Of a stretch of 64,000 nucleotides of DNA, positions 1 to 64,000 are shown one piece after another. The notes under the pieces are model-generated. The model was not told the DNA's origin. It ran no database searches and worked only from the letters and a program-made list of their open reading frames with translations. Numbering within the stretch: the stretch's first letter is position 1; each line of letters opens with the position of its first letter. The position numbers and the translations under genes were made by a program. Origin of the DNA: Leucobacter triazinivorans (lineage in GTDB: Bacteria; Actinomycetota; Actinomycetes; Actinomycetales; Microbacteriaceae); contig NZ_CP035806.1 of NCBI RefSeq assembly GCF_004208635.1, positions 434,001-498,000 of the forward strand, written 5' to 3'.

Positions 1-72
1 TCGCTCGCGCTCCTCGCCATCGGCGTGATCGTCTTCCGCCGAACCATCGGCGGCGTCCTGAAGGAGCTGTGA
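1..72 (+). CDS. ABC transporter permease, C-terminal fragment (window edge)
   Basis: Frame 1 is open from the first base to a TGA at 70-72 and encodes a hydrophobic stretch followed by a short basic tail ending KEL. Its stop overlaps by one base the ATG of the downstream TagH-like ATPase, so the two are surely one operon. By context it is the last membrane helix of the polysaccharide or teichoic-acid exporter permease (TagG/ABC-2 type). Only 23 residues are visible, so family assignment rests on the neighbour. Confidence 0.6.
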   Translation, partial: SLALLAIGVIVFRRTIGGVLKEL

Positions 73-830
73 TGGGCACCGCATCGTCCGCCACCGGGCA
101 GACCATCATCTCGGCGCAGGGCCTCGGCGTGCGCTTCCGGCGCAATCGGGGATCCCGACGCAGTTTCAAGGACCTGTTCGCCGGCCGATCCCGCCGCAGC
201 CGCCCCGGGGAGTTCTGGGCGCTCCGGGACGTCACCTTCGAGGTGCGCCCCGGCGAGGCGATCGGCGTGGTCGGTCGCAACGGGCAGGGCAAGTCGACGC
301 TGCTCAAGCTCGTCGCCGGAGTGCTCTTCCCCGACGAGGGGAGCGTGCGGGTGGACGGGGGCGTCGCACCGCTCATCGAGATCACCGGCGGGTTCGTCGG
401 CGACCTGACCGTGCGCGACAACGTGCACCTGGCGGCCGGCTTGCACGGCCTCGGAAAGCGGGAGATCGCCGACCGCTTCGACGCGATCATCGGTTTCGCC
501 GGCGCCGAGGAAGTCATCGACACCCCGTTCAAGCATCTCTCGAGCGGCATGAAGGTGCGGGTCGCGTTCTCGCTGATCTCCCAGCTCGACGAGCCGGTGC
601 TGCTGGTCGACGAGGTGCTGGCGGTGGGCGACAAGGCCTTCCGCGCCAAGTGCTATCGCCGCATCGAGGAGCTGCTCACCGAGGGCAGGACGCTGTTCCT
701 CGTCTCGCACAACGAGCGGGATCTGCGCCGCTTCTGCAGCCGCGGTCTCTATCTCGACGGCGGCCGGCTCGCGCTCGATGGCCCGATCGATGAGGTGCTG
801 GAGCGCTACGCCCAGGATCATCCCGCGTAG
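72..830 (+). CDS. Wall-polymer ABC exporter ATP-binding protein (TagH/Wzt-like)
   Basis: ATPase subunit expected to power export of an undecaprenyl-linked teichoic acid or polysaccharide across the membrane with the permease that ends just upstream. The 252-residue protein shows Walker A GRNGQGKST, the signature LSSGMKVRVAFS, Walker B VLLVDEVLAVGD and the switch histidine in LVSHNERD. The spacing and the short length without a C-terminal carbohydrate-binding extension fit TagH-type proteins. ATG at 72 overlaps the upstream stop and has AAGGAG five bases before it; a GTG at 69 is too close to that site. The genes that follow (CDP-glycerol transferases, glycosyltransferase) support a teichoic-acid role. 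Polymer identity cannot be read from sequence. Confidence 0.85.
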   Translation: MGTASSATGQTIISAQGLGVRFRRNRGSRRSFKDLFAGRSRRSRPGEFWALRDVTFEVRPGEAIGVVGRNGQGKSTLLKLVAGVLFPDEGSVRVDGGVAPLIEITGGFVGDLTVRDNVHLAAGLHGLGKREIADRFDAIIGFAGAEEVIDTPFKHLSSGMKVRVAFSLISQLDEPVLLVDEVLAVGDKAFRAKCYRRIEELLTEGRTLFLVSHNERDLRRFCSRGLYLDGGRLALDGPIDEVLERYAQDHPA

Positions 831-842
831 GGGTCGGTCTGC

Positions 843-2066
843 TCAGTCGCGCTGCCGCCAGTCGTCCGCCCGTTCGAGCAGCGCGTCGATCGCCGCGTGG
901 AAGCGCGCAGTCGGCGCTCCGGGCGAGGTATCCCCGAAGTAGTGCTGCGACCAGGTGCCGAGACGTGCGCGGGCCTCGTCGTCCCCGATCACGCGGTCGA
1001 GCACCTCGACGATGCCGCCGGTCTCGGCCGCGTCGAGCCACTCGCAGACGCTCAGGTAGCCGCCCTCGTCGACCGAGGCCTCGGGCGCCGTCGGCCGCGT
1101 CACCATGAGCGGCTTGCCAGTGGCGAGGCGATCGTAGACCATCGCCGAGATATCGCAGATCGCCACGTCGGGCAGGCTCAGCTGCCACCCGAGCGCCGGC
1201 GAGTCGTCGTAGACGTGCTGCGCCTCGGGGTCCTGTGCGTTCGCCTCCCCCAGCATCGCGATGATGCGCTGGTTCGCCGCCCCGAACTCGGGATCGACCA
1301 CCCCGCTACGCGGATGCGGCCGATACACCACGCGGTGGCGGCCGGTGGCGAGCAGCCCGCGCACGAGCGCCACTCCGTGCGTCGCCACCGATCCGTAGCA
1401 CGCGGCCGGGCGATCGCCCTCCCAGGTCGGAGCGTAGAACACGACGGTGCGCTCGTCGGGATCGAACGGCGGCCGGCCTCCCAGGTGATCGGTCTGCGGG
1501 CGGCCGATCGGGATCGTGCGACGCTCCACGTCGTAGTCCCAGAGCGCCTTCGACAGACGCGCGCGTGCCGCGTCACCGGCCACCAGCGCGACGTCGTACG
1601 TCTTGTGCTGGTTGCTCGTCATGTACATCTTGTCGCTCTCCCCGTGATTGACGAACACGTGCCAGCGGTGCCCGTACCGCATCATCTGGAAGTTGCGCGT
1701 GTTCTGATTCACGTAGAGGATCACGTCGAGCCGCTGCTGCTCGATCGTGCGCTCGATGTCGGTGACCTTCGGCACGAAGGCGATATCGAGCCCGCTCTCG
1801 CGCGTGAGCTGCAGTGCGCCGGCCGCGTTGCGGGCCAGCACGAGCACCGGAAGCCGCTTCGAGAGCTCTTGCAGCGGCGCGTACCACTGCCGCATCTGGT
1901 AGATGTTCACGTCGCTGTCGGCGAAATAGACGCCCACCCGGTAGTGCTGCTCGGCCAGCGGCTCGCGATCGGCGAGCAGGGCCCGCAGCTCGAAGTACGA
2001 TCGACGGCCCTTCAGCACACGCTTCGCCAGGCGCACCGCGCGCTTCGCATCCTTCGCCAACTGCAT
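843..2066 (-). CDS. CDP-glycerol glycerophosphotransferase family protein
   Basis: A 407-residue protein of the Glyphos_transf family (TagB/TagF type), which moves glycerol-phosphate or ribitol-phosphate units from CDP-alditol onto a wall-polymer lipid carrier at the cytoplasmic face. Visible family signatures are FVNHGESDK (the acceptor/CDP-binding histidine region), FYAPTWEGD and RPHPRSG. The usual TDYSS motif is CDISA here, so this is a divergent member. The ATG at 2066 has GGAGGG before it and also lies six bases after a TACCCT box, so it could be leaderless. It is divergent from the glycosyltransferase at 2111, with a 44-base shared promoter region. Substrate is not predictable. Confidence 0.8.
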   Translation of the reverse strand: MQLAKDAKRAVRLAKRVLKGRRSYFELRALLADREPLAEQHYRVGVYFADSDVNIYQMRQWYAPLQELSKRLPVLVLARNAAGALQLTRESGLDIAFVPKVTDIERTIEQQRLDVILYVNQNTRNFQMMRYGHRWHVFVNHGESDKMYMTSNQHKTYDVALVAGDAARARLSKALWDYDVERRTIPIGRPQTDHLGGRPPFDPDERTVVFYAPTWEGDRPAACYGSVATHGVALVRGLLATGRHRVVYRPHPRSGVVDPEFGAANQRIIAMLGEANAQDPEAQHVYDDSPALGWQLSLPDVAICDISAMVYDRLATGKPLMVTRPTAPEASVDEGGYLSVCEWLDAAETGGIVEVLDRVIGDDEARARLGTWSQHYFGDTSPGAPTARFHAAIDALLERADDWRQRD

Positions 2067-2072
2067 CCCTCC

Positions 2073-2078
2073 AGGGTA
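2073..2078 (-). promoter_or_regulatory. -10 box TACCCT, leaderless-type
   Basis: TACCCT on the minus strand is followed by six bases (GGAGGG) and the ATG of the 407-residue glycerophosphotransferase. The spacing predicts transcription starting at or next to the start codon. Confidence 0.5.
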
Positions 2079-2098
2079 GTCGGCGAATCCTGTGGGAG

Positions 2099-2104
2099 TA
2101 TCTT
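2099..2104 (+). promoter_or_regulatory. -10 box TATCTT, leaderless-type
   Basis: TATCTT followed by six bases and ATG 2111 of the glycosyltransferase, divergent from the TACCCT box 21 bases away on the other strand. Confidence 0.5.
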
Positions 2105-2110
2105 GAGGTG

Positions 2111-3178
2111 ATGCCGCCCCCGTCCGATACCCCGACCCCCATTCTCCCCGCGCTGCCGGAGCGGCCCTCCGTGAGCTACGTCATGCCGGTGCTCAACGAG
2201 GAGGGGTTCCTCGAGAGCGCGGTGCGCACGATCCTCGCCCAGGACTACGCCGGGGAGAAGGAGCTCGTGCTCGCCCTTGGACCGTCGCGGGATCGCAGCG
2301 ACGAGATCGCCCGCCGCCTCGCGGCGGAGGATCCGCGCGTGCGGCTCGTCGCCAACCCGGAGCGCGACATCCCCGCCGGCCTCAACCGCGCGATCGCCGC
2401 GAGCCGCCACGCCGTCGTGGTGCGCGTGGACGCGCACTCGGAGCTCACTCCCGACTACACGCGACGCGGGATCGGCGCCCTGCGACGCGAAGGGGCGGCC
2501 AACGTGGGCGGCGTCATGCGGGCCGCGGGGCGCGGCGCCGTGCAGCGCGCCATCGCGCGCGGGTACAACAGCCCGTTCGGGCTCGGGGGCGGCGCATACC
2601 ACGGTGAGGGTGCCGCGGGCCCGGCCGAGTCGGCCTATCTCGGCATCTTCCGCCGGGAGGCGATCGAGGCGGTGCACGGCTACGACCCGACGATCCTGCG
2701 CGGTGAGGACTGGGAACTCAATCTGCGGCTGCGGCGCGCCGGATACACGGTGTGGTTCGAATCCGCACTGGGCGTCACATACTGGCCACGGGCCTCGTTC
2801 GGCGACCTCGCGCGGCAGTTCTTCGCCACCGGCACCTGGCGCGCGGTGCTCGTGAGGCGATACGGCCGGGAGAACCCCTGGCGCTTCTTCGTGCCCGGGG
2901 CGCTCGTGCTCGGCATCGCCGCAAGCCTCGCCGGCCTCGTGCTGCTGACGGCGGGCGTGCTGCCCTGGGCCTCGGGGTGGTCGCTGCTGCTCGCTCCCGC
3001 AGCCTGCTACCTGCTCGGAGTCGTCTTCGCGGTCACGCGCATCCCGGAACAGCGCGGCCTGCGCGACCATCTGCTGACCGCCGTCGCCCTCGTCACGATG
3101 CATCTGAGCTGGGGCAGCGGCTTTCTGCGGGGCATCCTGTTCGGCGGCGGCCGGGTGGTCGACCGTTCGCGGGTGTGA
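2111..3178 (+). CDS. Family 2 glycosyltransferase with C-terminal membrane helices (ExoA-like)
   Basis: GT-A fold glycosyltransferase of 355 residues. The N-terminal domain carries VSYVMPVLNEEGFLE (nucleotide binding), the metal-site region VVVRVDAHSEL (DxH in place of DxD) and GEDWELNLRLRRAGY (catalytic ED and QxxRW-like region). The last 90 residues contain two or three hydrophobic helices, as in ExoA-type polysaccharide glycosyltransferases. It probably adds a sugar to the wall polymer made by the flanking genes. ATG 2111 lies six bases after TATCTT; a GTG at 2108 is the alternative. It is followed after four bases by the SDR gene, so they are co-transcribed. Donor sugar unknown. Confidence 0.85.
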   Translation: MPPPSDTPTPILPALPERPSVSYVMPVLNEEGFLESAVRTILAQDYAGEKELVLALGPSRDRSDEIARRLAAEDPRVRLVANPERDIPAGLNRAIAASRHAVVVRVDAHSELTPDYTRRGIGALRREGAANVGGVMRAAGRGAVQRAIARGYNSPFGLGGGAYHGEGAAGPAESAYLGIFRREAIEAVHGYDPTILRGEDWELNLRLRRAGYTVWFESALGVTYWPRASFGDLARQFFATGTWRAVLVRRYGRENPWRFFVPGALVLGIAASLAGLVLLTAGVLPWASGWSLLLAPAACYLLGVVFAVTRIPEQRGLRDHLLTAVALVTMHLSWGSGFLRGILFGGGRVVDRSRV

Positions 3179-3182
3179 TCCC

Positions 3183-3953
3183 GTGAGGTGCACTGCGCTC
3201 ATCACCGGGGCCTCTGCCGGGCTCGGCCGCGAGCTCGCGCGGCAGCTCGCCGCGCAGCGGGTCGACCTCGTGCTCGTCGCACGCGACGCGGCTCGCCTCG
3301 AGGACATCGCCGAGCAGCTGCGGCAGCAGTACGGTGTGCGCGTGGATGTGCTCGCGGCGGATCTGACCGAGCAACCCGGGCAGGAGAGCGTCGCGGCACG
3401 GCTGCAGCGCGACGACACCCCAGTCGACATCCTGATCAACAACGCCGGCTTCGGCATCAACGCCGGCTTCGAGACGAGCGGAGTCGCCGACGAGCGGCGC
3501 CTGCACGAGCTGCTCGCCTGGGTGCCCCTGCGCCTCTGCCACGCGGTCGTGCCCGGGATGCTCCGGCGCGGCCGCGGCTGGATTCTCAACGTCGCGAGCG
3601 TCGCGGCGTTCACCCCCGCGGGCACCTACGGTGCGGCGAAGGCCGGTCTCGTCTCCCTGTCGCGTGCGCTGCGGGCGCGATACCGCAGGCGCGGGCTGAG
3701 TGTAACCGTGCTCTGCCCCGGCCTGCTCGCCACCGAGTTCCACGATCGCATGGGCATCGATCATCTCCCGGCACTGCCGCCGCTCGCCTGGGCGCCGGTC
3801 GAGCGCGTCGCCCGGGAGGGGCTCCGCGGGCTCCGCCGAGGCCGCCGCATCGTCGTCTCCGACTGGCGCTACCGGCTCGCCGCTCCCCTCACCAGGCTGC
3901 TGCCCGACCGACTGCTCGAGCGCCTGACTACGACGAGCGAGCGCGGCGCCTAG
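3183..3953 (+). CDS. Short-chain dehydrogenase/reductase
   Basis: Classical SDR of 256 residues. The Rossmann motif is TGASAGLGRELAR near the N-terminus; NNAGFG, the catalytic serine in NVASVAAF and the tyrosine-lysine pair YGAAK follow in normal order and spacing. The basic residue after the second strand (ARDAARL) suggests NADP(H). It begins with GTG four bases after the glycosyltransferase and its last four bases overlap the end of the convergent transferase gene. The substrate is unknown. It may modify a polymer precursor or be an unrelated oxidoreductase of the DltE/YqjQ kind. Confidence 0.85.
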   Translation: MRCTALITGASAGLGRELARQLAAQRVDLVLVARDAARLEDIAEQLRQQYGVRVDVLAADLTEQPGQESVAARLQRDDTPVDILINNAGFGINAGFETSGVADERRLHELLAWVPLRLCHAVVPGMLRRGRGWILNVASVAAFTPAGTYGAAKAGLVSLSRALRARYRRRGLSVTVLCPGLLATEFHDRMGIDHLPALPPLAWAPVERVAREGLRGLRRGRRIVVSDWRYRLAAPLTRLLPDRLLERLTTTSERGA

Positions 3954-6325
3954 CCCGCCGACGGCAGCGCGCCCCGCTCGACGAGGGCGTCGACCGCCCG
4001 TTCGGCGGCGCCGCCGTCGTCGTGGGGGTTGAAGCGCGCCCGCCACGCGACCGCGCGATCCGCAGCGGCCCGCACCCAGGCGGCATCCGCCCCCCGTTCC
4101 TCGAATTCGCGCGCGCACGCCACCAGCTCCTCGCGCCGCGTCAGCAACGGCCCGGGCGCCGTCCGTTCGAAGTCGAGGGTGAATCCGCGCTCCCGGTCGC
4201 GGTACGCAGCGAGATCCGGCACGAAGAATGCCATCGGCACCCGAGCGATCGACGCATCGAACATGATCGACGAGTAGTCGGTGACGAGCAGATCGGCCGC
4301 GAGGATCACGTCGTTCACGTCGGGGTGCCGGGAGGCGTCGATCACTCGCGCCCCGGCACCGTAGCTGCCGAACGCGTGCGTCCTCGTGTGCCCACGGGCA
4401 ACGACGGTCCAGCGCTCGCCGAGCTCTTCGGCGAGTCGGCGCACGTCGAGTTCGTCCACGAGGGTGATCCCGCCATCGCGCCACGTGGGCGCGTAGACCA
4501 GCACCCGGGCACCGGGGTCGATGCCGAGCGCCGTGCGCGCGGTGCGCACCTGGATGGGGTTGCGATCCTCGCCCACCATCGCTCGGGCGAGCCGGTCGTC
4601 GCGCGGGTACCCGACCTCGAGGATCTCGCCGCGGAACGCGTAGCTCGTGCGGAACTGCGCCGTCGCGTGGGCATTCTGCGAAAGCAGCAGGCTCCACCTG
4701 CGGCTCTCGCGGCGAATCGCGATCCGCGTGCGCAGACCCACATCCGGGCGACCGAGCGCGAGGTGCTTCAGCATCGTGCCGTGCCAGGTCTGCAGCACGG
4801 TCTGGCCGCGACGACGCCGGAACCGGAACCGGAGCCAATCGTTGACCACCAGGAGGCGGGCGTAGCGCCTGGCGGCGAACCACTCCCTCGCCCCCACGAG
4901 TACTGGGATCGCACCCTGCGGCACCGCCTGCGTCTCGCTCGTCACGCTCCAGTAGCGTGTGAGGACCGGCATGCGTGCCGAGATCTCGCGGTCGATCGCC
5001 AACGGATTGCACCCGACCTGACGCCCGAAGAAGCTCTCGAAGAATACCGAGTCGGGCTCGACCAGGTCTCGGAGCGGACGTCGCAGTCGGCGGATCTCGG
5101 CGAGCACCCGGTCGGCCGCGCCCCCCTCGGGGTAGGTATGGAACCGCAGTGCGAGCGCCCGCGCATCGGCCGCGGCCGAGCGAACCGCAGGCCCCGCCAG
5201 GGCCATCTCTTCGATCCGGTCGGCCACCGCCGACCAGGACCGCAGCACGCGGCCGGCACTCGTGACCTCGAGCGGTTCGTAGAGGCCGCGCGTGTTCGTG
5301 TAGCGCTCGAGATCCGGGGCGAACCAGAGGATGGGACGCCCCAGCAGTGAGAAATCGAGCGCGAGGGACGAGTAGTCGGTCACGACGATGTCGACGCCCC
5401 CGAGCAGTGGGGTCGCGTCTCGCACCGCATCGCTGCCGAGCAGATGGATGCGATCGCCGGCCAGTGCCTCGTACGCCCCGCTGCCGAGCGGGTGCGATCG
5501 GATCACGAGGTGGGCGTTCGCCCGGTCGAGCGCCGTGCGGATCCGCTCGGCCTCCCCCGCATCGGGCACCGCGGGGTCCGGATCACCGTCCCGCCAGGTG
5601 GGTGCGTAGAGCACCACGGTCGCGTCGTCGCCGATCCCCGCTCCCCGAGCGCCGAGGAGCCCCAGCAGACCGCTGCGTGCCGCACGGGCCGCTCGGGGAT
5701 CCCGCGCCTGGATCGCGAGCGCGTCGTCGCGCGGATCTCCCAGTACGCGCACCTTGCCGGGATCGACGCGGAAGGCCGATCGCAGCCGCTCGGCGGCGAC
5801 GTGCGACCCCGCGACGAAGAGGTCGACCTCTCGGGACCCGGCGAGATACATGCGCCGCAGCAGAGCGCGCACGGGCGCGGGGCCGGAGACGGCGGTCGTC
5901 ACCGGCGAGTCGAGGTGCAAGCGCTTGATCGGCGCGCCGTGCCACAGCTGCACCGTGGTGGCGCCGTGCGTGCCGAAGCGGTTGGCGTCGCCGAGCCCGT
6001 GCGTGATCACGATCTGCCCCGCGCGCAGCGTGGCCCAGTACCCCGCTCGGCCCGCCCGCGGGATCGCCTCGAAGCCTTCGGCGCGGGCGGCCTCGGCCTC
6101 GCTCTCGTCTGCGACCAGCCAGACGATCCGGGCCTCGGGCTCCTCCCTCTGCAATACGCGTGCGACCGCGAGCGCCCCCTCGCCGACGCCGATCCCGCTG
6201 CCGAAGACCCAACGACGCGCATCTCTCGGCACGAACCAGGATACGAGGAACGAGAGGAGGTACTTGGGGACCGCGAGCAGTTTCTCGAGGTTGCCGCGCG
6301 CGAAGCTGAAACCAGCGGTAGTCAT
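3950..6325 (-). CDS. Tandem two-domain CDP-glycerol glycerophosphotransferase
   Basis: This 791-residue protein holds two complete Glyphos_transf domains. The first (about residues 40-385) shows VQLWHGAPIKRLHL, LYAPTWRDGDPD, RSHPLGSG and VVTDYSSLALDF. The second (about 420-785) shows LQTWHGTMLKHL, VYAPTWRDGG, ARGHTRTH and LVTDYSSIMFDA. Both keep the histidine in WHG and the TDYSS motif, so both may be active, for example priming and polymerising or adding two different alditol phosphates. ATG 6325 was chosen because AAGGTGG precedes it and TAAGGT ends seven bases upstream; GTG 6334 is less likely. It converges on the SDR gene with a four-base overlap. Confidence 0.85.
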   Translation of the reverse strand: MTTAGFSFARGNLEKLLAVPKYLLSFLVSWFVPRDARRWVFGSGIGVGEGALAVARVLQREEPEARIVWLVADESEAEAARAEGFEAIPRAGRAGYWATLRAGQIVITHGLGDANRFGTHGATTVQLWHGAPIKRLHLDSPVTTAVSGPAPVRALLRRMYLAGSREVDLFVAGSHVAAERLRSAFRVDPGKVRVLGDPRDDALAIQARDPRAARAARSGLLGLLGARGAGIGDDATVVLYAPTWRDGDPDPAVPDAGEAERIRTALDRANAHLVIRSHPLGSGAYEALAGDRIHLLGSDAVRDATPLLGGVDIVVTDYSSLALDFSLLGRPILWFAPDLERYTNTRGLYEPLEVTSAGRVLRSWSAVADRIEEMALAGPAVRSAAADARALALRFHTYPEGGAADRVLAEIRRLRRPLRDLVEPDSVFFESFFGRQVGCNPLAIDREISARMPVLTRYWSVTSETQAVPQGAIPVLVGAREWFAARRYARLLVVNDWLRFRFRRRRGQTVLQTWHGTMLKHLALGRPDVGLRTRIAIRRESRRWSLLLSQNAHATAQFRTSYAFRGEILEVGYPRDDRLARAMVGEDRNPIQVRTARTALGIDPGARVLVYAPTWRDGGITLVDELDVRRLAEELGERWTVVARGHTRTHAFGSYGAGARVIDASRHPDVNDVILAADLLVTDYSSIMFDASIARVPMAFFVPDLAAYRDRERGFTLDFERTAPGPLLTRREELVACAREFEERGADAAWVRAAADRAVAWRARFNPHDDGGAAERAVDALVERGALPSAG

Positions 6326-6332
6326 CGCACCC

Positions 6333-6338
6333 ACCTTA
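6333..6338 (-). promoter_or_regulatory. -10 box TAAGGT, leaderless-type
   Basis: TAAGGT on the minus strand is seven bases before ATG 6325 of the tandem glycerophosphotransferase. Confidence 0.45.
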
Positions 6339-6356
6339 GGCCATCGCAGGCGGGAA

Positions 6357-6393
6357 CGCCGTGAGCCGGTACGGCGGGTACCGGCTCACGGCG
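6357..6393 (-). terminator. Perfect 16-bp hairpin downstream of htrA-like gene
   Basis: Bases 6357-6372 and 6378-6393 are exact reverse complements with a five-base loop (GGCGG). It lies between the stop of the HtrA-like protease (6421) and the promoter of the next minus-strand gene, so it most likely ends the protease transcript. There is no T-tract, as is usual in high-GC actinobacteria. Confidence 0.75.
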
Positions 6394-6420
6394 TCTCTCC
6401 GGGTCAGCGCGGCTCAGGGA

Positions 6421-8028
6421 TCACCACTCGAGCGTGCCGAGGGTGGCCTCGGTCTGCCCGGGTTCGCCACCCCGGGTGTAGTCGATCGTGATCGTGCTGC
6501 CGCCGGCGTGCATGCGGATCAGCGCCGAGACGGAGGTGCCGTCGACCGCGGGGACACCGTCGACCGCGGTGATCACATCGCCGGACCGCAGGCCCGCCTC
6601 ATCCGCCGCTCCGCCGCGGGTCAGCTCGACCAGCAGTCCGCCGGCATGATTGGCGTCCTCGTCGGTGTCCTGCGTGGAATCCGCGACCGTCGCGCCGAGC
6701 AGACCGTGCGACGGCTGCTCCCCCGCGATGATCTCGTCGGCCACGCGGGTGGCGAGGTTGGAGGGAATCGCGAATCCGAGTCCGTCGCTGCCTGCAGCAC
6801 CGTTGGCACTCGCGGCCGATGCGATCGCGACATTGATGCCGATCAGTTCTCCGCTGCCGTTGAGCAGCGCGCCCCCGGAGTTGCCCGGGTTGATCGAAGC
6901 GTCGGTCTGGATGACCGGAAGCGTGACGGTGCCGCCGGCCGCCTGCTGCGACTGCTCCTGCCCGTCTTCGGGGAGGCCGAAGCGGAAGTCCCAGGGGAAG
7001 CCGTCGCCCTCCTGCCCCTCACCGAGTCCGTCGTCCTCCTGCGGCGTCGGATCCTGCGGGATCAGCGGGCTGCCGACGGAGATCCCGCGGTTCAGCGCGC
7101 TGACCACGCCGCTGGTCACCGTGTTCGCGAGATTGAGCGGTGCGCCGATCGCGACGGTCAGATCGCCGACGTCGAGCTGATCGGAGTCGGCCACCTGGAT
7201 CGCCGGCAGCCCCTCGGCGTCGACCTTCACCACTGCGAGATCGGAGTAGGGCGCCACTCCGACGAGCTCGCCGTCGAGAATGCGACCATCGCTCAGCTTC
7301 ACACGGATCTGCGCGCCGCTCGCGGCCGCGCCGTCGAGCGTGACGACGTGCGCGTTCGTGATGATGTATCCGTCCTCGCGATAGATCACGCCTGACCCGG
7401 ACCCTCCGGCGCTGCCGCTCGCCACCTCGAGCGTCACGACGCTGGGCGTCGCCAGAGCGGCCACGCCGGAGATGGCCGTCGCGTTCTCCGTGTTGTTCAG
7501 CGTGATCGCCCCGCCGCCGCCCTGGGCGACGGACTGCGGCGCGACGTTCGAGGCGACGACCGCCGCGACTCCCCCGCCCACGACACCCCCGAGAAGTGCC
7601 CCGATCGCGAGCCCGGCGAGCAGCGCTCCCGTCCGACTCCTGGGATGCGCGGGAGCCTCCGCCGCCGTGGCCGTGCGGGGGTCGACGGGGGCCGCCGGCG
7701 CGGCCGGCGTCGCGAAGTGGTGCCCCTGCTGCGGGCCGTACGCGCCGTGCGGCTGGCCGTCTCCGGCGACCGACGAGCCGGGGCCCACGTGCACCGGCGC
7801 TCCGGGCAGGGGCGCGGTCGGCTGCGTCTGCGCGAACTGCTGCGACGGCTGGGCCGGATCCTGCGACTGGGCGGGCGGCTGAGGCGCGGCGGGCTGGTGC
7901 TGAGCCGGGCTCGACACGCCGTCCGCGGTCGCGGCGGGGCCGGAACCATCGGTTCCGCGCTCCACCGCACCGCGAACCTCGGTGTCGCGCGACGCGCCCT
8001 GCTGGTCGTGCTCGGGGGTACTGGTCAT
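6421..8028 (-). CDS. Membrane-anchored HtrA/DegP-like serine protease with PDZ domain
   Basis: Envelope protease of 535 residues for misfolded or stress-damaged exported proteins. The N-terminal ~125 residues are a Pro/Gln/Ala-rich cytoplasmic tail, followed by one membrane helix (about 130-157) and an extracytoplasmic trypsin-like domain with the triad in TNAHVV (His), DLAVVKV (Asp) and NPGNSGGAL (Ser). One PDZ domain occupies roughly 440-530. An acidic Gly/Glu/Gln-rich loop (about residues 335-370) is inserted before the catalytic serine strand. ATG 8028 has GGGAG six bases upstream; a TTG further out is ignored. It follows the giant surface-protein gene by 49 bases and may be co-transcribed with it. 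Confidence 0.9.
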   Translation of the reverse strand: MTSTPEHDQQGASRDTEVRGAVERGTDGSGPAATADGVSSPAQHQPAAPQPPAQSQDPAQPSQQFAQTQPTAPLPGAPVHVGPGSSVAGDGQPHGAYGPQQGHHFATPAAPAAPVDPRTATAAEAPAHPRSRTGALLAGLAIGALLGGVVGGGVAAVVASNVAPQSVAQGGGGAITLNNTENATAISGVAALATPSVVTLEVASGSAGGSGSGVIYREDGYIITNAHVVTLDGAAASGAQIRVKLSDGRILDGELVGVAPYSDLAVVKVDAEGLPAIQVADSDQLDVGDLTVAIGAPLNLANTVTSGVVSALNRGISVGSPLIPQDPTPQEDDGLGEGQEGDGFPWDFRFGLPEDGQEQSQQAAGGTVTLPVIQTDASINPGNSGGALLNGSGELIGINVAIASAASANGAAGSDGLGFAIPSNLATRVADEIIAGEQPSHGLLGATVADSTQDTDEDANHAGGLLVELTRGGAADEAGLRSGDVITAVDGVPAVDGTSVSALIRMHAGGSTITIDYTRGGEPGQTEATLGTLEW

Positions 8029-8077
8029 CGGGAGCTCCCTTCTTCGTACCTCCAAGACTGGCCCGTCAAGCTATGAA

Positions 8078-11000
8078 TTACGTTTGCGAGCACTGCATAC
8101 GGTCTGGAGATCGCCGTCGCCGGCGCCGGATCCGCGTGCGAAGCGCGACGGCGCCGGCAGCGCAGGCGCCGCCGAGGAAGAGCGCCGCTGCGATGCCCAG
8201 GAGCGGTTGCACCGGATCGCCGCCGGTGCGCGCCAAGGGCGCGGATTCGCGCAGGCGCACCTCGAACGCCTCGCTCTGCGCACCGCACTCTCCGACGTGG
8301 ACCACGTGGGTCTCGCCGCGCTCGATCATCACCAGAGTCTCGACGAATCCCCCCATGCCGACGTGCTTCTCGGTCAGCCGCACGCGTCGCGATTCGTACC
8401 GACCGGGACCGTCGACCATCACGCCGACCTGGTCGCCGAGATCCGCGATCTCCGAGTGCGCGTCGCAGCTCATCTCGTTCGCTGCGGAGCGCGCGTAGGC
8501 CGTGAAGAGGATCCGGAACTCGAGGTCCTCCCGAGCCGAGAGCGCGCCGCTCACGATCGCGACATCGTACATCTCCTCGCCGACGGTCGCGGACCCCGCC
8601 GATTCCGTGCGCACCTCGGGGTGCTGCACCGTCGTGGTCTCGTTCGGGAGGCCGCACCGCCCGCGGTGGAGCACCACCGAGTCGTCGCCGTCCCGCAGCA
8701 CGAGCGTCTCGACCCACCAGATGGTGTCGCCGTACTCCGGCAGAGCCGTCACTCCGGGAGACTCCACCGATCCGACCTCGCGCACCGGCACGGGCCCCGC
8801 GGTGAACAGCAGGTTGTCGGCGCCGCACTCCGCGTCGTCTGTACCCGTGAGGCGCGCGTCCCCGCGGTACCCCTCGAACAGCACTTCGTGCTGCACTCCC
8901 GGTCGGCTGCTCAGGGGGCCCGACACGGTCGCCGTGTCGTGTATGAGGTCGCCGACGGCGACGATGTCGACCGCCTCGGTGGCCACCTCGGGCGCGCTGA
9001 TCACGGTGGTCTCGTTCGCGAGCCCGCAGTCGCCCTCGTGCACGAGGATCCGCTTCTCTCCCTGGACCAGCCACAGCGATTCCACCCACCACACGGAGCC
9101 GACCCAATCGGGGTGCGCTGCGACCTCCTCCGAGCGCACCGCACCCGGGGCGGTCACCTCGATGGGCCGGGTCTCGAACAGGCGGTTGTCGGCGACGCAC
9201 TCCGGCGCTTCCGCGGCCTCCTCCGCACCGGGCTCCCCGCTCTCCGTTCCGCGCACCGGTGCGAAGCGCTCCCGGTATCCGCTGAACACGAGCTCCCACC
9301 GTGCCGCGTCGTTCGCCTCGATCCTCCCGGAGATCCGGGCGATGTCCGAGATCAGGTCTCCGGCCGCCGCCGCCGGCGTCGCCTCGGTCTCCACTGCCGG
9401 CCGTCCGATGCGCGTGGTCTCGTGCGAGAGCCCGCACTCTCCGCGATGCACGGGCTCAGGGCCGTCGCCGGTATCGATGTACAGAGTTTCGACCCACCAG
9501 ATCGCTTCTCCGTGCTCCCAGCGAGCCGTGAATCCGGGCGAACGCACCTCGCCGGGGCCATCGACGGGTACCGGCGCAGATCGGAAGACGATGGTCTCCG
9601 CCGAGCAGTTCGGTTCGATCAGAGCCGTTTCCCGGGCGGCGCGTTCCGCGGTCGCGGTCGCGTCCGCTTCAGGCGCTCGATAGGCCTCGAACCCCACCGA
9701 GTACTCGGCGTCGGGCGCAAACTCCCCCGAGATGATGGCGACGTCGTAGATCTCTTCTCCGACCGCGGCCTCGTCGAGCGCCCGGGTCACGACGCCGGGC
9801 TGCCCGATGCGGGTGGTCTCGTTCGAGACGCCGCAGCGTCCCTCGTGCACGACGGCGCCTCGGGATTCGACGCGCTCGACCCAGTGGATGGTGCCGCCGC
9901 TGCGCACGCGCACCGGGTCCGTGCTGAAGCGACCGACGCCCGGAACGCGGATCCCGGACTGTCGATGCACCGGCTGCGCTGTGCACCGCTCCTCGGTCGA
10001 CATCGCCGCGATCTCCTCAGCGCTCCAGATCACCGGTGCTCGACGCGATTCCATCACCGGGTCTCGACCGATCGCGTGCATCGGGGCACCGTCGTCGTCG
10101 AGCACCGGTGCGCCCTCTGCGTCGGTCAGGGGTACCGGGTATCGGGTGCCGTCGGCTGCGACGCCCGAGGAGGGCCGCCCCTCCGCGTCGAGCACGGGGA
10201 TACGTTCTCCCGCGGCATCGAGCAGCGCGCTGCCATCCGCGCCCGCCCACCACTCCGTCCAGAGCGCCCGACCGGTTTCGGGATCCTCGGCTTGGGCGTC
10301 GTACGGCTCCCCGAGGATCGGCTCCCACTCCTGGTCGTACTTCCGGGCGCCGATCTCCGGCAGCAGATACGCGGTGAACTCGGCTTCGGCATCCGGCCAC
10401 ATCCGCAGATCTCCCGTCTCCGGCGCCGCGACGATCAGTGCGTCCACCATCGTGCCGCCCAGTTCGGCCGAGGGCTGCGCCAACGACGATCCGATCGGCG
10501 GCGCCCACTGGCGTGCGTCGAGAGCGACGGCGGGGAAGAGCCCGGTGGCATCGCGTCGCTTCGAGATTCCGGTCGCCACGGCGACCCGCTGCCCGATCGC
10601 CCCCGCGGCTGTGGTGGTGGAGGAGATGTCGAGCTGCGGCTCCCAGCCGAGCGCGCCCGCGGCGGTCCACGATCCGGTGACCTCGACCGTCTTCGCTCCC
10701 GGAGCACGCAGAACATCGCGCGTCGATGCTTCCCCGGTGGACACGGTGATCTTCGAAGCCCCGTTGAGCACGAAGGTGCCGCCGACCACCGTCAACGACG
10801 TCGTGCCCTTCGGGTACGACACCCGGTATCTGTCCGGGCTTCCGTCGGGATGCGAGCTGAGCTCGAGAGCCGCGGTGACCGGTACGGGGTCGGTGGGCGG
10901 ATGCGCGCGCAGCTTGGCCTCGGCGTAGAGGCTGTCGGAGGCGGCGATGAGGTTGCGACCCCGTTGCGAGCTCTGCAGCGTCGCGATCTTCTGGTTCAGG

Positions 11001-11476
11001 TGCGCATTCCCGCTCCGAAAGTTCTCGCGCATGCGCCAGATCGTCAGCTGGACCGCTGCCGCGGTCCACGCATCCCCGCTCTGCCCGTGGCGATCGATGA
11101 GATAGTTCATCTGCCGCATCCCCGCCGCGTCGCCCCAGGACGAGAAGGCGCCCGACCGTCCGGGGAGGATGCTGGAGCGCTGGGTACCCGTGACGCGCCC
11201 CGTCGGTTCGCTCATGGATACCTCGATGCAGTAGGCGCGCCTGCCGTCCGGCATGACGAAGTTCGAGATGGTGAGCCCTCCGGAGAAACTCACGCTCTCG
11301 CCCCGAGGGAGCGCCTCGGTCGGTGCAGCGTCGACCGTCACGAGCGCGGCGCCTGCGAGCAGTGCGGCGGCCGTCACCCCTGCCAGTCGCCGGAGGAGCC
11401 GGACGGTGCTCCCCCGGACGCTCGTACGGGTACGCGCTGAGCCGTGGCGGATCCGCCACGGGTCGAGTGTGGTCAT
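8078..11476 (-). CDS. Giant thioester-domain surface protein with LARTG sortase signal
   Basis: Secreted wall-anchored protein of 1132 residues. A signal peptide (LLRRLAGVTAAALLAGAA, about residues 25-50) precedes a thioester-domain-like region with the paired motifs AYCIEVSM (Cys, about residue 82) and AAVQLTIWRM (Gln, about 143). In known thioester adhesins these residues form the Cys-Gln bond used for covalent host or surface attachment. After an intermediate domain come four full and one partial repeat modules (about residues 495-1075) built around WWVETL, a GxCGLxNETT motif and IYDVAxVSG. The C-terminus has LARTG, a hydrophobic helix and an Arg-rich tail, fitting the LAxTG signal of class E sortases. 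ATG 11476 has GGAGG seven bases before it. The ligand is unknown. Confidence 0.8.
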   Translation of the reverse strand: MTTLDPWRIRHGSARTRTSVRGSTVRLLRRLAGVTAAALLAGAALVTVDAAPTEALPRGESVSFSGGLTISNFVMPDGRRAYCIEVSMSEPTGRVTGTQRSSILPGRSGAFSSWGDAAGMRQMNYLIDRHGQSGDAWTAAAVQLTIWRMRENFRSGNAHLNQKIATLQSSQRGRNLIAASDSLYAEAKLRAHPPTDPVPVTAALELSSHPDGSPDRYRVSYPKGTTSLTVVGGTFVLNGASKITVSTGEASTRDVLRAPGAKTVEVTGSWTAAGALGWEPQLDISSTTTAAGAIGQRVAVATGISKRRDATGLFPAVALDARQWAPPIGSSLAQPSAELGGTMVDALIVAAPETGDLRMWPDAEAEFTAYLLPEIGARKYDQEWEPILGEPYDAQAEDPETGRALWTEWWAGADGSALLDAAGERIPVLDAEGRPSSGVAADGTRYPVPLTDAEGAPVLDDDGAPMHAIGRDPVMESRRAPVIWSAEEIAAMSTEERCTAQPVHRQSGIRVPGVGRFSTDPVRVRSGGTIHWVERVESRGAVVHEGRCGVSNETTRIGQPGVVTRALDEAAVGEEIYDVAIISGEFAPDAEYSVGFEAYRAPEADATATAERAARETALIEPNCSAETIVFRSAPVPVDGPGEVRSPGFTARWEHGEAIWWVETLYIDTGDGPEPVHRGECGLSHETTRIGRPAVETEATPAAAAGDLISDIARISGRIEANDAARWELVFSGYRERFAPVRGTESGEPGAEEAAEAPECVADNRLFETRPIEVTAPGAVRSEEVAAHPDWVGSVWWVESLWLVQGEKRILVHEGDCGLANETTVISAPEVATEAVDIVAVGDLIHDTATVSGPLSSRPGVQHEVLFEGYRGDARLTGTDDAECGADNLLFTAGPVPVREVGSVESPGVTALPEYGDTIWWVETLVLRDGDDSVVLHRGRCGLPNETTTVQHPEVRTESAGSATVGEEMYDVAIVSGALSAREDLEFRILFTAYARSAANEMSCDAHSEIADLGDQVGVMVDGPGRYESRRVRLTEKHVGMGGFVETLVMIERGETHVVHVGECGAQSEAFEVRLRESAPLARTGGDPVQPLLGIAAALFLGGACAAGAVALRTRIRRRRRRSPDRMQCSQT
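8240..9995 (-). repeat. Four and a half ~360-407-nt protein-coding repeat modules
   Basis: Within the thioester protein, cysteine codons of the type CxA recur near 9991, 9606, 9199, 8825 and 8466. Each begins a module containing a second cysteine in GxCG followed by NETT or a variant, then VGxxIYDVA-type text. Spacing is 385, 407, 374 and 359 nt. Copies are diverged at DNA level, so this is old intragenic duplication rather than recent tandem amplification. Confidence 0.8.
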
Positions 11477-11595
11477 GGTCGTGCCTCCAGGTGCGAATCG
11501 CTCGAGAGCCCGCGGAATCGGGGGCTTCTCCATCGATGCTGAGGCCTGTCACTCGCGTGGCCGGAGAGTTCTCCACAGTCGATTCCGACGTCCGA

Positions 11596-11625
11596 TTCGC
11601 ATCCGCACTGGATCCGTGCTACAGT
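11596..11625 (+). promoter_or_regulatory. Putative tRNA-fMet promoter
   Basis: TTCGCA (11596-11601) and TACAGT (11620-11625) are separated by 18 bases, and the tRNA begins 12 bases after the second box. The -35 match is weak. Confidence 0.4.
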
Positions 11626-11637
11626 GAATTCTTGTGC

Positions 11638-11714
11638 CGCGGGGTGGAGCAGTTCGGTAGCTCGCCGGGCTCATAACCCGGAGGTCGTAGGTTCAAATCC
11701 TGCCCCCGCAACCA
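11638..11714 (+). tRNA. Initiator tRNA-fMet (CAT anticodon)
   Basis: 77-nt cloverleaf with encoded CCA. Bacterial initiator hallmarks are visible. The first base C is opposed by A rather than paired (acceptor CGCGGGG against CCCCGCA). The anticodon stem carries three consecutive G:C pairs flanking the loop CTCATAA. The T-loop is GGTTCAAATCC. It is followed directly by a strong terminator, so it is a single-gene transcript. Confidence 0.95.
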
Positions 11715-11717
11715 CGA

Positions 11718-11763
11718 GAGAGGCCCTGATCAGGAGAAATCCCGATCAGGGCCTCTCGCTTTT
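11718..11763 (+). terminator. Rho-independent terminator of tRNA-fMet
   Basis: Perfect 14-bp stem (11718-11731 with 11744-11757), 12-base loop, then TTTT at 11760-11763. It starts four bases after the tRNA CCA end. Confidence 0.95.
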
Positions 11764-11776
11764 CCTTCGTCACCGT

Positions 11777-11816
11777 TCGCAGCTGCGCCCTCAAGCTCGC
11801 AGCTGCGCGCTCAAGC
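11777..11816. repeat. 20-bp tandem duplication downstream of the tRNA
   Basis: Two adjacent 20-base units (11777-11796 and 11797-11816) beginning TCGCAGCTGCGC differ at one position. Each contains the palindrome GCAGCTGC. It lies in the 200-base space between the tRNA terminator and the UPF0182 terminator. No gene is visible there. Confidence 0.8.
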
Positions 11817-11914
11817 CACGAGTCGTCACGCATCGGTCGCACCAAGAATCTCTGCGACCAGTGACTTCTGCACCAGTTGCGAGCGAAGCTGCCACCCCCA
11901 CTGCTTCCCGGCAA

Positions 11915-11958
11915 CGTCGAACGGCCCGACTCCCCCGCGGGAATCGGGCCGTTCGACG
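11915..11958 (-). terminator. 15-bp hairpin terminator of the UPF0182 gene
   Basis: 11915-11929 and 11944-11958 are exact reverse complements with a 14-base loop. The stem begins nine bases past the TAG (11968-11970) of the UPF0182 gene. Confidence 0.8.
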
Positions 11959-11967
11959 GTGTGCGCT

Positions 11968-14900
11968 CTACTCGGCCTGCAGTGCGGCCTCCAGCGCCTC
12001 GCGCAGCAGCTCGTCGGCCTCTCCGTAGGCCGCCCAGTCGCCGGCCTGCATAGCCTCGTCGCGGTCCTGAATCGCCTGCTGCATCTGCCGCAGCGCCTGG
12101 TCGAGGCTCAGCTCGGATCCGGTGGACGCATCCGGCTCTTCCTCATCCGCGGGCGTGTCGGTCGCATCGCCCTCACCGGTGTCGCCAGGCGTGTCGGGCA
12201 CCTCCACTCCACCGTCACCGGCGTTCGCGCCGGAATTGCCGCCGAAGAGGGAGTCCAGCGCCTCGTCGAGGGTGTCCTCGAACGCGATCTGGTCGCCGAA
12301 CGCGACGAGTACCTTCTGCAGGATGGGGAAGCTCGTCCCCGAAGAGGCCTGGACGTAGACGGGCTGCACGTAGAGCAGACCGCCGCCGACCGGCAGCGTG
12401 AGCAGGTTGCCGCTGATGACGCGGCTCTCGCCCTGGCGCAGGATGTTGAGCAGACGCGACACCTCGGAATCCGTGGTGAAGCTGTTCTGCACCTGACCGG
12501 GGCCCGGGATCGGATTGCCCTTCGGCAGGGTCAGGAGCTTGAGCGTGCCGTACTCCTCGGAGACCTCTCCGGCGTCGGACCCCGCGTTCGAGTTCGCAGC
12601 GAGATACCCGGTGAGAATGTCTCGCGACCCCTCGCCCTGCTGGTCGGGGATGTAGGTCGAGTAGATGGAGAAGTTCGGGTCGGCCTCGGCTCCGGCCGCC
12701 AGCGTGAGGTAGTACGGCGGCTGCGCCCGCTTGACCGCGCCCGCAGCGGCGCTCGACACCGGGTCGTCCGGCGTGCGCCAGCGATCCTCGGCCGAGTAGA
12801 AGGCGTCGGAGTTCGTCACGTGGTACTGACCGAGCACCGCGCGCTGCACCTTGAAGAGATCACTCGGGTAGCGCACGTGGCTGAGCAGATCCCCGCTCAT
12901 CTCCGAGACGCTCTCGAGCGTGCCCGGGAAGATCTTGCCCCACGACTGGAGCAGCGGATCCTCGGTGTCCCACGCGTAGAGCGTCACCGAACCGTCGTAG
13001 GCATCGACAGTTGCCTTGACCGAGTTGCGGATGTAGTTGATCGACTTGGGCATCGGATCGGTGCGCTCGTTGTCGGCGTCCACCGTCAGCGCATTCATAT
13101 CGTTCTGCTGCGAGTACGGATAGTCGGCGGAGGTGGTGTACCCGTCGACGATCCAGACGATGCGGCCGTCCACGACCGAGGCGTAGGGCGATTCGTCGAT
13201 GGTGAGGTAGGGCGCGACCTTCTGCACGCGATCCACCGGGTTCCGATCGTAGAGGATCTGGGATCCTTCGACGACGGCGCCCGAGAGCAGCACCTCCATG
13301 TCTTGGAACTTCAGGGCGTAGATGAGCTTGGTGAAGAGATTGCTCAGGGTGGGACCGCCATCGCCGGAGAATGTGGTCATGTTCTGTCGACCGGAAGTCG
13401 CGTCATCGGCCTCCTCTTCGGCCGCCGCCTCGGTCGCCGCCCCGTCCTCGGCGGCCTCGATCTCGACGGCCTCGGCCTCGGGGTTGTCCGTCGAGGCGTC
13501 GGCGTTCTCGGTCTCGGAGGCCTCTGCGCTGCCGGGCTCGGCCGGCGCCGGGTCGTCGGCCGTCGCCTCGGCGGTGCTCTCCGCATCCGCCGGGAAGTCG
13601 AGTTCGATCGGCTTGGACCGCTCGCCGCCCACGATCGAGTACTCCGGCGAGTTCATGCCGAAGTACACGCGAGGTTCGAACTCCCCGAGCTTGCCGCTCG
13701 TGGGGATTCCGTTCTCGAGGAAGACCGGCTCTCCACCGGGCGAGCGCTGATTGCCGTATGCGGCGACGAGCCCGTACCCGTGGGTGTAGACGAGCGTCCG
13801 GTTGTACCAGCCGCTCTGATCGCTGATGTCGATGTCGCGGATGGCGGAGACCGTGTCCTCGACTCGGCCGTCGATCTCGTAGCGGTCGACGCTGAGCGAG
13901 CTGGGGAACTGGTAGTACTGGCGGATCTGCTCGAGCTGAGCGAACGTGGGCGACACGACCTCGGGATCGATGATGCGGATGTTGGCCGTCGTCTCCGCGT
14001 CGTTGCGCAGCGCACCGGGCTCCGCGTCGGTCACGGCGTCGTAGCGCTCGACCTCGACTTCGTCGATGCCGTATGCGGCTCGAGTCGCCTCGATATTGCG
14101 CTCGATGTACTCCGCCTCGAGGCTCTTCTCATCGGGACGCACCTGGAACTGCTGCACGGCCCACGGATAGCCGATCCCGAGGACGATGCTCGACACCAGG
14201 AACAGCGCGGTGCCGATCACCGGCAGCCGCCACTTGCCGGTGAAAGCCGTGACGAGGAACAGCACCGCGACGATGATCGCGATCCCGGCGAGGATCTGCT
14301 TGCCGGGGATGACGGCGTGGACGTCCTGGAAGAGCGCACCGGTCCACTGCCCGCTCGTGCCGCTGAGCGTCGCGTACTGGTCGAGCCACAGGCTCGCGGC
14401 CTGCAGCAGGAGGTACACCGTGGCGAGCACTGCCGCCTGGATCCTCGTCGCCTTCGAGACGCGCACGTCGCGTCCCGAGAACGAGATGCCGCCGTAGAGG
14501 TAGCTCGTGGCCACGCCGGCGATGAGGGAGATCAGCACGACCGCGGAGGCGAAGCCGACGATGCCGCGCAGCATCGGCAGATCGAACAGGAAGAAGGAGA
14601 TGTCGAGCCCGAACTGCGCGTCCTGCTCCCCCGATGCCTCGCCGTTGAGCCAGAGGAGCACACGCTGCCACTGGGTTCCCGTGCTGAATCCTGCGAACAG
14701 GCCCACGACGGCCGGAAGCCCCCACTTCACAAGGCGGCGCAGCGGTTCGAACAGCTCCTGATAGCGATCGAGCTGCGCAGTGAGCCGTGCGTAGACGGGA
14801 CGCTTGCGGTAGGCGATGTCGATTGCGAAGAAGACGGGAACCGCCATGCCCACGAAGCCGATCGCGAACATCACGCCCGCGGCGATCCACTGGGTGGTGA

Positions 14901-15060
14901 GCACGGGCAGGTACCCGAGTTGCCGATACCACATCACCTCGGCGAGCACCGCGGCCACGGCGAGGAAGCCGAGGATCAGCACCACCACGAGGATCACGGT
15001 GATGGCGAGCGGCGATAGTCGGCGCTGACGGGCCGGAGCGTGTGCGTTCTGGTCGGTCAC
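11968..15060 (-). CDS. UPF0182 family large membrane protein
   Basis: Protein of 1030 residues, about the usual length of this actinobacterial and cyanobacterial family, whose function is unknown. The first ~300 residues carry about seven membrane helices (for example LAITVILVVVLILGFLAV), and the remainder is a large, probably extracytoplasmic domain. A strongly acidic Ala/Glu/Asp-rich insert lies at about residues 490-555 (DNA 13395-13600), and a second acidic tail comes before the C-terminal helical end. GTG 15060 opens the conserved VTDQN start. The Shine-Dalgarno is weak (AGGAAG at 12 bases). It has the same order with the PDZ protease and zincin as Mycobacterium tuberculosis Rv3193c-Rv3195. 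Confidence 0.9.
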   Translation of the reverse strand: MTDQNAHAPARQRRLSPLAITVILVVVLILGFLAVAAVLAEVMWYRQLGYLPVLTTQWIAAGVMFAIGFVGMAVPVFFAIDIAYRKRPVYARLTAQLDRYQELFEPLRRLVKWGLPAVVGLFAGFSTGTQWQRVLLWLNGEASGEQDAQFGLDISFFLFDLPMLRGIVGFASAVVLISLIAGVATSYLYGGISFSGRDVRVSKATRIQAAVLATVYLLLQAASLWLDQYATLSGTSGQWTGALFQDVHAVIPGKQILAGIAIIVAVLFLVTAFTGKWRLPVIGTALFLVSSIVLGIGYPWAVQQFQVRPDEKSLEAEYIERNIEATRAAYGIDEVEVERYDAVTDAEPGALRNDAETTANIRIIDPEVVSPTFAQLEQIRQYYQFPSSLSVDRYEIDGRVEDTVSAIRDIDISDQSGWYNRTLVYTHGYGLVAAYGNQRSPGGEPVFLENGIPTSGKLGEFEPRVYFGMNSPEYSIVGGERSKPIELDFPADAESTAEATADDPAPAEPGSAEASETENADASTDNPEAEAVEIEAAEDGAATEAAAEEEADDATSGRQNMTTFSGDGGPTLSNLFTKLIYALKFQDMEVLLSGAVVEGSQILYDRNPVDRVQKVAPYLTIDESPYASVVDGRIVWIVDGYTTSADYPYSQQNDMNALTVDADNERTDPMPKSINYIRNSVKATVDAYDGSVTLYAWDTEDPLLQSWGKIFPGTLESVSEMSGDLLSHVRYPSDLFKVQRAVLGQYHVTNSDAFYSAEDRWRTPDDPVSSAAAGAVKRAQPPYYLTLAAGAEADPNFSIYSTYIPDQQGEGSRDILTGYLAANSNAGSDAGEVSEEYGTLKLLTLPKGNPIPGPGQVQNSFTTDSEVSRLLNILRQGESRVISGNLLTLPVGGGLLYVQPVYVQASSGTSFPILQKVLVAFGDQIAFEDTLDEALDSLFGGNSGANAGDGGVEVPDTPGDTGEGDATDTPADEEEPDASTGSELSLDQALRQMQQAIQDRDEAMQAGDWAAYGEADELLREALEAALQAE

Positions 15061-15151
15061 GTCTCTGTAGTTCTTCCTGTCCAGAGTGCACCCCTGAAGG
15101 GTGCCGGGCGGGGTCGTACCCAGCCTATCGGTCGCCCCTGACAAGAACCCC

Positions 15152-15310
15152 GGCAAGGCGCTGGAGCGACGCATCGCGTCGCGCGCCGACGGCGCTGAGC
15201 GCGCCCTCGCGCTCAGCCGACGTGCGCAGCACGGAGGACATGGGCAAGGCGCTGGAGCGACGCATCGCGTCGCGCGCCGACGGCGCTGGAGCGACGCATC
15301 GCGTCGCGCG
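15152..15310. repeat. 46-bp intergenic repeat, two full copies and one partial
   Basis: A 46-base unit at 15152-15197 recurs exactly at 15243-15288 (91-base period). A further partial copy of about 29 bases occupies 15282-15310, ending directly at the stop of the PDZ gene. Each copy contains the inverted repeat GCGACGC-ATC-GCGTCGC. A separate 10-bp hairpin sits between the first two copies. The unit is not coding on the minus strand and no gene is seen. Confidence 0.85.
15194..15217 (-). terminator. 10-bp hairpin downstream of the PDZ protease gene
   Basis: 15194-15203 pairs perfectly with 15208-15217 around a four-base loop CCCT. It is placed between the PDZ gene end and the UPF0182 start, both on the minus strand, so it may terminate or attenuate read-through. 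Confidence 0.5.
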
Positions 15311-16411
15311 CTACTCTCCCGACTCCCCCGCGCGCGCCGCGCACCGCTCGATCCCGGCCGGCTCCTCGCCGGCGGTGAGCGCGTCGATGGCCGCGATCGC
15401 CTCGTCGAGGGACTCCACCGGAGCGATCCGCATGCCGGGCGGCAGCCGGCTGGGAAGGTCCGCGCAGTTGTCGACGGGCATGAGGAACAGCTCGCTGTCG
15501 GCGCGCGCCGCAGCCCACATCTTCTGCGTGAGCCCGCCGATCGCACCGACCGATCCGCTATCCGTGATGGTGCCGGTACCGCTGACGACCCGGCCGTCGA
15601 GCAGCGCGCCAGGGGTCAGGCGGTCTAAGATCGCGAGCGCGAAAACCAGACCGGCGCTCGGACCGCCGATGCGCGAGAGGCTGACGTCGATCTCTGCCGG
15701 CAGCTCGTAGGAGCTCGAGATCATCGCGCCGATCAGCGGCTGCGAGCCGGTCTCCGGCAGACGCGGCGTCAGCGATACCTCGCGCTCCTGCCCGTCTCGA
15801 ACGATGCCGACACGGATCTCGACGTCCGCCCCGGCCTCGGCGATCCCGCGACGCAGCTCGCCGAAATCCGAGACAGCACGATCGTCGAGACTCACGATCC
15901 GGTCGCCGGTCTCGAGCAGGCCGAATGCGGGGCCGTCCTCTGAGACGCCGGCGACGGTGAGCTCCACGTCGACCTCCTCCCCCATCGCTCGGAACGCGGC
16001 CGCAGCGGCCTGCGCCTGAGATGAATCCATGAGCACCGCGTTCTCCTCCTCGCGCTGCTCGACCGTCACGCCCCGAGGGTAGAACTCGCCGACCGGCGCC
16101 ACGCGCTGAGCTGGGTCGAAGAGCGTCGGAAGGAGCGAGAGCCAGCTCCTGGGGTGCTCGGGGTCGCCGAGGATCGAGACCGTGAGCAGGTTGAGCTCGC
16201 CGGTCGTGGGAAATGTGGTCGCGCCCTCGACCCCGATCACCGGAACCGGCTGATCGTCGATGTCGACCTCTCCGAGCGTGTCGACCACCGGTCCCGGCTG
16301 CTCGACGACGTAGGGCGACGGGACGAGGGCCGCGAGCAGGGCGACGCAGGCGAGAACGGCCGTCGTGAGGAGCAGGCGCGATCTGCGCCGCTCGGCCGAT
16401 CCGTCGTCCAC
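15311..16411 (-). CDS. YlbL-type PDZ/Lon-like membrane protease
   Basis: A 366-residue membrane-anchored protein: one N-terminal helix (LLLTTAVLACVALLAALV), an extracytoplasmic region, a PDZ domain (about residues 145-225) and a C-terminal Lon-type protease domain. The Ser-Lys dyad is visible as GGPSAGL (Ser) and GLTQKMWAA (Lys), so it is likely active. Homologues such as Rv3194c and YlbL are associated with envelope quality control. It starts at GTG 16411 with GGGAG upstream. Its stop is flush with a palindromic repeat copy. It is divergent from the zincin gene at 16550. Confidence 0.9.
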   Translation of the reverse strand: MDDGSAERRRSRLLLTTAVLACVALLAALVPSPYVVEQPGPVVDTLGEVDIDDQPVPVIGVEGATTFPTTGELNLLTVSILGDPEHPRSWLSLLPTLFDPAQRVAPVGEFYPRGVTVEQREEENAVLMDSSQAQAAAAAFRAMGEEVDVELTVAGVSEDGPAFGLLETGDRIVSLDDRAVSDFGELRRGIAEAGADVEIRVGIVRDGQEREVSLTPRLPETGSQPLIGAMISSSYELPAEIDVSLSRIGGPSAGLVFALAILDRLTPGALLDGRVVSGTGTITDSGSVGAIGGLTQKMWAAARADSELFLMPVDNCADLPSRLPPGMRIAPVESLDEAIAAIDALTAGEEPAGIERCAARAGESGE

Positions 16412-16549
16412 CAGCTCCCGCCCTCCCGCGGCACGGCGCCGCTGTTCGCAGTCGGCGCAACCCGAATCGCCGAGCGACGGTCAATCTAGCAGGCGGATCT
16501 GATCGCGGTGCCGTAGCGTTGTGGGCAACGGACGACCGGAGGAACGGGA

Positions 16550-17953
16550 ATGAGCGCGAACGATCAGAACGGCGCGGACGACCAGGGCCGGGGCGACGGT
16601 TTCGAGGAGCTCCAGCGCTTGCTGCGGGAGATGCTCTCGGGCGGTGCGGCCGGAACCGGGATGGATCCCGCCCAGTTCGCGAAGGCCGCGGGACTGCCGA
16701 TGGATCCCCAGGCATTGCAGGGCCTGTTCAGCACGCTGCAGGGTGCGATGCAGCACCCCGGTGACGGGATCGACTGGTCCGCCGCACGACGCACCGCGAT
16801 CGAGGTCGCGAGCGACGGCGCGACGCCCGCCGATCCCGCGCCGGCGGAACGGGCGTTCCCCGTCGCGGCACTCTGGCTCGACGAGGCCACCGAGCTGGGC
16901 ACCACGCCGGATGCGCCCCGCACGCTCACGCGCATCGAGTGGGTGCAGCAGTCGATCGATACCTGGGTCGGCCTCGCCGAACCGGTGGCCGAGTCGATCA
17001 CCCGGGCGCTCATGGAGGCGCTGGAGAGCCAGATGCCCGAGGAGCTCAGCGGCGCTCTGCACGGTGCATCGCCCATGCTCCGCAGTGTCGGCGGCGCGCT
17101 GTTCGCGGTGCAGCTGGGCACGATCGTCGGACGCCTGTCGGGTGAGGTGGTCTCCGCCGGCGACATCGGCATTCCGCTGCTCTCGGGTACTGGGCGTGAG
17201 GGCGGCGCACTGCTGCCCGCCGGCGTCGCCGCCTTCGCCGACGGGCTCGATCAGGACGCCGAAGCGGTGACGCTCTACCTCGCGGTACGGGAACTGGCGC
17301 ACGCACGGCTCTTCCGCCACAGCAAGTGGCTGCGGCTGCACCTGCTCTCCGCGATCACCGAGTATGCGCGCGGGATCCGGATCGACACCGATCGCATCGA
17401 AGAGCTGGCCCGGGAGATCGACCCCGAGCACCCCGAGCAGATTCAGGAGCTCATCGCCGGGGGCGCGCTCATCCCCCCGCGGACCGAGGCCCAGGAGACC
17501 GCGCACGCGCGTCTCGAGACCATGCTGGCCCTCGTCGAGGGCTGGGTGGACGTCGTCACCGCCGACGCCGCGAAGCGTCTTCCCGGCGCTGAGGCGATCG
17601 CCGAGATGGTGCGACGGCGGCGCGCCACCGGGGGTCCTGCGGAACACGCATTCTCGGCCCTCGTCGGGCTGGAGCTGCGCCCGCGTCGCCTGCGCGAGGC
17701 CGCCGCGCTCTGGCGGCTCGTGGCCGAGCGCAGCGATGTGGCCACGCGCGACGGACTCTGGGCGCACCCCGACCTGCTGCCGAGTTCGGAGGAGCTCGAC
17801 CACCCTGCACGGCTGCTGGAGCGCCTCGGGCTTGCCGGAGCGGCACCGGACGCGGCGGCGGACGACTTCGACACGGCGCTGGCGCAGCTGCTCGACGGCG
17901 AACTGCCGCCGCATCAGGGCGGCGAAGACGGGACCGGCCGCACCGGGAGCTGA
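16550..17953 (+). CDS. Zincin_2-type putative zinc-dependent metalloprotease (DUF2342)
   Basis: A 467-residue cytoplasmic protein matching the Rv3195-type family often annotated as zinc-dependent metalloprotease or coenzyme-F420-associated hydrolase. The conserved VRELAHARLFRHSKWLR segment (about residues 246-262) holds the candidate metal ligands in a non-canonical ExxH arrangement. The Gly/Met/Gln-rich N-terminus and Asp/Gly-rich C-terminus are low complexity. ATG 16550 has GGAGG and GGGA upstream. Proteolytic activity is a family-level assignment and is not proven by the motif. It faces the Lon-like protease gene as in Mycobacterium. Confidence 0.8.
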   Translation: MSANDQNGADDQGRGDGFEELQRLLREMLSGGAAGTGMDPAQFAKAAGLPMDPQALQGLFSTLQGAMQHPGDGIDWSAARRTAIEVASDGATPADPAPAERAFPVAALWLDEATELGTTPDAPRTLTRIEWVQQSIDTWVGLAEPVAESITRALMEALESQMPEELSGALHGASPMLRSVGGALFAVQLGTIVGRLSGEVVSAGDIGIPLLSGTGREGGALLPAGVAAFADGLDQDAEAVTLYLAVRELAHARLFRHSKWLRLHLLSAITEYARGIRIDTDRIEELAREIDPEHPEQIQELIAGGALIPPRTEAQETAHARLETMLALVEGWVDVVTADAAKRLPGAEAIAEMVRRRRATGGPAEHAFSALVGLELRPRRLREAAALWRLVAERSDVATRDGLWAHPDLLPSSEELDHPARLLERLGLAGAAPDAAADDFDTALAQLLDGELPPHQGGEDGTGRTGS

Positions 17954-18145
17954 GGTTCGGTTCGTCCCGGTTCTGCTCGGCGTCGCTTGACCGCGAGCCC
18001 GCGATGCGCCCTGCTCCGCCGATACAGGCGCTCCGAGGCGGCAATGCTCCGCTCACACGTCCCTCGGCGCGCCCGTGGCAACGAGATCGCCCTCCGCCCT
18101 GTGGACAACTGAGCTCACCCTATTCGCGTCGTGCAGACTCGGGGC

Positions 18146-19066
18146 ATGAATGAAGCCCGAACCAGGATTCACCCGGATCTCTCCCTCTGCTGGGAGGATC
18201 CGGAGACGCTGCGCATCGGATTCGAGCGGGCGCGGGCGCGCGTGCACAGCCCTTCGCCCGGCGCGCAACGCTTCATCGGGCGTCTGCTCACGGGAGTGCC
18301 GTCCGCACGGCTGATCGAGGAGGCGCAACGGGCCGGTGTGGCGCCGCGGGACGCACGGCGCCTCCTGGAGCGCCTCGCGCCCGCCCTCGATGCGGCGGCA
18401 CCGGAACCCGCGGCACGCGCGCGCGGCCTTCGCGCGGTGCTCGACGACGCCGGCCGCGAGGCGCCCGGGCTGCGCGACGCGCTCATCGCCACAGGGCTGT
18501 GCATGTTCGACGCAGCGATCGGCGACGCACACCGGCCGTCACCGCGCTACGATCTCGCGATACACGTCGAGCGCTATCTCGAACCGCTCGAGCGCGCTCA
18601 GCGCTGGCTCATCGAGGAGGTACCGCAGCTGCTGATACGGTTCACCGATGGAGCGGTGGAGGTCGGGCCCCTGGTCGGTCCTGGCGGGCGGCCCTGCCAC
18701 ACCTGCATCTCGCTGGCGTTCGTGCGACGCGATCCCGCGTATCCGGTGCTCGCCGCACAGCTCTGGGGCAAAATCCCCGCGAGCGAATCCGGTGCGAGCG
18801 TGCACATGGCGACCGCCTACGCTGCAGTGCTGATCAGGGGTTGGCTCGACGGTGATCCCGCGGTGCACACGCGGCGGTTCCGCATTCCGGTGCGCACCGG
18901 GACCGTGCACGGACTGCCGAGCATGGTGACGGTCGCGCCTCACGACGAGTGCGCGTGCACCCTCACGCGAGCAGCCCGGCCTCCGCCACGAAGCGAGACG
19001 GCTCGCGGGCCGAACGCGCTCCTCCCGCGACCCCGGAGAGCCGCAGCACGTCCCGGGCGCGGGTGA
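18146..19066 (+). CDS. Cyclodehydratase/E1-like conserved hypothetical protein
   Basis: A 306-residue protein (311 if the GTG at 18131 is used). The segment VGPLVGPGGRPCHTCISL followed by RRDPAYPVLAAQLWG resembles the CxxC-bearing core of proteins annotated as bacteriocin-biosynthesis cyclodehydratase or TOMM leader-binding. The conserved DECAC near the end supplies the second cysteine pair of the zinc knuckle. It occupies the position of Rv3196 between the zincin and uvrD2. No precursor peptide gene is visible, so a RiPP role is not supported locally. The last 34 codons overlap uvrD2 on the opposite strand (104 bases), an unusually long convergent overlap. Confidence 0.65.
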   Translation: MNEARTRIHPDLSLCWEDPETLRIGFERARARVHSPSPGAQRFIGRLLTGVPSARLIEEAQRAGVAPRDARRLLERLAPALDAAAPEPAARARGLRAVLDDAGREAPGLRDALIATGLCMFDAAIGDAHRPSPRYDLAIHVERYLEPLERAQRWLIEEVPQLLIRFTDGAVEVGPLVGPGGRPCHTCISLAFVRRDPAYPVLAAQLWGKIPASESGASVHMATAYAAVLIRGWLDGDPAVHTRRFRIPVRTGTVHGLPSMVTVAPHDECACTLTRAARPPPRSETARGPNALLPRPRRAAARPGRG

Positions 19067-20657
19067 AGGCGACGTAGCACAGCCGACGCTCCTCATCGAC
19101 GCTCGTCTCGTCTCTCGCGTGCGCGATGGGCAGCATGCCCTCGCTCAGTCCGACGACGTGCACCAGCGACCATTCGAGGCCTTTCGCCGCGTGGATCGCA
19201 CTCAGCGTCACCGCCTCGAGCGTCGGCTCGTGCTGCGTTCGCTGACGCGCCACCAGTTCGTCGGCGAATGCGCGGATCGTGGTTCCGGCCGGCATCTCGT
19301 CGACCAGCGAGAGCAGCGCACCGAGCGCCTCCCAGCGTTCTCGCGCTGCAGCACCCTCGGGCGCCTTCGCGGTCCAGCCGCTGGCGCGCAGCGCATCGCT
19401 GACGATCTGGAAGAGCGGCCGCGAATCCGCGACCTTCGCCTCTCCCCGGATCAGCATGACGGCTTGGCGCACATCGGCGCGCTCGAAGAACCGCTGGGCA
19501 CCGTGCACGCGCACGCTGATGCCGCGCTCCTGCAGAGCAGACTCGAATCGAGCGGACTGGGCATTGGTGCGATAGAGGATCGCGATGTCCGAGGCCGGAG
19601 TGCCGCCTCGGATCGCCGCTGCGATCGAGTCCGCGACCGCTTCGGCCTCGTCGTGCTCGCTCGCGAACCACTCGAACGTCGGCGCGTGCTCATCGGGAGC
19701 GTGCTCCGTGCGCGTCGCCCGAAGCGTGAGCGCGCCCGGACGGTCGCGCATGAGCCGGTTCGCGAGCCGCACGACCGATTCGCGGGAGCGGTAGTTGCGC
19801 TCGAGGCGGATCTGCCGCGCGTGCGGATACTCCGCACCGAACCGCAGGAGGTACGAGCTCGAAGCCCCGGCGAACGAGTAGATCGTCTGGCTCGCGTCGC
19901 CCACCACGCACACGTCGTCCCGGTCCCCGAGCCACACCCGGAGCAGCGCGTGCTGCAGCGGGGACACGTCTTGGAATTCGTCCACCGTGAAAAACCGGTA
20001 CCGCTCACGCACCTGCAGCGCCGCCCGGGGCTCGCTCTCGAGCATCCCGGTCATCAGCACGAGCACATCCTCGAAATCGATCTGCCGTCGCTCTTCGAGA
20101 AGCGCGGCGTAGCCGCGATGCACCTCGATGAGCTGCTCCTGCGTCAGCCCCTGGGGCACGGGCCGCTCAGCGATCCGCGACGCGTACCCGTCGATGCCGA
20201 GCATGGTGGTCTTGCGCCACTCGATCTCAGAGGCGACGTCGCGCAACGCTTCCCCGCCGAGGCGGAGGCCGAGGCTCTCGATCACCTGGGCCACGGTCGC
20301 CACCTTGCCCGGCAGCATCTTCGGGGCGGAGCCACCGACGAATTGCGGCCAGAAATGGTTCAGCTGGGCGAGCGCGGCGCCGTGGAACGTCTGCGCGCGC
20401 ACGCCTTCCGCTCCGAGCGCGCGCAGACGCCCCTGCAGTTCCCCGGCCGCCTTGCGCGTGAACGTGACCGCGAGTACGCGCTCCGGCGCGTAGACGCCGC
20501 TGCGCACCCCGTGGGCGATGCGATGCGTGATGGCCCGCGTCTTGCCGGTCCCCGCGCCCGCGAGCACTGCGACCGGCCCGCGCAGGCTCTCGGCGATCTC
20601 ACGCTGCTCGGGGTCGAGCCCGTCGAGCACGTCCGCGTCGCTAGGCGTCACCTGCAT
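18963..20657 (-). CDS. uvrD2: Superfamily 1 DNA helicase, UvrD2-like
   Basis: Protein of 564 residues with the SF1A motifs in order: Q-motif LDPEQREIAE, Walker A AGAGTGKTRAI, Ia VTFTRKAAGE, II VDEFQDVSPLQ, III VVGDASQTIYSFAGA, IV RLERNYRS, V AIHAAKGLEW and VI YVAFTRARD. ATP-driven 3'-5' unwinding in repair is expected. Mycobacterial UvrD2 is about 700 residues and carries a C-terminal HRDC plus cysteine-rich extension that this protein lacks, ending soon after motif VI. It overlaps the nudC stop by 17 bases. ATG 20657 was chosen; GTG 20651 has better spacing from GGAGG. Confidence 0.88.
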   Translation of the reverse strand: MQVTPSDADVLDGLDPEQREIAESLRGPVAVLAGAGTGKTRAITHRIAHGVRSGVYAPERVLAVTFTRKAAGELQGRLRALGAEGVRAQTFHGAALAQLNHFWPQFVGGSAPKMLPGKVATVAQVIESLGLRLGGEALRDVASEIEWRKTTMLGIDGYASRIAERPVPQGLTQEQLIEVHRGYAALLEERRQIDFEDVLVLMTGMLESEPRAALQVRERYRFFTVDEFQDVSPLQHALLRVWLGDRDDVCVVGDASQTIYSFAGASSSYLLRFGAEYPHARQIRLERNYRSRESVVRLANRLMRDRPGALTLRATRTEHAPDEHAPTFEWFASEHDEAEAVADSIAAAIRGGTPASDIAILYRTNAQSARFESALQERGISVRVHGAQRFFERADVRQAVMLIRGEAKVADSRPLFQIVSDALRASGWTAKAPEGAAARERWEALGALLSLVDEMPAGTTIRAFADELVARQRTQHEPTLEAVTLSAIHAAKGLEWSLVHVVGLSEGMLPIAHARDETSVDEERRLCYVAFTRARDVLRLSGVAGGARSAREPSRFVAEAGLLA

Positions 20658-21666
20658 CACCCTCCGCAACCCAGCGGTCGATCAACCAGCGGGCGATCGA
20701 GAGCGGCATGGGGAGCGTGATTCCCGGCGCGGGCTCCCGCAGCTCTGCGCGCGAGAACCAGCGCAACTCCGAGATCTCCTCGGGATCCGGCCGCAGGTCG
20801 TCAGGATCGACGCCTGGCGCGAGACGCGCACGGAAGCCGAGCATGAGCGATCGTGGAAACGGCCACGGCTGCGAGGTAACGTACTCGATCTCGCCCAGCC
20901 GGACTCCCGATTCTTCGTGCACCTCGCGGGCAACCGCCTGCTCGAGCGACTCCCCCGCCTCGACGAACCCGGCGAGCAGCGAGAATCGCCCGCTCTCCCA
21001 GAGCGCATTCGATCCGAGCAGCGCGCGGTCCTCGTGCTCGATCAGCACGATCACCGCGGGGTCGGTGCGCGGGAAGAGCTCGGCCCCGTGCGCGTCGCGC
21101 CGGGCCCACCCGCCGTACTCGAGAGTCGTCGCAGAGCCATCCCGCGGCGAGAACGCTGCGTCCTCGTGCCAGCGCAGCAGCGCGGACGCGACCCCGACGA
21201 GCTCACGCTCGCACTCGCTCAGCGCGGGACCGGCCTCGAACGGATGGAGCCACTCCTCGTCGCGGGCGTCGCGGCTATCGCGGGCGGCGCGGCTATCGCG
21301 GGCGTCGCGGCAGTCGCCCGGTCGCGCGTCGTTTGACGAACAGCGGGCATCCGTCTCTGCGTCGGCGTCCGGAGGCGCCGTCGCAGCGTCTTCCGGCCTC
21401 GCGAACACCGGATCGCCGCCCACGCGCCCCAGGAAGACGGGCCCCCAGTCTCCTCCCCGGCGGGCCGGCTCTTCGTCGTCCGGGATCGGCAGCAGCGCAA
21501 GACGCACGGCGCCGCTCTCGCGCCGCACCGGGATTTCGACGCCGCGCAGGCGCAGCAGCCGAGCTCCCGGTTCCTGCCATGCGGCCCGCAGCCGATTCGG
21601 GTTCATCCGGGTCGCGGCATCTCGGTCGAGGGCCCCCCGCGCGAACGGAGGCCTGTCGGCGATCAT
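20641..21666 (-). CDS. nudC: NudC-like NAD(H)/RNA-cap Nudix hydrolase lacking zinc-ribbon cysteines
   Basis: A 341-residue Nudix protein. The Nudix box is intact (GFVEAGESLEQAVAREVHEE) and is followed by the NudC-diagnostic SQPWPFPRS, so cleavage of NADH or of NAD-capped RNA into NMN and AMP products is expected. The four-cysteine zinc ribbon normally upstream of the Nudix fold is degenerate: the equivalent region reads FSPRDGSATTLEYGGW with no cysteine. An Asp/Arg/Ser low-complexity insert lies at about residues 115-135. ATG 21666 has AAAGGAGA before it. It has the same neighbour (uvrD2) as in Mycobacterium. It is likely co-transcribed with uvrD2. Confidence 0.85.
   Translation of the reverse strand: MIADRPPFARGALDRDAATRMNPNRLRAAWQEPGARLLRLRGVEIPVRRESGAVRLALLPIPDDEEPARRGGDWGPVFLGRVGGDPVFARPEDAATAPPDADAETDARCSSNDARPGDCRDARDSRAARDSRDARDEEWLHPFEAGPALSECERELVGVASALLRWHEDAAFSPRDGSATTLEYGGWARRDAHGAELFPRTDPAVIVLIEHEDRALLGSNALWESGRFSLLAGFVEAGESLEQAVAREVHEESGVRLGEIEYVTSQPWPFPRSLMLGFRARLAPGVDPDDLRPDPEEISELRWFSRAELREPAPGITLPMPLSIARWLIDRWVAEGDAGDA
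21262..21318. repeat. In-gene tandem repeat encoding RDxR units
   Basis: Three near-identical ~18-base units of the form CGCGGGCGTCGCGGCTAT, with substitutions, sit inside nudC. They encode RDSRAARDSRDARD-like text. The unit length is a multiple of three, so copy-number change keeps the frame. Confidence 0.75.
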
Positions 21667-21789
21667 GTCTTCTCCTTTCGTGGACGGTCGGCGACGTGCG
21701 TCATCGATCGCGCCGCGCGGGCGGGAACGGCCGCGCACCGGTGTGGGCAGCGGTGCGCGTGGCGCGACGGCGGACGGACCGCGGGTGCA

Positions 21790-21795
21790 TACCCT
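21790..21795 (+). promoter_or_regulatory. -10 box TACCCT, leaderless-type
   Basis: TACCCT, six bases, then ATG 21802 of the kinase-fold gene. There is no Shine-Dalgarno sequence. Confidence 0.55.
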
Positions 21796-21801
21796 GAGTA
21801 C

Positions 21802-23076
21802 ATGGCCAGCATTCCTTTCACTCTAGCCGCGCTCGCGACGTCGGCGGTGCCGGGCCTCGTGGTCTTCGGGGTCCGCGAGAATCTGGATGACGAGAGCTAC
21901 GCCTCCGCGATCGTGACGTGCACCGATGGGGAGCTGCTGGTCCGGGTGCCGAGAACCCAGGCCGCCGAGGTGCAGCAGTCAGCTGAGCTGCTCGGTCTCG
22001 CGGCGCTCGGCGACGGGCCGCGCAGCCGCCTGCCCTTCGACGTTCCGCGCACGCTCGGCGTGACTCGAGCTGGCGAGACTCGCGCGGTCGTCGTCACCAC
22101 CGTCGAGGGCGCGAGCTTCGCCGCCGAGGATCTCGCCGATGACGCGATCCTGCTGCGCCCCATCGCCGAGGCGATCGCGGCGATCCACGAACTCCCGTTG
22201 AGCGTGGCGCAGCAGGGCGGACTTCCCGTGCGCAGCGCACAGGATCTTCGGCTGCGCGCCACGCGCCTCATCGACCGGGCGAGCGCGACACGGCTTCTGC
22301 CGGAGACGGTCCTGCAACGCTGGGAGCAGACGGTCGAGCACGCCGAACTGTGGGACTTCTCGCCGGTCATGGTGCACGGGTCTCTCGACGCGCATCAACT
22401 CCGCGTCGACGAGGATCGCATCACTGCGGTGCTCGGCTGGTCCGAGCTCTCCCTCGGCGATCCGGCTTCCGACCTCGCCTGGCTGTTGGCGGCGGGATCC
22501 GACGTCCTCGACGCCGTGCTCGCGCGGTACGCCAAGCTCCGCAATACCGGCTCCCTGCAGCACCTGCGCACCCGCGCGGCGCTCTCCCACGAACTGGAGG
22601 TGGCCCGCTGGCTGCTGCACGGCGTGGAGACGCACGACCAGTCGGTCGTGGACGACGCGGTGTCGATGCTCGACCGCATGGTCGGATTCACGGGACCGCT
22701 GGGGCGCGAGATCGCCGCGTCGTCGCCGAGCGCGCCTCTCGACGAATCAGGGGTCTCGGCGCTGCTCGCGGAGACCCCTGACGTGGTGGATCAGCTGTCG
22801 GACACCGCGGCCTACGAAGCACTCGACGAAGACCGGATGTTCGGGGTCGACACCGACTTCGTGGAGCCCCTGCGTACGCCGTCGGATCCGGAACCGGACC
22901 CGGCGCATCCGCTGGAGGAGGACGACGCGACCGACGCCGACCGCGAGCAGGATCCGACGACCGGGGCTGTGCCCCGAACGGACGCCTCGGAACAGCCCAC
23001 CGAGCCCATCGACCCGGCCGATCTGCCCGCGCCGCACGAGTCCGACGAGCCGGACACGCCTCCGGCACGGCGGTAG
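21802..23076 (+). CDS. Aminoglycoside-phosphotransferase-fold protein, probably catalytically dead
   Basis: A 424-residue protein with the APH/choline-kinase fold. The segment VMVHGSLDAHQLRVD aligns with the kinase Brenner motif HGDLHxxN, but the catalytic Asp is Ser and the metal-binding Asn is Gln. The following VLGWSELSLGDPASDLAWL matches the IDWE...GDPxxDLA motif without the first metal-binding Asp. The fold and C-terminal helical lobe remain; the last ~100 residues are an acidic, Pro-rich tail. It is often annotated macrolide 2'-phosphotransferase, but the missing residues argue against resistance activity. Start by leaderless TACCCT. It is followed after six bases by the GDPD gene, probably one operon. 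Confidence 0.75.
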   Translation: MASIPFTLAALATSAVPGLVVFGVRENLDDESYASAIVTCTDGELLVRVPRTQAAEVQQSAELLGLAALGDGPRSRLPFDVPRTLGVTRAGETRAVVVTTVEGASFAAEDLADDAILLRPIAEAIAAIHELPLSVAQQGGLPVRSAQDLRLRATRLIDRASATRLLPETVLQRWEQTVEHAELWDFSPVMVHGSLDAHQLRVDEDRITAVLGWSELSLGDPASDLAWLLAAGSDVLDAVLARYAKLRNTGSLQHLRTRAALSHELEVARWLLHGVETHDQSVVDDAVSMLDRMVGFTGPLGREIAASSPSAPLDESGVSALLAETPDVVDQLSDTAAYEALDEDRMFGVDTDFVEPLRTPSDPEPDPAHPLEEDDATDADREQDPTTGAVPRTDASEQPTEPIDPADLPAPHESDEPDTPPARR

Positions 23077-23082
23077 ACCAGG

Positions 23083-23898
23083 ATGACCGGTGCGGACCGG
23101 CACGCGGAAGACGGTGATCACGTGACGCACCCCTATCTGACTGCCGTTTCGAACCCCAAGGTGCTCGCGCATCGCGGATTCGTCTCGGAGGCGCTTGTCG
23201 CGAGCGGGGTCGTCGAGAACACTCGGGTCGCATTCGCCTCGGCGGTGCTCGCCGGAGCGGACTACCTCGAGACTGATTGCCGCCTCACGCGCGACGGGCG
23301 GGTCGTGCTCTGCCACGACGGCGATCTCGCCCGGGTCACCGGCGATCCGCAACCGGTCGCGTCGGCGACGCACCGAGACCTTGCCGCGATGTTGGCCGAT
23401 CGGGGCGGCCTCCTCACCCTCGAGGAGGCGCTCGAGGAGTTCCCGAACGCCCGCTTCAACGTTGATGTCAAGGTGCCCGATGCCGCCGAGGCGGTCGGGC
23501 GCTGCGTCGCACCCCACGCGGAACGGGTGCTCGTCACGAGCTTCTCGGAGGCCACGCGGCTGCGCACGCTGCGCGCCTCCGCCGCGGTCGCCGGCTCACG
23601 ACGGCCCGCGACGTCGCCGGGGCGCCGCAGGCTGGCGGCCGCACTCGCCGCGATCGCGCTGCGCTCGCGCGCCGGTATCGCGCGCGCGTGCGCCGGCGTG
23701 GACGCTCTGCAGATCCCCGAGCGCCAGGGACCGCTGCCGATACTGAGCCCGCGCCTGCTCGACGAGACCCGACGGCTCGGCATCGAGGTGCACGTCTGGA
23801 CGGTCAACGACCCGCAACGCATGCGGGAGCTCGTGCGGATGGGGGTCTCGGGAGTCATCACCGACTGCACGGATCTCGCGCTCGACGCGCTCCCTTGA
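23083..23898 (+). CDS. Glycerophosphodiester phosphodiesterase
   Basis: A 271-residue TIM-barrel GDPD, hydrolysing glycerophosphodiesters to glycerol-3-phosphate and an alcohol. Catalytic motifs are intact: LAHRGF (His-Arg), VVENTRVAF (Glu), YLETDCRLTRDGRVVLCHD (Glu-Asp and catalytic His), FNVDVK and VHVWTVNDPQRM near the C-terminus. There is no signal peptide, so it is cytoplasmic. The ATG at 23083 has a weak ribosome site; GTG 23122 is an alternative that would trim 13 residues. It may recycle teichoic or lipid head groups. It ends two bases from the convergent adnB stop. Confidence 0.88.
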   Translation: MTGADRHAEDGDHVTHPYLTAVSNPKVLAHRGFVSEALVASGVVENTRVAFASAVLAGADYLETDCRLTRDGRVVLCHDGDLARVTGDPQPVASATHRDLAAMLADRGGLLTLEEALEEFPNARFNVDVKVPDAAEAVGRCVAPHAERVLVTSFSEATRLRTLRASAAVAGSRRPATSPGRRRLAAALAAIALRSRAGIARACAGVDALQIPERQGPLPILSPRLLDETRRLGIEVHVWTVNDPQRMRELVRMGVSGVITDCTDLALDALP

Positions 23899-23900
23899 TC

Positions 23901-26900
23901 TCAGAGCGCAGCGCCGCCCAGTCGCGCCGCCGCGTCGCGCCAGATGCGCTCGAGAGCGTCGAGCTCTCGCAGCTCGCCGCCGCGCAGTTCCACACCCTCG
24001 GAGACGTAGTAGAGCGACACGTCGATGCGTGCGGGGTCGACGCCCGCCCACTGCGCATAGGCGTGCCGGTACAGGTCGAGCTGGAAGAAGCGGCTCTGTC
24101 GCTCCTGCTCGTTCCGGGGTGATCGGCCCGCCTTCCAGTCGACCACTTCGTACCGTTCGTGGGACGCTCCGGGCGTGTCCGGCTGCGCGGGCACTCGATA
24201 GACGGCGTCGAGCTTGCACACGAGGGTGCGACCGGCGAACGGCAGCGTGACCTCCTGCTCGACCGCGATCGGCTGAAGCTCAGCCCACCGCGAACGCTCG
24301 AATTGCTCGATCAGCGGCCGCAACGCCGCCTCGTCATCGGGACCGAGGTTCTCCGCAGCCGTGTTCGCCGACCCCGGGGAACCGGGAGTACCACCGGCAG
24401 TTCCTTCGGCCCCGTCGAACTCTGCCAGCTCGGGATCCGGGACGTCGAGTTCGAGACCGCTCAGCGGCAACGCCGTACCGCGCGCCGTGGTCGCGCGCCG
24501 CTCAACCCACTCGTGGAAGCGGTTGCCGAGACGCGTGCGACGGTAGGGGCGCTGGGGCACCGGGCGCAGCCGCCGCCGCTCGGCCCGTTCGGGGTCCTCG
24601 ACGAACTCGTGAAAGGTCGAGGCGGTGACGCGCTCGGGGAGCGCCGCCGCGACATCCACGGCCGGCGCAGCCCCCGCCGGGAGGCCGCGGTCGCGAGACT
24701 GCTGCGCAGCCCGACGTTCGGCGAGCAGCAGGCGGACCGTCTCATCAAGCTCGGGATCCTCAGCCCAGTCGTCGTCTGGAGCGCGCGTCGCGAGTGCGGC
24801 GCGCAGGGTCGCGGCCGCGCGCAGAACCGCTGGGCCGCGAGCACCGAGCGGGTCCGGCGGCCACTGCATCGTGAGCTCGGCGCGTTCGCTGGGGTCGGCC
24901 TCGTGCGCGCTGGCTTCCGGCACCCCCGTGATGATCCCCGCCTCCTGCAGCTCGAGCAGGTAGGGAGAGGGCGGCCGCGGCCGCGTCTGGCCGCCCCAGA
25001 ACGATCCGCTCAGCAGGAGCCGTTCGGCTGCGCGGGTCACGGCCACATAGGCCAATCGCCGCTCCTCCTCCCGGTGCCGTTCCCTGAGCTCCTCCTTGTA
25101 CTCGGCGAGCCGATCGCAGAGTTCCTTCTGGGTGGAGGCGAGGCGCCACTTCAACTGCGGGCGCGCGCGGGCGTCGCCCCGCAGTTCATCGGGGAGCTCC
25201 CCGGCGCGAAGCCAGCCCGCCCCGATACGCGGCGTGCCCGGGAACTCGCCGCCCACGAGGCGGGGCACGGCGACCAGGTCCCACTCGAGTCCCTTCGCAC
25301 CGTGCGCGGTGATGAGCTGCACCGTGCCGGGCTGCGGCGCCGCGACGTGCTCGGCCGCCTCGTCGGCCTCCGTCGCGCGCTCGATCCACTCGAGCAGCGA
25401 CGCCAGCGTGCCGCGGCTGTCCACCGCGAGGTACCCGTCCACGAGGTCGGCGAACACATCGAGATTCGCGTGCGCCGCCGACGTTCCGGCCGTTTCGCGC
25501 GCCTCGTTGGCGTCCAGTTCGATGTCGAGGCGCAGCGCCTGCACGGTGGCTCCGATCAGCTCTCCGACGCTGCCGCCCACCCCCTGCCGCAGGGCGGCCA
25601 GCATACGACCCGCCTCGCGCAGCCGGATGCGCCCCGTCTCGCTGATACCGCGCAGCGCGCGGTGGTCGAGATCGCGCATGGAGGCGATCTGGTCGAGCGC
25701 ATCGATGAGGGTGTACTGACGATCGGGATCGGGCAGCACGCTGTCGGCCGATCGTTGCGCGTCTCCGATCGGCTGCTGAGCGATGTCGCGCTCGGCGAAC
25801 CACCGGGCCGCTTCGCGCAGCCCCCCGAGGTCGGCGACCCCGAGACGGAAACGCGGCCCGCTCAGGAGCCGGAGGAGCGGCCCGCCGGCGTCGGCGTACC
25901 AGAGGCAGCGCAGCACGCTCACGACGTCGGTGATCTCGGGAGTCGAGAGCAGGCCTCCGAGCCCGACGATCCGGTTGGGAACCCCCGCCTCGGTGAGCGC
26001 TGCCGAGAAGGCAGCCATCGGGCTGCGCTTGCGGAAGATCACGGCGGCGCTCGGCTGCTCGCCGTGCTCGGCGAGGTGCGCCTCCCGCGCGGCGCGCATC
26101 CACTCGGCCACCGCCAGTCGTTCCTCGTGCACGGTCTCCGGGAACGTCCACTCGACCGATCCCGCGCCCGCACCGGGGCGCGGCACGAGCTGCGGCACGT
26201 CGACCGCGGCGTCGGCCGCGAGTGGACCCGAGATGGCGTTGGCGGCGTCGAGCACCCGTGCCGGATTGCGCCAGCTCGTCGACAGGGTCAGCGTCGCGGA
26301 GGCGCGGGGCGAGTCTTCCGGGGCCCGTCCGCCGAAGTCCGCGTGGAAGGATTGGAGCCCTTCGGCCGAGGCGCCCCGCCACCCGTAGATCGACTGGTGC
26401 GGATCCCCGACGGCCATGACCGGAGCGCCCGCGAAGATCATGGCGAGGAATCGGGTCTGGCCCACCGACGTGTCCTGCACCTCGTCGAGCAGAACGGCTC
26501 GATGGCGCCGCCGGAGCAGGCGCACCCCATCGGCCGATCGCTCGAGCGAGCGCGTGGCCAGGGCGAGCTGATCGGAGAACTCCACGAGACCCCGTCGGCG
26601 CTTCTCCTCGGCGTAGGCGCGCGCGAGCCTGGTGATGAGCGGGGTCTCGGCGAGACTCGCGACCGCATCACGCACCGGGGCGTAGAGCTTGCCACTGTCG
26701 AGGGGGGTCTTCTCGTTGTAGGGCAGTCGCTGCACCCCGACGAACTCCCCGACGATCTGGTCGACTCGATCGAGGGAGGAGAGGTGGTCGGCGACGGCGT
26801 GGTCGACGTTCAGCACGTGCCGCACCAGCTGGGCGATCCCGAGATCGCTGCTCGCGAGCGCGGCATCGTCGCTCTCGAGAACGACCTCGCGCGCGATGCG

Positions 26901-27440
26901 CCAGGCCGTCGCCTCGTCGATCACGACCGACCCGGGTGCCGCACCTGCCGCGACGCCGAACTCCTGCAGCACTCCCGCGGCGAAGGAGTTGTAGGTGTTC
27001 ACCTCGGGAATGTCGAGGCCGTCCGCGAGCAGCTCGATCACCTGCGCGGCCCGCGCCGATTCCGTGTGCGAGAGCTCTCCGCGCTCGTCCGCGTCGCGCA
27101 GTCGGGCCGCGAAGCCGGCGAGTCTGCCGGTGATGCGTTCGCGCAGCTCGCCCGCCGCCTTCCGAGTGAACGTGAGGCCCAAGATCTCATCGGGCGCCGC
27201 GAGGCCGTTCGCCACGAGCCAGACGACCCGGTTCGCCATGGTCTCGGTCTTGCCGCTTCCCGCACCGGCGATCACGAGCGTGCTGCCGGCCAGGCGGTGC
27301 TCGATGACCGCGCGCTGCTCGGGCGTCGGCACGACCGGCGGCTTGGTCGGGCTCGCGAGAAGCAGGGCGATGCGCTCGGCCGAGAACACGGCCTCCGTCC
27401 CGCCGCGCGGCCCCGGGCCGGTCGACTCGATGCCGCTCAT
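23901..27440 (-). CDS. adnB: AdnB-like ATP-dependent helicase-nuclease
   Basis: A 1179-residue SF1 helicase with a C-terminal PD-(D/E)xK nuclease, the lead motor of the actinobacterial AdnAB complex that resects double-strand breaks. Motor motifs are complete: PTPEQRAVIEH, AGAGSGKTET, LTFTRKAAGEL, LLDEVQDTS, VGDPHQSIYGWRGA, ITAHGAKGLEWDLV and YVAVTRAAERL. The nuclease core is YEVVDWKAGRSP near residue 1110. Length is close to mycobacterial AdnB (about 1100). ATG 27440 overlaps the adnA TGA (ATGA), indicating translational coupling and 1:1 subunit synthesis. A Gly/Ser/Pro-rich linker precedes the nuclease domain. Confidence 0.92.
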   Translation of the reverse strand: MSGIESTGPGPRGGTEAVFSAERIALLLASPTKPPVVPTPEQRAVIEHRLAGSTLVIAGAGSGKTETMANRVVWLVANGLAAPDEILGLTFTRKAAGELRERITGRLAGFAARLRDADERGELSHTESARAAQVIELLADGLDIPEVNTYNSFAAGVLQEFGVAAGAAPGSVVIDEATAWRIAREVVLESDDAALASSDLGIAQLVRHVLNVDHAVADHLSSLDRVDQIVGEFVGVQRLPYNEKTPLDSGKLYAPVRDAVASLAETPLITRLARAYAEEKRRRGLVEFSDQLALATRSLERSADGVRLLRRRHRAVLLDEVQDTSVGQTRFLAMIFAGAPVMAVGDPHQSIYGWRGASAEGLQSFHADFGGRAPEDSPRASATLTLSTSWRNPARVLDAANAISGPLAADAAVDVPQLVPRPGAGAGSVEWTFPETVHEERLAVAEWMRAAREAHLAEHGEQPSAAVIFRKRSPMAAFSAALTEAGVPNRIVGLGGLLSTPEITDVVSVLRCLWYADAGGPLLRLLSGPRFRLGVADLGGLREAARWFAERDIAQQPIGDAQRSADSVLPDPDRQYTLIDALDQIASMRDLDHRALRGISETGRIRLREAGRMLAALRQGVGGSVGELIGATVQALRLDIELDANEARETAGTSAAHANLDVFADLVDGYLAVDSRGTLASLLEWIERATEADEAAEHVAAPQPGTVQLITAHGAKGLEWDLVAVPRLVGGEFPGTPRIGAGWLRAGELPDELRGDARARPQLKWRLASTQKELCDRLAEYKEELRERHREEERRLAYVAVTRAAERLLLSGSFWGGQTRPRPPSPYLLELQEAGIITGVPEASAHEADPSERAELTMQWPPDPLGARGPAVLRAAATLRAALATRAPDDDWAEDPELDETVRLLLAERRAAQQSRDRGLPAGAAPAVDVAAALPERVTASTFHEFVEDPERAERRRLRPVPQRPYRRTRLGNRFHEWVERRATTARGTALPLSGLELDVPDPELAEFDGAEGTAGGTPGSPGSANTAAENLGPDDEAALRPLIEQFERSRWAELQPIAVEQEVTLPFAGRTLVCKLDAVYRVPAQPDTPGASHERYEVVDWKAGRSPRNEQERQSRFFQLDLYRHAYAQWAGVDPARIDVSLYYVSEGVELRGGELRELDALERIWRDAAARLGGAAL

Positions 27441-30400
27441 GCGTGACTCACCGCCGGAATGATGTGCAGTCTGCACTCGCCCGGTCGATGCGGATCGGAG
27501 CAGTGGTGCTCGATGCGCGCCGTGAACTCGCCGGCGGCCATGACACGAGCGATCTCGGCGACTCGTTGCATCAGCTCCTCCGTCGCCTCTGCCGAAATCG
27601 GCTGCTGCACTCGCTCGACGTACTCCGACTGCTTGGCGGCGTCAGGGTGCACGTAGAGCAGCCTGGCACCGCCGCTCACCGGAGCCGGAGCCGCAGCCGC
27701 AGCCGCAGCCGGGGCCGTGGCCGTGGCCGGCGACTGCGCCCCCGACCCATCGGGACGCGGCTGCACCGACGCGGTTCCGAGCTCGAAGGCGTTGCGGTTC
27801 ACGCCCAGCTGGTACGCCTGCAACTGCGCGTGGGTCTCGGCGTCGGCCTTCGACGGCAGGTTGCGTCCCGTCTTGAGATCGATCACGCTGATCTCCACTC
27901 CGCCGTCGGCGCGCGGAACCGCTTCGATCCGGTCGGCTGCACCGCGCAGCACCGCGCGTTCGATCGGGACCGCGAATCGGGTCTCACGGCCGAGGAGCTG
28001 ACGGTTCGAAGCTTCGAAGTCACGCAGATATGCCGCGAGACCGCGCGTCTGCGCCTGGGCGAGACGCGCGGTGCGCTCCGATTCCCACGCGGCTTCGAAG
28101 GGCAGCTTGCGCCACTCGCGCAGCACGGCGTCGAGCAGCTCCTGCGGGTCGTGCCCCTGCGCCGTTTCGAGCGCGTGGTGCACGAGAGTGCCCAGGCTCG
28201 CCTGCACCCCGCCGCTGCCTCCGCCGCTCAGCGTGGCGACCGCCCAGTCGAGCGGGCAGTTCTCCGCGCGTTCCAGGTGCGACGGGCTCACCGGCACCCG
28301 CAGCTCCGGGTCACCGGCGAGGTCGTAGAGCGGCGCCGTCGTGCTCGGCGGCAGCACCCCGTACCACTGGTCCGGGTGGGCCCCGGCCGCCTGCTCGCCG
28401 GCGAGCGCCACGAGTGCGCGCAGCGCGGCGACGTCTTCGGGGTCGCTCGCGAGCCTGCGGCGCATCTCGGCGGTGACCCCCCGCAAGGTGAGTCGGGCGC
28501 TGGGCAGATCGGCACGCACGTGATCGCGTCCGAAGCCGAAGAACGGGCTCGGGTGCTGATCCTCATCCGTGATCGCGACGACGAGCAGCTCGTCGCTCGA
28601 TCGAGCGCAGCTGTGCACGAACAGCCGGAGCTCGTCGTGCATCGTGTCGCGACGGGACGGCGGGACGGCCTCGCCCCCGCGCAGCCAGCGCTCGAGCGCA
28701 GCGGTGCCCAGAAGTGAGCCGCGCGCGCGGAGATTCGGCCAGGCACCGTCCTGCACCCCGATGACGGCGACCACGTCGAACTCACGTCCGATCGCGCCTT
28801 GCGGAGTAGTGACGGTGACCGCCGCGCGCTGGCTGCGCTGCGCCAGCGAATCCTCGGGCACCGCACTCTCCAGCAGGTCTTCGAGCAGTTCGGCGATCGG
28901 CTGCTCGCTGTCCTGCTCCTCGTGCCGCTGCAGCGCGAAGAAGAGGCCCATGACCGCGTCGAGCGACCGGTGCGCCTCGTCGGCGCGCGCTCCCCGGCCA
29001 TCGAGCGCTTCGTCCTGCCAGCGCTCGGCGAGACGGGTGCGCTCCCAGAGCGCCCACAGCACCTCGCGCGGAGTGCCGCCCGCCCGCAGCACCTCCGAAG
29101 CCGCGGCCGAGAGGAGACCGATCCGGCGCAGCACCCGTCCTCCCGCGCTGTCGATCACGGGTGTCGCGCCCGGGACGGCGAAGGCCTCGAGCACGATTTC
29201 GTCGATCGGCTGCGGCTCGCGGCCGTCGGGCTCCGCTTCCCGGCGCTCCTGCAGCAGAAGAGCGCCCCGCAAGCGCCGGATCGCGACCGGATCGAGCCCC
29301 CCGACCACGCCGCCCGCGAGCCGGAGCACATCGGATGCGGTGAACTCACGGATCCCGAGGACCTGCTGCAGCAGAAGAATCAGCTCTCGCACGATCTGAT
29401 GCTCGCGCAGCACGATGCCGCCGGCCGCGACCCCGGTCGGCACCTGATGCGCGGCGAGCGCACGCGCGACTCGCGACGCCTCGGCCCGACTCCGGCAGAT
29501 CACCGCCATGTCGCGCCAGGCGACCGGCGCTGCCCCGCGCAGACCGAGACGCCGTTCTCGAAGGCGATGCGCGATGATCCCGAGCTGCTCGGCGGGCGAT
29601 GCCGCGGCCGCGAACTGCACGTCGGCGCCTCGCGGCGCAGCGGAGGCGTCGGCGCCCGCTCCGTCGTCGACGGAGCTCGCCGCACGCTGCGCCCCGGCCC
29701 CGGCCGCACCGACACGAGCGGTCAGCGCTGCGATGAACCGGCGCACCGCCGGACCGTGCCGGTGCACGGTCTCGAGCACGGCGAGCTGCTCGACCTGGGA
29801 CTCGGGGCGGAGCGCCGCATCGCCTGCACGCCGCGCCAGTTCCGAGCCCAGCCGGGAGAGCGCCTCGGTACGCTCGCCGTGGAACGCGCTCGTCGCGATG
29901 TCGGGGTCCCCGAACACCCATACGGCGCTGCCCGCGCTCGCGCACGCCGCGAGAAGAGCGAGCTCCCCCTCACCGAGCTCCTGCGCGTCGTCGACGAGGA
30001 TCATCCGCGGGAGCCGGATCCTGCCGGCCTCTGCGGCGACGGCGCCCTCCGCCCGCACGGCGCCCTCCGCACCCACGGCGGCGGCCGCCGCTCGCAGCAG
30101 GCCGCTCGAGCTCAGCTCCCCCGGGCGCTCGCCGGCGAGAACGCCGGTGACCGCGGCGATGAGGTCCAGCCCGTCGACCCATCGGTCGAGCACCCCCGGC
30201 TCGGGGAGGCGGGTGCTCGCCGATCCCCCGGCCTGCTCCCGCAGGCCCCTCAGGCGCTCGGCGAGCGGCGCCGCATCGAGATCGAAGTCGTCGACGATGC
30301 GCCACAGCTCCCGAAGCTCAGCGCGGAACGCCGGGCTGCGGAGCACCTCGCCGGTGAGACCCGCGACACGCGCGGCGGTCGCGCCCGGCCTCGCGAGACC

Positions 30401-30769
30401 CGCCTCGACCACCGCGGCGATCGCCTCGTCCTGCGCCGTGCCGGTGAGCAGCCTCGGCGCGTCACGGCCCGCGAGCGCCGAGGCGCGGGTGAGCACCGCG
30501 AACCCCAGCGACGCGGCCGTGCGCACGGGCGTACCGCCGATGGCCCGGCCGACGTTGCGCTCGACCGACGCGCGCAGCGCGGTCGCGACGAGCCGGTTGG
30601 GGGCGAGCGCGAGCACATCGGGCTCGCTCCACCCCGGGCGGCGCAGTGCGCGGGTGTACGCCTCGACGAGCACGCGGGTCTTGCCGCTGCCCGGCGCTCC
30701 CAGAACGCGGGCGTGGCGCGTGGGATCGAGCTCGAGTGCACGAGCCTGGGAACGGTCGAATCCGGTCAT
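27437..30769 (-). CDS. adnA: AdnA-like ATP-dependent helicase-nuclease
   Basis: Upstream partner of adnB, 1110 residues. Walker A is ARVLGAPGSGKTRVL, followed by degenerate helicase motifs (ILVDDAQELGEGE for motif II). This fits AdnA, whose motor is the weaker one. The C-terminal nuclease core is EISVIDLKTGRNLP. An Ala/Pro linker (about residues 1005-1025) lies near the end, and the terminal HHCSDPHRPGEC supplies cysteines but not an obvious complete Fe-S set. ATG 30769 follows a TAGGCT box by six bases, so the operon is probably leaderless. It is divergent from the DUF3107 gene. Together with adnB it forms a RecBCD-like machine. Confidence 0.92.
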   Translation of the reverse strand: MTGFDRSQARALELDPTRHARVLGAPGSGKTRVLVEAYTRALRRPGWSEPDVLALAPNRLVATALRASVERNVGRAIGGTPVRTAASLGFAVLTRASALAGRDAPRLLTGTAQDEAIAAVVEAGLARPGATAARVAGLTGEVLRSPAFRAELRELWRIVDDFDLDAAPLAERLRGLREQAGGSASTRLPEPGVLDRWVDGLDLIAAVTGVLAGERPGELSSSGLLRAAAAAVGAEGAVRAEGAVAAEAGRIRLPRMILVDDAQELGEGELALLAACASAGSAVWVFGDPDIATSAFHGERTEALSRLGSELARRAGDAALRPESQVEQLAVLETVHRHGPAVRRFIAALTARVGAAGAGAQRAASSVDDGAGADASAAPRGADVQFAAAASPAEQLGIIAHRLRERRLGLRGAAPVAWRDMAVICRSRAEASRVARALAAHQVPTGVAAGGIVLREHQIVRELILLLQQVLGIREFTASDVLRLAGGVVGGLDPVAIRRLRGALLLQERREAEPDGREPQPIDEIVLEAFAVPGATPVIDSAGGRVLRRIGLLSAAASEVLRAGGTPREVLWALWERTRLAERWQDEALDGRGARADEAHRSLDAVMGLFFALQRHEEQDSEQPIAELLEDLLESAVPEDSLAQRSQRAAVTVTTPQGAIGREFDVVAVIGVQDGAWPNLRARGSLLGTAALERWLRGGEAVPPSRRDTMHDELRLFVHSCARSSDELLVVAITDEDQHPSPFFGFGRDHVRADLPSARLTLRGVTAEMRRRLASDPEDVAALRALVALAGEQAAGAHPDQWYGVLPPSTTAPLYDLAGDPELRVPVSPSHLERAENCPLDWAVATLSGGGSGGVQASLGTLVHHALETAQGHDPQELLDAVLREWRKLPFEAAWESERTARLAQAQTRGLAAYLRDFEASNRQLLGRETRFAVPIERAVLRGAADRIEAVPRADGGVEISVIDLKTGRNLPSKADAETHAQLQAYQLGVNRNAFELGTASVQPRPDGSGAQSPATATAPAAAAAAAPAPVSGGARLLYVHPDAAKQSEYVERVQQPISAEATEELMQRVAEIARVMAAGEFTARIEHHCSDPHRPGECRLHIIPAVSHA

Positions 30770-30775
30770 GCGCTC

Positions 30776-30781
30776 AGCCTA
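30776..30781 (-). promoter_or_regulatory. -10 box TAGGCT of the adnAB operon, leaderless-type
   Basis: TAGGCT on the minus strand, six bases, then ATG 30769. No purine-rich ribosome site is in the spacer. Confidence 0.55.
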
Positions 30782-30874
30782 CTGAGCACCGCCGACATCG
30801 CTCCGATCACGAGTCGCGGCTGCGCCGAGGGCGAACGCGAGGGCGGGTCGGGGCGCGGCGGGTACTCGGGGCCC

Positions 30875-30880
30875 TAGACT
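30875..30880 (+). promoter_or_regulatory. -10 box TAGACT upstream of DUF3107 gene
   Basis: TAGACT lies 62 bases before GTG 30943, which has its own Shine-Dalgarno, so the message would have a ~55-base leader. Confidence 0.4.
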
Positions 30881-30942
30881 CGAAGGCAGTCGCACGACAG
30901 ACCGCTCCGTGGCTCGCGCCGCGGCATTCGAGGAGGCACCCC

Positions 30943-31167
30943 GTGGAAGTTCGCATCGGCATCAAGCACTCGCCCCGTGAGCTCTCGTTCGAGACCGAGT
31001 CGACCGCAGACGAGGTGCGCGCCCTCGTCGAGGACGCCGTCGCCAAGGACGCCGCGCTGATCACTCTTGCCGATGCCAAGGGCCGTCAGTATCTCGTCGA
31101 CGCCGAGTCGATCGCCTACATCGAGCTCGGCGGCGAGGGCAGCCGCAAGGTCGGCTTCATCAGCTGA
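30943..31167 (+). CDS. DUF3107 small conserved actinobacterial protein
   Basis: A 74-residue cytoplasmic protein beginning VEVRIGIKHSPRELSFE and ending KVGFIS. This is the typical length and text of DUF3107, represented in mycobacteria by TB9.4 (Rv3208A). Family members are widely annotated as ATP-binding, but the function is not established. GTG 30943 has GAGGAGG six bases upstream. The gene is followed by a 13-bp hairpin. The alternating strands in the C-terminal half (ITLADAKGRQYLVDAESIAY) suggest a small beta-grasp-like fold; that last point is inference. Confidence 0.88.
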   Translation: MEVRIGIKHSPRELSFETESTADEVRALVEDAVAKDAALITLADAKGRQYLVDAESIAYIELGGEGSRKVGFIS

Positions 31168-31188
31168 CCGAGGCCTCCGGGTGCGCAT

Positions 31189-31223
31189 CCCGTCAGCCGG
31201 CGACGTCTCCGCCGGCTGACGGG
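31189..31223. terminator. 13-bp hairpin shared by convergent DUF3107 and coaBC
   Basis: 31189-31201 and 31211-31223 are exact reverse complements around a nine-base loop. It sits 21 bases after one stop and 49 bases from the other, so it can serve both strands. Confidence 0.75.
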
Positions 31224-31272
31224 TGCATCGCGCCCGGCACCGGGTCGACGTCGCGTCGTCCGAGCGCTTCGC

Positions 31273-32652
31273 TCAGTGGCTCAGCGCGCGCAATTCGTCG
31301 CGAACAGCGTCGAGCAGCCGGTCCGCCACCTCGCGCTTCGATCCCGACGCCTCGCCGGCGACCCGCCCATCGGCGTCGAGCACGTACAACCGGTTCGCGT
31401 CGCTCTCGAAGCCCTCCGTCCACCCGACGGCGTTCACCGCGAGCAGGTCTACGCCCTTCCGCGCCAGCTTGCGCCGGCCGCGCTCGAGCAGCTCATCATC
31501 GGCATCGCTTTCCGCGGCGACGGTCTCCGCCGCGAAGCCGACGATCACCTGTCCGGGCCGCCGTCCGCGCACCAGTCCGACCAGGATGTCCGGATTCTCC
31601 ACCAGCGTGAGCGTCGGCGCCTCGCCCGCGGTGTCCTCCTTGCGGATCTTGTGCTCCGCGACCTCCGCAACGCGGTAGTCGGCCACGGCCGCAGCCATGA
31701 TCACGGCCTCGGCTCCAGATGCGGCAGCGTGCGCCGCAGCTTCGAGCTCGGCCGCGGTGCCGATCGGCACGACCCGCACGGCGCCGCGATCCCGCACCCC
31801 GGCCAGCACGGACTCGTCGACATTCGCCGCGAGCAGCACCACCTTCGCGCCCCGATCCGCCGCCGCGGCAGCCACCGCGACCCCCTGCCGCCCGCTCGAG
31901 CGGTTGCCGAGGTAGCGCACCGGGTCGATCGGCTCCCGGGTGCCGCCGGCCGTCACGAGCAGCCGAACCCCGTCGAGATCGCCGCGACGAACCGGATCCG
32001 ACGACACCGCGGGCGGTGCAGGTGGGGCCGGCGCGGCCGCCTCAGCAAATTCTCGTGGCGCAGCCGCCTCCGCTGCCTCCGCCGCCTCGGCGCCAGCACC
32101 ATGCGACGGTGCGGGATCCGCTGCAGCCTCGCTCAGGAGGCGCCGGGCGCGCTCGATAATCTGCTCCGGTTCGCTCATACGACCCGGCCCGCTGTCGTCT
32201 CCTGTCAGCCGCCCGGATTCCGGCCCGACGAGTTCGACGCCGCGGGAACGCAGGATCGCCACATTGTCCTGGGTCGCGGGATGCTGCCACATCTCCGTGT
32301 GCATCGCCGGAGCGACGAGCAGCGGTGCGCGTGTCGCGAGAAGGGTCGTGCCCAGGAGATCATCCGCCAAGCCGGCAGCCATGCGGGCCAGCGAATTGGC
32401 GGTCGCCGGAGCGACGATCACGAGATCCGCCCGCTGCCCGAGCGCCACGTGCCGCACCTCGGGGACGTCCTCGTGCACCGAGGTGGTCACCGGATTGCGG
32501 CTGATCGCCTCCCAGGTCGGCGCCCCGACGAAGCGCAGGGCGTCGTCGGTCGGGACGACGTGCACGTCGTGGCCGTCCTCGACGAGCAGCCGCGCCACAG
32601 CGACGGCCTTGTACGCGGCGATGCCACCGGTCACACCCAGCACGATGTTCAT
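31273..32652 (-). CDS. coaBC: Bifunctional phosphopantothenoylcysteine decarboxylase/synthase
   Basis: A 459-residue coenzyme A biosynthesis enzyme. The N-terminal CoaC flavoprotein half shows VTGGIAAYKAV, the active-site histidine region HVALGQRADLVIVAPATANS, and PAMHTEMW with the substrate-clamp motif ESGRLTGDDSGPGRM. The C-terminal CoaB half shows VTAGGTREPIDPVRYLGNRSSGRQG (read across two adjacent blocks), AAAVADYR and NAV near the end. An Ala/Glu/Pro linker of about 35 residues joins the halves. ATG 32652 opens MNIVLGVTGG; the ribosome site is weak. It joins cysteine to 4'-phosphopantothenate with CTP, then decarboxylates to phosphopantetheine. Confidence 0.93.
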   Translation of the reverse strand: MNIVLGVTGGIAAYKAVAVARLLVEDGHDVHVVPTDDALRFVGAPTWEAISRNPVTTSVHEDVPEVRHVALGQRADLVIVAPATANSLARMAAGLADDLLGTTLLATRAPLLVAPAMHTEMWQHPATQDNVAILRSRGVELVGPESGRLTGDDSGPGRMSEPEQIIERARRLLSEAAADPAPSHGAGAEAAEAAEAAAPREFAEAAAPAPPAPPAVSSDPVRRGDLDGVRLLVTAGGTREPIDPVRYLGNRSSGRQGVAVAAAAADRGAKVVLLAANVDESVLAGVRDRGAVRVVPIGTAAELEAAAHAAASGAEAVIMAAAVADYRVAEVAEHKIRKEDTAGEAPTLTLVENPDILVGLVRGRRPGQVIVGFAAETVAAESDADDELLERGRRKLARKGVDLLAVNAVGWTEGFESDANRLYVLDADGRVAGEASGSKREVADRLLDAVRDELRALSH

Positions 32653-32864
32653 GCGTTCATCATCCCACGTCGGCGGATCTCGGACCCGAATGCCCCGCCC
32701 GCGCGCTCGGACGCGGGCTCGGACGCTGACTCGGGCTCGTGCTCGTGCCCGACCCGTTTGTTCGCAACCGACCCGATGGTCAATGCCGGATCGTTCAGTC
32801 TCGACGATCCCACTCAGTCTCACCGGTGCGTGGGGAGGCAGAGCAGATGCAGAGCAGAGGGGAC
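32653..32864. other. 212-base gap between rlmC and coaBC
   Basis: No convincing gene is seen. The stretch holds short degenerate direct repeats (GCTCGGACGC twice near 32705-32730; GCAGAGCAGA twice near 32844-32865) and presumably the coaBC promoter. No strong hairpin was found. Confidence 0.5.
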
Positions 32865-34148
32865 TCAGCCGCGCCGCGCCAGGAGCACCGCGACCTCGAG
32901 ATGGCGCGTGTGCGGGAACATGTCGAAGACCCTCGCCTCGCGCACCGCATACGAGGGCAGTGCGACGAGGTCGCGCGCGAGGCTCTCCGGATTGCAGCTC
33001 GAGTAGATCACCAGGCCCACGCCGCTGCCCTCGAGCCACGCGCACAGCTCTGCTCCGATCCCCCGCCTCGGAGGGTTCACGATGACCGCCTCGGGCCGTT
33101 CGGCCGGATCGGACGCGAGCGCGAATGCCGTCGCGTCGGCCGCCGTGAAGCGCGCATCGATCCCGGCCTCCCGAGCACTCCGCCGGGCGGAACGCACCGC
33201 GGCCTCACTGATCTCCACACCGAGGAGGCGGCGCGGCGACCGACCGCCGGCCCCGCCCCCGGCCCCATCCCCGGCCCCGGCCGCGATGTGCAACGCGAAT
33301 CCGCCCACCCCGCAGTAGAGGTCCCAGAGCGATGCGGGATCCTCCCGCGAGACCCACTCGGCCGCTTGCGCGTACAGGGCGCGCGCCACTCCGGTATTGG
33401 TTTGGAAGAAGCTCTGCGGACGCAGGTGCAGCGGTACGCCGTCGCCGAGGTCCATCGTGAGCGACGAGCCGAGCAGCAGCTCCTCGCGCTCGCCCTCGAG
33501 CACGGCCTTGTGCTCGGGCAGCAGATTCACCGAGACCACGGCGAGCATCGGGAGCGCTCGACCGAGCGCGGGCAGCTCGCGCCGCAGACGAGCGAGGGCA
33601 GCATCGCTGCGCACCACGAACCGGAGCATCAGCTCGCCGCTCTCGCCGCCAGCACCACCCTCGCTACCCGCGCTATCCGCGCCGCTCCCCGGCGATTCCG
33701 TGATGTGCACGAACTTCAGCTCGCCGCGGCGACGCGGCACATCGTAGGGAGCCAATCCGGTGCGCTCGAGGATCTCGGCGATGTGCGGAATCGCCCGGCG
33801 GATGCCCGGGGACTGGATGAGGCAGTCGCGCAGGTCGACGCCCGCGCCGTCCGGGCCGAGAATGCCGAGCGTCACGCGGCCGGGTCGCCCGCCGACCACC
33901 AGCTTGGCCTTGTTGCGGAAGTCGCGCACGCCGCCGTGCACGCTCGGCAGCCACGCGCTCTCGGGCACGTCGGGCAGAAGTTCGCGGCAGCGCAGCTCCT
34001 TCTCGCGCAGCTGCTCCTCGTAGGGCGTCTCGATGAGCGCGCAGCTGCGGCAGCGGTCCGCGACGAAGTAGTCGCAGCGCGGGATCCCTCCGGCGTCCTG
34101 GGCTCGATCCTCCCGGCGAGGAGCGGGCCGGAGCCGATCGTCGCTCAT
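32865..34148 (-). CDS. rlmC: 23S rRNA (uracil-C5)-methyltransferase RlmC/RumB-like
   Basis: A 427-residue SAM-dependent enzyme that methylates C5 of a 23S rRNA uridine. Four Fe-S cysteines are in place near the N-terminus (RCDYFVADRCRSC plus LRDCLIQSP). The SAM motif is DLYCGVGGFALHI. The catalytic cysteine sits in YSSCNPESLARDL, and VNPPRRG is conserved. Gly/Ala/Ser-rich inserts (about residues 155-170 and 270-285) are absent from E. coli RlmC. ATG 34148 overlaps the stop of the ferritin-like gene (ATGA), so it is translationally coupled. Exact target U747 is assumed from family naming. Confidence 0.88.
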   Translation of the reverse strand: MSDDRLRPAPRREDRAQDAGGIPRCDYFVADRCRSCALIETPYEEQLREKELRCRELLPDVPESAWLPSVHGGVRDFRNKAKLVVGGRPGRVTLGILGPDGAGVDLRDCLIQSPGIRRAIPHIAEILERTGLAPYDVPRRRGELKFVHITESPGSGADSAGSEGGAGGESGELMLRFVVRSDAALARLRRELPALGRALPMLAVVSVNLLPEHKAVLEGEREELLLGSSLTMDLGDGVPLHLRPQSFFQTNTGVARALYAQAAEWVSREDPASLWDLYCGVGGFALHIAAGAGDGAGGGAGGRSPRRLLGVEISEAAVRSARRSAREAGIDARFTAADATAFALASDPAERPEAVIVNPPRRGIGAELCAWLEGSGVGLVIYSSCNPESLARDLVALPSYAVREARVFDMFPHTRHLEVAVLLARRG

Positions 34149-34864
34149 GCGGTCAGGCCGAGGCCGTCCATGCGCCGGATGTGGTCGGCGATGAGCTCGG
34201 TGAACACGGGCTCCACCTCGTCAGCGTCGAAGGAGCGATGCTCGCTGAGCAGCAGGACCGCTCGCGAGACCAGCAGCGTATCCCCCACGAGGCGGCGGCC
34301 CCAGAGCGCCAGCCAGCTCGAGAGCGCGTCGTCCTCCGCGAGCGCGTCTGCGAGGAGCACTGCGACCTGATCACGACCGCTGTCGCTGCTGAGGATCTGG
34401 ATCGCCTCCGCGCGATACCCGTCGCGCATGCCGCCGGCGAGGCTCGCGAAGAAATCGTCGAAGAGCCCGCCGACGAGGTACAACGACAGCACGTGCTGAT
34501 GCCAATCGGCCGTGTCGATGCGCTCGACGTACTCGTCGATCACACGCGAATAGGGCCGCATCACCACGTGAGGCTCCTCACCGCGCCGGCGGATCTCATC
34601 GGTGAGCCGCTGATGCTTGGCGAGCGTCAGCCCCGCGACCCGCGCCAGCACCTCCTTCGCCTCGAGCGTCGGAGCGCCCGATACCGCGCGCGTCGCCGCT
34701 TCATAGAGCTCCAGCTGCAGATAGGCCGTCAGCCCCAGGAACGGCAGCATGCCGGGCGCGAACTCGGCGAGTTCGACGCGCTCCGCATCGCTCCCCTCGC
34801 CGCGCGCCCGCAGTCTGCGTGCTGGCGCGCTCTTCTTGCGCAACCCACGGATCCACTCGAACAC
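34145..34864 (-). CDS. Ferritin-like fold protein (MiaE-like di-iron helical bundle)
   Basis: A 239-residue helical protein. Carboxylate and histidine residues recur at di-iron-like spacing: LQLELYEA, LAKHQRLTDEI, DWHQHVLSLY and LSEHRSFD. It resembles actinobacterial ferritin-like proteins annotated as tRNA hydroxylase or ferritin-like, and sits next to rhlE as Rv3210c does. GTG 34864 is six bases after TAAGCT, so it is likely leaderless. The stop overlaps the rlmC start, linking it to RNA modification, but enzymatic activity is unproven. Confidence 0.75.
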   Translation of the reverse strand: MFEWIRGLRKKSAPARRLRARGEGSDAERVELAEFAPGMLPFLGLTAYLQLELYEAATRAVSGAPTLEAKEVLARVAGLTLAKHQRLTDEIRRRGEEPHVVMRPYSRVIDEYVERIDTADWHQHVLSLYLVGGLFDDFFASLAGGMRDGYRAEAIQILSSDSGRDQVAVLLADALAEDDALSSWLALWGRRLVGDTLLVSRAVLLLSEHRSFDADEVEPVFTELIADHIRRMDGLGLTA

Positions 34865-34870
34865 CCTGAC

Positions 34871-34876
34871 AGCTTA
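34871..34876 (-). promoter_or_regulatory. -10 box TAAGCT, leaderless-type
   Basis: TAAGCT on the minus strand, six bases (GTCAGG), then GTG 34864. Confidence 0.5.
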
Positions 34877-34901
34877 CCGTCGTGCCGGCGGGAGGGTGGA
34901 A

Positions 34902-34907
34902 TAGACT
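34902..34907 (+). promoter_or_regulatory. -10 box TAGACT upstream of rhlE
   Basis: TAGACT lies 110 bases before GTG 35018, implying a leader of about 100 bases, long enough for regulation. DEAD-box helicase genes often have regulated leaders. No defined riboswitch was recognised in it. Confidence 0.4.
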
Positions 34908-35017
34908 GGACGCCGTACGTATTGGCCGCGGAGGACATCGGATCCCCCGCCGCTGCGCCCTCTGCGAATGCGCGCGCAGCACACACACGCCGGATCCGGC
35001 GCAGAATAGGACGCAAC

Positions 35018-36550
35018 GTGACGACATTCCTCGAACTCGGCGTCGACCAGGACATGGTCGATTCGCTCGCAGACCAGGGCATCATCGATGCCTTCCCCAT
35101 CCAGGAGCAGACGATCCCGCTCGCGCTGACGGGGGAGGACATCATCGGTCAGGCGAAGACGGGCACCGGCAAGACGTTCGGCTTCGGGCTGCCGCTGCTG
35201 CAGCGCGTCGGCGCGGATCCCGCCCCGGGCGTACAGGCCCTCGTGGTGGTGCCCACCCGCGAGCTGTGCGTGCAGGTGTACGAGGATCTCGAACTCGCGG
35301 CGAAGAATCGGGGCGCGACCGTCGTGCCGATCTACGGCGGCAAGGCGTACGAGGGTCAGATCGACCAGCTCAAGGCCGGCGCGCAGATCGTGGTCGGCAC
35401 ACCCGGGCGCCTGCTCGACCTCGCGAGCCAGCGCATCCTCAATCTCGGCGACGTGCGCGAGATGGTGCTCGACGAGGCCGACAAGATGCTCGACCTCGGC
35501 TTCCTCGCCGACATCGAGAAGCTCTTCGCGAAGACGCCGGCGACCCGGCACACCATGCTGTTCTCGGCCACGATGCCGGGCACGATCGTGACCCTGGCGC
35601 GGCGCTTCATGTCGAAGCCGATCCACATCCGCGCCACGGATCCCGACGAGGGCGCGGCGCAGGCCAACATCGAGCACATCGTCTACCGCGCCCACTCGCT
35701 CGACAAGGACGAGGTGATCGGGCGCATCCTGCAGGCGGAAGGGCGCGGCAAGACGGTGATCTTCATGCGCACGAAGCGCGCGGCCGCCAAGCTGCAGGAG
35801 GAGCTGGTGGATCGCGGGTTCAACGCCGCCTCCGTGCACGGCGACCTCAATCAGGATCAGCGCGAGCGCGCCATGGCCGCGTTCAAGGCCGGCAAGAAGG
35901 ACATCCTCATCGCCACCGATGTCGCTGCCCGCGGCATCGACGTCGATGACGTGACCCACGTGATCAACCACACCGTGCCCGACGACGAGAAGACCTACCT
36001 GCACCGCGTCGGTCGCACCGGCCGAGCGGGCCGCACCGGCATCGCCGTCACCTTCGTCGACTGGGATGACCTGCACAAGTGGGCGCTCATCAACAAGGCG
36101 CTCGACTTCGGCGTGCCCGAGCCGGTGGAGACGTACTCCTCGTCGCCGCACCTCTTCGCCGATCTCAACATCCCCGAGGGGTCGAAAAGCCGACTGAAGG
36201 CCACGCCGGTGAAGGAGCGGACGCCGCGATCCGAGCGATCGAAGCCCGCGGGATCGGGTGACGATTCCGGATCCGGCGATGGCGCCCGACGACGCACCCG
36301 GCGGCGCACCCGCAGCGCGAATCCGCAGGGGCGCGGGCGTCATGAGACGCACGGCCACGAGGGGCACGGGCACGATCAGGAGGGCGGCGGCGAGCCCGGC
36401 GCCCCGCTGCTGCAGGAGGCCGGCGGGGAGGCTGCTGCGCCCAAGCGGCGTCGCCGTCGCCGCTCCGGCGGGTCGGGGGGAACCGGCGGTGCCGGCACGT
36501 CCAGCGGCGAGAGTGCTCCCGCTGCCGAAGCCGCATCCGGCGCGGAGTAG
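35018..36550 (+). CDS. rhlE: DEAD-box RNA helicase RhlE-like
   Basis: A 510-residue ATP-dependent RNA helicase. Motifs run in order: FPIQEQTIPLAL (Q), AKTGTGKTFGFG (I), VPTRELCVQV (Ia), TPGRLLDLA (Ib), LDEADKMLDLGF (II), FSATMPG (III), GDLNQDQRERAM (IV), TDVAARGIDVDDVTHVIN (V) and HRVGRTGRAGRTG (VI). The C-terminal ~110 residues are a basic, His/Gly-rich disordered tail typical of RNA-binding actinobacterial RhlE proteins. GTG 35018 opens VTTFLELGV, with AGGA upstream. Its role in ribosome assembly or RNA turnover under cold stress is assigned at family level. Confidence 0.9.
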   Translation: MTTFLELGVDQDMVDSLADQGIIDAFPIQEQTIPLALTGEDIIGQAKTGTGKTFGFGLPLLQRVGADPAPGVQALVVVPTRELCVQVYEDLELAAKNRGATVVPIYGGKAYEGQIDQLKAGAQIVVGTPGRLLDLASQRILNLGDVREMVLDEADKMLDLGFLADIEKLFAKTPATRHTMLFSATMPGTIVTLARRFMSKPIHIRATDPDEGAAQANIEHIVYRAHSLDKDEVIGRILQAEGRGKTVIFMRTKRAAAKLQEELVDRGFNAASVHGDLNQDQRERAMAAFKAGKKDILIATDVAARGIDVDDVTHVINHTVPDDEKTYLHRVGRTGRAGRTGIAVTFVDWDDLHKWALINKALDFGVPEPVETYSSSPHLFADLNIPEGSKSRLKATPVKERTPRSERSKPAGSGDDSGSGDGARRRTRRRTRSANPQGRGRHETHGHEGHGHDQEGGGEPGAPLLQEAGGEAAAPKRRRRRRSGGSGGTGGAGTSSGESAPAAEAASGAE

Positions 36551-36554
36551 CGCC

Positions 36555-36637
36555 GCCGAAACCGAGCCGATTCTCCGAGACCGCAGGGATCAGCGGCGCT
36601 GAAGCCCTCGGGTTCGAACACTGGGCTCGGTCTCGGC
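36555..36637. terminator. Imperfect long-range hairpin between rhlE and PHP gene
   Basis: 36555-36568 pairs with 36624-36637 (14 bp, one mismatch), and a competing CCGAGACCG at 36575-36583 also pairs with 36628-36636. The two pairings are mutually exclusive. It is convergently placed between the rhlE stop and the PHP gene stop. Confidence 0.45.
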
Positions 36638-36663
36638 GGGCGGGGCTGCGGGGGCGGCTCGCC

Positions 36664-37515
36664 TCAGCGCGGCACGACGACCAGGTCGCGCAGACGCGCC
36701 ACGACAGCCGGATCCGTCGTCCGCTCCCCCAGGCGGTTCGGCTTGCCCACCCCGTGGTAGTCGCTCGAACCGGTCGCCGCGAGTCCCAGCTCGGCGGCGG
36801 CCGCCTCGAGCGGGGGCAACCAGTCCATGCGGTTCTCGGGGTGATGCAGCTCGACGCCCCACAGGCCCGCCGCCGCGAGTGCCCGCAGCTCGTCCGGCGA
36901 ACTCGGCCGGCGCTGCCGGAAGGCTGCGGGGTGCGCGAGCACGGCGACTCCACCGGCCGCACGCACCATGCGGATGGCATCGACGGTCTCGATCGCATGC
37001 GTGCCGAGGTAGTAGGGCGATCCGGGGTGCAGCACCTGCTCGAACGCCGAGCTGCGATCGTCGAAGTACCCCGCTGCGACCAGCGCGTCCGCGATGTGCG
37101 GCCGGCCGACGGTGCGGACGTCCTCGTCGCCCACCACTGTCTCCCACGTGATCGCGTAGTCGATCGACACGCGGCGCACCATCTCGCGCGCACGCGTGCG
37201 ACGTGCCGTGCGCACCTCGGCGAGCGCCTCGAAGAGCTCGCCCGCGGCCGCGTCGATCCCGTATCCGAGCAAGTGCCGGGATCTGCCGGCGTGCTTCGTC
37301 GTGATCTCGATCCCTGGCACGAACTCGATGCCGTGCTCTCGAGCCGCGAGCCGCGCCTCATCCCAGCCGTCGACCGTGTCGTGGTCGGTCAGGGCGAACC
37401 CCGCCAACCCCAGCCGCGACGCCTCCCGGGCGATCTCTGCAGGGCGGGTCGTGCCGTCCGAGAAGACCGAGTGCGTGTGCAGATCGAATCCCCGCTGCGT
37501 CCCGGATGGTGCCAT
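36664..37515 (-). CDS. PHP-domain phosphoesterase (TrpH/RNase AM-like)
   Basis: A 283-residue PHP metallo-phosphoesterase. Metal ligands are visible in DLHTHSVFSDGT, ALTDHDTVDG, PGIEI, LAHPAAF and GSSDYHG, matching the family that hydrolyses 3',5'-nucleoside bisphosphates or the 5' ends of short RNA. There is no polymerase domain, so it is a stand-alone enzyme. ATG 37515 lies six bases after TAGAAT and is therefore probably leaderless. The next gene upstream is divergent, so this is a single-gene unit. Confidence 0.87.
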   Translation of the reverse strand: MAPSGTQRGFDLHTHSVFSDGTTRPAEIAREASRLGLAGFALTDHDTVDGWDEARLAAREHGIEFVPGIEITTKHAGRSRHLLGYGIDAAAGELFEALAEVRTARRTRAREMVRRVSIDYAITWETVVGDEDVRTVGRPHIADALVAAGYFDDRSSAFEQVLHPGSPYYLGTHAIETVDAIRMVRAAGGVAVLAHPAAFRQRRPSSPDELRALAAAGLWGVELHHPENRMDWLPPLEAAAAELGLAATGSSDYHGVGKPNRLGERTTDPAVVARLRDLVVVPR

Positions 37516-37521
37516 CCCTGC

Positions 37522-37527
37522 ATTCTA
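37522..37527 (-). promoter_or_regulatory. -10 box TAGAAT, leaderless-type
   Basis: TAGAAT on the minus strand, spacer GCAGGG, then ATG 37515. The spacer could also act as a very close ribosome site. Confidence 0.5.
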
Positions 37528-37580
37528 CGCGGGCGGCCGGCCCGAAAACCGCGATCGGCGCCCGGGCGCCCGACAGCGGC

Positions 37581-37640
37581 GCGCGTCAGCGGCGCCCGGC
37601 GCACGTCAGCGGCGCCCGGCGCACGTCAGCGGCGCGCGGC
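37581..37640. repeat. Three tandem 20-bp units
   Basis: Units 37581-37600, 37601-37620 and 37621-37640 share the core GTCAGCGGCGC and differ at one or two positions. A decayed fourth unit (37561-37580) precedes them. They lie in the divergent promoter region between the PHP gene and aminopeptidase P, 32 bases before the latter's ATG. Confidence 0.9.
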
Positions 37641-37672
37641 GCACGCTCCGATGGAGGTGAGAGGATGGAGGC

Positions 37673-39082
37673 ATGACCGACACCGCCCAGGCCACCCACG
37701 AGGTGGAGATCGACAACAGCAACCGCAGCACCACCCCGCAGACGGACGCATTCGCAGACTACATCTCGGCGCACTGGGCGGAGCGGCCCGAGTCGATGCC
37801 CGAGCAGAGCGCTGCGGCGCCGTTCGCAGCGCGACGTCGCGCAAGCCTCGGAGCGCTCTTCCCCGGCACTCGGCTCGTGATCGCCGCGGGGGCGATGCAG
37901 CAGCGCTCCAACGACACGTTCTACCCCTTCCGCGCGCACAGCGCGTTCGCCCATCTGACGGGCTGGGGTGCAGACGCCGAGCCGGGTGCGATCCTCGTAC
38001 TCGACCCGGTCGCAGGGGTGCACGAGGCCACCCACACCGCAACGCTCTACTTCCGCGAACGCGCCGGACGCGACAGCGACGAGTTCTTCGCGAATCCCGA
38101 GATCGGGGAGTTCTGGATCGGAGCGCGCCCGTCGCTCGCGCAGGTTTCGGCAGCGCTCGGGATCCGCACCGCAGCGCTCGCCGAGTTCTCGCCCGGCGCA
38201 GAGGATCGCTCGCTCGGCCTGGCCGAGGACGACCTCGAGCTCGCCCGAGCGGCCTCCGAGCTGCGACTGGTCAAGGACGCCTACGAGCTCGCCGAGATGC
38301 AGACCGCGGTCGATGCGACGGCGGCGGGCTTCTCCGAGGTGCTCGCGGCACTGCCGCGCGCCAGTGCGCATCCCCGTGGCGAACGGATCGTCGAGGGCGT
38401 GTTCAATCAGCGCGCGCGTCTCGACGGCAACACCGTCGGGTACGAGACCATCGCCGCCTCCGGCCCGCACGCCTGCACGCTGCACTGGATCCGCAACGAT
38501 GGGCCTGTACGCGCGGGCGACCTCCTGCTGCTCGACGCCGGCGTCGAGCTCGCCAGTCTCTACACGGCCGACATCACCCGTACCGTGCCGGTCTCCGGCG
38601 CGTTCACCGAGGTGCAGCGCAGAGTGTACGACGCCGTGCTCGAAGCCGCCGATGCGGCCCGCGCGATCGTGCGTCCGGGCATCCGCTTCGGCGACGTGCA
38701 CGACGCGGCAATGGCGGTGATCGAGCACCGCACCCGCGAGTGGGGGCTGCTGCCCGAGCACGACGGGACGGCGTACTACCGCCGCTACATGGTGCACGGC
38801 ACAAGCCATCACCTGGGGTTGGACGTGCACGACTGCGCGCAGGCCCGACGCGAGATGTACCTCGACGGCATCCTGGAGCCGGGCATGGTGTTCACGATCG
38901 AGCCGGGCCTGTACTTCCAGCCCGACGATCTCACCGTGCCCGAGGAGTTCCGAGGCATCGGCGTGCGCATCGAAGATGACATCGCGGTGACCGAGGACGG
39001 GTGCGTCAACCTCTCGGCCGGCATCCCGCGCACCGCCGACGAGGTAGAAGCCTGGATCAGGGAATCTCAGCGGGGATCCTGA
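37673..39082 (+). CDS. pepP: Xaa-Pro aminopeptidase (aminopeptidase P)
   Basis: A 469-residue M24B peptidase releasing N-terminal residues before proline. An N-terminal creatinase-like domain is followed by the pita-bread catalytic domain with five dinuclear metal ligands: LLDAGVE (Asp), YTADITRTV (Asp), HGTSHHLGLDVHD (His), FTIEPGLYF (Glu) and RIEDDIAVTEDG (Glu). There is no signal peptide. ATG 37673 lies just after GGATGGAGGC, so the ribosome site partly overlaps the start spacing. The 20-bp repeats upstream are the only regulatory-looking feature. Confidence 0.93.
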   Translation: MTDTAQATHEVEIDNSNRSTTPQTDAFADYISAHWAERPESMPEQSAAAPFAARRRASLGALFPGTRLVIAAGAMQQRSNDTFYPFRAHSAFAHLTGWGADAEPGAILVLDPVAGVHEATHTATLYFRERAGRDSDEFFANPEIGEFWIGARPSLAQVSAALGIRTAALAEFSPGAEDRSLGLAEDDLELARAASELRLVKDAYELAEMQTAVDATAAGFSEVLAALPRASAHPRGERIVEGVFNQRARLDGNTVGYETIAASGPHACTLHWIRNDGPVRAGDLLLLDAGVELASLYTADITRTVPVSGAFTEVQRRVYDAVLEAADAARAIVRPGIRFGDVHDAAMAVIEHRTREWGLLPEHDGTAYYRRYMVHGTSHHLGLDVHDCAQARREMYLDGILEPGMVFTIEPGLYFQPDDLTVPEEFRGIGVRIEDDIAVTEDGCVNLSAGIPRTADEVEAWIRESQRGS

Positions 39083-39139
39083 TCCGAGCGGCGGCACGCG
39101 GCGTCCTGCACGCGGCGTCTCCCGCACAGACGAGCCGGG

Positions 39140-39145
39140 TATCAT
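39140..39145 (+). promoter_or_regulatory. -10 box TATCAT
   Basis: TATCAT ends ten bases before ATG 39156. A leader of only about three bases is expected, since no Shine-Dalgarno is present. Confidence 0.4.
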
Positions 39146-39155
39146 CGATCCTCTG

Positions 39156-39695
39156 ATGAGTGCTGGACCTGTACGCTCGGGATCGTCCCGGTGGGCCCGC
39201 GCCCGCGGCGCATGCGCCGCGGGCGCGGCGCTCGTGCTTCTCGGAAGCGCGATCACGGCACCGCTCTCGATGGCGAGCGCCCTGACCGGAACCGGCTCCG
39301 GCTCCGCGAGCGTGCTCAGCGGAGCCCAGCGACTCGATCCGGAGAGCTTCTCGGAAGCGCTCGTCGACACAACGGTCTCCGTCGCCTCACCGACCGCACC
39401 GGGACGCTCGGAACGGGCGGCACTGTACAGCCTGCAGCAGTTCATGTTCACCGGCTCCGTCGCCTGGGGCGGCTACCGATTCACCTACTACAGCCAGCAG
39501 GTGCTCCCCGGCCCCGGGCTCAGGATCCCGGGCCGTCACGTCAACAGCGATGGCTATGTGAGCGACGGGGACGGCTTCATCGTGCTCGCGGGATCCGCGC
39601 CCAAGGGTTCCGTGTTCGAGACCCCGTTCGGCTACCAGGGCAAGATCTACGATCGCGGCACCTTCGGCAACCACCTCGACGTCTACATCCGCTGA
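39156..39695 (+). CDS. Small secreted protein with 3D/double-psi-barrel-like domain
   Basis: A 179-residue exported protein with a signal peptide (basic start, then GAALVLLGSAITAPLSMASA). The C-terminal ~80 residues (GYRFTYYSQQVLPGPGLRI ... SDGDGFIVLAG ... TPFGYQGKIYDRG ... NHLDVYIR) resemble the 3D-like domain found in secreted cell-wall proteins, ending with the Asp-Gly ... GNxLDVY signature. Related proteins usually place cysteines in the DGDG and DxG segments; here they are serine or absent. No catalytic assignment is made. It lies between aminopeptidase P and ychJ as a lone gene. Confidence 0.6.
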   Translation: MSAGPVRSGSSRWARARGACAAGAALVLLGSAITAPLSMASALTGTGSGSASVLSGAQRLDPESFSEALVDTTVSVASPTAPGRSERAALYSLQQFMFTGSVAWGGYRFTYYSQQVLPGPGLRIPGRHVNSDGYVSDGDGFIVLAGSAPKGSVFETPFGYQGKIYDRGTFGNHLDVYIR

Positions 39696-39711
39696 CCGGC
39701 GCGCCGGGCTG

Positions 39712-40113
39712 CTACGGCTCCGCACCGTCCGTGTAGACCCACCGCCCGTCGTCGTCGCGGGTGAAGCGACTGCGCTCGCGCTGCTCGAACCGCCCGTCCG
39801 GTGTGCTGCCCACCGCGGTGAAGGTGACGAAGCCTTCTGCGTCGAACGGGCCGCCGGCTTCCGCGCGCTCGATGAACAGCCGCTTCCACACGATCGAGTC
39901 GTCGAGGTCCATCGAGCGCGGCCGGGTGGCGGGATCCCAACTGTGCAGCAGGTACTCCGCCGCCCCCAGCGCGAACGCACTGTACCTGGCCCGCATGAGC
40001 CGCTCGGCCGTGGGCGCCGGCTCGCCCGCGTGCATCCGCCCGCAGCAGTGCTCATACGATTCGCCCCGTCCGCAGGGGCAGCGACCGATCCCCGTCCCGC
40101 GCCGCTCGCTCAT
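39712..40113 (-). CDS. YchJ/UPF0225 family protein with SEC-C zinc motif
   Basis: A 133-residue protein. The N-terminal GRCPCGRGESYEHCCGR is a SEC-C metal-binding motif, followed by RLMRARYSAFALG and the YchJ central region (LFIERAEAGG ... DGRWVYTDG). The family is conserved but its function is unknown; the SEC-C motif suggests zinc-mediated interaction with the translation or secretion machinery. ATG 40113 is 16 bases after the DUF885 stop, so it is probably the second gene of that operon. The ribosome site is weak. Confidence 0.85.
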   Translation of the reverse strand: MSERRGTGIGRCPCGRGESYEHCCGRMHAGEPAPTAERLMRARYSAFALGAAEYLLHSWDPATRPRSMDLDDSIVWKRLFIERAEAGGPFDAEGFVTFTAVGSTPDGRFEQRERSRFTRDDDGRWVYTDGAEP

Positions 40114-40129
40114 CGGGGGCACCCGCCGC

Positions 40130-41815
40130 TCACAGCTCGCCGCGCAGGGCCGCCTGCAGCGTGTCGAGGCGTACGCCGCCGATCGCCAGCGCATCCCGGT
40201 GGAAGGCGCGCACGTCGAAGTCGGATCCGGCGGCCTCGGCGCGCTCCCTAGCCTCGTCGCGCAGCGCCTCCCAGATGCGCTGGCCCACCTTGTACGAGGG
40301 CGCCTGCCCGGCCCAGCCCAGGTATCGCAGCACTTCGAAGCGGACGAATCCGTCGTTCATATTGACGTTGTCTCGCATGAAGGAGAACGCGAAGTCGCCG
40401 TCCCAGACGCCCGCGCCATCGGGGCGGGTCTTGCCCAGGTGCACCCCGATGTCCAGCACCACCCGGGCAGCGCGCATCCGCTGCCCGTCGAGCATCCCGA
40501 GCCGATCGGCGGGGTCCTCGAGATAGCCGAGCTGTTCCATCAGTCGCTCCGCGTAGAGCGCCCACCCCTCCGCGTGCCCGGAGGTGCCCGCCAGTTGGCG
40601 TCGCCACTCGTTGAGCGTTCCGCGATTCACCACTGCCTGGCCGATCTGCAGGTGATGCCCGGGCACACCCTCGTGGTAGACCGTCGTGAGCTCTCGCCAC
40701 GTGTCGAACTCCGTCACCCCCTCGGGCACTGACCACCACATGCGACCGGGTCGCGAGAAGTCGTCGCTCGGACCCGTGTAGTAGATCCCGCCCTCCTGCG
40801 TCGGGGCGATGCGGCACTCCAGCGCACGAATCTGATGGGAGATCTCGAACTGCGTCTCACCGAGTTCCGCCACCGCACGATCACTCGTCTCCTGCATCCA
40901 GCGTCTCAGCGCTTCGGTGCCGTGCAGCCGACGACCGGGGTCGCGCTCCAACGCCGCCACCGCCTCGGCCACGATGCCGGGACGGGGTACTCCCCCGACG
41001 ATCTCTGCCGCCGCGCGCTCTTGCTCCTCGGTCATCCGCGCCAGTTCTTCCAGGCCCCACTCATAGGTCTCGTCGAGGTCGATCCGGGCCCCCAGGAACC
41101 CCTCGGAGGCGAGCTCGTAGCGTTCTCGTCCGAAGGCGTCCTCCGAGCTCGCCGTGGGCGCGATCTCGCGTTCGAGGAAATCGGCCAGGTCGGCGTAGGC
41201 GCTCGAGGCCGCCGCGGCCGCGGCCGCGAGTTCCAGCGCGAGGGGGGCCGGCACACCGGAGGTCGACGCGAGCCGGCCGAAGAAGCCGGGCTCCTCGGGG
41301 GAGCCCGCCGTGCGCCGCGACTGCGCCGCGACTTCGACGACCTGCCGCACGGCGGGGGTCAGCCCGCGCGACGCCCCCTCGGACAGGCTCTCGCGATACC
41401 CCGCGAGCGCCCCGGGAATCTCCCGCAGGCGTGCCGCAACGAGTTCCCAATCGGCGGCGGACTCGGTGCGCATCAGGTCGAAGACGTCGCGCATCTGCTG
41501 CGGGGGCGACTCGATGACGTTGAGATCGCGCAGGTGCTCGCCCGATTCGTGCTGGGCGAGCGACAGCCGCAGCTCCGATGCGAGATCGGCGCGGGTCACC
41601 GCGTCGACCTCATCGGCGGGCGGCGCGGCCGCAAGCTCGGCGAGAACGCTTCGTCGCGCCTCGGCGACGCCTTCGGCGCCTGCCGGCGAATAGTCCGCGA
41701 GCCCCGAGCTCGGCCTGCCGATGTACGTGCCGACCGTGGGGTCGTGCGCGACGAGGGCGTCCACCCAGGCCTCTGCGATGCGATCGACGGCGGTCTGCCT
41801 GCGCTCCACGTTCAT
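40130..41815 (-). CDS. DUF885 family putative metallopeptidase
   Basis: A 561-residue mostly helical protein. The zinc-binding helix VYHEGVPGHHLQIGQA (about residues 375-390) and downstream EGWALYAERLMEQLG are the signature of DUF885 proteins, a gluzincin-like family related to carboxypeptidase M32. There is no signal peptide. ATG 41815 lies seven bases after TAGGCT, so it is likely leaderless. It is followed by ychJ. Substrate unknown; peptidase activity is inferred from the HExxH-like motif. Confidence 0.85.
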   Translation of the reverse strand: MNVERRQTAVDRIAEAWVDALVAHDPTVGTYIGRPSSGLADYSPAGAEGVAEARRSVLAELAAAPPADEVDAVTRADLASELRLSLAQHESGEHLRDLNVIESPPQQMRDVFDLMRTESAADWELVAARLREIPGALAGYRESLSEGASRGLTPAVRQVVEVAAQSRRTAGSPEEPGFFGRLASTSGVPAPLALELAAAAAAASSAYADLADFLEREIAPTASSEDAFGRERYELASEGFLGARIDLDETYEWGLEELARMTEEQERAAAEIVGGVPRPGIVAEAVAALERDPGRRLHGTEALRRWMQETSDRAVAELGETQFEISHQIRALECRIAPTQEGGIYYTGPSDDFSRPGRMWWSVPEGVTEFDTWRELTTVYHEGVPGHHLQIGQAVVNRGTLNEWRRQLAGTSGHAEGWALYAERLMEQLGYLEDPADRLGMLDGQRMRAARVVLDIGVHLGKTRPDGAGVWDGDFAFSFMRDNVNMNDGFVRFEVLRYLGWAGQAPSYKVGQRIWEALRDEARERAEAAGSDFDVRAFHRDALAIGGVRLDTLQAALRGEL

Positions 41816-41822
41816 ACCGTCC

Positions 41823-41828
41823 AGCCTA
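41823..41828 (-). promoter_or_regulatory. -10 box TAGGCT, leaderless-type
   Basis: TAGGCT on the minus strand, seven bases, then ATG 41815. Confidence 0.5.
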
Positions 41829-41986
41829 GAGCTTCGCCAACCGACCGTCGGGAGTTCGGGCCTCCCGCCTGTCGGTTCGCGAAGCGCGGCGCTTCAGGGC
41901 AGAATGGAGGTGTGCACGGCGCGATCCCGCACCCCGTGCTCACCGGCAGCCGGTTCCCGTCTGCGCAGACGTTCCGAGGAGACCCC

Positions 41987-42208
41987 GTGAAGATTCGCAC
42001 CCGTATCGCCACCGCCGTGACCGCAGCGCTCGCCTCGGTCTTCGTCGCCGTGCCCGCGTTCGCCCACGACGGCGGGCACGAAGAATCGATGTTCTCGACG
42101 GCGGGCGATCCGCTCGACGTGGTGGCGATCTCGATCGTCGGCGTCGTGCTGCTGGCCGTGGTGCTGATCGGTTCGACGCTCGTGGGCAATCTCTTCGAGA
42201 AGAAGTAG
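41987..42208 (+). CDS. Small membrane protein with signal-like N-terminus
   Basis: A 73-residue protein. A cleavable signal peptide is likely (TAVTAALASVFVAVPAFA), then a short His/Asp/Gly-rich segment, one membrane helix (VVAISIVGVVLLAVVLIG) and a short cytoplasmic FEKK tail. The mature product would be a tiny single-span protein with a ~20-residue outer face. GTG 41987 has CGAGGAG about six bases before it. It ends upstream of a 19-bp terminator. I do not recognise a function. Confidence 0.7.
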   Translation: MKIRTRIATAVTAALASVFVAVPAFAHDGGHEESMFSTAGDPLDVVAISIVGVVLLAVVLIGSTLVGNLFEKK

Positions 42209-42223
42209 CCTCAGACGGAGCGC

Positions 42224-42266
42224 GCAGCTGGGGCCGGGATCCGTGCAGGATCCCGGCCCCAGCTGC
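42224..42266. terminator. Perfect 19-bp bidirectional hairpin
   Basis: 42224-42242 and 42248-42266 are exact reverse complements with a five-base loop GTGCA. It lies 15 bases after the small membrane-protein stop and 17 bases from the stop of the convergent decarboxylase-fold gene. Confidence 0.85.
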
Positions 42267-42283
42267 ATTGACGAGCGGGGCGT

Positions 42284-43915
42284 TCAGCTCACGACGCGGA
42301 TACCGTCGACTGCGGCGTCGACCGCGCCGCGCACATACCCCGTGGGCGAGGCCGCGACGGCCCGCAGAAACTTCACGGTCTCGGCGGTGATCTCCTCGCC
42401 CGGCAGCAGATTGGGGATGCCCGGCGGGTAGGCGGCCAACGTATCGGCGGAGACGCGTCCGATCGCCTCCTGGGCCGGCACGATCTCGCTCGCGCCGAAG
42501 TAGGCGTCGCGCGGCAGCAGGCGCAGCGCGCCGGGCTCGGGCAGCTCGGGGAACGCCGCTCCCCGCTCCTCCGGCCCCAGGCGGGCCGCCTCGTCGGCGA
42601 CCTGGTCGAGCGCTGCGGAGAATCGGGCGACGTCGGGGGTGCGCAGCGCACCGATCACCGCGACGACGCTCGTCGCAGTCGACATTTCGAGATACACGCC
42701 GTGCTCGCGGATCATGCGTCCGCGCACCCAGTGCCCGCTGCGCCCGAGTGCCGAGACGTCGATCGGCACGCGCAGCGGATCCGTGTCGACGATGTCGGGG
42801 AACTCGCCGAATCCGTCGCTGATGACCGCGAACCGCGGATCGCGCCGCAGCCGTGTGCGCAGATCCTCAGCCGCCCGGATCGCTGCTCCGATCCGCTCCT
42901 CCCCCGTGACCAGCGCACGACGGGCCGCGTCGAGCGAGCTCATCAGCACGCCGCTCATCGATGTCGACGCCGTCATGGAGAACGCGCGCGCCACGAGCGG
43001 TTCGAGGCGGTCGGCGAAGGGGCCGTGGCCCAGGTGCAGCATGGCCGACTGGGTGAGGGATCCCGCGAGCTTGTGCGTGCTCGAGACCACGAGGTCGGCG
43101 CCCAGTCGCGCCGGCGACTCGGGCAGCTCCGGGTGGAAGCCGAAGTGGGCGCCCCAGGCGCCGTCGACGATGAGCGCGGCGCCGTGCGCGTGGGCGACAT
43201 CGGCGAGGCCCCGCACATCCGCTGTCGAGCCGAAGTAGCTCGGCGAGACGACGTAGACGCTCGACACTGCGCGCCCGGCCTCGGATTCGCGGGTGAGCGC
43301 CGCGTCGAGCGCGTCCGGCGCGAGTCCGTGCGCGATCCCATGATGCGCGTCAATCGCCGGCGCGACGAAGGAAGGGATCAGTCCGGCGAGCAGCACCCCG
43401 TCGGTGAAACTGGAGTGCATGCTGCGCTGGATCAGCACGCGCTCGCCGAGCCCGCGCACGGCGATGGCCGCCGTGCGGTTCGCCTGCGATGCGCCGTTGG
43501 TGAGGAACCAGCTGCGCCGGGCGCCCCAGGCCTCTGCGGCGAGGCGCTGAGCGTCGACGAGCGGCGAGTCGTCTCCGAGGTCGATCCCCTCGATCATGAG
43601 CGGCACATCGAGTCGCGCCGCACGCGGCCCGAGGAGCTGCGCGATGTGCGCGCCGCCGTCGTCCGGGTCGTTCCCGTGCCCGGGCACCATCATCGAGAGC
43701 GGCTCGGAGGCGCCGAAGCGCTCGATCGCCTCGGCGTACGGAGCCTGCTGCTGCTCGGCGGAGAAGCGGCGCGCGAACGCCTCCTCGCCGGTCGCCGAGA
43801 TGCCGGCGGACGCCGCGCTCGGACCCGTGCGGTCATCGGGGCCGGGGCGGGCCTCGGAGCCGGGCACGTCGTCGTCGATGCGGGTACCGGGCGTCCACGA
43901 ATCCTGATGCAGCAT
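42284..43915 (-). CDS. Orn/Lys/Arg decarboxylase-family PLP enzyme
   Basis: A 543-residue fold-type I PLP enzyme of the prokaryotic ornithine/lysine/arginine decarboxylase family. Signatures are MMVPGHGNDPDD, WFLTNGASQANRTA, YVVSPSYFGSTADV, LIVDGAWGAHFGFHPELP and VVSSTHKLAGSLTQSA, where the lysine binds PLP. The C-terminal domain ends with the YPPGIPNLLPGEEIT motif. It would make a diamine or agmatine from a basic amino acid; specificity is unclear. ATG 43915 has a poor ribosome site. It is divergent from a LysR-type gene across a perfect CAATA-N5-TATTG palindrome, so it is probably LysR-controlled. Confidence 0.87.
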   Translation of the reverse strand: MLHQDSWTPGTRIDDDVPGSEARPGPDDRTGPSAASAGISATGEEAFARRFSAEQQQAPYAEAIERFGASEPLSMMVPGHGNDPDDGGAHIAQLLGPRAARLDVPLMIEGIDLGDDSPLVDAQRLAAEAWGARRSWFLTNGASQANRTAAIAVRGLGERVLIQRSMHSSFTDGVLLAGLIPSFVAPAIDAHHGIAHGLAPDALDAALTRESEAGRAVSSVYVVSPSYFGSTADVRGLADVAHAHGAALIVDGAWGAHFGFHPELPESPARLGADLVVSSTHKLAGSLTQSAMLHLGHGPFADRLEPLVARAFSMTASTSMSGVLMSSLDAARRALVTGEERIGAAIRAAEDLRTRLRRDPRFAVISDGFGEFPDIVDTDPLRVPIDVSALGRSGHWVRGRMIREHGVYLEMSTATSVVAVIGALRTPDVARFSAALDQVADEAARLGPEERGAAFPELPEPGALRLLPRDAYFGASEIVPAQEAIGRVSADTLAAYPPGIPNLLPGEEITAETVKFLRAVAASPTGYVRGAVDAAVDGIRVVS

Positions 43916-43973
43916 GGAGTCATGATCCCGCGCCCTCGGCACGGGCTGGAACCCTGCATTCGCCTCACGGGCG

Positions 43974-43988
43974 CAATATGCTGTATTG
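43974..43988. promoter_or_regulatory. Candidate LysR operator CAATA-N5-TATTG
   Basis: A perfect 15-bp palindrome (CAATA TGCTG TATTG) lies in the 123-base region between the divergent decarboxylase-fold and LysR genes. It is AT-rich against the local background. Size and symmetry match LysR-type binding sites. Confidence 0.6.
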
Positions 43989-44038
43989 AACCACTCCCCC
44001 GCGATCTCGCACGCCGCTCCAGAAGGATGGTGGACCTC

Positions 44039-44953
44039 ATGATCGACCTCAGACAGCTCCTGGCGCTCAGCGCCGTGGCCGCCGAAGGATCGGTGGCGCG
44101 CGCAGCCACCCGACTGGGCTGGAGCCAGCCGACGGTCGACTATCACCTGCGCAATCTCGACCGCCTCGTGGGCGCAGACCTCACCGAGCGCAGCACCCGC
44201 GGCAGCAAGCTGACCACGGCGGGATCGCTCATGCTCGAGCGGGGCCAGGAGATCCTCGGCCTCGCCGAACGGGCGCTGACCGACGTGCGCGATCTCGCTC
44301 AGTTGGGTCGGATCCGCCTGAGGTTCGGCACGTTCCCGACGGCCGCCGCGCGTCTCCTCCCCGGAATCACGAGCCGCGTGGCCGAACTCGGCATCGAACT
44401 CGACGCCACGCTCGAGGAGCTCGCGCCGCTCGTCACGCGGGTCAACCAGCACACGCTCGACGCCGCACTCGTCTACGCGGCAGGCGGCTACCGACTCCCG
44501 TTCCGCGCCGAGGTGCACACCACGCACCTCTTCACGGATCCGATGCTCGTCGCCCTGCCCGCGTCGCACCCGGCCGCGCGGCACCGCACCTTCGATCAGG
44601 AGACGCTGCTCTCGCTCGCCACCGACAGCTGGGTGATGGGCTCGACCCCGGGCGACACGCTCGATGATCTCGTGCGAGAAGTGTTCCAGGCGGCCGGCCA
44701 TCAGATCGACGTCGCGATCAGAACCGACGACTACTCCGTCGTGCTCGGGCTCGTCGCGGCGGGCATGGCCGTCGCGCTCGTGCCGAGCCTCGTCGGCAAC
44801 CGGCCGCCCGAAGGCGTCGTGCTGCGCCCCGTCGACGATCCGCGCTTCACGCGCGAGCTCCTGCTCGCCGCGCCGGCCGGTCCCGGTGGTCCGTCCGCCG
44901 CCGTGCGCCAGCTGGCCGAGGCCGTCCGGCGCTCCATCAGCGCACTCGGGTAG
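44039..44953 (+). CDS. LysR-family transcriptional regulator
   Basis: A 304-residue LTTR. The N-terminal winged helix (LRQLLALSAVAAEGSVARAATRLGWSQ, in two blocks, then VDYHLRNLDRLVGADL) is followed by an alpha/beta effector domain ending in VRRSISALG. It probably senses a metabolite linked to the divergent PLP enzyme and regulates it through the intergenic palindrome. ATG 44039 was chosen (AAGGA 11 bases upstream); ATG 44027 in the same frame is possible. A short GGGCG/CGCCC hairpin follows the stop. Confidence 0.88.
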   Translation: MIDLRQLLALSAVAAEGSVARAATRLGWSQPTVDYHLRNLDRLVGADLTERSTRGSKLTTAGSLMLERGQEILGLAERALTDVRDLAQLGRIRLRFGTFPTAAARLLPGITSRVAELGIELDATLEELAPLVTRVNQHTLDAALVYAAGGYRLPFRAEVHTTHLFTDPMLVALPASHPAARHRTFDQETLLSLATDSWVMGSTPGDTLDDLVREVFQAAGHQIDVAIRTDDYSVVLGLVAAGMAVALVPSLVGNRPPEGVVLRPVDDPRFTRELLLAAPAGPGGPSAAVRQLAEAVRRSISALG

Positions 44954-45051
44954 GGCGGCGCTTCGCCCCTCAGCCAAGGGTCGAGTCATCCACCGGCTCC
45001 GACCTGACTCCGAACCGCACCGGCGCGCCACCGGCTGCGGATCCCGCGGGC

Positions 45052-46551
45052 TCAGTGGCCCGCCGGCGCCCCGACCTCCTGATCGGCGGGCTTCTGCACG
45101 AAGAACGCCAGCACCACCGGCACGACCGCGATACAGGCGGCCACCAGGAATGCGGCGTGCGTACCCGGCTCGCCGGCCTCGGCGGTCGGCAGGCCGCGGG
45201 CCTCCCCGGCGTGCAGGAACGTCGAGTAGATCGAGATCAGCACGGCCGTTCCGGCGGCGCCCCCGACCTGCTGCAGGGTGTTCAGCACCGCGGAGCCGTG
45301 CGAGTACAGCGACCGGTCGAGTGAACCGAGTGAGGCCGAGAAGAGCGGCGTGAACGAGCCCGCGAGGCCCAGCGACATGAGGATCTGCACGATCACGAGG
45401 AACCACATCGGCGTGTGCACGCCCACCGTCGAATAGGTGAACAGCGCCACGGCGATGAGGATCGTGCCCGGCACCAGCAGCGTCTTGGGGCCGCGGGCGT
45501 CGTAGATGCGCCCCATGACCGGCCCGAGGAGCCCCATGAGCACCGACCCGGGCAGCAGCACGAGGCCGGCGGCAGTCGGATCGAGGCCCGCCACGTTCTG
45601 CAGGTAGAGCGGCAGCAGGGAGAACGTGCCGAACATCGACAGCGCAACGACGCCCATGATGATCACGGAGACCACGTAGTTGCGCGTGGCGAAGACCCTG
45701 AGGTCGAGCAGCGCGTCGTTGCGCTTCTGCAGCGCCAGCTGACGCCACACGAAGAGCGTGAGGAACACGGCCCCGCCGAGAATCACGCCCCAGGGCGGAA
45801 CGGATCCGGCCGTCGAACCGCCTGCTGCGCCGTGGCCCCCTCCGAGCTGGCTGAGCCCGTAGACCAGGCCGCCGAACGCGAACGCAGACAGGATGATCGA
45901 CAGCACATCGATCGGAGCTCGAGTGGTCTCCCCCAGATTGGTCATCCACTTCGCCCCGAGCAGCAGCGCGGCCGCGGCGATGGGCAGGATGATCCCGAAC
46001 AGCCAGCGCCAGCCGAGCGTGTCGAGCACGACGCCCGAGAGCGTGGGCCCGAGCGCGGGCGCGAGGCTCATGACGAGCCCCACCCGTCCCATCATGCGGC
46101 CGCGCGAGTGCGGGGGCACCACGTTCATCATCGTCGTCATGAGCAACGGCATCATGACGCCGGTGCCCGCGGCCTGCACGATGCGGCCGAGCAGCAGCAC
46201 CGGGAACCCGGGCGCGACGAGGCAGATGGCGGTTCCCAGCACGAACGCGCTCATCGCCGCGAGGAATACCTGTCGCGTGGTGAAACGCTGCAGCAGGAAT
46301 CCGGTGGTGGGGATCACGACCGCCATCGTCAGCATGAAGGCGCTGGTGAGCCACTGGCCCAGCTCGGGCGGAATGCCCAGCGTCTGGTTCAACGACGGAA
46401 TGGCGATCGCCATGGTCGTCTCGTTGAGGATCGCGACGAACGCCGCCGCGAGCAGCAGCCAGATCACCCGCATGCCGGCAGGATCGATGGTGTCGCCCGG
46501 CACCGCAGGCCGGACGATGGGCGCTGTGGATTCGCCAGCAGATTGAGACAT
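45052..46551 (-). CDS. DHA2-family MFS drug/solute exporter (14 helices)
   Basis: A 499-residue proton-antiport efflux permease. About 14 hydrophobic helices are present. Motif A-like RMMGRVGLV, the motif C region LAPALGPTLSGVVLD, and WRWLFGIILPIA after helix 5 are typical of EmrB/QacA exporters. A Gly/Ser-rich loop lies in the middle. ATG 46551 is inside a perfect ATAAGG-N6-CCTTAT palindrome, suggesting repression by a TetR- or MarR-type protein not encoded adjacent. Substrate unknown; the nearby decarboxylase-fold enzyme could provide one. Confidence 0.88.
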   Translation of the reverse strand: MSQSAGESTAPIVRPAVPGDTIDPAGMRVIWLLLAAAFVAILNETTMAIAIPSLNQTLGIPPELGQWLTSAFMLTMAVVIPTTGFLLQRFTTRQVFLAAMSAFVLGTAICLVAPGFPVLLLGRIVQAAGTGVMMPLLMTTMMNVVPPHSRGRMMGRVGLVMSLAPALGPTLSGVVLDTLGWRWLFGIILPIAAAALLLGAKWMTNLGETTRAPIDVLSIILSAFAFGGLVYGLSQLGGGHGAAGGSTAGSVPPWGVILGGAVFLTLFVWRQLALQKRNDALLDLRVFATRNYVVSVIIMGVVALSMFGTFSLLPLYLQNVAGLDPTAAGLVLLPGSVLMGLLGPVMGRIYDARGPKTLLVPGTILIAVALFTYSTVGVHTPMWFLVIVQILMSLGLAGSFTPLFSASLGSLDRSLYSHGSAVLNTLQQVGGAAGTAVLISIYSTFLHAGEARGLPTAEAGEPGTHAAFLVAACIAVVPVVLAFFVQKPADQEVGAPAGH

Positions 46552-46567
46552 AAGGAATCTACCTTAT
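46550..46567. promoter_or_regulatory. Operator-like palindrome ATAAGG-N6-CCTTAT over the MFS start
   Basis: Perfect 6-bp arms with a six-base centre span the start codon of the DHA2 exporter and its likely -10 elements (TAAGGT or TAGATT on the minus strand). A repressor bound here would block transcription directly. Confidence 0.65.
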
Positions 46568-46616
46568 CGGAAATCCTCGTGCTCCGCTGACCCGGCGCGA
46601 CGGACCGCGGGGATCG

Positions 46617-46644
46617 GGTTTCGACTCGCTGCGCTCGATCAACC
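46617..46644. repeat. REP-like intergenic element GGTT...AACC
   Basis: A 28-base imperfect palindrome beginning GGTTTCGACTCGCTGCGCTC and ending AACC, with GCGACTCGCTGCGC repeated 8-20 bases later. Very similar short elements are, from general knowledge, common between genes in Microbacteriaceae. It lies just downstream of the amino-acid ABC ATPase gene end (minus strand). Confidence 0.55.
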
Positions 46645-46668
46645 GGCGGAGCGACTCGCTGCGCACCG

Positions 46669-47466
46669 CTACTCCGCGAACGGGTCGCGCAGACGCTGCA
46701 GGAAGGCCGCGGTCTCCGCGCGCTCGGGGCGCTCGAAGATCTGCTGCGGCGGGCCCGACTCGATGATCACCCCGTCCTTGAGGTAGACGACTCGATCGGC
46801 GACGCGGCGCGCGAACGACATCTCGTGCGTGGCCATGACGATCGTCGAGCCGGCCGCCTTGAGCTCGCGCACGAGGTCGAGCACCTCGCCCACGAGCTGC
46901 GGGTCGAGCGCGCTCGTGATCTCGTCGAGCAGCAGCAGCTCGGGGTCGGTCGCGATGGCGCGGGCGATGGCGACGCGCTGCTGCTGGCCGCCGGAGAGCC
47001 GATCCGGGTACTCCTTGGCCTTGTCGCCGAGCCCGATGCGCTCGAGCAGCGCGAGACCCGTGCGCTCGGCCTCGGCGCGCGAGGTGCGGAACACCTTGCG
47101 CGCCGCGAGCGTGACGTTGTCGAGCACGTTCATGTGCGGGAAGAGGTTGTAGTGCTGGAAGACCACGCCGATCCGCGCCCGCACCCGGTCGGCGTCGGCG
47201 CGGGGGTCGGTGATGTCCTCGGCCGCGCCGTCGGCGCCGTGCAGCAGGATGCGGCCGTCGTCGACCTGCTCGAGCAGGTTGATCGTCTTGAGCAGCGTCG
47301 ACTTGCCGGATCCCGAGGCCCCGATGAGCACCACGACCTCGTGCCGGCCGACGGTGAGGTCGATGCCCCGCAGCACCGGGTGCTCGTCGAAGCGCTTGTG
47401 CACTCCCTGCACGTCGAGCACCACCGCCGGTCCGGTCTGCTCCTCGGGCCGCAACGTGCCGCTCAT
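46669..47466 (-). CDS. Polar amino-acid ABC importer ATP-binding protein (GlnQ-like)
   Basis: A 265-residue ATPase. Walker A GASGSGKSTLL, Q-loop FQHYNLFPHMNV, signature LSGGQQQRVAIARA, Walker B LLLLDEITSALD and H-loop ATHEMSFA are all intact and typical of the PAAT family. ATG 47466 overlaps the permease stop (ATGA), and it is the last gene of the SBP-permease-ATPase operon. The tail PERAETAAFLQRL matches GlnQ-type ends. Confidence 0.93.
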   Translation of the reverse strand: MSGTLRPEEQTGPAVVLDVQGVHKRFDEHPVLRGIDLTVGRHEVVVLIGASGSGKSTLLKTINLLEQVDDGRILLHGADGAAEDITDPRADADRVRARIGVVFQHYNLFPHMNVLDNVTLAARKVFRTSRAEAERTGLALLERIGLGDKAKEYPDRLSGGQQQRVAIARAIATDPELLLLDEITSALDPQLVGEVLDLVRELKAAGSTIVMATHEMSFARRVADRVVYLKDGVIIESGPPQQIFERPERAETAAFLQRLRDPFAE

Positions 47467-48329
47467 ACCGCGCCTCCCACCTGCTCGCGCCGCTGCGCTC
47501 GCGCCGTCATCCAGTCGGTGAGGCGGATGAACGGCCACGACAGCAGCACGAAGAGCACCCCCGCCAGCACGTAGGGCGTGAAGTTGTAGCTCGCCGCCAC
47601 CTCGATCTGGGCCGCGCGCACCGCGTCGACCGCACCGAGCACTGAGATCAGGCCGACGTCCTTCTGCATCGACACGAAATCGTTCATGAGTGCGGGGGTC
47701 ACTTTGCGCACGGCCTGCGGCATCACCACCAGGCGCAGCGTCTTGCCGTGGCTGAGCCCGAGCGATCGCGCCGCGAGCCGCTGCGAGGGATGCACGGCGT
47801 CGATCCCCGCGCGCAGCACCTCGGCGACGTAGGCCGAGTAGCAGAGGATCAGCGCGATCGTGCCCCAGACCTGCGCGGGCACGCGACCCGTGAGCTCGAG
47901 GCCGGGGATCCCGAACCCCACGAGGTACAGCACCAGCAGCACCGGGATGCCGCGGAAGATGTCGGTATAGCCCGCCGCGAGCAGCCGCACGGGGGTGAAC
48001 ACCGCTCCCTTGAGGGTGCGCGCGATCGCGAGCAGGGTACCCAGGATCGCGACCCCCAGCGCGGCGACGACGAGCACCTGGATGTTCAGCCACAGTCCCT
48101 TGATGACCCGCGGGAACGACGCGACGGCCACCTGCGGGTCGAAAAAGGTCTCGCGCACGCGATCCCAGCCCGGGCTGTTCACCAGCACGACGGCGATCAC
48201 GCCCGCGAACACGAGTGTGCTGACGACGCTGACGAGGATCGAGCGCTGCTTGCGGGCGCGACGGTACGCGCGCCGCTCGAGCTCGATCCGAGAGGGCTCG
48301 AACGGCGCGGCGTCGACAGATGCGGTCAC
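47463..48329 (-). CDS. Polar amino-acid ABC importer permease
   Basis: A 288-residue membrane subunit with an extended N-terminal cytoplasmic segment, one extra helix and the usual five-helix PAAT core. The EAA loop region YVAEVLRAGIDAVHPSQRLAARSLGLS is clear in consecutive blocks and is followed by the MPQAVRKVTPALMNDFVS coupling segment. Only one permease gene is present, so the importer is probably a homodimer. GTG 48329 with GGGAAG upstream. A stem-loop pair separates it from the binding-protein gene. Confidence 0.92.
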   Translation of the reverse strand: MTASVDAAPFEPSRIELERRAYRRARKQRSILVSVVSTLVFAGVIAVVLVNSPGWDRVRETFFDPQVAVASFPRVIKGLWLNIQVLVVAALGVAILGTLLAIARTLKGAVFTPVRLLAAGYTDIFRGIPVLLVLYLVGFGIPGLELTGRVPAQVWGTIALILCYSAYVAEVLRAGIDAVHPSQRLAARSLGLSHGKTLRLVVMPQAVRKVTPALMNDFVSMQKDVGLISVLGAVDAVRAAQIEVAASYNFTPYVLAGVLFVLLSWPFIRLTDWMTARAQRREQVGGAV

Positions 48330-48346
48330 GGGCTTCCCATCGTCAT

Positions 48347-48372
48347 CCGGTCCGGGCAGGCGCCCGGACCGG
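48347..48372 (-). terminator. 11-bp intercistronic hairpin (SBP-permease gap)
   Basis: 48347-48357 pairs exactly with 48362-48372 around loop AGGC. It is likely a partial terminator or 3' stabiliser that lets the binding-protein message exceed the permease message. Confidence 0.6.
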
Positions 48373-48386
48373 CGGAAACTGGTCGG

Positions 48387-48422
48387 GCGGGGTCTCGCGC
48401 GGAATCGTGCCGCAGACCCCGC
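48387..48422 (-). terminator. 9-bp hairpin directly after the SBP stop
   Basis: 48387-48395 pairs with 48414-48422 with an 18-base loop, only three bases past the binding-protein stop codon and in tandem with the 48347-48372 hairpin. Confidence 0.5.
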
Positions 48423-48425
48423 GGG

Positions 48426-49268
48426 TCACTGCAGGACCGGGGCGCCCTGGTCTGCGAGCCACTCAGTCTCGAGATCTGCGAGGGTGCCGTTCTCGCGGAG
48501 CGCGTCGACGGCCGCCGTCACATCGGCGGTGAGGGACGAGCCCTTGGGAAGCACGAATGCGAACTCATCGCCGCCCTCGGCGGAGTCGAGCTGACCGACG
48601 ATCACGCCGTCGTCGAGCTGCGCGTCGCGCACGAAGAAGGCGCCGGGCAGGTCGGTGACGAGGGCGTCGATCGTGCCGTTCTGCAGCGCGGCGACCGCGT
48701 CGTCGACGCTGTTGAAGACCTGGAGGTCCTGGTCCGGTGCGATGACCTCCTCGGCGACCGTGAGCGAGGTCGTGCCAGAGGCGACGCCGAGCACGGCGTC
48801 CTTGAGGTCGGCGATGCTCGTCGCCTCGGCGGCGGGCGTGCCGCCGGCCGCGACGACGGCCTGGCTGGTTACGTAGTACGGCGACGAGAAGTCGACGGCC
48901 TGGGCCCGGTCCTCGGTCGCGGAGAACTGCTGGATGTTCAGGTCGAAGTCCTTCGGGCCCGGGGCGATCGCGGAGTCGAAGGTCGTGCGCACCCACACGA
49001 CGTCCTCGGCCGCGTAGCCCATCTCCTCGGCGACGGCGTAGGCGACGGCGGCCTCGAAGCCTTCGCCGCTCTCGGGATCATCGTTCAACACCCAGGGCGC
49101 ATACGCGGGCTCGCCGGTGGCGATCGTGAGCACGCCCTCGGTGACGGGAGCCACACCCGCCGCGTCGTCGGCGGAGTCGGACTCGCCTCCGCCGGTGCAG
49201 GCGGTGAGGGCGAGCAGCGCTGCAGCGCCGACGGCGGCGGCCGTGGCGAGGCGGGAAGTGCGGGACAT
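48426..49268 (-). CDS. Amino-acid ABC transporter substrate-binding lipoprotein
   Basis: A 280-residue SBP_bac_3-type periplasmic-style receptor tethered to the outer face of the membrane. The lipobox is LLALTAC (Cys at about residue 24). The mature domain has GFEAAVAYAVAEEMG, FDLNIQQFSATEDRA and VDFSSPYYVTSQAVV, which normally cradle the amino-acid ligand; the FSAT..R variant leaves specificity open. ATG 49268 has AAGGAG eight bases upstream. It is first gene of a three-gene importer operon. Confidence 0.92.
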   Translation of the reverse strand: MSRTSRLATAAAVGAAALLALTACTGGGESDSADDAAGVAPVTEGVLTIATGEPAYAPWVLNDDPESGEGFEAAVAYAVAEEMGYAAEDVVWVRTTFDSAIAPGPKDFDLNIQQFSATEDRAQAVDFSSPYYVTSQAVVAAGGTPAAEATSIADLKDAVLGVASGTTSLTVAEEVIAPDQDLQVFNSVDDAVAALQNGTIDALVTDLPGAFFVRDAQLDDGVIVGQLDSAEGGDEFAFVLPKGSSLTADVTAAVDALRENGTLADLETEWLADQGAPVLQ

Positions 49269-49372
49269 GGAGGTACTCCTTCTCCGTGGGCGGGGATCGG
49301 GGCGCACGGAGATTCCGCGCAGACCAGGGTTCATTCTACGAGACGCCGGACCCGGCGCGAGGCGCTCACCCG

Positions 49373-50698
49373 TCACAGGAGGTCACGGGAGGCACCCCAG
49401 CGGGGGTCGCCTGCCACGATCGTGCGCCGGGCGCGCCCCGCGCCGTCCTCGACGAGTTCGGCGAGCGCGGCGTCGGGGTCGCGGGCCTGCACGTCGAAGC
49501 AGGCGAGGTCGGCGACCGCACCGACGCCCAACTGGCCGATCCTCTCCCGTCCCACGTGCAGGCCGAGCGCAGCGGCACCGCCGAGCGTCGCCGCGGTGAA
49601 GAGGCGCTGGTGCAAGTCGTCTCCGCGGTACCCCTGCTTGCGGGCCACTCGGTAGAGCGCCGCGACGTCGGCGAGCAGGTCGAGCGAGGGAGAGGACGAG
49701 AGCGAGTCGGTGCCGACCGCGATGAGATTGCCCTCGCGCAGGTAGGCCGCGACCGGCGGCATATCGAGCCCGATCACCTCGTTGGAGCGGGGGCACAGCG
49801 CCACACTCGTGCCCCGGGCGCGCAGCAGCGCCCGATCCTCGGCGCTCACGTACACGCCGTGGGCGATGTGGCAGTCGGGCCCCAGCACGCCGAGGTGATC
49901 GACGAATTGCGTCGAGGAGACGCCGATCCCGTGGGAGCGCAGCGCGCGGAAGCTGTCGGCGCCGAGTTCCGGCCACTCGCCGTGCCCTCCCGGCCCGGCC
50001 CCCGCGTAGCCGTCGATGCCGTCGAACTCCCGCTCCATGTGGGCCTCGGCGAGATGGATGTGCAGGCGCAGGCCCTCCTCGCGCACGATGTCGGGCAGCT
50101 CGAGCAGCGGCTGCACCTCGAGCGAGTACGGCGCGTGCGGGGACACTCCGGCGCCGGGCGGAGTCGGGATGCTCCGGATCTGGTCGCGCACCTCGTCGCG
50201 CGCCGCCGCATTCCAGTCGGCATTGCGCTTCCCGTAGACCTCCCAATAGGCGATTCCGTGCATGCCCGCGTCGTGCAGGGCGCTCAGCGCCTCACGATCC
50301 GTGACCACGTCGGCGGCCGCGGTGACGCCCGCCGCGAGGCTCTGCGCGGCACCGTCCGCGGCCGCCGCGGCCCAGTCGTGGTCGTCTCGGGCATAGACCT
50401 CGTCGAAGGCGTCTCCCCAGTGGTCGAACCCGGTGTACGCGCGGCTCGCGACCTCGGACATGCGGGTGTACTGCAGGTGGGTGTGCGCGTTCACGAGGCC
50501 GGGCGCGAGGACCCCCTCCCAGTGCTCCTCGCGATAGCCGGCCCCGCGCGCGTCGAGCGCGTCCAGCACCCAGCGCCGGTCACCGACGTGCAGGATCCGC
50601 CCGTCGCGCACCGCGACGGCCCCGTCGGGGATGCGGGGACTCGTCACGGGGAACACGAGGGAGGCGCTGTAGACGACGGTCTGGGGTTCGGTGGTCAC
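49373..50698 (-). CDS. MtaD/DadD-like amidohydrolase (nucleoside deaminase family)
   Basis: A 441-residue metal-dependent amidohydrolase of the ATZ/TRZ-MtaD group, whose known members deaminate MTA, SAH, 5'-deoxyadenosine or triazines. Metal ligands: LVNAHTHLQYT, HIHLAEAHMER (after GAGVSPHAPYS), CHIAHGVY and VGTDSLSSSPSLD. GTG 50698 lies six bases after TAGAAT, so the transcript is probably leaderless. Its upstream neighbour is an S-adenosylhomocysteinase-like gene 67 bases away on the same strand, which favours a SAM-by-product substrate over xenobiotics. Alternatives are guanine or isoxanthopterin deaminase. Confidence 0.8.
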   Translation of the reverse strand: MTTEPQTVVYSASLVFPVTSPRIPDGAVAVRDGRILHVGDRRWVLDALDARGAGYREEHWEGVLAPGLVNAHTHLQYTRMSEVASRAYTGFDHWGDAFDEVYARDDHDWAAAAADGAAQSLAAGVTAAADVVTDREALSALHDAGMHGIAYWEVYGKRNADWNAAARDEVRDQIRSIPTPPGAGVSPHAPYSLEVQPLLELPDIVREEGLRLHIHLAEAHMEREFDGIDGYAGAGPGGHGEWPELGADSFRALRSHGIGVSSTQFVDHLGVLGPDCHIAHGVYVSAEDRALLRARGTSVALCPRSNEVIGLDMPPVAAYLREGNLIAVGTDSLSSSPSLDLLADVAALYRVARKQGYRGDDLHQRLFTAATLGGAAALGLHVGRERIGQLGVGAVADLACFDVQARDPDAALAELVEDGAGRARRTIVAGDPRWGASRDLL

Positions 50699-50704
50699 CC
50701 GTAG

Positions 50705-50710
50705 ATTCTA
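50705..50710 (-). promoter_or_regulatory. -10 box TAGAAT, leaderless-type
   Basis: TAGAAT on the minus strand, spacer CTACGG, then GTG 50698 of the amidohydrolase. Confidence 0.55.
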
Positions 50711-50765
50711 GGGCGGCCGCGCCGACCGTTCGCACCGCCGGCCCCGCCGGCCCCGCCGGAGTGCG

Positions 50766-52388
50766 CTACGCCCGGTAGCGGTGCACGGTCCAGGGCTGGG
50801 CGGCCCCGCCCGGCCGAGCGCCGAGGGGCGCCGGATCCGCGTCCGCACCGCGCGCCGCGAGCGCCGCCCGCGCCACCAGGTGTTCCTCCTCCTCGGAGAG
50901 GGCGTGCACGCCGGCGGGCGGATCGTCGCGCATGAGCCGCATGAGGGCGGCGATCTGGGTGGCGAAAGAGAGGTCCATCACCTCGATCGGGTTGCCCTCC
51001 CCGGCCGTGTAGTTGACGCCCCCGCCGCTCGCGAGCACGAGCACCCCGCGCTCGGCGCCGGGCACGATCCACTCGTCCACCCCGGGCGCGACCGGCGCGC
51101 AGCGCCACCCCGCGGCGGCCAGCTCGTCGAGCGCCAGTTCGTCGTCGATGCCGCCGGCTACGGCCACGGCCGTTCCGGGCCGCAGTCGGGCGAACCCCGC
51201 GGCGTCGAGCGTGTGCCACACCCCCGTCGCGCTCACCACGACGTCTGCCCGGGGCAGCGCCTCGACGGCCCCGCGCGCCTCGAACCCGTCGTGCAGCGCC
51301 GCGAGGGCGCGCACCGGGTCGCGCTCGACGACCGCGACCCGCGCACCGAGCGCGGCCGCGAATCGGGCCGTGCCCACCCCCACGGGCCCGTAGCCGAGCA
51401 CCGTCCAGCGCGTGCCCGCGATACCCCGATATCGGCCCTCCGCGGTCCGTGAGGCCCCCGGGCCGCTCCACCCCGCCGCATCGAGCAGATCCGCCGTCGC
51501 GAAGACGCACGACTGCCCCGTGCCCACGAGGTTGTCGAAGCCGGTCTTGGTGCGCGCGTCGTTCACCGCGATCACGGGGATGCGCAGCGCTCCCTCCGCC
51601 GCCATCTCGCGCAGGGGGCGCACGCCGCTCGTCGTCTCCTCCGCCGCGGCCCGCAACGTCGCGAGCGCCTCGCGGTGCTCGGTGTGGGCGAGGCGGATCA
51701 GGTGCGCACCGTCGTCGATGAGGTATTCGGGGCGCCACGCGAGCACCGCGGCCGCGTGCTCGGCGTCCAGACGGCGCGCCGCGTCGGGATCCGGGCAGCC
51801 CCCCGTCGGGGCGAACACGGCGACCCGGCCCGCTGCGGCGAGCTCCGCCGCCACCGCGGGGTCGGTCTCCGACACCGCGCTGAACACTGCCACCTCGCAT
51901 CCGGCGTCGGCGAGGGCGAGCACGAGCGCGGCCGTCTTCGGCTCGAGCACCAGGCTCACCGCGATGCGCGGGGCCCCGCCGGATCGCTCCGTTTCGGTGC
52001 GCATGTCCGAGGCGAGCAGGGCGGTCGCCCGCATCCCCCGCGCGGCCCACGCGATCCTCGCCCCGGCGTCGTCGCCCCGGGCCGAGCGCACGCCGCCGTC
52101 GAGCCCGACGACCACCGGGGCGAGTCCCCCGGTGCCGGTGTCTTCGCCCGGTGCGTCGATCGCCCGGTCGCGGAACACGAAATCGGCTGGCGCTCCCGCC
52201 TCGCTCGCCCACCGCACGCCCATGCGGGCGAGCGCGGTGCGCAGCAGCTCTCCCGTCCGCGCATCGGAGACCTCCGCGTCGGCGACTCCGCCCGAGAGCA
52301 GGCGATTGCCCGCGCCGGCCGCCGTTCGCACGGCGCGCTCCACCACCAGCTCCCGGTCGTCCGAGCGGCGATCCTCGTCTTCGTTCAC
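50766..52388 (-). CDS. S-adenosyl-homocysteinase-like NAD-binding protein
   Basis: A 540-residue protein aligning with SAH hydrolase over most of its length: LIDDGAHLIRLAHTEH (catalytic Asp), AAEETTSGV (Glu-Thr-Thr), NDARTKTGFDNLVG (Lys, Asp, Asn), the NAD site TVLGYGPVGVGTA, and GGGVNYTAGEGNPIEVMDLS near the C-terminus. Two canonical residues differ: the N-terminal HMT histidine segment reads SLVLEPKTA, and the Cys after DNLYG is Thr. About 100 extra residues precede the homologous region. Substrate may therefore differ from SAH (for example S-inosylhomocysteine). GTG 52388 overlaps the lipoprotein TGA, so it is translationally coupled. Confidence 0.75.
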   Translation of the reverse strand: MNEDEDRRSDDRELVVERAVRTAAGAGNRLLSGGVADAEVSDARTGELLRTALARMGVRWASEAGAPADFVFRDRAIDAPGEDTGTGGLAPVVVGLDGGVRSARGDDAGARIAWAARGMRATALLASDMRTETERSGGAPRIAVSLVLEPKTAALVLALADAGCEVAVFSAVSETDPAVAAELAAAGRVAVFAPTGGCPDPDAARRLDAEHAAAVLAWRPEYLIDDGAHLIRLAHTEHREALATLRAAAEETTSGVRPLREMAAEGALRIPVIAVNDARTKTGFDNLVGTGQSCVFATADLLDAAGWSGPGASRTAEGRYRGIAGTRWTVLGYGPVGVGTARFAAALGARVAVVERDPVRALAALHDGFEARGAVEALPRADVVVSATGVWHTLDAAGFARLRPGTAVAVAGGIDDELALDELAAAGWRCAPVAPGVDEWIVPGAERGVLVLASGGGVNYTAGEGNPIEVMDLSFATQIAALMRLMRDDPPAGVHALSEEEEHLVARAALAARGADADPAPLGARPGGAAQPWTVHRYRA

Positions 52389-52960
52389 GGCGACTGCTCC
52401 TCCCACTGGGCGCACGCGGCGACCGGATCCTCCGGCAGCCCGAGCGCCTCGCGCGCCGCGGCCGACGCGCTCGCCGACTCCGCCGCGCCCTGCCACGCGT
52501 AGCCGACCGCCTCGTCCGCGTCGAGCTTCGCGACCCGACGAGCCTGCGTGCGGTCGTCCTCGAGGGTCTCGCGTACGTCCTCGACCGCCGCCTCCGTCCG
52601 CGTCGGCCACTCCTGCTGCTTCGTATCGAGCCGCTCGGCGGCGCGCTCGCTCGCCGCGGCGACCGCGTCCATCGTCTCGGCGAAGAGCCTGGTGTCGATC
52701 TCCGGGGCCCCGTCGCGCGCCAGGGCGACGCGCAGGCGGTCCAGCTCGACGTCGGCGGCGTCCCATGCGTCGTTCACCGGGCAGACGGCATCGAGGTAGA
52801 TCGCGCCCGCCTCGCTCGGCGAGAGCACCTGGGGCGGCGGAGGTGGCTCGGGGTCGCCGCTGCAACCGACCAGCGCGGCGCCGAGCGGGCCGAGCGCGCC
52901 GATCACGCCGATCACGCCGAGCGCTCTGGCGGCCCGGAGCCGAGGTCTCTTGCTCACCAT
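52385..52960 (-). CDS. Putative lipoprotein, Microbacteriaceae-type hypothetical
   Basis: A 191-residue exported lipoprotein: basic start, hydrophobic ALGVIGVIGALGPLGA, lipobox ALVGC and a DPEPPPPPQ spacer. The remainder is an acidic, helical domain with two further cysteines (DAVCPVND and VAACAQWEE) that could form a disulfide. I do not recognise a family. A TATCCT box precedes the start by three bases for ATG or six for the in-frame GTG 52957, so the true start may be the GTG. Its stop overlaps the SAHH-like start, an odd pairing of a lipoprotein with a cytosolic enzyme. Confidence 0.7.
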   Translation of the reverse strand: MVSKRPRLRAARALGVIGVIGALGPLGAALVGCSGDPEPPPPPQVLSPSEAGAIYLDAVCPVNDAWDAADVELDRLRVALARDGAPEIDTRLFAETMDAVAAASERAAERLDTKQQEWPTRTEAAVEDVRETLEDDRTQARRVAKLDADEAVGYAWQGAAESASASAAAREALGLPEDPVAACAQWEEQSP

Positions 52961-52963
52961 TCG

Positions 52964-52969
52964 AGGATA
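52964..52969 (-). promoter_or_regulatory. -10 box TATCCT, leaderless-type
   Basis: TATCCT on the minus strand is three bases before ATG 52960 and six before GTG 52957. Confidence 0.45.
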
Positions 52970-53000
52970 TCCGCCCGTTCCCCGGCACCGACTTCTCGCC

Positions 53001-53006
53001 TAGGCT
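53001..53006 (+). promoter_or_regulatory. -10 box TAGGCT, leaderless-type
   Basis: TAGGCT, six bases (GGCGTC), then ATG 53013 of the GNAT gene. No Shine-Dalgarno sequence. Confidence 0.55.
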
Positions 53007-53012
53007 GGCGTC

Positions 53013-53336
53013 ATGGCGAGATACGAGAACGAGGAGCAGGCAGCCGCCGACGGCTTCGGCATCGTGCACGAACCCGAGCGCCACCGCTACGCCGTCTATC
53101 AGCGCGGGTCCGGCGAGGACCGTCTGATCGGCGAGGCCCACTACTCGCTGCTCGGCGACGACATCATCGATTTCGACCACACGGTCGTCGTGCCGGCTCT
53201 GCGGGGCACGGGCCTCTCCCGTCTGCTCGCGCGACGCGCGCTCACGGGCGACGCGATCGGCGGGCGCAGCGTGCGCGCCTCGTGCTGGTTCATCGACGGC
53301 TACCTGGCCCGGCACCCGGAGCTCCTCGAGCGCTAG
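53013..53336 (+). CDS. Small GNAT-family N-acetyltransferase (YjdJ/COG2388-like)
   Basis: A 107-residue minimal GNAT. Strand 4 and the acetyl-CoA pyrophosphate loop are visible as FDHTVVVPALRGTGLSRLLAR (variant Q/RxxGxG/A). Flanking beta strands AVYQRGSGEDRLIGEAHY and CWFIDGYLARHPEL complete the short fold. Substrate unknown. Leaderless start after TAGGCT. It is divergent from the lipoprotein operon with 52 bases between. Confidence 0.85.
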   Translation: MARYENEEQAAADGFGIVHEPERHRYAVYQRGSGEDRLIGEAHYSLLGDDIIDFDHTVVVPALRGTGLSRLLARRALTGDAIGGRSVRASCWFIDGYLARHPELLER

Positions 53337-53369
53337 CGGGGCTCGAGCGCCGGCGCGGCGGCGCCGACG

Positions 53370-54020
53370 TCAGGCGCTCTCCCGGTCCTTCCGGCGCGAC
53401 CTGCGCGGCTTGGCCGCGCCGCTCTGCTGCTGGATGAGCGCGGTCAGATCCTTCTCGATGAGCTGCTGGATCCGACCGTCCCGTTCGCTCCGATACTCGT
53501 CACTGTCGCCGCCGCTGTAGTAGGGGTGGCTCGCCCGCTCCTTCAGCGAGTCGCCGATCTCATGCCACGCCAGGTTCCTCGCCCGTTCGGCGGTCTCGGC
53601 GAGGTAGGCGTCGTCGGCGGCGCGCGCGTGCAGCTCTTCGGCCACGCGCTCGTACACCTCCTGGCGGTGCCGCAGGGTGCGGTTGTCGTCGTTCCCGTAG
53701 TCCGACTCGCTCCAAGAGCTGCGGCCCGTGTCGCGGATCTCATTGCGCATGCGCGAGATGTGGGTCGCGTCGCGCTCCCGCTCGCGGGCGAGATCCTCGG
53801 TCGCTTCGCGCACCATGTCGATGATCTGAGACTCGCGGTAGTCGACATGTCGCTTCAACGCGTTCATGATGATCGCGTTCTTGACCGTCATCCGCACCGC
53901 GACATCGGCGACCAGCAGGCCCTGCTCGACGATCTCCTCGACCGGGGCCAGGACCCGCCTGGGCAACCTGCGCTGCGGGCGGCTGCTGCCGCGCTTGCGT
54001 TTCTTCGACCAGCCGAACAC
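53370..54020 (-). CDS. Conserved hypothetical cytoplasmic coiled-coil protein
   Basis: A 216-residue, highly charged protein with basic ends (WSKKRKRGSSRPQRR and PRRSRRKDRES) and long helical segments rich in Arg/Glu (for example REATEDLARERERDATHI). No membrane helix or catalytic motif is seen. The basic tails could bind nucleic acid (inference). GTG 54020 with GAGAGGAGAG just upstream. It is divergent from the riboswitch-SMR unit. Confidence 0.65.
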   Translation of the reverse strand: MFGWSKKRKRGSSRPQRRLPRRVLAPVEEIVEQGLLVADVAVRMTVKNAIIMNALKRHVDYRESQIIDMVREATEDLARERERDATHISRMRNEIRDTGRSSWSESDYGNDDNRTLRHRQEVYERVAEELHARAADDAYLAETAERARNLAWHEIGDSLKERASHPYYSGGDSDEYRSERDGRIQQLIEKDLTALIQQQSGAAKPRRSRRKDRESA

Positions 54021-54128
54021 CGCTCTCCTCTCAGATCCCTCACCCCATTCGCACCATTATCTCCCATCCCGGCGGGATCGGGCCGATTCGCGTGTGAGAG
54101 ACTGGGTTCGGCCCCGTCTCCCCGGGGC

Positions 54129-54166
54129 GCGGACGAGGGAGCTGTACCCGCACATCAGACGACGGC
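54129..54166 (+). promoter_or_regulatory. Guanidine-III (ykkC-III)-like riboswitch aptamer
   Basis: The 38-base segment matches the ykkC-III pseudoknot layout. Stem 1 is GCGG (54129-54132) with CCGC (54148-54151). The conserved ACGAGG (54133-54138) follows the first strand. Stem 2 is GCTGT (54141-54145), which runs into the conserved ACCCG and pairs with ACGGC (54162-54166). The order and spacing correspond to the known class as I recall it. It ends one base before GGAAAG, the only ribosome site for the downstream SMR gene, so ligand binding could control translation. The genes it precedes are the expected guanidinium exporters. Confidence 0.75.
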
Positions 54167-54183
54167 CGGAAAGCAGCAGTGCC

Positions 54184-54504
54184 ATGTCTGTCGTGTGGAT
54201 CGCTCTCGTGCTGAGCGGAGTGCTCGAGGCGGTGTGGGCAACGGCCCTCGATGCCTCCCGAGGATTCCGGAAGTTCTGGCCGAGCGTCGTGTTCGCGGTC
54301 TCGTTCATCGCGAGCATGGCGGGGCTCGCCTTCGCCATGACCGGCATCGCGGTGGGAACGGCCTACGCCGTGTGGGTCGGGATCGGCGCCGTGCTGACGG
54401 CCGCCTGGGCGATGATCACGCGCCGGGATCGCGCGACGGTGCTGCGCGTAGTGCTGCTGATCGGGCTCGTCGGCTGCGTGGTCGGCCTCAAGGCGGTGAG
54501 CTGA
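54184..54504 (+). CDS. SMR-family exporter subunit 1 (Gdx/SugE-like)
   Basis: A 106-residue, four-helix small multidrug resistance protein. The essential membrane glutamate is in LSGVLEAVWATALD, and helix 4 ends LIGLVGCVVGLKAVS, the usual SMR terminus. Text around the glutamate is closer to SugE/Gdx guanidinium exporters than to EmrE. ATG 54184 lies 10 bases after GGAAAG, directly behind the guanidine-III-like aptamer. A second SMR gene follows after one base, so this is a paired (heteromeric) SMR. Confidence 0.88.
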   Translation: MSVVWIALVLSGVLEAVWATALDASRGFRKFWPSVVFAVSFIASMAGLAFAMTGIAVGTAYAVWVGIGAVLTAAWAMITRRDRATVLRVVLLIGLVGCVVGLKAVS

Positions 54505-54505
54505 C

Positions 54506-54907
54506 GTGGCCGCGGAGGGCACGCAGAAGACCGCCACCGCCGCGCACTGGATCGTGCTGTTCACGAGCGCGGGTCTCGAGGCGGCGTGGGCGATCGCGCT
54601 CGATCAGTCGCGGGGCTTCACCGTGCTCGTCCCCGCGATCGTGTTCGGCGTGGCCTGCGTGCTGAGCCTCGCGGGTCTCGGATACGCGATGATCGGGATC
54701 CCGGTGAGCATCGCCTACGCGATCTGGACCGGGCTCGGAGCGGCGTTGACCGTCGGGGCGTCGATCCTGCTCGGCATCGAGAGCCCGTCGCCGCTCAAGC
54801 TGCTGTTCCTCGCGGGAATCGTCGGCTGCGTGATCGGGCTCAAGTTCGCGAAGGCGCCGGCTCGAGCGACACCCACACCGACGCCGCAGCCGCGGGCCCG
54901 AGGCTGA
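54506..54907 (+). CDS. SMR-family exporter subunit 2 (Gdx/SugE-like)
   Basis: A 133-residue partner of the preceding SMR. Helix 1 has TSAGLEAAWAIALDQS with the essential glutamate, helix 4 has LFLAGIVGCVIGLKFAK, and a Pro/Thr/Arg tail of about 20 residues extends past the normal SMR end. GTG 54506 is one base after the previous stop, so it is translationally coupled. Paired SMRs usually act as antiparallel heterodimers for guanidinium or quaternary amines. The tail overlaps the 3' end of mntR by 68 bases on the other strand. Confidence 0.88.
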   Translation: MAAEGTQKTATAAHWIVLFTSAGLEAAWAIALDQSRGFTVLVPAIVFGVACVLSLAGLGYAMIGIPVSIAYAIWTGLGAALTVGASILLGIESPSPLKLLFLAGIVGCVIGLKFAKAPARATPTPTPQPRARG

Positions 54908-55532
54908 CCGGGACCGCGGCGGCCCCCACCCGCACGGTCACCGTCTCCGAGTAGGGTTCGCCCGGGAGCACCTCGAGTTCGGCGTCGACCACGAGACCGC
55001 GGCTCGCGAAGTACTGCAGCATCTCGTTGTCGGCGTCCGAGATGCGCTCGACGCGCACGCGGCACGGCGCCGGAGCCTCTGCGAGGATCACCGCGTCGGG
55101 CCGGTGCACGCGGCCGTCCGCACTCGGTATCGGATCGCCGTGCGGATCCCGGGTCGGGTACCCGAGCACCCGATCGACCCGGTTGATGAGCTCGTCCGAG
55201 ACGGCGTGCTCGAGCCGGTCTGCCTCCTCGTGCACCTCGTCCCACTCGTAGCCGAGCATCTGCACGAGGAAGGTCTCGAGCAGTCGATGACGGCGGATCA
55301 TGGAGACGGCGTGCTCGCGGCCCAGCTCGGTGAGCGTGACGTCGCCGTAGCGGGCATGCCCGATGAACTCGAGGTCGGAGAGCTTGCGCAGCGCGTCGGA
55401 GACGGTGGAGAGCCGCACACCGGCCGCCTCGGCGATGGCCGAGTTCGAGACCGGCGCGTCCGACCACTCCTGGAGCCCCCAGATGACCTTGAGATAGTTC
55501 TGCATTCCGGGCGAGATTTCGTCGACGCTCAC
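54840..55532 (-). CDS. mntR: DtxR/MntR-family metal-dependent repressor
   Basis: A 230-residue regulator with winged helix (MQNYLKVIWGLQEWSD ... AGVRLSTVSDALRKLSDL), dimerisation and metal-binding helices (HRLLETFLVQMLGY, HEEADRLEHAVSDELINRV) and a C-terminal SH3-like domain. The position of the DtxR/IdeR cysteine ligand is Asp (EEADRLEH), which favours manganese over iron. GTG 55532 is seven bases after TAGCCT, so it is probably leaderless. Its last 68 bases overlap the second SMR gene antisense. Target genes are not in the window. Confidence 0.85.
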   Translation of the reverse strand: MSVDEISPGMQNYLKVIWGLQEWSDAPVSNSAIAEAAGVRLSTVSDALRKLSDLEFIGHARYGDVTLTELGREHAVSMIRRHRLLETFLVQMLGYEWDEVHEEADRLEHAVSDELINRVDRVLGYPTRDPHGDPIPSADGRVHRPDAVILAEAPAPCRVRVERISDADNEMLQYFASRGLVVDAELEVLPGEPYSETVTVRVGAAAVPVSLGPAAAASVWVSLEPAPSRT

Positions 55533-55539
55533 GCGCTCC

Positions 55540-55545
55540 AGGCTA
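55540..55545 (-). promoter_or_regulatory. -10 box TAGCCT, leaderless-type
   Basis: TAGCCT on the minus strand, seven bases, then GTG 55532 of mntR. Confidence 0.5.
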
Positions 55546-55590
55546 CCCGGTCCGCTGGTGCTGCGGGGCGGTGCAGGAGAGACTGGGTGC

Positions 55591-55974
55591 ATGGACGTCA
55601 GGATCAAGCGCGTGTACGAGCCGGCGGAGCCGGACGACGGCTTCCGGGTGCTGGTGGATCGGCTCTGGCCGCGGGGCGTGTCGAAGGAGCGGGCCGAGCT
55701 CGACCTCTGGGACAAGGAAGTGGCGCCCAGCCCCGCGCTGCGCAAGACCTGGCACGCGGCCCCCGACGCGCACGATCCCGAGCGTTTCGCCGCGTTCGCA
55801 GCCGACTACCGCCGAGAGCTGGCCCGGGGGGCCGCCGCCGAGGCGCTCGAGCGGCTCGCCGGGCTGGCGGGCGAGCACTCGCCGCTCACCCTGCTCTACG
55901 GGGCGCGCGACGCCGAAGCGAATCACGCGGTGGTGCTGCGCGATGCCCTGCTGGAGCGGCTCGAGCAGGGGTGA
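55591..55974 (+). CDS. DUF488 family protein (YeaO-like)
   Basis: A 127-residue cytoplasmic protein with the complete DUF488 pattern: IKRVYEPAEPDDGFRVLVDR, LWPRGVSKERAELDLWDKE, SPALRKTW and LTLLYGARDAEANHAVVL. The function is unknown. ATG 55591 has AGGAGAG about ten bases upstream. The gene is a lone unit divergent from mntR and ends eight bases from the pdxR-like stop. Confidence 0.88.
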   Translation: MDVRIKRVYEPAEPDDGFRVLVDRLWPRGVSKERAELDLWDKEVAPSPALRKTWHAAPDAHDPERFAAFAADYRRELARGAAAEALERLAGLAGEHSPLTLLYGARDAEANHAVVLRDALLERLEQG

Positions 55975-55981
55975 CGCGCCC

Positions 55982-57535
55982 TCATCCCTCGACGAGGATC
56001 GCGCGCAGCCGCGCGATCGCGGCGCCGAACTCCGCGTCGTCCGGACCGCCCATGCCCAGCACCAGGCCGGCGGAGCGGTCCGAACGGTGGTGCTGCCAGT
56101 AGGCCCCGAGCGCCGCGACTCCGAGCCCGTTCGGAAAGCCCGGCACCGGCTCGGCCGCCCGCGCGACCGCCTGCGCTTCGCGGTCCTGAGCGGTCGAGGC
56201 GGCGCCCGCCAGCTCGACCACCGCGTGCAGCCCGCCGCTCATGGGGCGCACCCGCGCACCGGCCACGCCGGCGAAGCACTCGGAGATCAGGTCCCTGCGC
56301 GCCGCGTGACGACGGCGCACGCGGGCGATGTTGCGGCGCAGCTCGCCGCTCGCCAGGTAATCCGCCAGCGCGAGCTGCACCACCGCCGACACGGGCGATC
56401 CGAGGTCGCTCCTCACCGGCTCCAGCAGCGAGCGCAGCTGCTCCGGCGCGAGCAGGAAGCCCGCGGAGAGCGCCGGCGTCACCGTGCTCGAGAAGGTGCC
56501 GAGGGTCACCACCGATCCCGCGAACGGGTCGTCGAGCGCCGCGAGCGTCGGCAGCGGGCTGCCGACGTGACGCAGCTCGGAGTCGTAGTCGTCCTCGACC
56601 ACCACCACGCCCGTGCGCCAGGCCCAGTCGAGCAGTTCGCGGCGGCGCGGCAGGGGCAGCGAGCCGCCCACGGGATACTGGTGGCTCGGCGTGACGATGA
56701 CGAGGTCGAGCACCCCCGCCGGCAGGTCGTCGGTGCGCAGACCGTCCGCGTCGACCGGCAGCGACACGATCCGCGCGCCGTGACGCGCTGCCACGCCGCG
56801 CAGGGAGGGATACCCCGGATCCTCCACCCCCACGACCAGCCCGTTGCCGCGGGTGGTGCCGAGGGCGGTGAGCAGCAGGCCGAGCCCTTCCCGGGTGCCT
56901 GCGGTCACGAGCACGTCCCGGGCCGGCCTGGCGGTGCCGCGCACGAGGCGCAGATGCTCGGCGAGCTCGGCGCGCAGCCGGGGATCGCCGAGCGCGGGCG
57001 GGCGGTGGTCGGCGCGAGCGGCCGCCCGGCGCCACGCCGCGCGCCACGCCGGATGCTCGGCGGCGTCGGTGAGCGGCGCGCCCGGCGCGAGCGGAGGGCG
57101 CGCCACGGCACCCTCCGGCTCGGGCCCGGCTGGGCCGGTCGGATCGTGCGGGTCGGGAGACGGGCGCTCCCGCTCTCGAGCCGCCCCGGGTGGATCCCCC
57201 GGGCGCACCGGCACTCCGCCGGGCGCCGACGCGGCGGATCGCCCGGCGGCGGTCGCCGGCGCGAGATCCGGATTCACGACCGTGCCGCGGCCGCGCTCCG
57301 CACGCAGATAGCCCTCCGCGATCAGCTGCTCGTAGGCGGAGACCACCACGCCCCGGGCCACGCCGAGACGGCTCGCGAGCCTCCGGGTCGCCGGCACTTC
57401 CTCGCCCGGACGCAGCCCCGCCGCGTCAATCACCTCGCGCAGCGCGGCCGCGAGCTGCACCGGGAGCGGAGCCCCGGCCGCGCGGTCGAGGTGCACCGGG
57501 AACTCGGCTGGTGCTCGGAAGGAACGCTCGCTCAC
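55982..57535 (-). CDS. pdxR: MocR/PdxR-type regulator with PLP-site lysine missing
   Basis: A 517-residue GntR-aminotransferase chimera. The N-terminal winged helix ([37 protein letters not shown]) is joined by a Pro/Gly-rich linker (about residues 85-150) to a class I aminotransferase fold with [27 protein letters not shown] and [15 protein letters not shown]. In MocR proteins the last block reads FSKT and its lysine forms the PLP aldimine. Here it is FSST, so covalent PLP binding should be lost. It faces the truncated pdxS gene, the normal activation target of PdxR. GTG start 57535. Confidence 0.85.
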
Positions 57536-57563
57536 CGTTCCAGTCTGTCAGCGGCGGGTGGAT

Positions 57564-57606
57564 TGGTCCAGTTCAACTCACCAGAAATGGATCATGTCAT
57601 GGACCA
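57564..57606. promoter_or_regulatory. Three TGGNNCA half-sites in the pdxR-pdxS divergent promoter
   Basis: TGGTCCA (57564-57570), TGGATCA (57588-57594) and TGGACCA (57600-57606) repeat at 24 and 12 base spacing in the 95-base intergenic region. MocR/PdxR regulators bind repeated GGTCCA/GGACCA-like sites, so these are candidate PdxR boxes. Confidence 0.5.
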
Positions 57607-57630
57607 GCGAACCCGGCCAGGGTGGAAGCC

Positions 57631-58320
57631 ATGACTGAGACCAGCCCGGCACCCACCGCTCGCCTCTTCCCCGCCGCCACCGGTTCCCCGCTCGTGAAAC
57701 GGGGCCTCGCCGACATGCTCAAGGGCGGCGTCATCATGGACGTCGTCACGCCGGATCAGGCCCGAATCGCGGAGGACGCGGGCGCCGTCGCGGTGATGGC
57801 GCTCGAGCGCGTGCCGGCCGACATCCGCGCCCAGGGCGGCGTAGCCCGCATGAGCGATCCCGACCTGATCGACGGCATCAAGGCGGCCGTCTCGATCCCC
57901 GTCATGGCGAAGGCGCGCATCGGCCACTTCGTCGAGGCGCAGGTACTCGAGGCGCTCGAGGCCGACTACATCGACGAGAGCGAGGTGCTCTCCCCCGCCG
58001 ACCACGTCAACCACATCGACAAGCGCGACTTCACCGTGCCCTTCGTGTGCGGGGCGACCAACCTGGGCGAGGCGCTGCGCCGCATCGCGGAGGGCGCGGC
58101 CATGATCCGTTCCAAGGGCGAGGCCGGCACGGGCGATGGGGGCGCTGCTCGCCTGCGCAAGCCGCTGAGAGCTTCCCCGGCGGGCGAAAGGGGCCTCTCG
58201 AATTTCAGGACGCATTCGCTGCGGAATCGAGCCGATAGCGCAGCGAATGCGTCCCCGATTGTTCGAGTGCATTGGGAGATCGAAGGTCGCGGGGCGGCGG
58301 GATCGCGGCTCACCCGCTGA
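57631..58320 (+). pseudogene. pdxS: Truncated pyridoxal 5'-phosphate synthase lyase subunit PdxS
   Basis: The first ~169 codons (to GAT at 58135-58137) are typical Pdx[35 protein letters not shown] (catalytic Lys), [20 protein letters not shown] (second Lys) and [12 protein letters not shown]. Homology then stops abruptly. The frame continues through about 60 unrelated residues to a TGA at 58318-58320. The missing part is about 120-130 residues, including the phosphate-binding GGI and GSGIF loops of the barrel, and no pdxT follows. The product cannot make PLP. ATG 57631 has GGTGGAAG before it. Its stop overlaps the methyltransferase 3' end by 11 bases. Confidence 0.85.
58208..58254. repeat. 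Perfect 16-bp inverted repeat in the non-homologous pdxS tail
   Basis: 58208-58223 and 58239-58254 are exact reverse complements with a 15-base loop. The surrounding 58138-58310 segment is less GC-rich than its neighbours. It could be a terminator for the methyltransferase or a scar of the event that truncated pdxS. Confidence 0.75.
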
Positions 58321-59173
58321 ACCGCACCGACGTCCCGGCGAGGCGGTCGCGCATGACGGTGATCGCCGCCTCGTTGTCGTCGACCGCCACGAACCGCCGC
58401 CCCAACTCGGCCGCCGCCGCGGCCGTCGTGCCGCTGCCCGCGAAGGGGTCGAGCACCCAGTCGCCCGGACGCGACGAGGCCTGCACGATGCGGCGCAGCA
58501 CGCCGAGCGGCTTCTGCGTCGGATAACCGGTGCGCTCCTTGCCCGTCGGCGAGACGATCGTGTGCCACCAGGTGTCGGTGGGGAGCTTGCCCCGCCGCGC
58601 GCGCTCGGCGGTGACGAGCCCCGGCGCCATGTAGGGCTCGCGGTCCACGGCCTCGGCGTCGAAGTGGTAGCGATCCGGATCCTTCACGTAGACGAGGATG
58701 TTCTCGTGCTTCGTGGGCCACTTCCGACGCGAGCGCGCCCCGTAGTCGTAGGCCCAGATGATCTCGTTGATGAAGCACTCCGGGCCGAACAGCCCGTCGA
58801 GCAGCACCTTCGCGTAGTGCACCTCGCGGTAGTCGAGGTGCAGGTACAGCGTGCCGTCGGGTGCGAGCAGACGCCACGCCTCCTCGATGCGCGGCTCGAG
58901 GAACTCCCAGTAGTCGACGAAGCGATCGTCGAACGCGAGCGTGCGCTCTCGGGTGACCGTGTATCCCTGCCCGCGGAAGCCGAGCCTGCCTCCCGGCTCG
59001 CGCTCCTCGGTGCGCACGCCGCGCACCCGCTCGGCCTGCCGGAACAGGCCGGTGTTGAAGGGCGGATCCAGGTACACCAGCGTGAAGGATTCGTCGGGCA
59101 GCGCCCGCAGGAACGGGAGGTTGTCCCCCGCGTGCACCAGATCGGGTCCGCTCGGGTGCCAGGCTTCGATCAC
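58310..59173 (-). CDS. Orphan beta-class DNA (N4-cytosine/N6-adenine) methyltransferase
   Basis: A 287-residue site-specific DNA methyltransferase. Motif [13 protein letters not shown] precedes motif [16 protein letters not shown] near the C-terminus, which is the beta-class order. Between them lie a target-recognition-sized region and [19 protein letters not shown]. No restriction endonuclease is adjacent, so it is probably a regulatory or orphan methylase. GTG 59173 is six bases after TAGGCT. DPPF is shared by m4C and m6A enzymes, so the modified base cannot be decided. Confidence 0.88.
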
Positions 59174-59179
59174 CGACCC

Positions 59180-59185
59180 AGCCTA
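59180..59185 (-). promoter_or_regulatory. -10 box TAGGCT, leaderless-type
   Basis: TAGGCT on the minus strand, spacer GGGTCG, then GTG 59173. Confidence 0.55.
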
Positions 59186-59223
59186 GCGCCGATGTCGGCG
59201 GCCGCCGCTACCGCGGGGTGCGC

Positions 59224-60321
59224 TCAGCGCAGCACGAGCGGGGTCTCTTCGGCTGCGAGGTCGGGGGCGAGGATCGCGGCGAGCTCTGCGGGGTCGAGCT
59301 CCTCGATGCGCGCCGGCGACCAGCGCGGATCGCGATCCTTGTCGATCACCTGAGCGCGGACGCCCTCGGCGAAGTCGGGGCGCGGTGCGAGGCGGCCGAG
59401 CACGCGCAGGTCGTCGCTGAGCACCGATGCGAGGTCGAGTCCGAGGCGCCGCGTGCGATCGAGCTGCGCGAGGGTCACCGCGATCGAGGTGGGACACATG
59501 CGCCGGGCGGTCTCGGCCGCCGCCCGCGCCGGCTCCGCATCGCTCGCCTCGAGCGCCCGCACCAGGCGCCGCGCCGCGCCCGCCGAGTCCTCGGCCACGG
59601 GCGCGCTCGTTCCGTCCAGGGCGCCCGCGGCGATCGGATCCCACCAGTCCCTGGCGGCGAGCAGCGAGGACTCGGGTGCGGGATCGGCGAAGCGGGCGCA
59701 GGCGGATCCCGGATCCTCGCCTGCGGCGAGCGCGGCTCTGAGATCGCCCAGACGTTCCGAGGGCACGAAGTGATCGGCGAAACCGAGCGCGATCGCGTCG
59801 CCTGCGTCCATCTCGCCGGCCGTGATCGCCAGCAGCTCGCCCAGTCGACCGGGCGCCCGCGCCAGCAGCAGGTGACCTCCCACGTCGGGGGTGATCCCGA
59901 TGCGCGCCTCGGGCATCGCGAGCCGGCTGCGCTCGGTGACCACCCGATGGCTCGCGTGGCCCGTGAGCCCGATGCCGCCGCCCATCGTCACGCCGTCCAT
60001 GCAGCCCACGACCGGGATCGGCGAGACGGCGATCATGTGATCGACGCGGTATTCGACGGCCAGGATCTCGCGCCCGTGCGGACCGGAGAGCTGTTTGATG
60101 TCGCCGCCGCCGCAGAAGCCGCGCTCGCCGGCTCCGTCGAGCAGGATCGCGGTCGAGCCGTCGCCCCACGCCGTCTCGAGCGCCGCTTCGAGCAGCTCGA
60201 ACATCTCCAGGTTCAGCGCGTTGATCGCGCGCGGCCGGTTGAGCGTGATGCGGGTGATCGGCCCCTCCCGGCGCGAGAGGACCAGCGGCTCGGCGGGTGC
60301 GGGGTGGGCGTCGTGGCTCAT
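59224..60321 (-). CDS. Enoyl-CoA hydratase/isomerase, 3-hydroxyisobutyryl-CoA hydrolase-like
   Basis: A 365-residue crotonase-fold enzyme. The oxyanion-hole segments are GERGFCGGGDIKQL and DGVTMGGGIGLTG, and catalytic acids are in LAMPEARIGITPDVGG. This PDVGG-type motif and the length (about 350, longer than hydratases) point to 3-hydroxyisobutyryl-CoA hydrolase of valine catabolism. The C-terminal extension includes MCPTSIAVTLAQL, also typical. ATG 60321 follows TACGGT by six bases. Its companion valine-pathway genes are not visible here. Confidence 0.85.
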   Translation of the reverse strand: MSHDAHPAPAEPLVLSRREGPITRITLNRPRAINALNLEMFELLEAALETAWGDGSTAILLDGAGERGFCGGGDIKQLSGPHGREILAVEYRVDHMIAVSPIPVVGCMDGVTMGGGIGLTGHASHRVVTERSRLAMPEARIGITPDVGGHLLLARAPGRLGELLAITAGEMDAGDAIALGFADHFVPSERLGDLRAALAAGEDPGSACARFADPAPESSLLAARDWWDPIAAGALDGTSAPVAEDSAGAARRLVRALEASDAEPARAAAETARRMCPTSIAVTLAQLDRTRRLGLDLASVLSDDLRVLGRLAPRPDFAEGVRAQVIDKDRDPRWSPARIEELDPAELAAILAPDLAAEETPLVLR

Positions 60322-60327
60322 CCCAGC

Positions 60328-60333
60328 ACCGTA
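60328..60333 (-). promoter_or_regulatory. -10 box TACGGT, leaderless-type
   Basis: TACGGT on the minus strand, spacer GCTGGG, then ATG 60321. The 20-base gap to the upstream MFS stop means it may be an internal promoter. Confidence 0.4.
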
Positions 60334-60341
60334 TCACCGCG

Positions 60342-61670
60342 CTACGGGGTCGGGTGGTGCGCGTCGTAGCGCTGGAATCCGCGCGCCGTGCGCAGCAGCA
60401 CGAGCATGATCCCGACGATCACCACCCCGCCCAGCAGCGGCGGAGCCCACAGCGCGATGAGCGTCGCCACCGCGCCCGCCACGAGGTCGCCGACGCGGGG
60501 GCCGCCCGCCACGACCACGTAGAAGAGGCCCTGCATGCGTCCGCGCACGTCGTCCGGGGCGGCCGCCTGCAGGATCGTGGTGCGGAAGACCGCGCTCACG
60601 TTGTCGGCGGCACCGGTTCCGGCGAGCGCGAGGCCGGCCAGCACGATCGCGGGCACGAGCGGCGCGTCGGGCGCGTCGGGCCCCTCGACGACTCCCGTGA
60701 CCAGCAGCACGACGCCGAAGAGCGTCGTGCAGACGCCGAAGACCGCGATCGCGAGCGTCACGGCGCGCCCCTGCCTGCGCACGGCGCCGAGCGGGCCCGA
60801 GAAGAGCCCGCTGAGCAGCGAACCCATCGCGAATGACGCCGTGAGGATCCCGACCGTGACCGGCCCACCGCCCAGTACCAGCGCACCCGCGGCGGGGAAC
60901 ACGACGCGCGGCGTGCCGAAGATCATCGCGACGAGATCCCACACGAAGGTGGCGCGCACATTCGGCGCCCGACGCAGGAAGCGCAGGCTCTCCACCACCG
61001 AGCCCAGCCCCGGATTGCGGCGCTCCCCCTCCGGGGTGACGCTCGGAAGGCTCAGGATGCCGAAGAAGGCCCCCGTGAAGAGCACCACGTCGAGCAGGTA
61101 GGTCCAGGCGAAGCCGACGGTGGCCACGAGCACCCCGGCCACGGCCGGGCCCACGGTGATCGCGAGCCCCATCGTGATCCCGCTGAGCGCCGCGGCGGCC
61201 GGCAGCAGCTGGGGCGGCAGCAGCCGGGGCAGGATCGCGCCCTGCGTGGCCCCCTTGATCGTCGCGGACGCCGCGTTCAGCGCGGCGAGCGCGTAGTACG
61301 GCCACGTGGTCTCCACACCGAGGAAGGCGATGAGCGTCAGGGTGCCGATGCTGCACCAGGCGACGATCGCGGTCACGAGCGCGACGAGGCGCCGGTCGAA
61401 GGTGTCGGCGAGCGCTCCCCCGAGGAAGCCGGCGAGGATCATCGGGCCGAGCGCCCAGAGCGCGAGCAGAGACACCGCGAGCGTCGAGTGCGTGATGTCG
61501 TAGATGTGCAGGCCCACCGCGACGATCGTGATCTGGGCTCCGATCTGCGAGACGGAGGAGCCGATCCAGAGCTTCGCGAACGCCGGGCTCGCCCGCAGCG
61601 GGGTGACGTCGACGAGCAGGGACCGCAGCCCGCGGCGCGGCTGATCCGGCTTCCCCGGCGTGACACTCAC
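60342..61670 (-). CDS. MFS exporter, EntS/MFS_3-like (12 helices)
   Basis: A 442-residue major facilitator with about 12 helices. The beginning RASPAFAKLWIGSSVSQIG and the GGALADTFDRRLV (motif A) loop are typical of the enterobactin-exporter-like MFS_3 group. The central loop (SVTPEGERRNPGLG) links the two halves. GTG 61670 is six bases after TAGGCT. It lies upstream of the crotonase-fold gene by 20 bases, probably the same transcript. Substrate unknown; no siderophore genes are nearby. Confidence 0.85.
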   Translation of the reverse strand: MSVTPGKPDQPRRGLRSLLVDVTPLRASPAFAKLWIGSSVSQIGAQITIVAVGLHIYDITHSTLAVSLLALWALGPMILAGFLGGALADTFDRRLVALVTAIVAWCSIGTLTLIAFLGVETTWPYYALAALNAASATIKGATQGAILPRLLPPQLLPAAAALSGITMGLAITVGPAVAGVLVATVGFAWTYLLDVVLFTGAFFGILSLPSVTPEGERRNPGLGSVVESLRFLRRAPNVRATFVWDLVAMIFGTPRVVFPAAGALVLGGGPVTVGILTASFAMGSLLSGLFSGPLGAVRRQGRAVTLAIAVFGVCTTLFGVVLLVTGVVEGPDAPDAPLVPAIVLAGLALAGTGAADNVSAVFRTTILQAAAPDDVRGRMQGLFYVVVAGGPRVGDLVAGAVATLIALWAPPLLGGVVIVGIMLVLLRTARGFQRYDAHHPTP

Positions 61671-61676
61671 CGCCCC

Positions 61677-61682
61677 AGCCTA
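61677..61682 (-). promoter_or_regulatory. -10 box TAGGCT, leaderless-type
   Basis: TAGGCT on the minus strand, spacer GGGGCG, then GTG 61670. Confidence 0.55.
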
Positions 61683-61708
61683 GTACCGGGCGTCCCCGCG
61701 GCACGCGG

Positions 61709-61714
61709 TAGGCT
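61709..61714 (+). promoter_or_regulatory. -10 box TAGGCT, leaderless-type
   Basis: TAGGCT, seven bases, then GTG 61722 of the DUF3097 gene; divergent from the MFS box 32 bases away. Confidence 0.5.
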
Positions 61715-61721
61715 CGTCTTC

Positions 61722-62558
61722 GTGTTCGACGACCGCTATGACGGCGACCCGGTCGCCCAGATGAGACCCCGGCGCGGCCCCGTGCAGCGACGGGAGGTGG
61801 CGCTCGCGCGCGGCCTCGTGGTGGAGCACACGGAGTCGGAGTGGTGCGGCGCCGTGGTGGGCGCCCGCGAGGGGCTCGTGCAGCTCGAGGACTTCCGGGG
61901 CAAGGTGCGCGCCTTCCCCCTGAGCGACGGCTTCCTCATCGACGGCGAGCCCGTACGGCTTGTGATGCCGAAACGGCAGCCCGCCGGACGGCAGCGCACG
62001 GCGTCGGGCTCGTTCGCGGTCGAGCAGCAGCGGGCCCGCACCGCGATGCCGAGCCGCATCTTCGTCGAGGGCAAGCACGACGCAGAGCTCGTGGAGCAGG
62101 TCTGGGGCGCCGATCTGCGCGTCGAGGGCGTGGTGGTCGAGCTGCTGCAGGGAGCCGACAACCTCGAGCAGGTGCTCGCCGAGTTCGGTCCCGGACCGCA
62201 GCGCCGCGCGGGAGTGCTGCTCGATCACCTCGTCGCGGGCAGCAAGGAGTCGCGGATCGCGCAGACCATCGAGCGGGGCCCGCACGGCGCGAACGTGCTC
62301 ATCGTCGGCCACCCCTTCGTCGACATCTGGCAGGCCGTGAAACCGGAGCGCGTGGGCCTCGAGGCGTGGCCCACGATCCCGCGCAGCATCGAATGGAAGA
62401 CCGGGATCTGCCGGGCGCTCGGCTGGCCCGCGGAGGATCCGGCCGACATCGCCGACGCGTGGGCCAGGATTCGGGGCCGCGTGCGCCACTTCCGGGATCT
62501 CGAGCCCGAGCTCGTCGGCCGCGTCGAGCACCTCATCGACTTCGTCACGGTCGACTGA
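61722..62558 (+). CDS. DUF3097 family protein
   Basis: A 278-residue protein conserved across Actinobacteria. Text such as RIFVEGKHDAELVEQVWG, GVVVELLQGADNLEQVLAEF and VLLDHLVAGSKESRIA resembles a TOPRIM-like core (EGKHD acidic start and DHL), which is typical of this family; function unknown. No signal peptide or membrane helix. GTG 61722 follows TAGGCT by seven bases. It is transcribed toward the arginase-family gene with a 101-base gap containing a TATCCT box at 62621-62626. Confidence 0.85.
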   Translation: MFDDRYDGDPVAQMRPRRGPVQRREVALARGLVVEHTESEWCGAVVGAREGLVQLEDFRGKVRAFPLSDGFLIDGEPVRLVMPKRQPAGRQRTASGSFAVEQQRARTAMPSRIFVEGKHDAELVEQVWGADLRVEGVVVELLQGADNLEQVLAEFGPGPQRRAGVLLDHLVAGSKESRIAQTIERGPHGANVLIVGHPFVDIWQAVKPERVGLEAWPTIPRSIEWKTGICRALGWPAEDPADIADAWARIRGRVRHFRDLEPELVGRVEHLIDFVTVD

Positions 62559-62659
62559 ACCCGCGATCGGCGGATTCCGCACCCGACGCATCGTGCAGTG
62601 CGCCGATCGTCCGGGCGGGCGTATCCTGGAATCAGACGTGCGCTACTCGAGGAGGGTTC

Positions 62660-63553
62660 GTGTCCACACCCGTGTTCCTAGTGATGCCCGAGTGGCAGGG
62701 ATCCTCGTCCTCACGCGCCATGCAACTGGCCGAGGGCGCCGGGACCCTGCGCGAGGATCTGCCCGCCTCCGCCACCCGCGAAGTCCCGGTGCCGCTCGAG
62801 GCCGGAGACGCGATGGGCACGCCGGTCGCGCGCCTGAGCAGCCTGCTCCGAGCGCGCGCCGCCGCACTCGAGACGCTCGCCGGCGTCGAGGAGGGCGGTG
62901 TGCCGGTGATCGTCGGCGGCGACTGCGCCTCGTCGCTTCCCGGGCTCGAGTCCGCCGTGCGCCGGCACGGATCCGAGAGCCTCGCGGTGCTGTGGTTCGA
63001 TGCGCACCCGGACCTGCAGCACCCGAGCACCTCTCCCTCCGGCGCCGCCTCCGGCATGACCCTGCGTCACGCGCTCGGCGACGGCGCGCCGGATCTCGCA
63101 TCGACCGCTCCGATCGATCCCTCGCTGCTGACCCTCATCGGCACGCGCGAGATCGATCCCGAGGAGCAGGATGAGCTGCGGCGGCTGGGGGTGCACGTGC
63201 TCGACCCGCCGACGCGGGCAGGCGGGGCCCCTGCCGCCCCCACCGCGCCCCACACGGGCGAGCTGGCGGCCTCGATCGTCTCCCGCCTCACGAGCTCCGC
63301 GGCGACGCGCGTCTACGTGCACGTCGATCTGGACGTGCTCGATCCGGCCGAGTTCGCAGCCGTGCACCAAGCAGTGCCGTTCGGCCTCGCCGTCGGGCAG
63401 CTGACCGCCGCCATACGAGCAGCGGTCGCCCTACTTCCGCTCGCCGGCGCCTCCATCTGCGAGTTCGCGCCCGCAGACCCGGCCGTCGCCGCCGATGATG
63501 TACCGACGGTACTGCGCATCCTCGCGGCGCTCACCTCCGGCGCCTCCGCATGA
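62660..63553 (+). CDS. Arginase/agmatinase-family protein
   Basis: A 297-residue ureohydrolase-fold protein. Metal-site motifs are IVGGDCASSLPG (Cys in place of the usual His), LWFDAHPDLQ and VHVDLDVLDPAEF. The aspartates of the binuclear Mn site are present, while the first His ligand is Cys as in one arginase-like subgroup, so true arginase activity is uncertain. GTG 62660 has GAGGAGG before it. The stop overlaps the ATG of the next gene (ATGA), indicating coupling. Confidence 0.82.
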   Translation: MSTPVFLVMPEWQGSSSSRAMQLAEGAGTLREDLPASATREVPVPLEAGDAMGTPVARLSSLLRARAAALETLAGVEEGGVPVIVGGDCASSLPGLESAVRRHGSESLAVLWFDAHPDLQHPSTSPSGAASGMTLRHALGDGAPDLASTAPIDPSLLTLIGTREIDPEEQDELRRLGVHVLDPPTRAGGAPAAPTAPHTGELAASIVSRLTSSAATRVYVHVDLDVLDPAEFAAVHQAVPFGLAVGQLTAAIRAAVALLPLAGASICEFAPADPAVAADDVPTVLRILAALTSGASA

Positions 63554-64000
63554 GCCGCGGGCAGACGCGGTCGGTGCCGGCAGGATCGGGCGCGGGCGGA
63601 TCGGGCGCGGGCGCATCGGGCGCGGACGGATCGGGCGCGGGCGGATCGGGCGCTCGCGGATCCGGCGCGGCGCAGCGGCGCACCGTCTCCGGGCGCGGGC
63701 GCCCGTGGCCGCTCGCGCGGCTCGGCCACCTCTACGCCACCTGCGTGGGATTCGTCTGGGGCAGCATCTGGAGCACGGGCCGCGTCGAGCGACACCGAGG
63801 GCTCTGGATCTTCCGCGGAATGCCGCGGTGGAGCTTCGGGCGCGGCGGCAGCTGCGTGGGATCCTGCTACCTCACCGACCGCAACACGTCACCGGCGGTG
63901 CTGCGGCACGAGCTGGTGCACCGCGAGCAGTGGCGGCACTACGGTCTGGCGCTGCCGCTGCTCTACCTCCTCGCGGGCCGCGACCCGCTGCGCAACCGCT
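63550..64000 (+). CDS. HELVH-containing conserved protein, 5' part (runs off window)
   Basis: The frame is open from ATG 63550 to the window end (150 codons). The first ~40 residues are a Gly-Ser-Ala repeat tail. Then comes a conserved-looking domain with LYATCVGFVWGSIW (possibly membrane-associated), GGSCVGSCYLTD and LRHELVHREQWRHYG, a zinc-peptidase-like HExxH, followed by a hydrophobic LPLLYLLAG. Actinobacterial homologues exist as uncharacterised proteins. Translationally coupled to the arginase-family gene. The 3' end is not in the window. Confidence 0.75.
   Translation, partial: MSRGQTRSVPAGSGAGGSGAGASGADGSGAGGSGARGSGAAQRRTVSGRGRPWPLARLGHLYATCVGFVWGSIWSTGRVERHRGLWIFRGMPRWSFGRGGSCVGSCYLTDRNTSPAVLRHELVHREQWRHYGLALPLLYLLAGRDPLRNR
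63579..63665. repeat. Minisatellite encoding GSGAG repeats
   Basis: About six 15-base units of the form GGATCGGGCGCGGGC, with single-base changes, run in frame through the N-terminal coding region of the HELVH protein. They encode (G/A)SGAG-type repeats. A multiple-of-three unit allows length change without frameshift. Confidence 0.85.

Follow-up and report, generated by a model that had tools for sequence, protein, structure and literature searches.

At positions 57631-58320 of the window, by which we mean the whole stretch of 64,000 nucleotides analysed here (positions 434001-498000 of the genome of Leucobacter triazinivorans, which consists of one contig of 3,478,815 bp and is 98.9% complete), a gene for PdxS breaks off halfway and is followed by no pdxT. 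This arrangement raises the question of whether the organism has lost the DXP-independent route to vitamin B6, or whether the missing half is hidden by the assembly, replaced by a copy elsewhere or simply not needed by a shorter protein. The comparisons described below indicate that the pdxS-pdxT operon has very probably been inactivated by one deletion, in which 158 unrelated bases took the place of 1,122, and that the bacterium is predicted to live on imported pyridoxal via the kinase PdxY. The features of the locus are as follows.

55985-57535, minus strand: pdxR, intact gene (517 aa) for a MocR-type regulator of B6 genes (GntR plus aminotransferase fold; NF052282)
57536-57630, no strand: divergent pdxR/pdxS promoter region with TGGTCCA ... 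ATGGATC ... TGGACCA
57631-58320, plus strand: truncated pdxS open reading frame, 229 codons plus stop
57631-58137, plus strand: what survives of pdxS at its 5' end (codons 1-169), including the active-site Asp, both Lys and an intact putative PdxT-docking helix
58137-58294, no strand: 158-bp replacement sequence, occurring once in its own genome
58138-58320, plus strand: tail of the open reading frame, 60 unrelated codons plus stop, its TGA overlapping the end of the methylase gene
58208-58254, no strand: inverted repeat, 16 bp perfect (22 nt at 91%), between convergent genes
58313-59173, minus strand: N6/N4 DNA methylase gene (PF01555, 152.5 bits), the conserved and convergent right-hand neighbour that anchors the junction

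The initial annotation had described the first 169 codons as clean PdxS with both catalytic lysines, followed by an end of homology within one codon, and both the lysines and the sharp boundary were confirmed. The catalytic D, K and K stand at the aligned columns, the docking helix is kept at 10 of 10 positions, and the Pfam family SOR_SNZ (PF01680) matches residues 21-169 only (model positions 3-151 of 207), with no Pfam match in the frame beyond residue 169. The word clean holds for the family match and the catalytic residues, but not for the sequence as a whole, which carries three private amino-acid changes among the relatives compared. The PdxS models NF003215 and TIGR00343 also match the frame, but far below their curated cut-offs (297.9 vs 395 and 275.6 vs 438.45 bits, respectively), and with 138 of the 276 core codons left, the eight-stranded barrel and the C-terminus are incomplete. 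DNA identity to Leucobacter celer (G005) is 86% up to 58136 and 90% from 58295 (BLAST boundaries, accurate to a base or two), and the similarity of pdxS ends directly 3' of codon 169. Between these two points, 158 bp in the window (58137-58294) stand against 1,122 bp in L. celer; the latter comprise the last 138 pdxS codons with the stop codon, the whole of pdxT and 24 bp past the pdxT stop. A full-length orthologue is present at the same site in L. celer and in a second relative, G034.

A stretch of 173 bases unlike the coding DNA of the neighbours had been proposed to follow the break; the unrelated sequence comes to about 158 bp. When these 158 bp were compared on both strands with the DNA that they replace in L. 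celer and G034 and with the next spacer, no local-alignment score exceeded the best of 60 shuffles, and no match was found in plasmid and phage records. When the own genome and those of 53 relatives were searched with them (for nearly every genome, 15 candidates were scored), the hits were the sequence itself, its own hairpin arm and short matches. The one of 36 bases in L. celer corresponds to the end of the methylase gene, and those of 24-32 bases in six other genomes look like chance, with surroundings that contain neither pdxR, pdxS, pdxT nor the methylase. The perfect 16-bp inverted repeat is present as first described (58208-58223 and 58239-58254), and the stretch around it folds as RNA at -48 kcal/mol (z = -5.8), better than 200 of 200 shuffles. 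The hairpin could possibly act as a terminator between the two convergent genes, though no T run follows it. An imperfect palindrome (58196-58269) with one occurrence in the genome surrounds the repeat. Copies of the repeat core with at most three mismatches number 14 in the window vs 9.3 expected, which is no clear enrichment, and the sole hit of an Rfam scan of the window is a tRNA at 11638. The replacement may have arisen by one deletion with filler or in several steps.

In the whole genome, PF01680 has one match, which is the truncated pdxS, and PdxT was detected neither by PF01174 nor by a profile built on 14 PdxT proteins of the genus. This profile, for which 14 of 15 PdxT proteins were aligned, finds PdxT at 315.9 bits or above in 15 of 54 Leucobacter genomes; the protein of G034 was excluded, its reading frame extending into the methylase region. 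In that genome (locus L042) the usual pdxT stop is missing and the frame continues for about 60 codons. A search for PdxJ, the marker of the DXP-dependent route, was negative in all 54 Leucobacter genomes, that of the window included, and positive in four of 14 controls, E. coli among them. The search for another full pdxS or pdxT or for a pdxJ route was thus negative, and with no second pdxS or pdxT in a single-contig genome the suggestion that the DXP-independent route has probably been lost, together with the rest of the barrel and PdxT, gains support. Since the last 138 codons are missing and there is no glutaminase partner, the half barrel is unlikely to be a working PLP synthase. A PdxY pyridoxal kinase is encoded elsewhere in the genome (299 aa; NF004398, 371.9 bits vs a cut-off of 292), and the PdxH C-terminal domain, detected in 14 of the 54 genomes, is absent from the matches of this one, which makes pyridoxal the vitamer most likely to be usable. 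From this gene content, the B6 supply left is predicted to be salvage, mainly of pyridoxal, which would be imported and phosphorylated by PdxY. In the open-access literature, no account of pdxS or of B6 auxotrophy in Leucobacter was found.

Comparison of the same site in sister species revealed an intact pair, a loss of pdxT only and a loss of both genes. L. celer, L. tardus and L. zeae have the gene order pdxR, pdxS, pdxT, methylase, and G034 has full pdxS and pdxT genes between the same pdxR and methylase. The order in L. salsicius M1-8 is pdxR-pdxS-methylase, with pdxT missing and 15 bp from the stop codon of pdxS to that of the methylase gene. In L. chromiisoli CSA1, about 80 bp lie between the start of pdxR and the end of the methylase gene, and no trace of pdxS or pdxT was found in this interval. 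On the other side of the methylase gene, before the enoyl-CoA hydratase gene, L. celer carries a glyoxalase-like gene of 118 aa (PF18029); it is missing in the window, where a spacer of about 50 bp (59174-59223) is found, a second difference beside the same methylase.

The relatives also help to judge whether the 3' half of pdxS and pdxT are real and were lost or misjoined in the assembly. The junction is known from assembled sequence alone and contains a strong hairpin, a structure able to trouble sequencing, and gaps do occur in this genus, as in G016, where pdxS is missing from the assembly and a pdxT match ends at a contig end. This pdxT piece (L126 3825-4034, 76 bits, beside the methylase) was considered as a mirror-image loss and set aside; the contig end and an rpoC near-identical to that of G033, which has both genes, point to an assembly gap. 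For the window, however, an artefact is improbable, as the genome is one contig of high completeness, searches of it located the missing genes nowhere else, the 158 bp are no copy of another place in the genome, the remnant bears its three private amino-acid changes and L. chromiisoli shows a loss at the same site.

Across the 54 Leucobacter genomes, both genes are present in 15, a full pdxS with no detected pdxT in another 15 (solo genomes), no detected pdxS in 23 (these include fragmented assemblies and G016 with its likely gap) and the truncated gene in one. PF01680 is accordingly present in 31, 30 times at full length, and pdxT adjoins pdxS in 15 of the 30 genomes with a full-length gene. 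No PdxT was detected in the solo genomes by PF01174, and the genus profile gave only weak matches of 20-22 bits; next to pdxS its absence is seen in 12 of the 15 solo loci (L017-L031), with unreadable downstream DNA in three. A hidden PdxT in eight of the 15, to which such weak matches (about the first 97 profile positions) could have pointed, was rejected: they putatively belong to another amidotransferase family, since three genomes with a real PdxT show it as a second match. Assemblies in single contigs with a completeness of at least 98% occur among the solo genomes (G003, G004, G017, and G021) as well as among those that lack pdxS (G001, G013, G015, G023, G025, and G051). In a family sample of 398 Microbacteriaceae genomes, 10 of them Leucobacter, pdxS is present in 374 and pdxT over the cut-off in 370; outside Leucobacter, pdxS is found in 367 of 388 genomes, at least four of which (G099, G103, G172, and G252) have no pdxT match. 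Leucobacter stands out in the family for loss. The PdxS E-values of those four genomes (1e-98 to 1e-100, where the remainder of the family mostly reaches 1e-102 to 1e-108) are weaker and resemble those of solo Leucobacter.

These counts speak to a further explanation, an intact B6 route on a plasmid or other replicon absent from the assembly. Plasmid-borne pdxS-pdxT pairs are described for a few bacteria and an archaeon in the accessible part of one survey (PMC9997740), but no Leucobacter genome among the 54 shows a second PF01680 match and 23 of them have no match at all, indicating that loss is common in the genus, and we consider this explanation very improbable.

Deletion of the end of pdxS and of pdxT thus being the preferred reading, the remnant gives an indication of its age. 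Over the 138 shared codons this genome has three nonsynonymous and 10 synonymous private changes, compared to 0 and 11 in G034, the sister in the rpoC tree (support 0.69), and 0 and 10 in G005; the contrast of 3:10 with the pooled 0:21 is borderline (Fisher P = 0.048). Two of the three amino-acid changes affect sites at which each of the 30 full-length relatives has V/I or Y/F. Pairwise dN/dS of the remnant is 0.044 vs G005 and 0.050 vs G034 (0.044-0.064 vs four relatives). With only three private amino-acid changes, the remnant looks at most lightly decayed, which fits a deletion that would be recent relative to the split from the nearest sampled relatives. That the 229-aa protein is a functional short PdxS under selection would agree with this low dN/dS, with the kept catalytic residues and docking helix and with the kept promoter, but it is very improbable, because the other 30 Leucobacter PdxS matches are all full length and none of the 53 other genomes has the same short gene, no twin exists among the best 120 of 8000 scored protein hits (in which three hits of similar length sit on contigs under 2 kb), two private changes hit the V/I or Y/F positions and the product would be half a TIM barrel plus 60 unrelated codons.

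The proposed deletion would have removed the last 138 pdxS codons and pdxT and left pdxR, the shared promoter region and 169 codons in place. The regulator, divergent from pdxS, scores 391.3 bits with NF052282 (cut-off 320), and a dN/dS of 0.12-0.15 vs G005 and G034 indicates that pdxR is still under purifying selection. The promoter elements TGGTCCA, ATGGATC, and TGGACCA are probable PdxR sites; TGGTYYA and ACCA are common to all seven aligned loci (the window and six Leucobacter), including that of L. chromiisoli without pdxS. The promoter of the latter (L048 4914-5000) has kept TGGTCTA and TGGACCA and not ATGGATC. Since L. chromiisoli keeps pdxR and these two elements without pdxS and pdxT, its PdxR probably has another target, perhaps itself.

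The solo genomes differ from the window in the part of PdxS that has changed. The ten residues directly before GGVIMDV, which from their position we take to be the putative PdxT-docking helix alphaN, are kept at 9-10 positions in the 15 PdxS proteins with a PdxT and at only 1-7 in the 15 solo proteins, compared to 8-10 in eight PdxS proteins of other genera, taken without regard to their PdxT. Core identity to the class consensus is similar in solo PdxS (80-90%) and in other genera (82-91%), so that general divergence does not explain the decay of the putative helix. In the accessible text of two structural papers, the conserved helix alphaN of Pdx1 mediates the interaction with Pdx2 (PMC7504066) and a Pdx2 loop touches the N-terminal helix of Pdx1 (PMC8313854). 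The catalytic residues are kept in all 15 solo proteins, the NF003215 cut-off is passed by all six that were tested and the TIGR00343 cut-off by four of them (the other two fall short by less than 3 bits), and dN/dS in the nine pairs computed is 0.03-0.14, several with a synonymous distance near 1. Taken together, solo PdxS looks to be kept by selection while its docking site decays.

In vitro, PdxS is able to work with free ammonia. According to the parts of the studies that are accessible, Pdx1 of S. aureus works on free ammonia in vitro with a 2.5-fold lower specific activity and, depending on the substrate, a 5- to 20-fold lower efficiency (PMC11237949), and Pdx1 of P. falciparum uses free ammonia about equally well (PMC2266796). 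The solo PdxS proteins of Leucobacter are predicted to be candidates for natural PLP synthases running on free ammonia. In B. subtilis, suppressors of a pdxT deletion reportedly manage with PdxS without PdxT. The survey mentioned above, as far as accessible, lists eight PdxS-only cases among genomes without a predicted pathway and raises the possibility that a single one of the pair might be enough (PMC9997740). We lean slightly towards a scenario in which pdxT has repeatedly been discarded in the genus: roughly half of the PdxS-keeping species would run the enzyme alone on free ammonia with a decayed helix, and the lineage of the window would have gone straight from the intact pair to loss of the pathway. 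The two-subunit PLP synthase of the textbooks would in that case be optional in nature.

How often pdxT was lost depends on the tree that is used. In an rpoC tree pruned to the genomes with full pdxS, the solo genomes fall into seven clades with midpoint rooting and into 7-10 over tip rootings. A count of pdxS loss gave 15 clades among 18 genomes, this one included, with the tips G012, G016, G039, and G046 set aside (the rpoC tree is without G032, G042, G044, and G047 and uses partial rpoC for G036, G012, G046, and G010). The tree of the PdxS core, by contrast, unites the solo sequences in one group that also contains the pdxT-bearing G020 (basal node support 0.76-0.88), and fewer pdxT losses plus transfer, from a single old solo lineage, are possible. 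Since gene tree and species tree disagree and several nodes are weakly supported, the number of losses is uncertain, and we conclude cautiously that pdxT was lost repeatedly in Leucobacter. G020 (L015) has pdxT and an intact docking helix, yet its core lies among the solo proteins, which would point either to a regain or to late survival. In this tree, the sequence from the window (138 residues) is placed beside an outgroup protein with a support of 0.70, which we read as an effect of its shortness. Within 1.5 kb upstream and 1.25 kb downstream, both pdxR and the methylase flank a solo pdxS only in G027 among the 15 (G008 starts near a contig end and three loci are unreadable downstream); in longer stretches of four other solo loci, pdxR and the methylase were not found.

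The finding in the window thus holds, and its most probable nature is a simple loss-of-function deletion accompanied by filler sequence. It offers a clear snapshot of the loss of a cofactor pathway, for which the relatives show the states before and after at the same site, and it predicts a concrete growth requirement for the cultivation of these bacteria. The locus represents one state in a genus in which the operon has apparently been dismantled repeatedly, the states being the intact pair, loss of pdxT only, the cut form and complete loss. In Leucobacter, PLP synthase seems able to dispense with its glutaminase partner, and the pattern makes it testable whether PdxS without a glutaminase can supply a cell with PLP in nature.

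Compared to the complete systems of L. celer and the 14 other Leucobacter with PdxS and PdxT, the 138 residues of the remnant are 97.1% identical to the consensus of the 15; L. celer has the same neighbours, pdxR and the methylase gene, whereas the window lacks the last 138 pdxS codons and pdxT. L. chromiisoli shares with the window the flanking pdxR and methylase genes and some promoter elements, but half of pdxS remains only in the window. The PdxS-only bacteria of the survey have PdxS without PdxT, with no change in the docking helix described in its accessible part (PMC9997740), while pdxS of the window is truncated. L. salsicius offers another parallel, as pdxT is missing there from the identical position, with pdxS on one side and the methylase gene on the other; in this species and the 14 other solo genomes, however, PdxS is of full length with its catalytic residues kept and the helix degraded, whereas in the window PdxS is cut and the helix intact.
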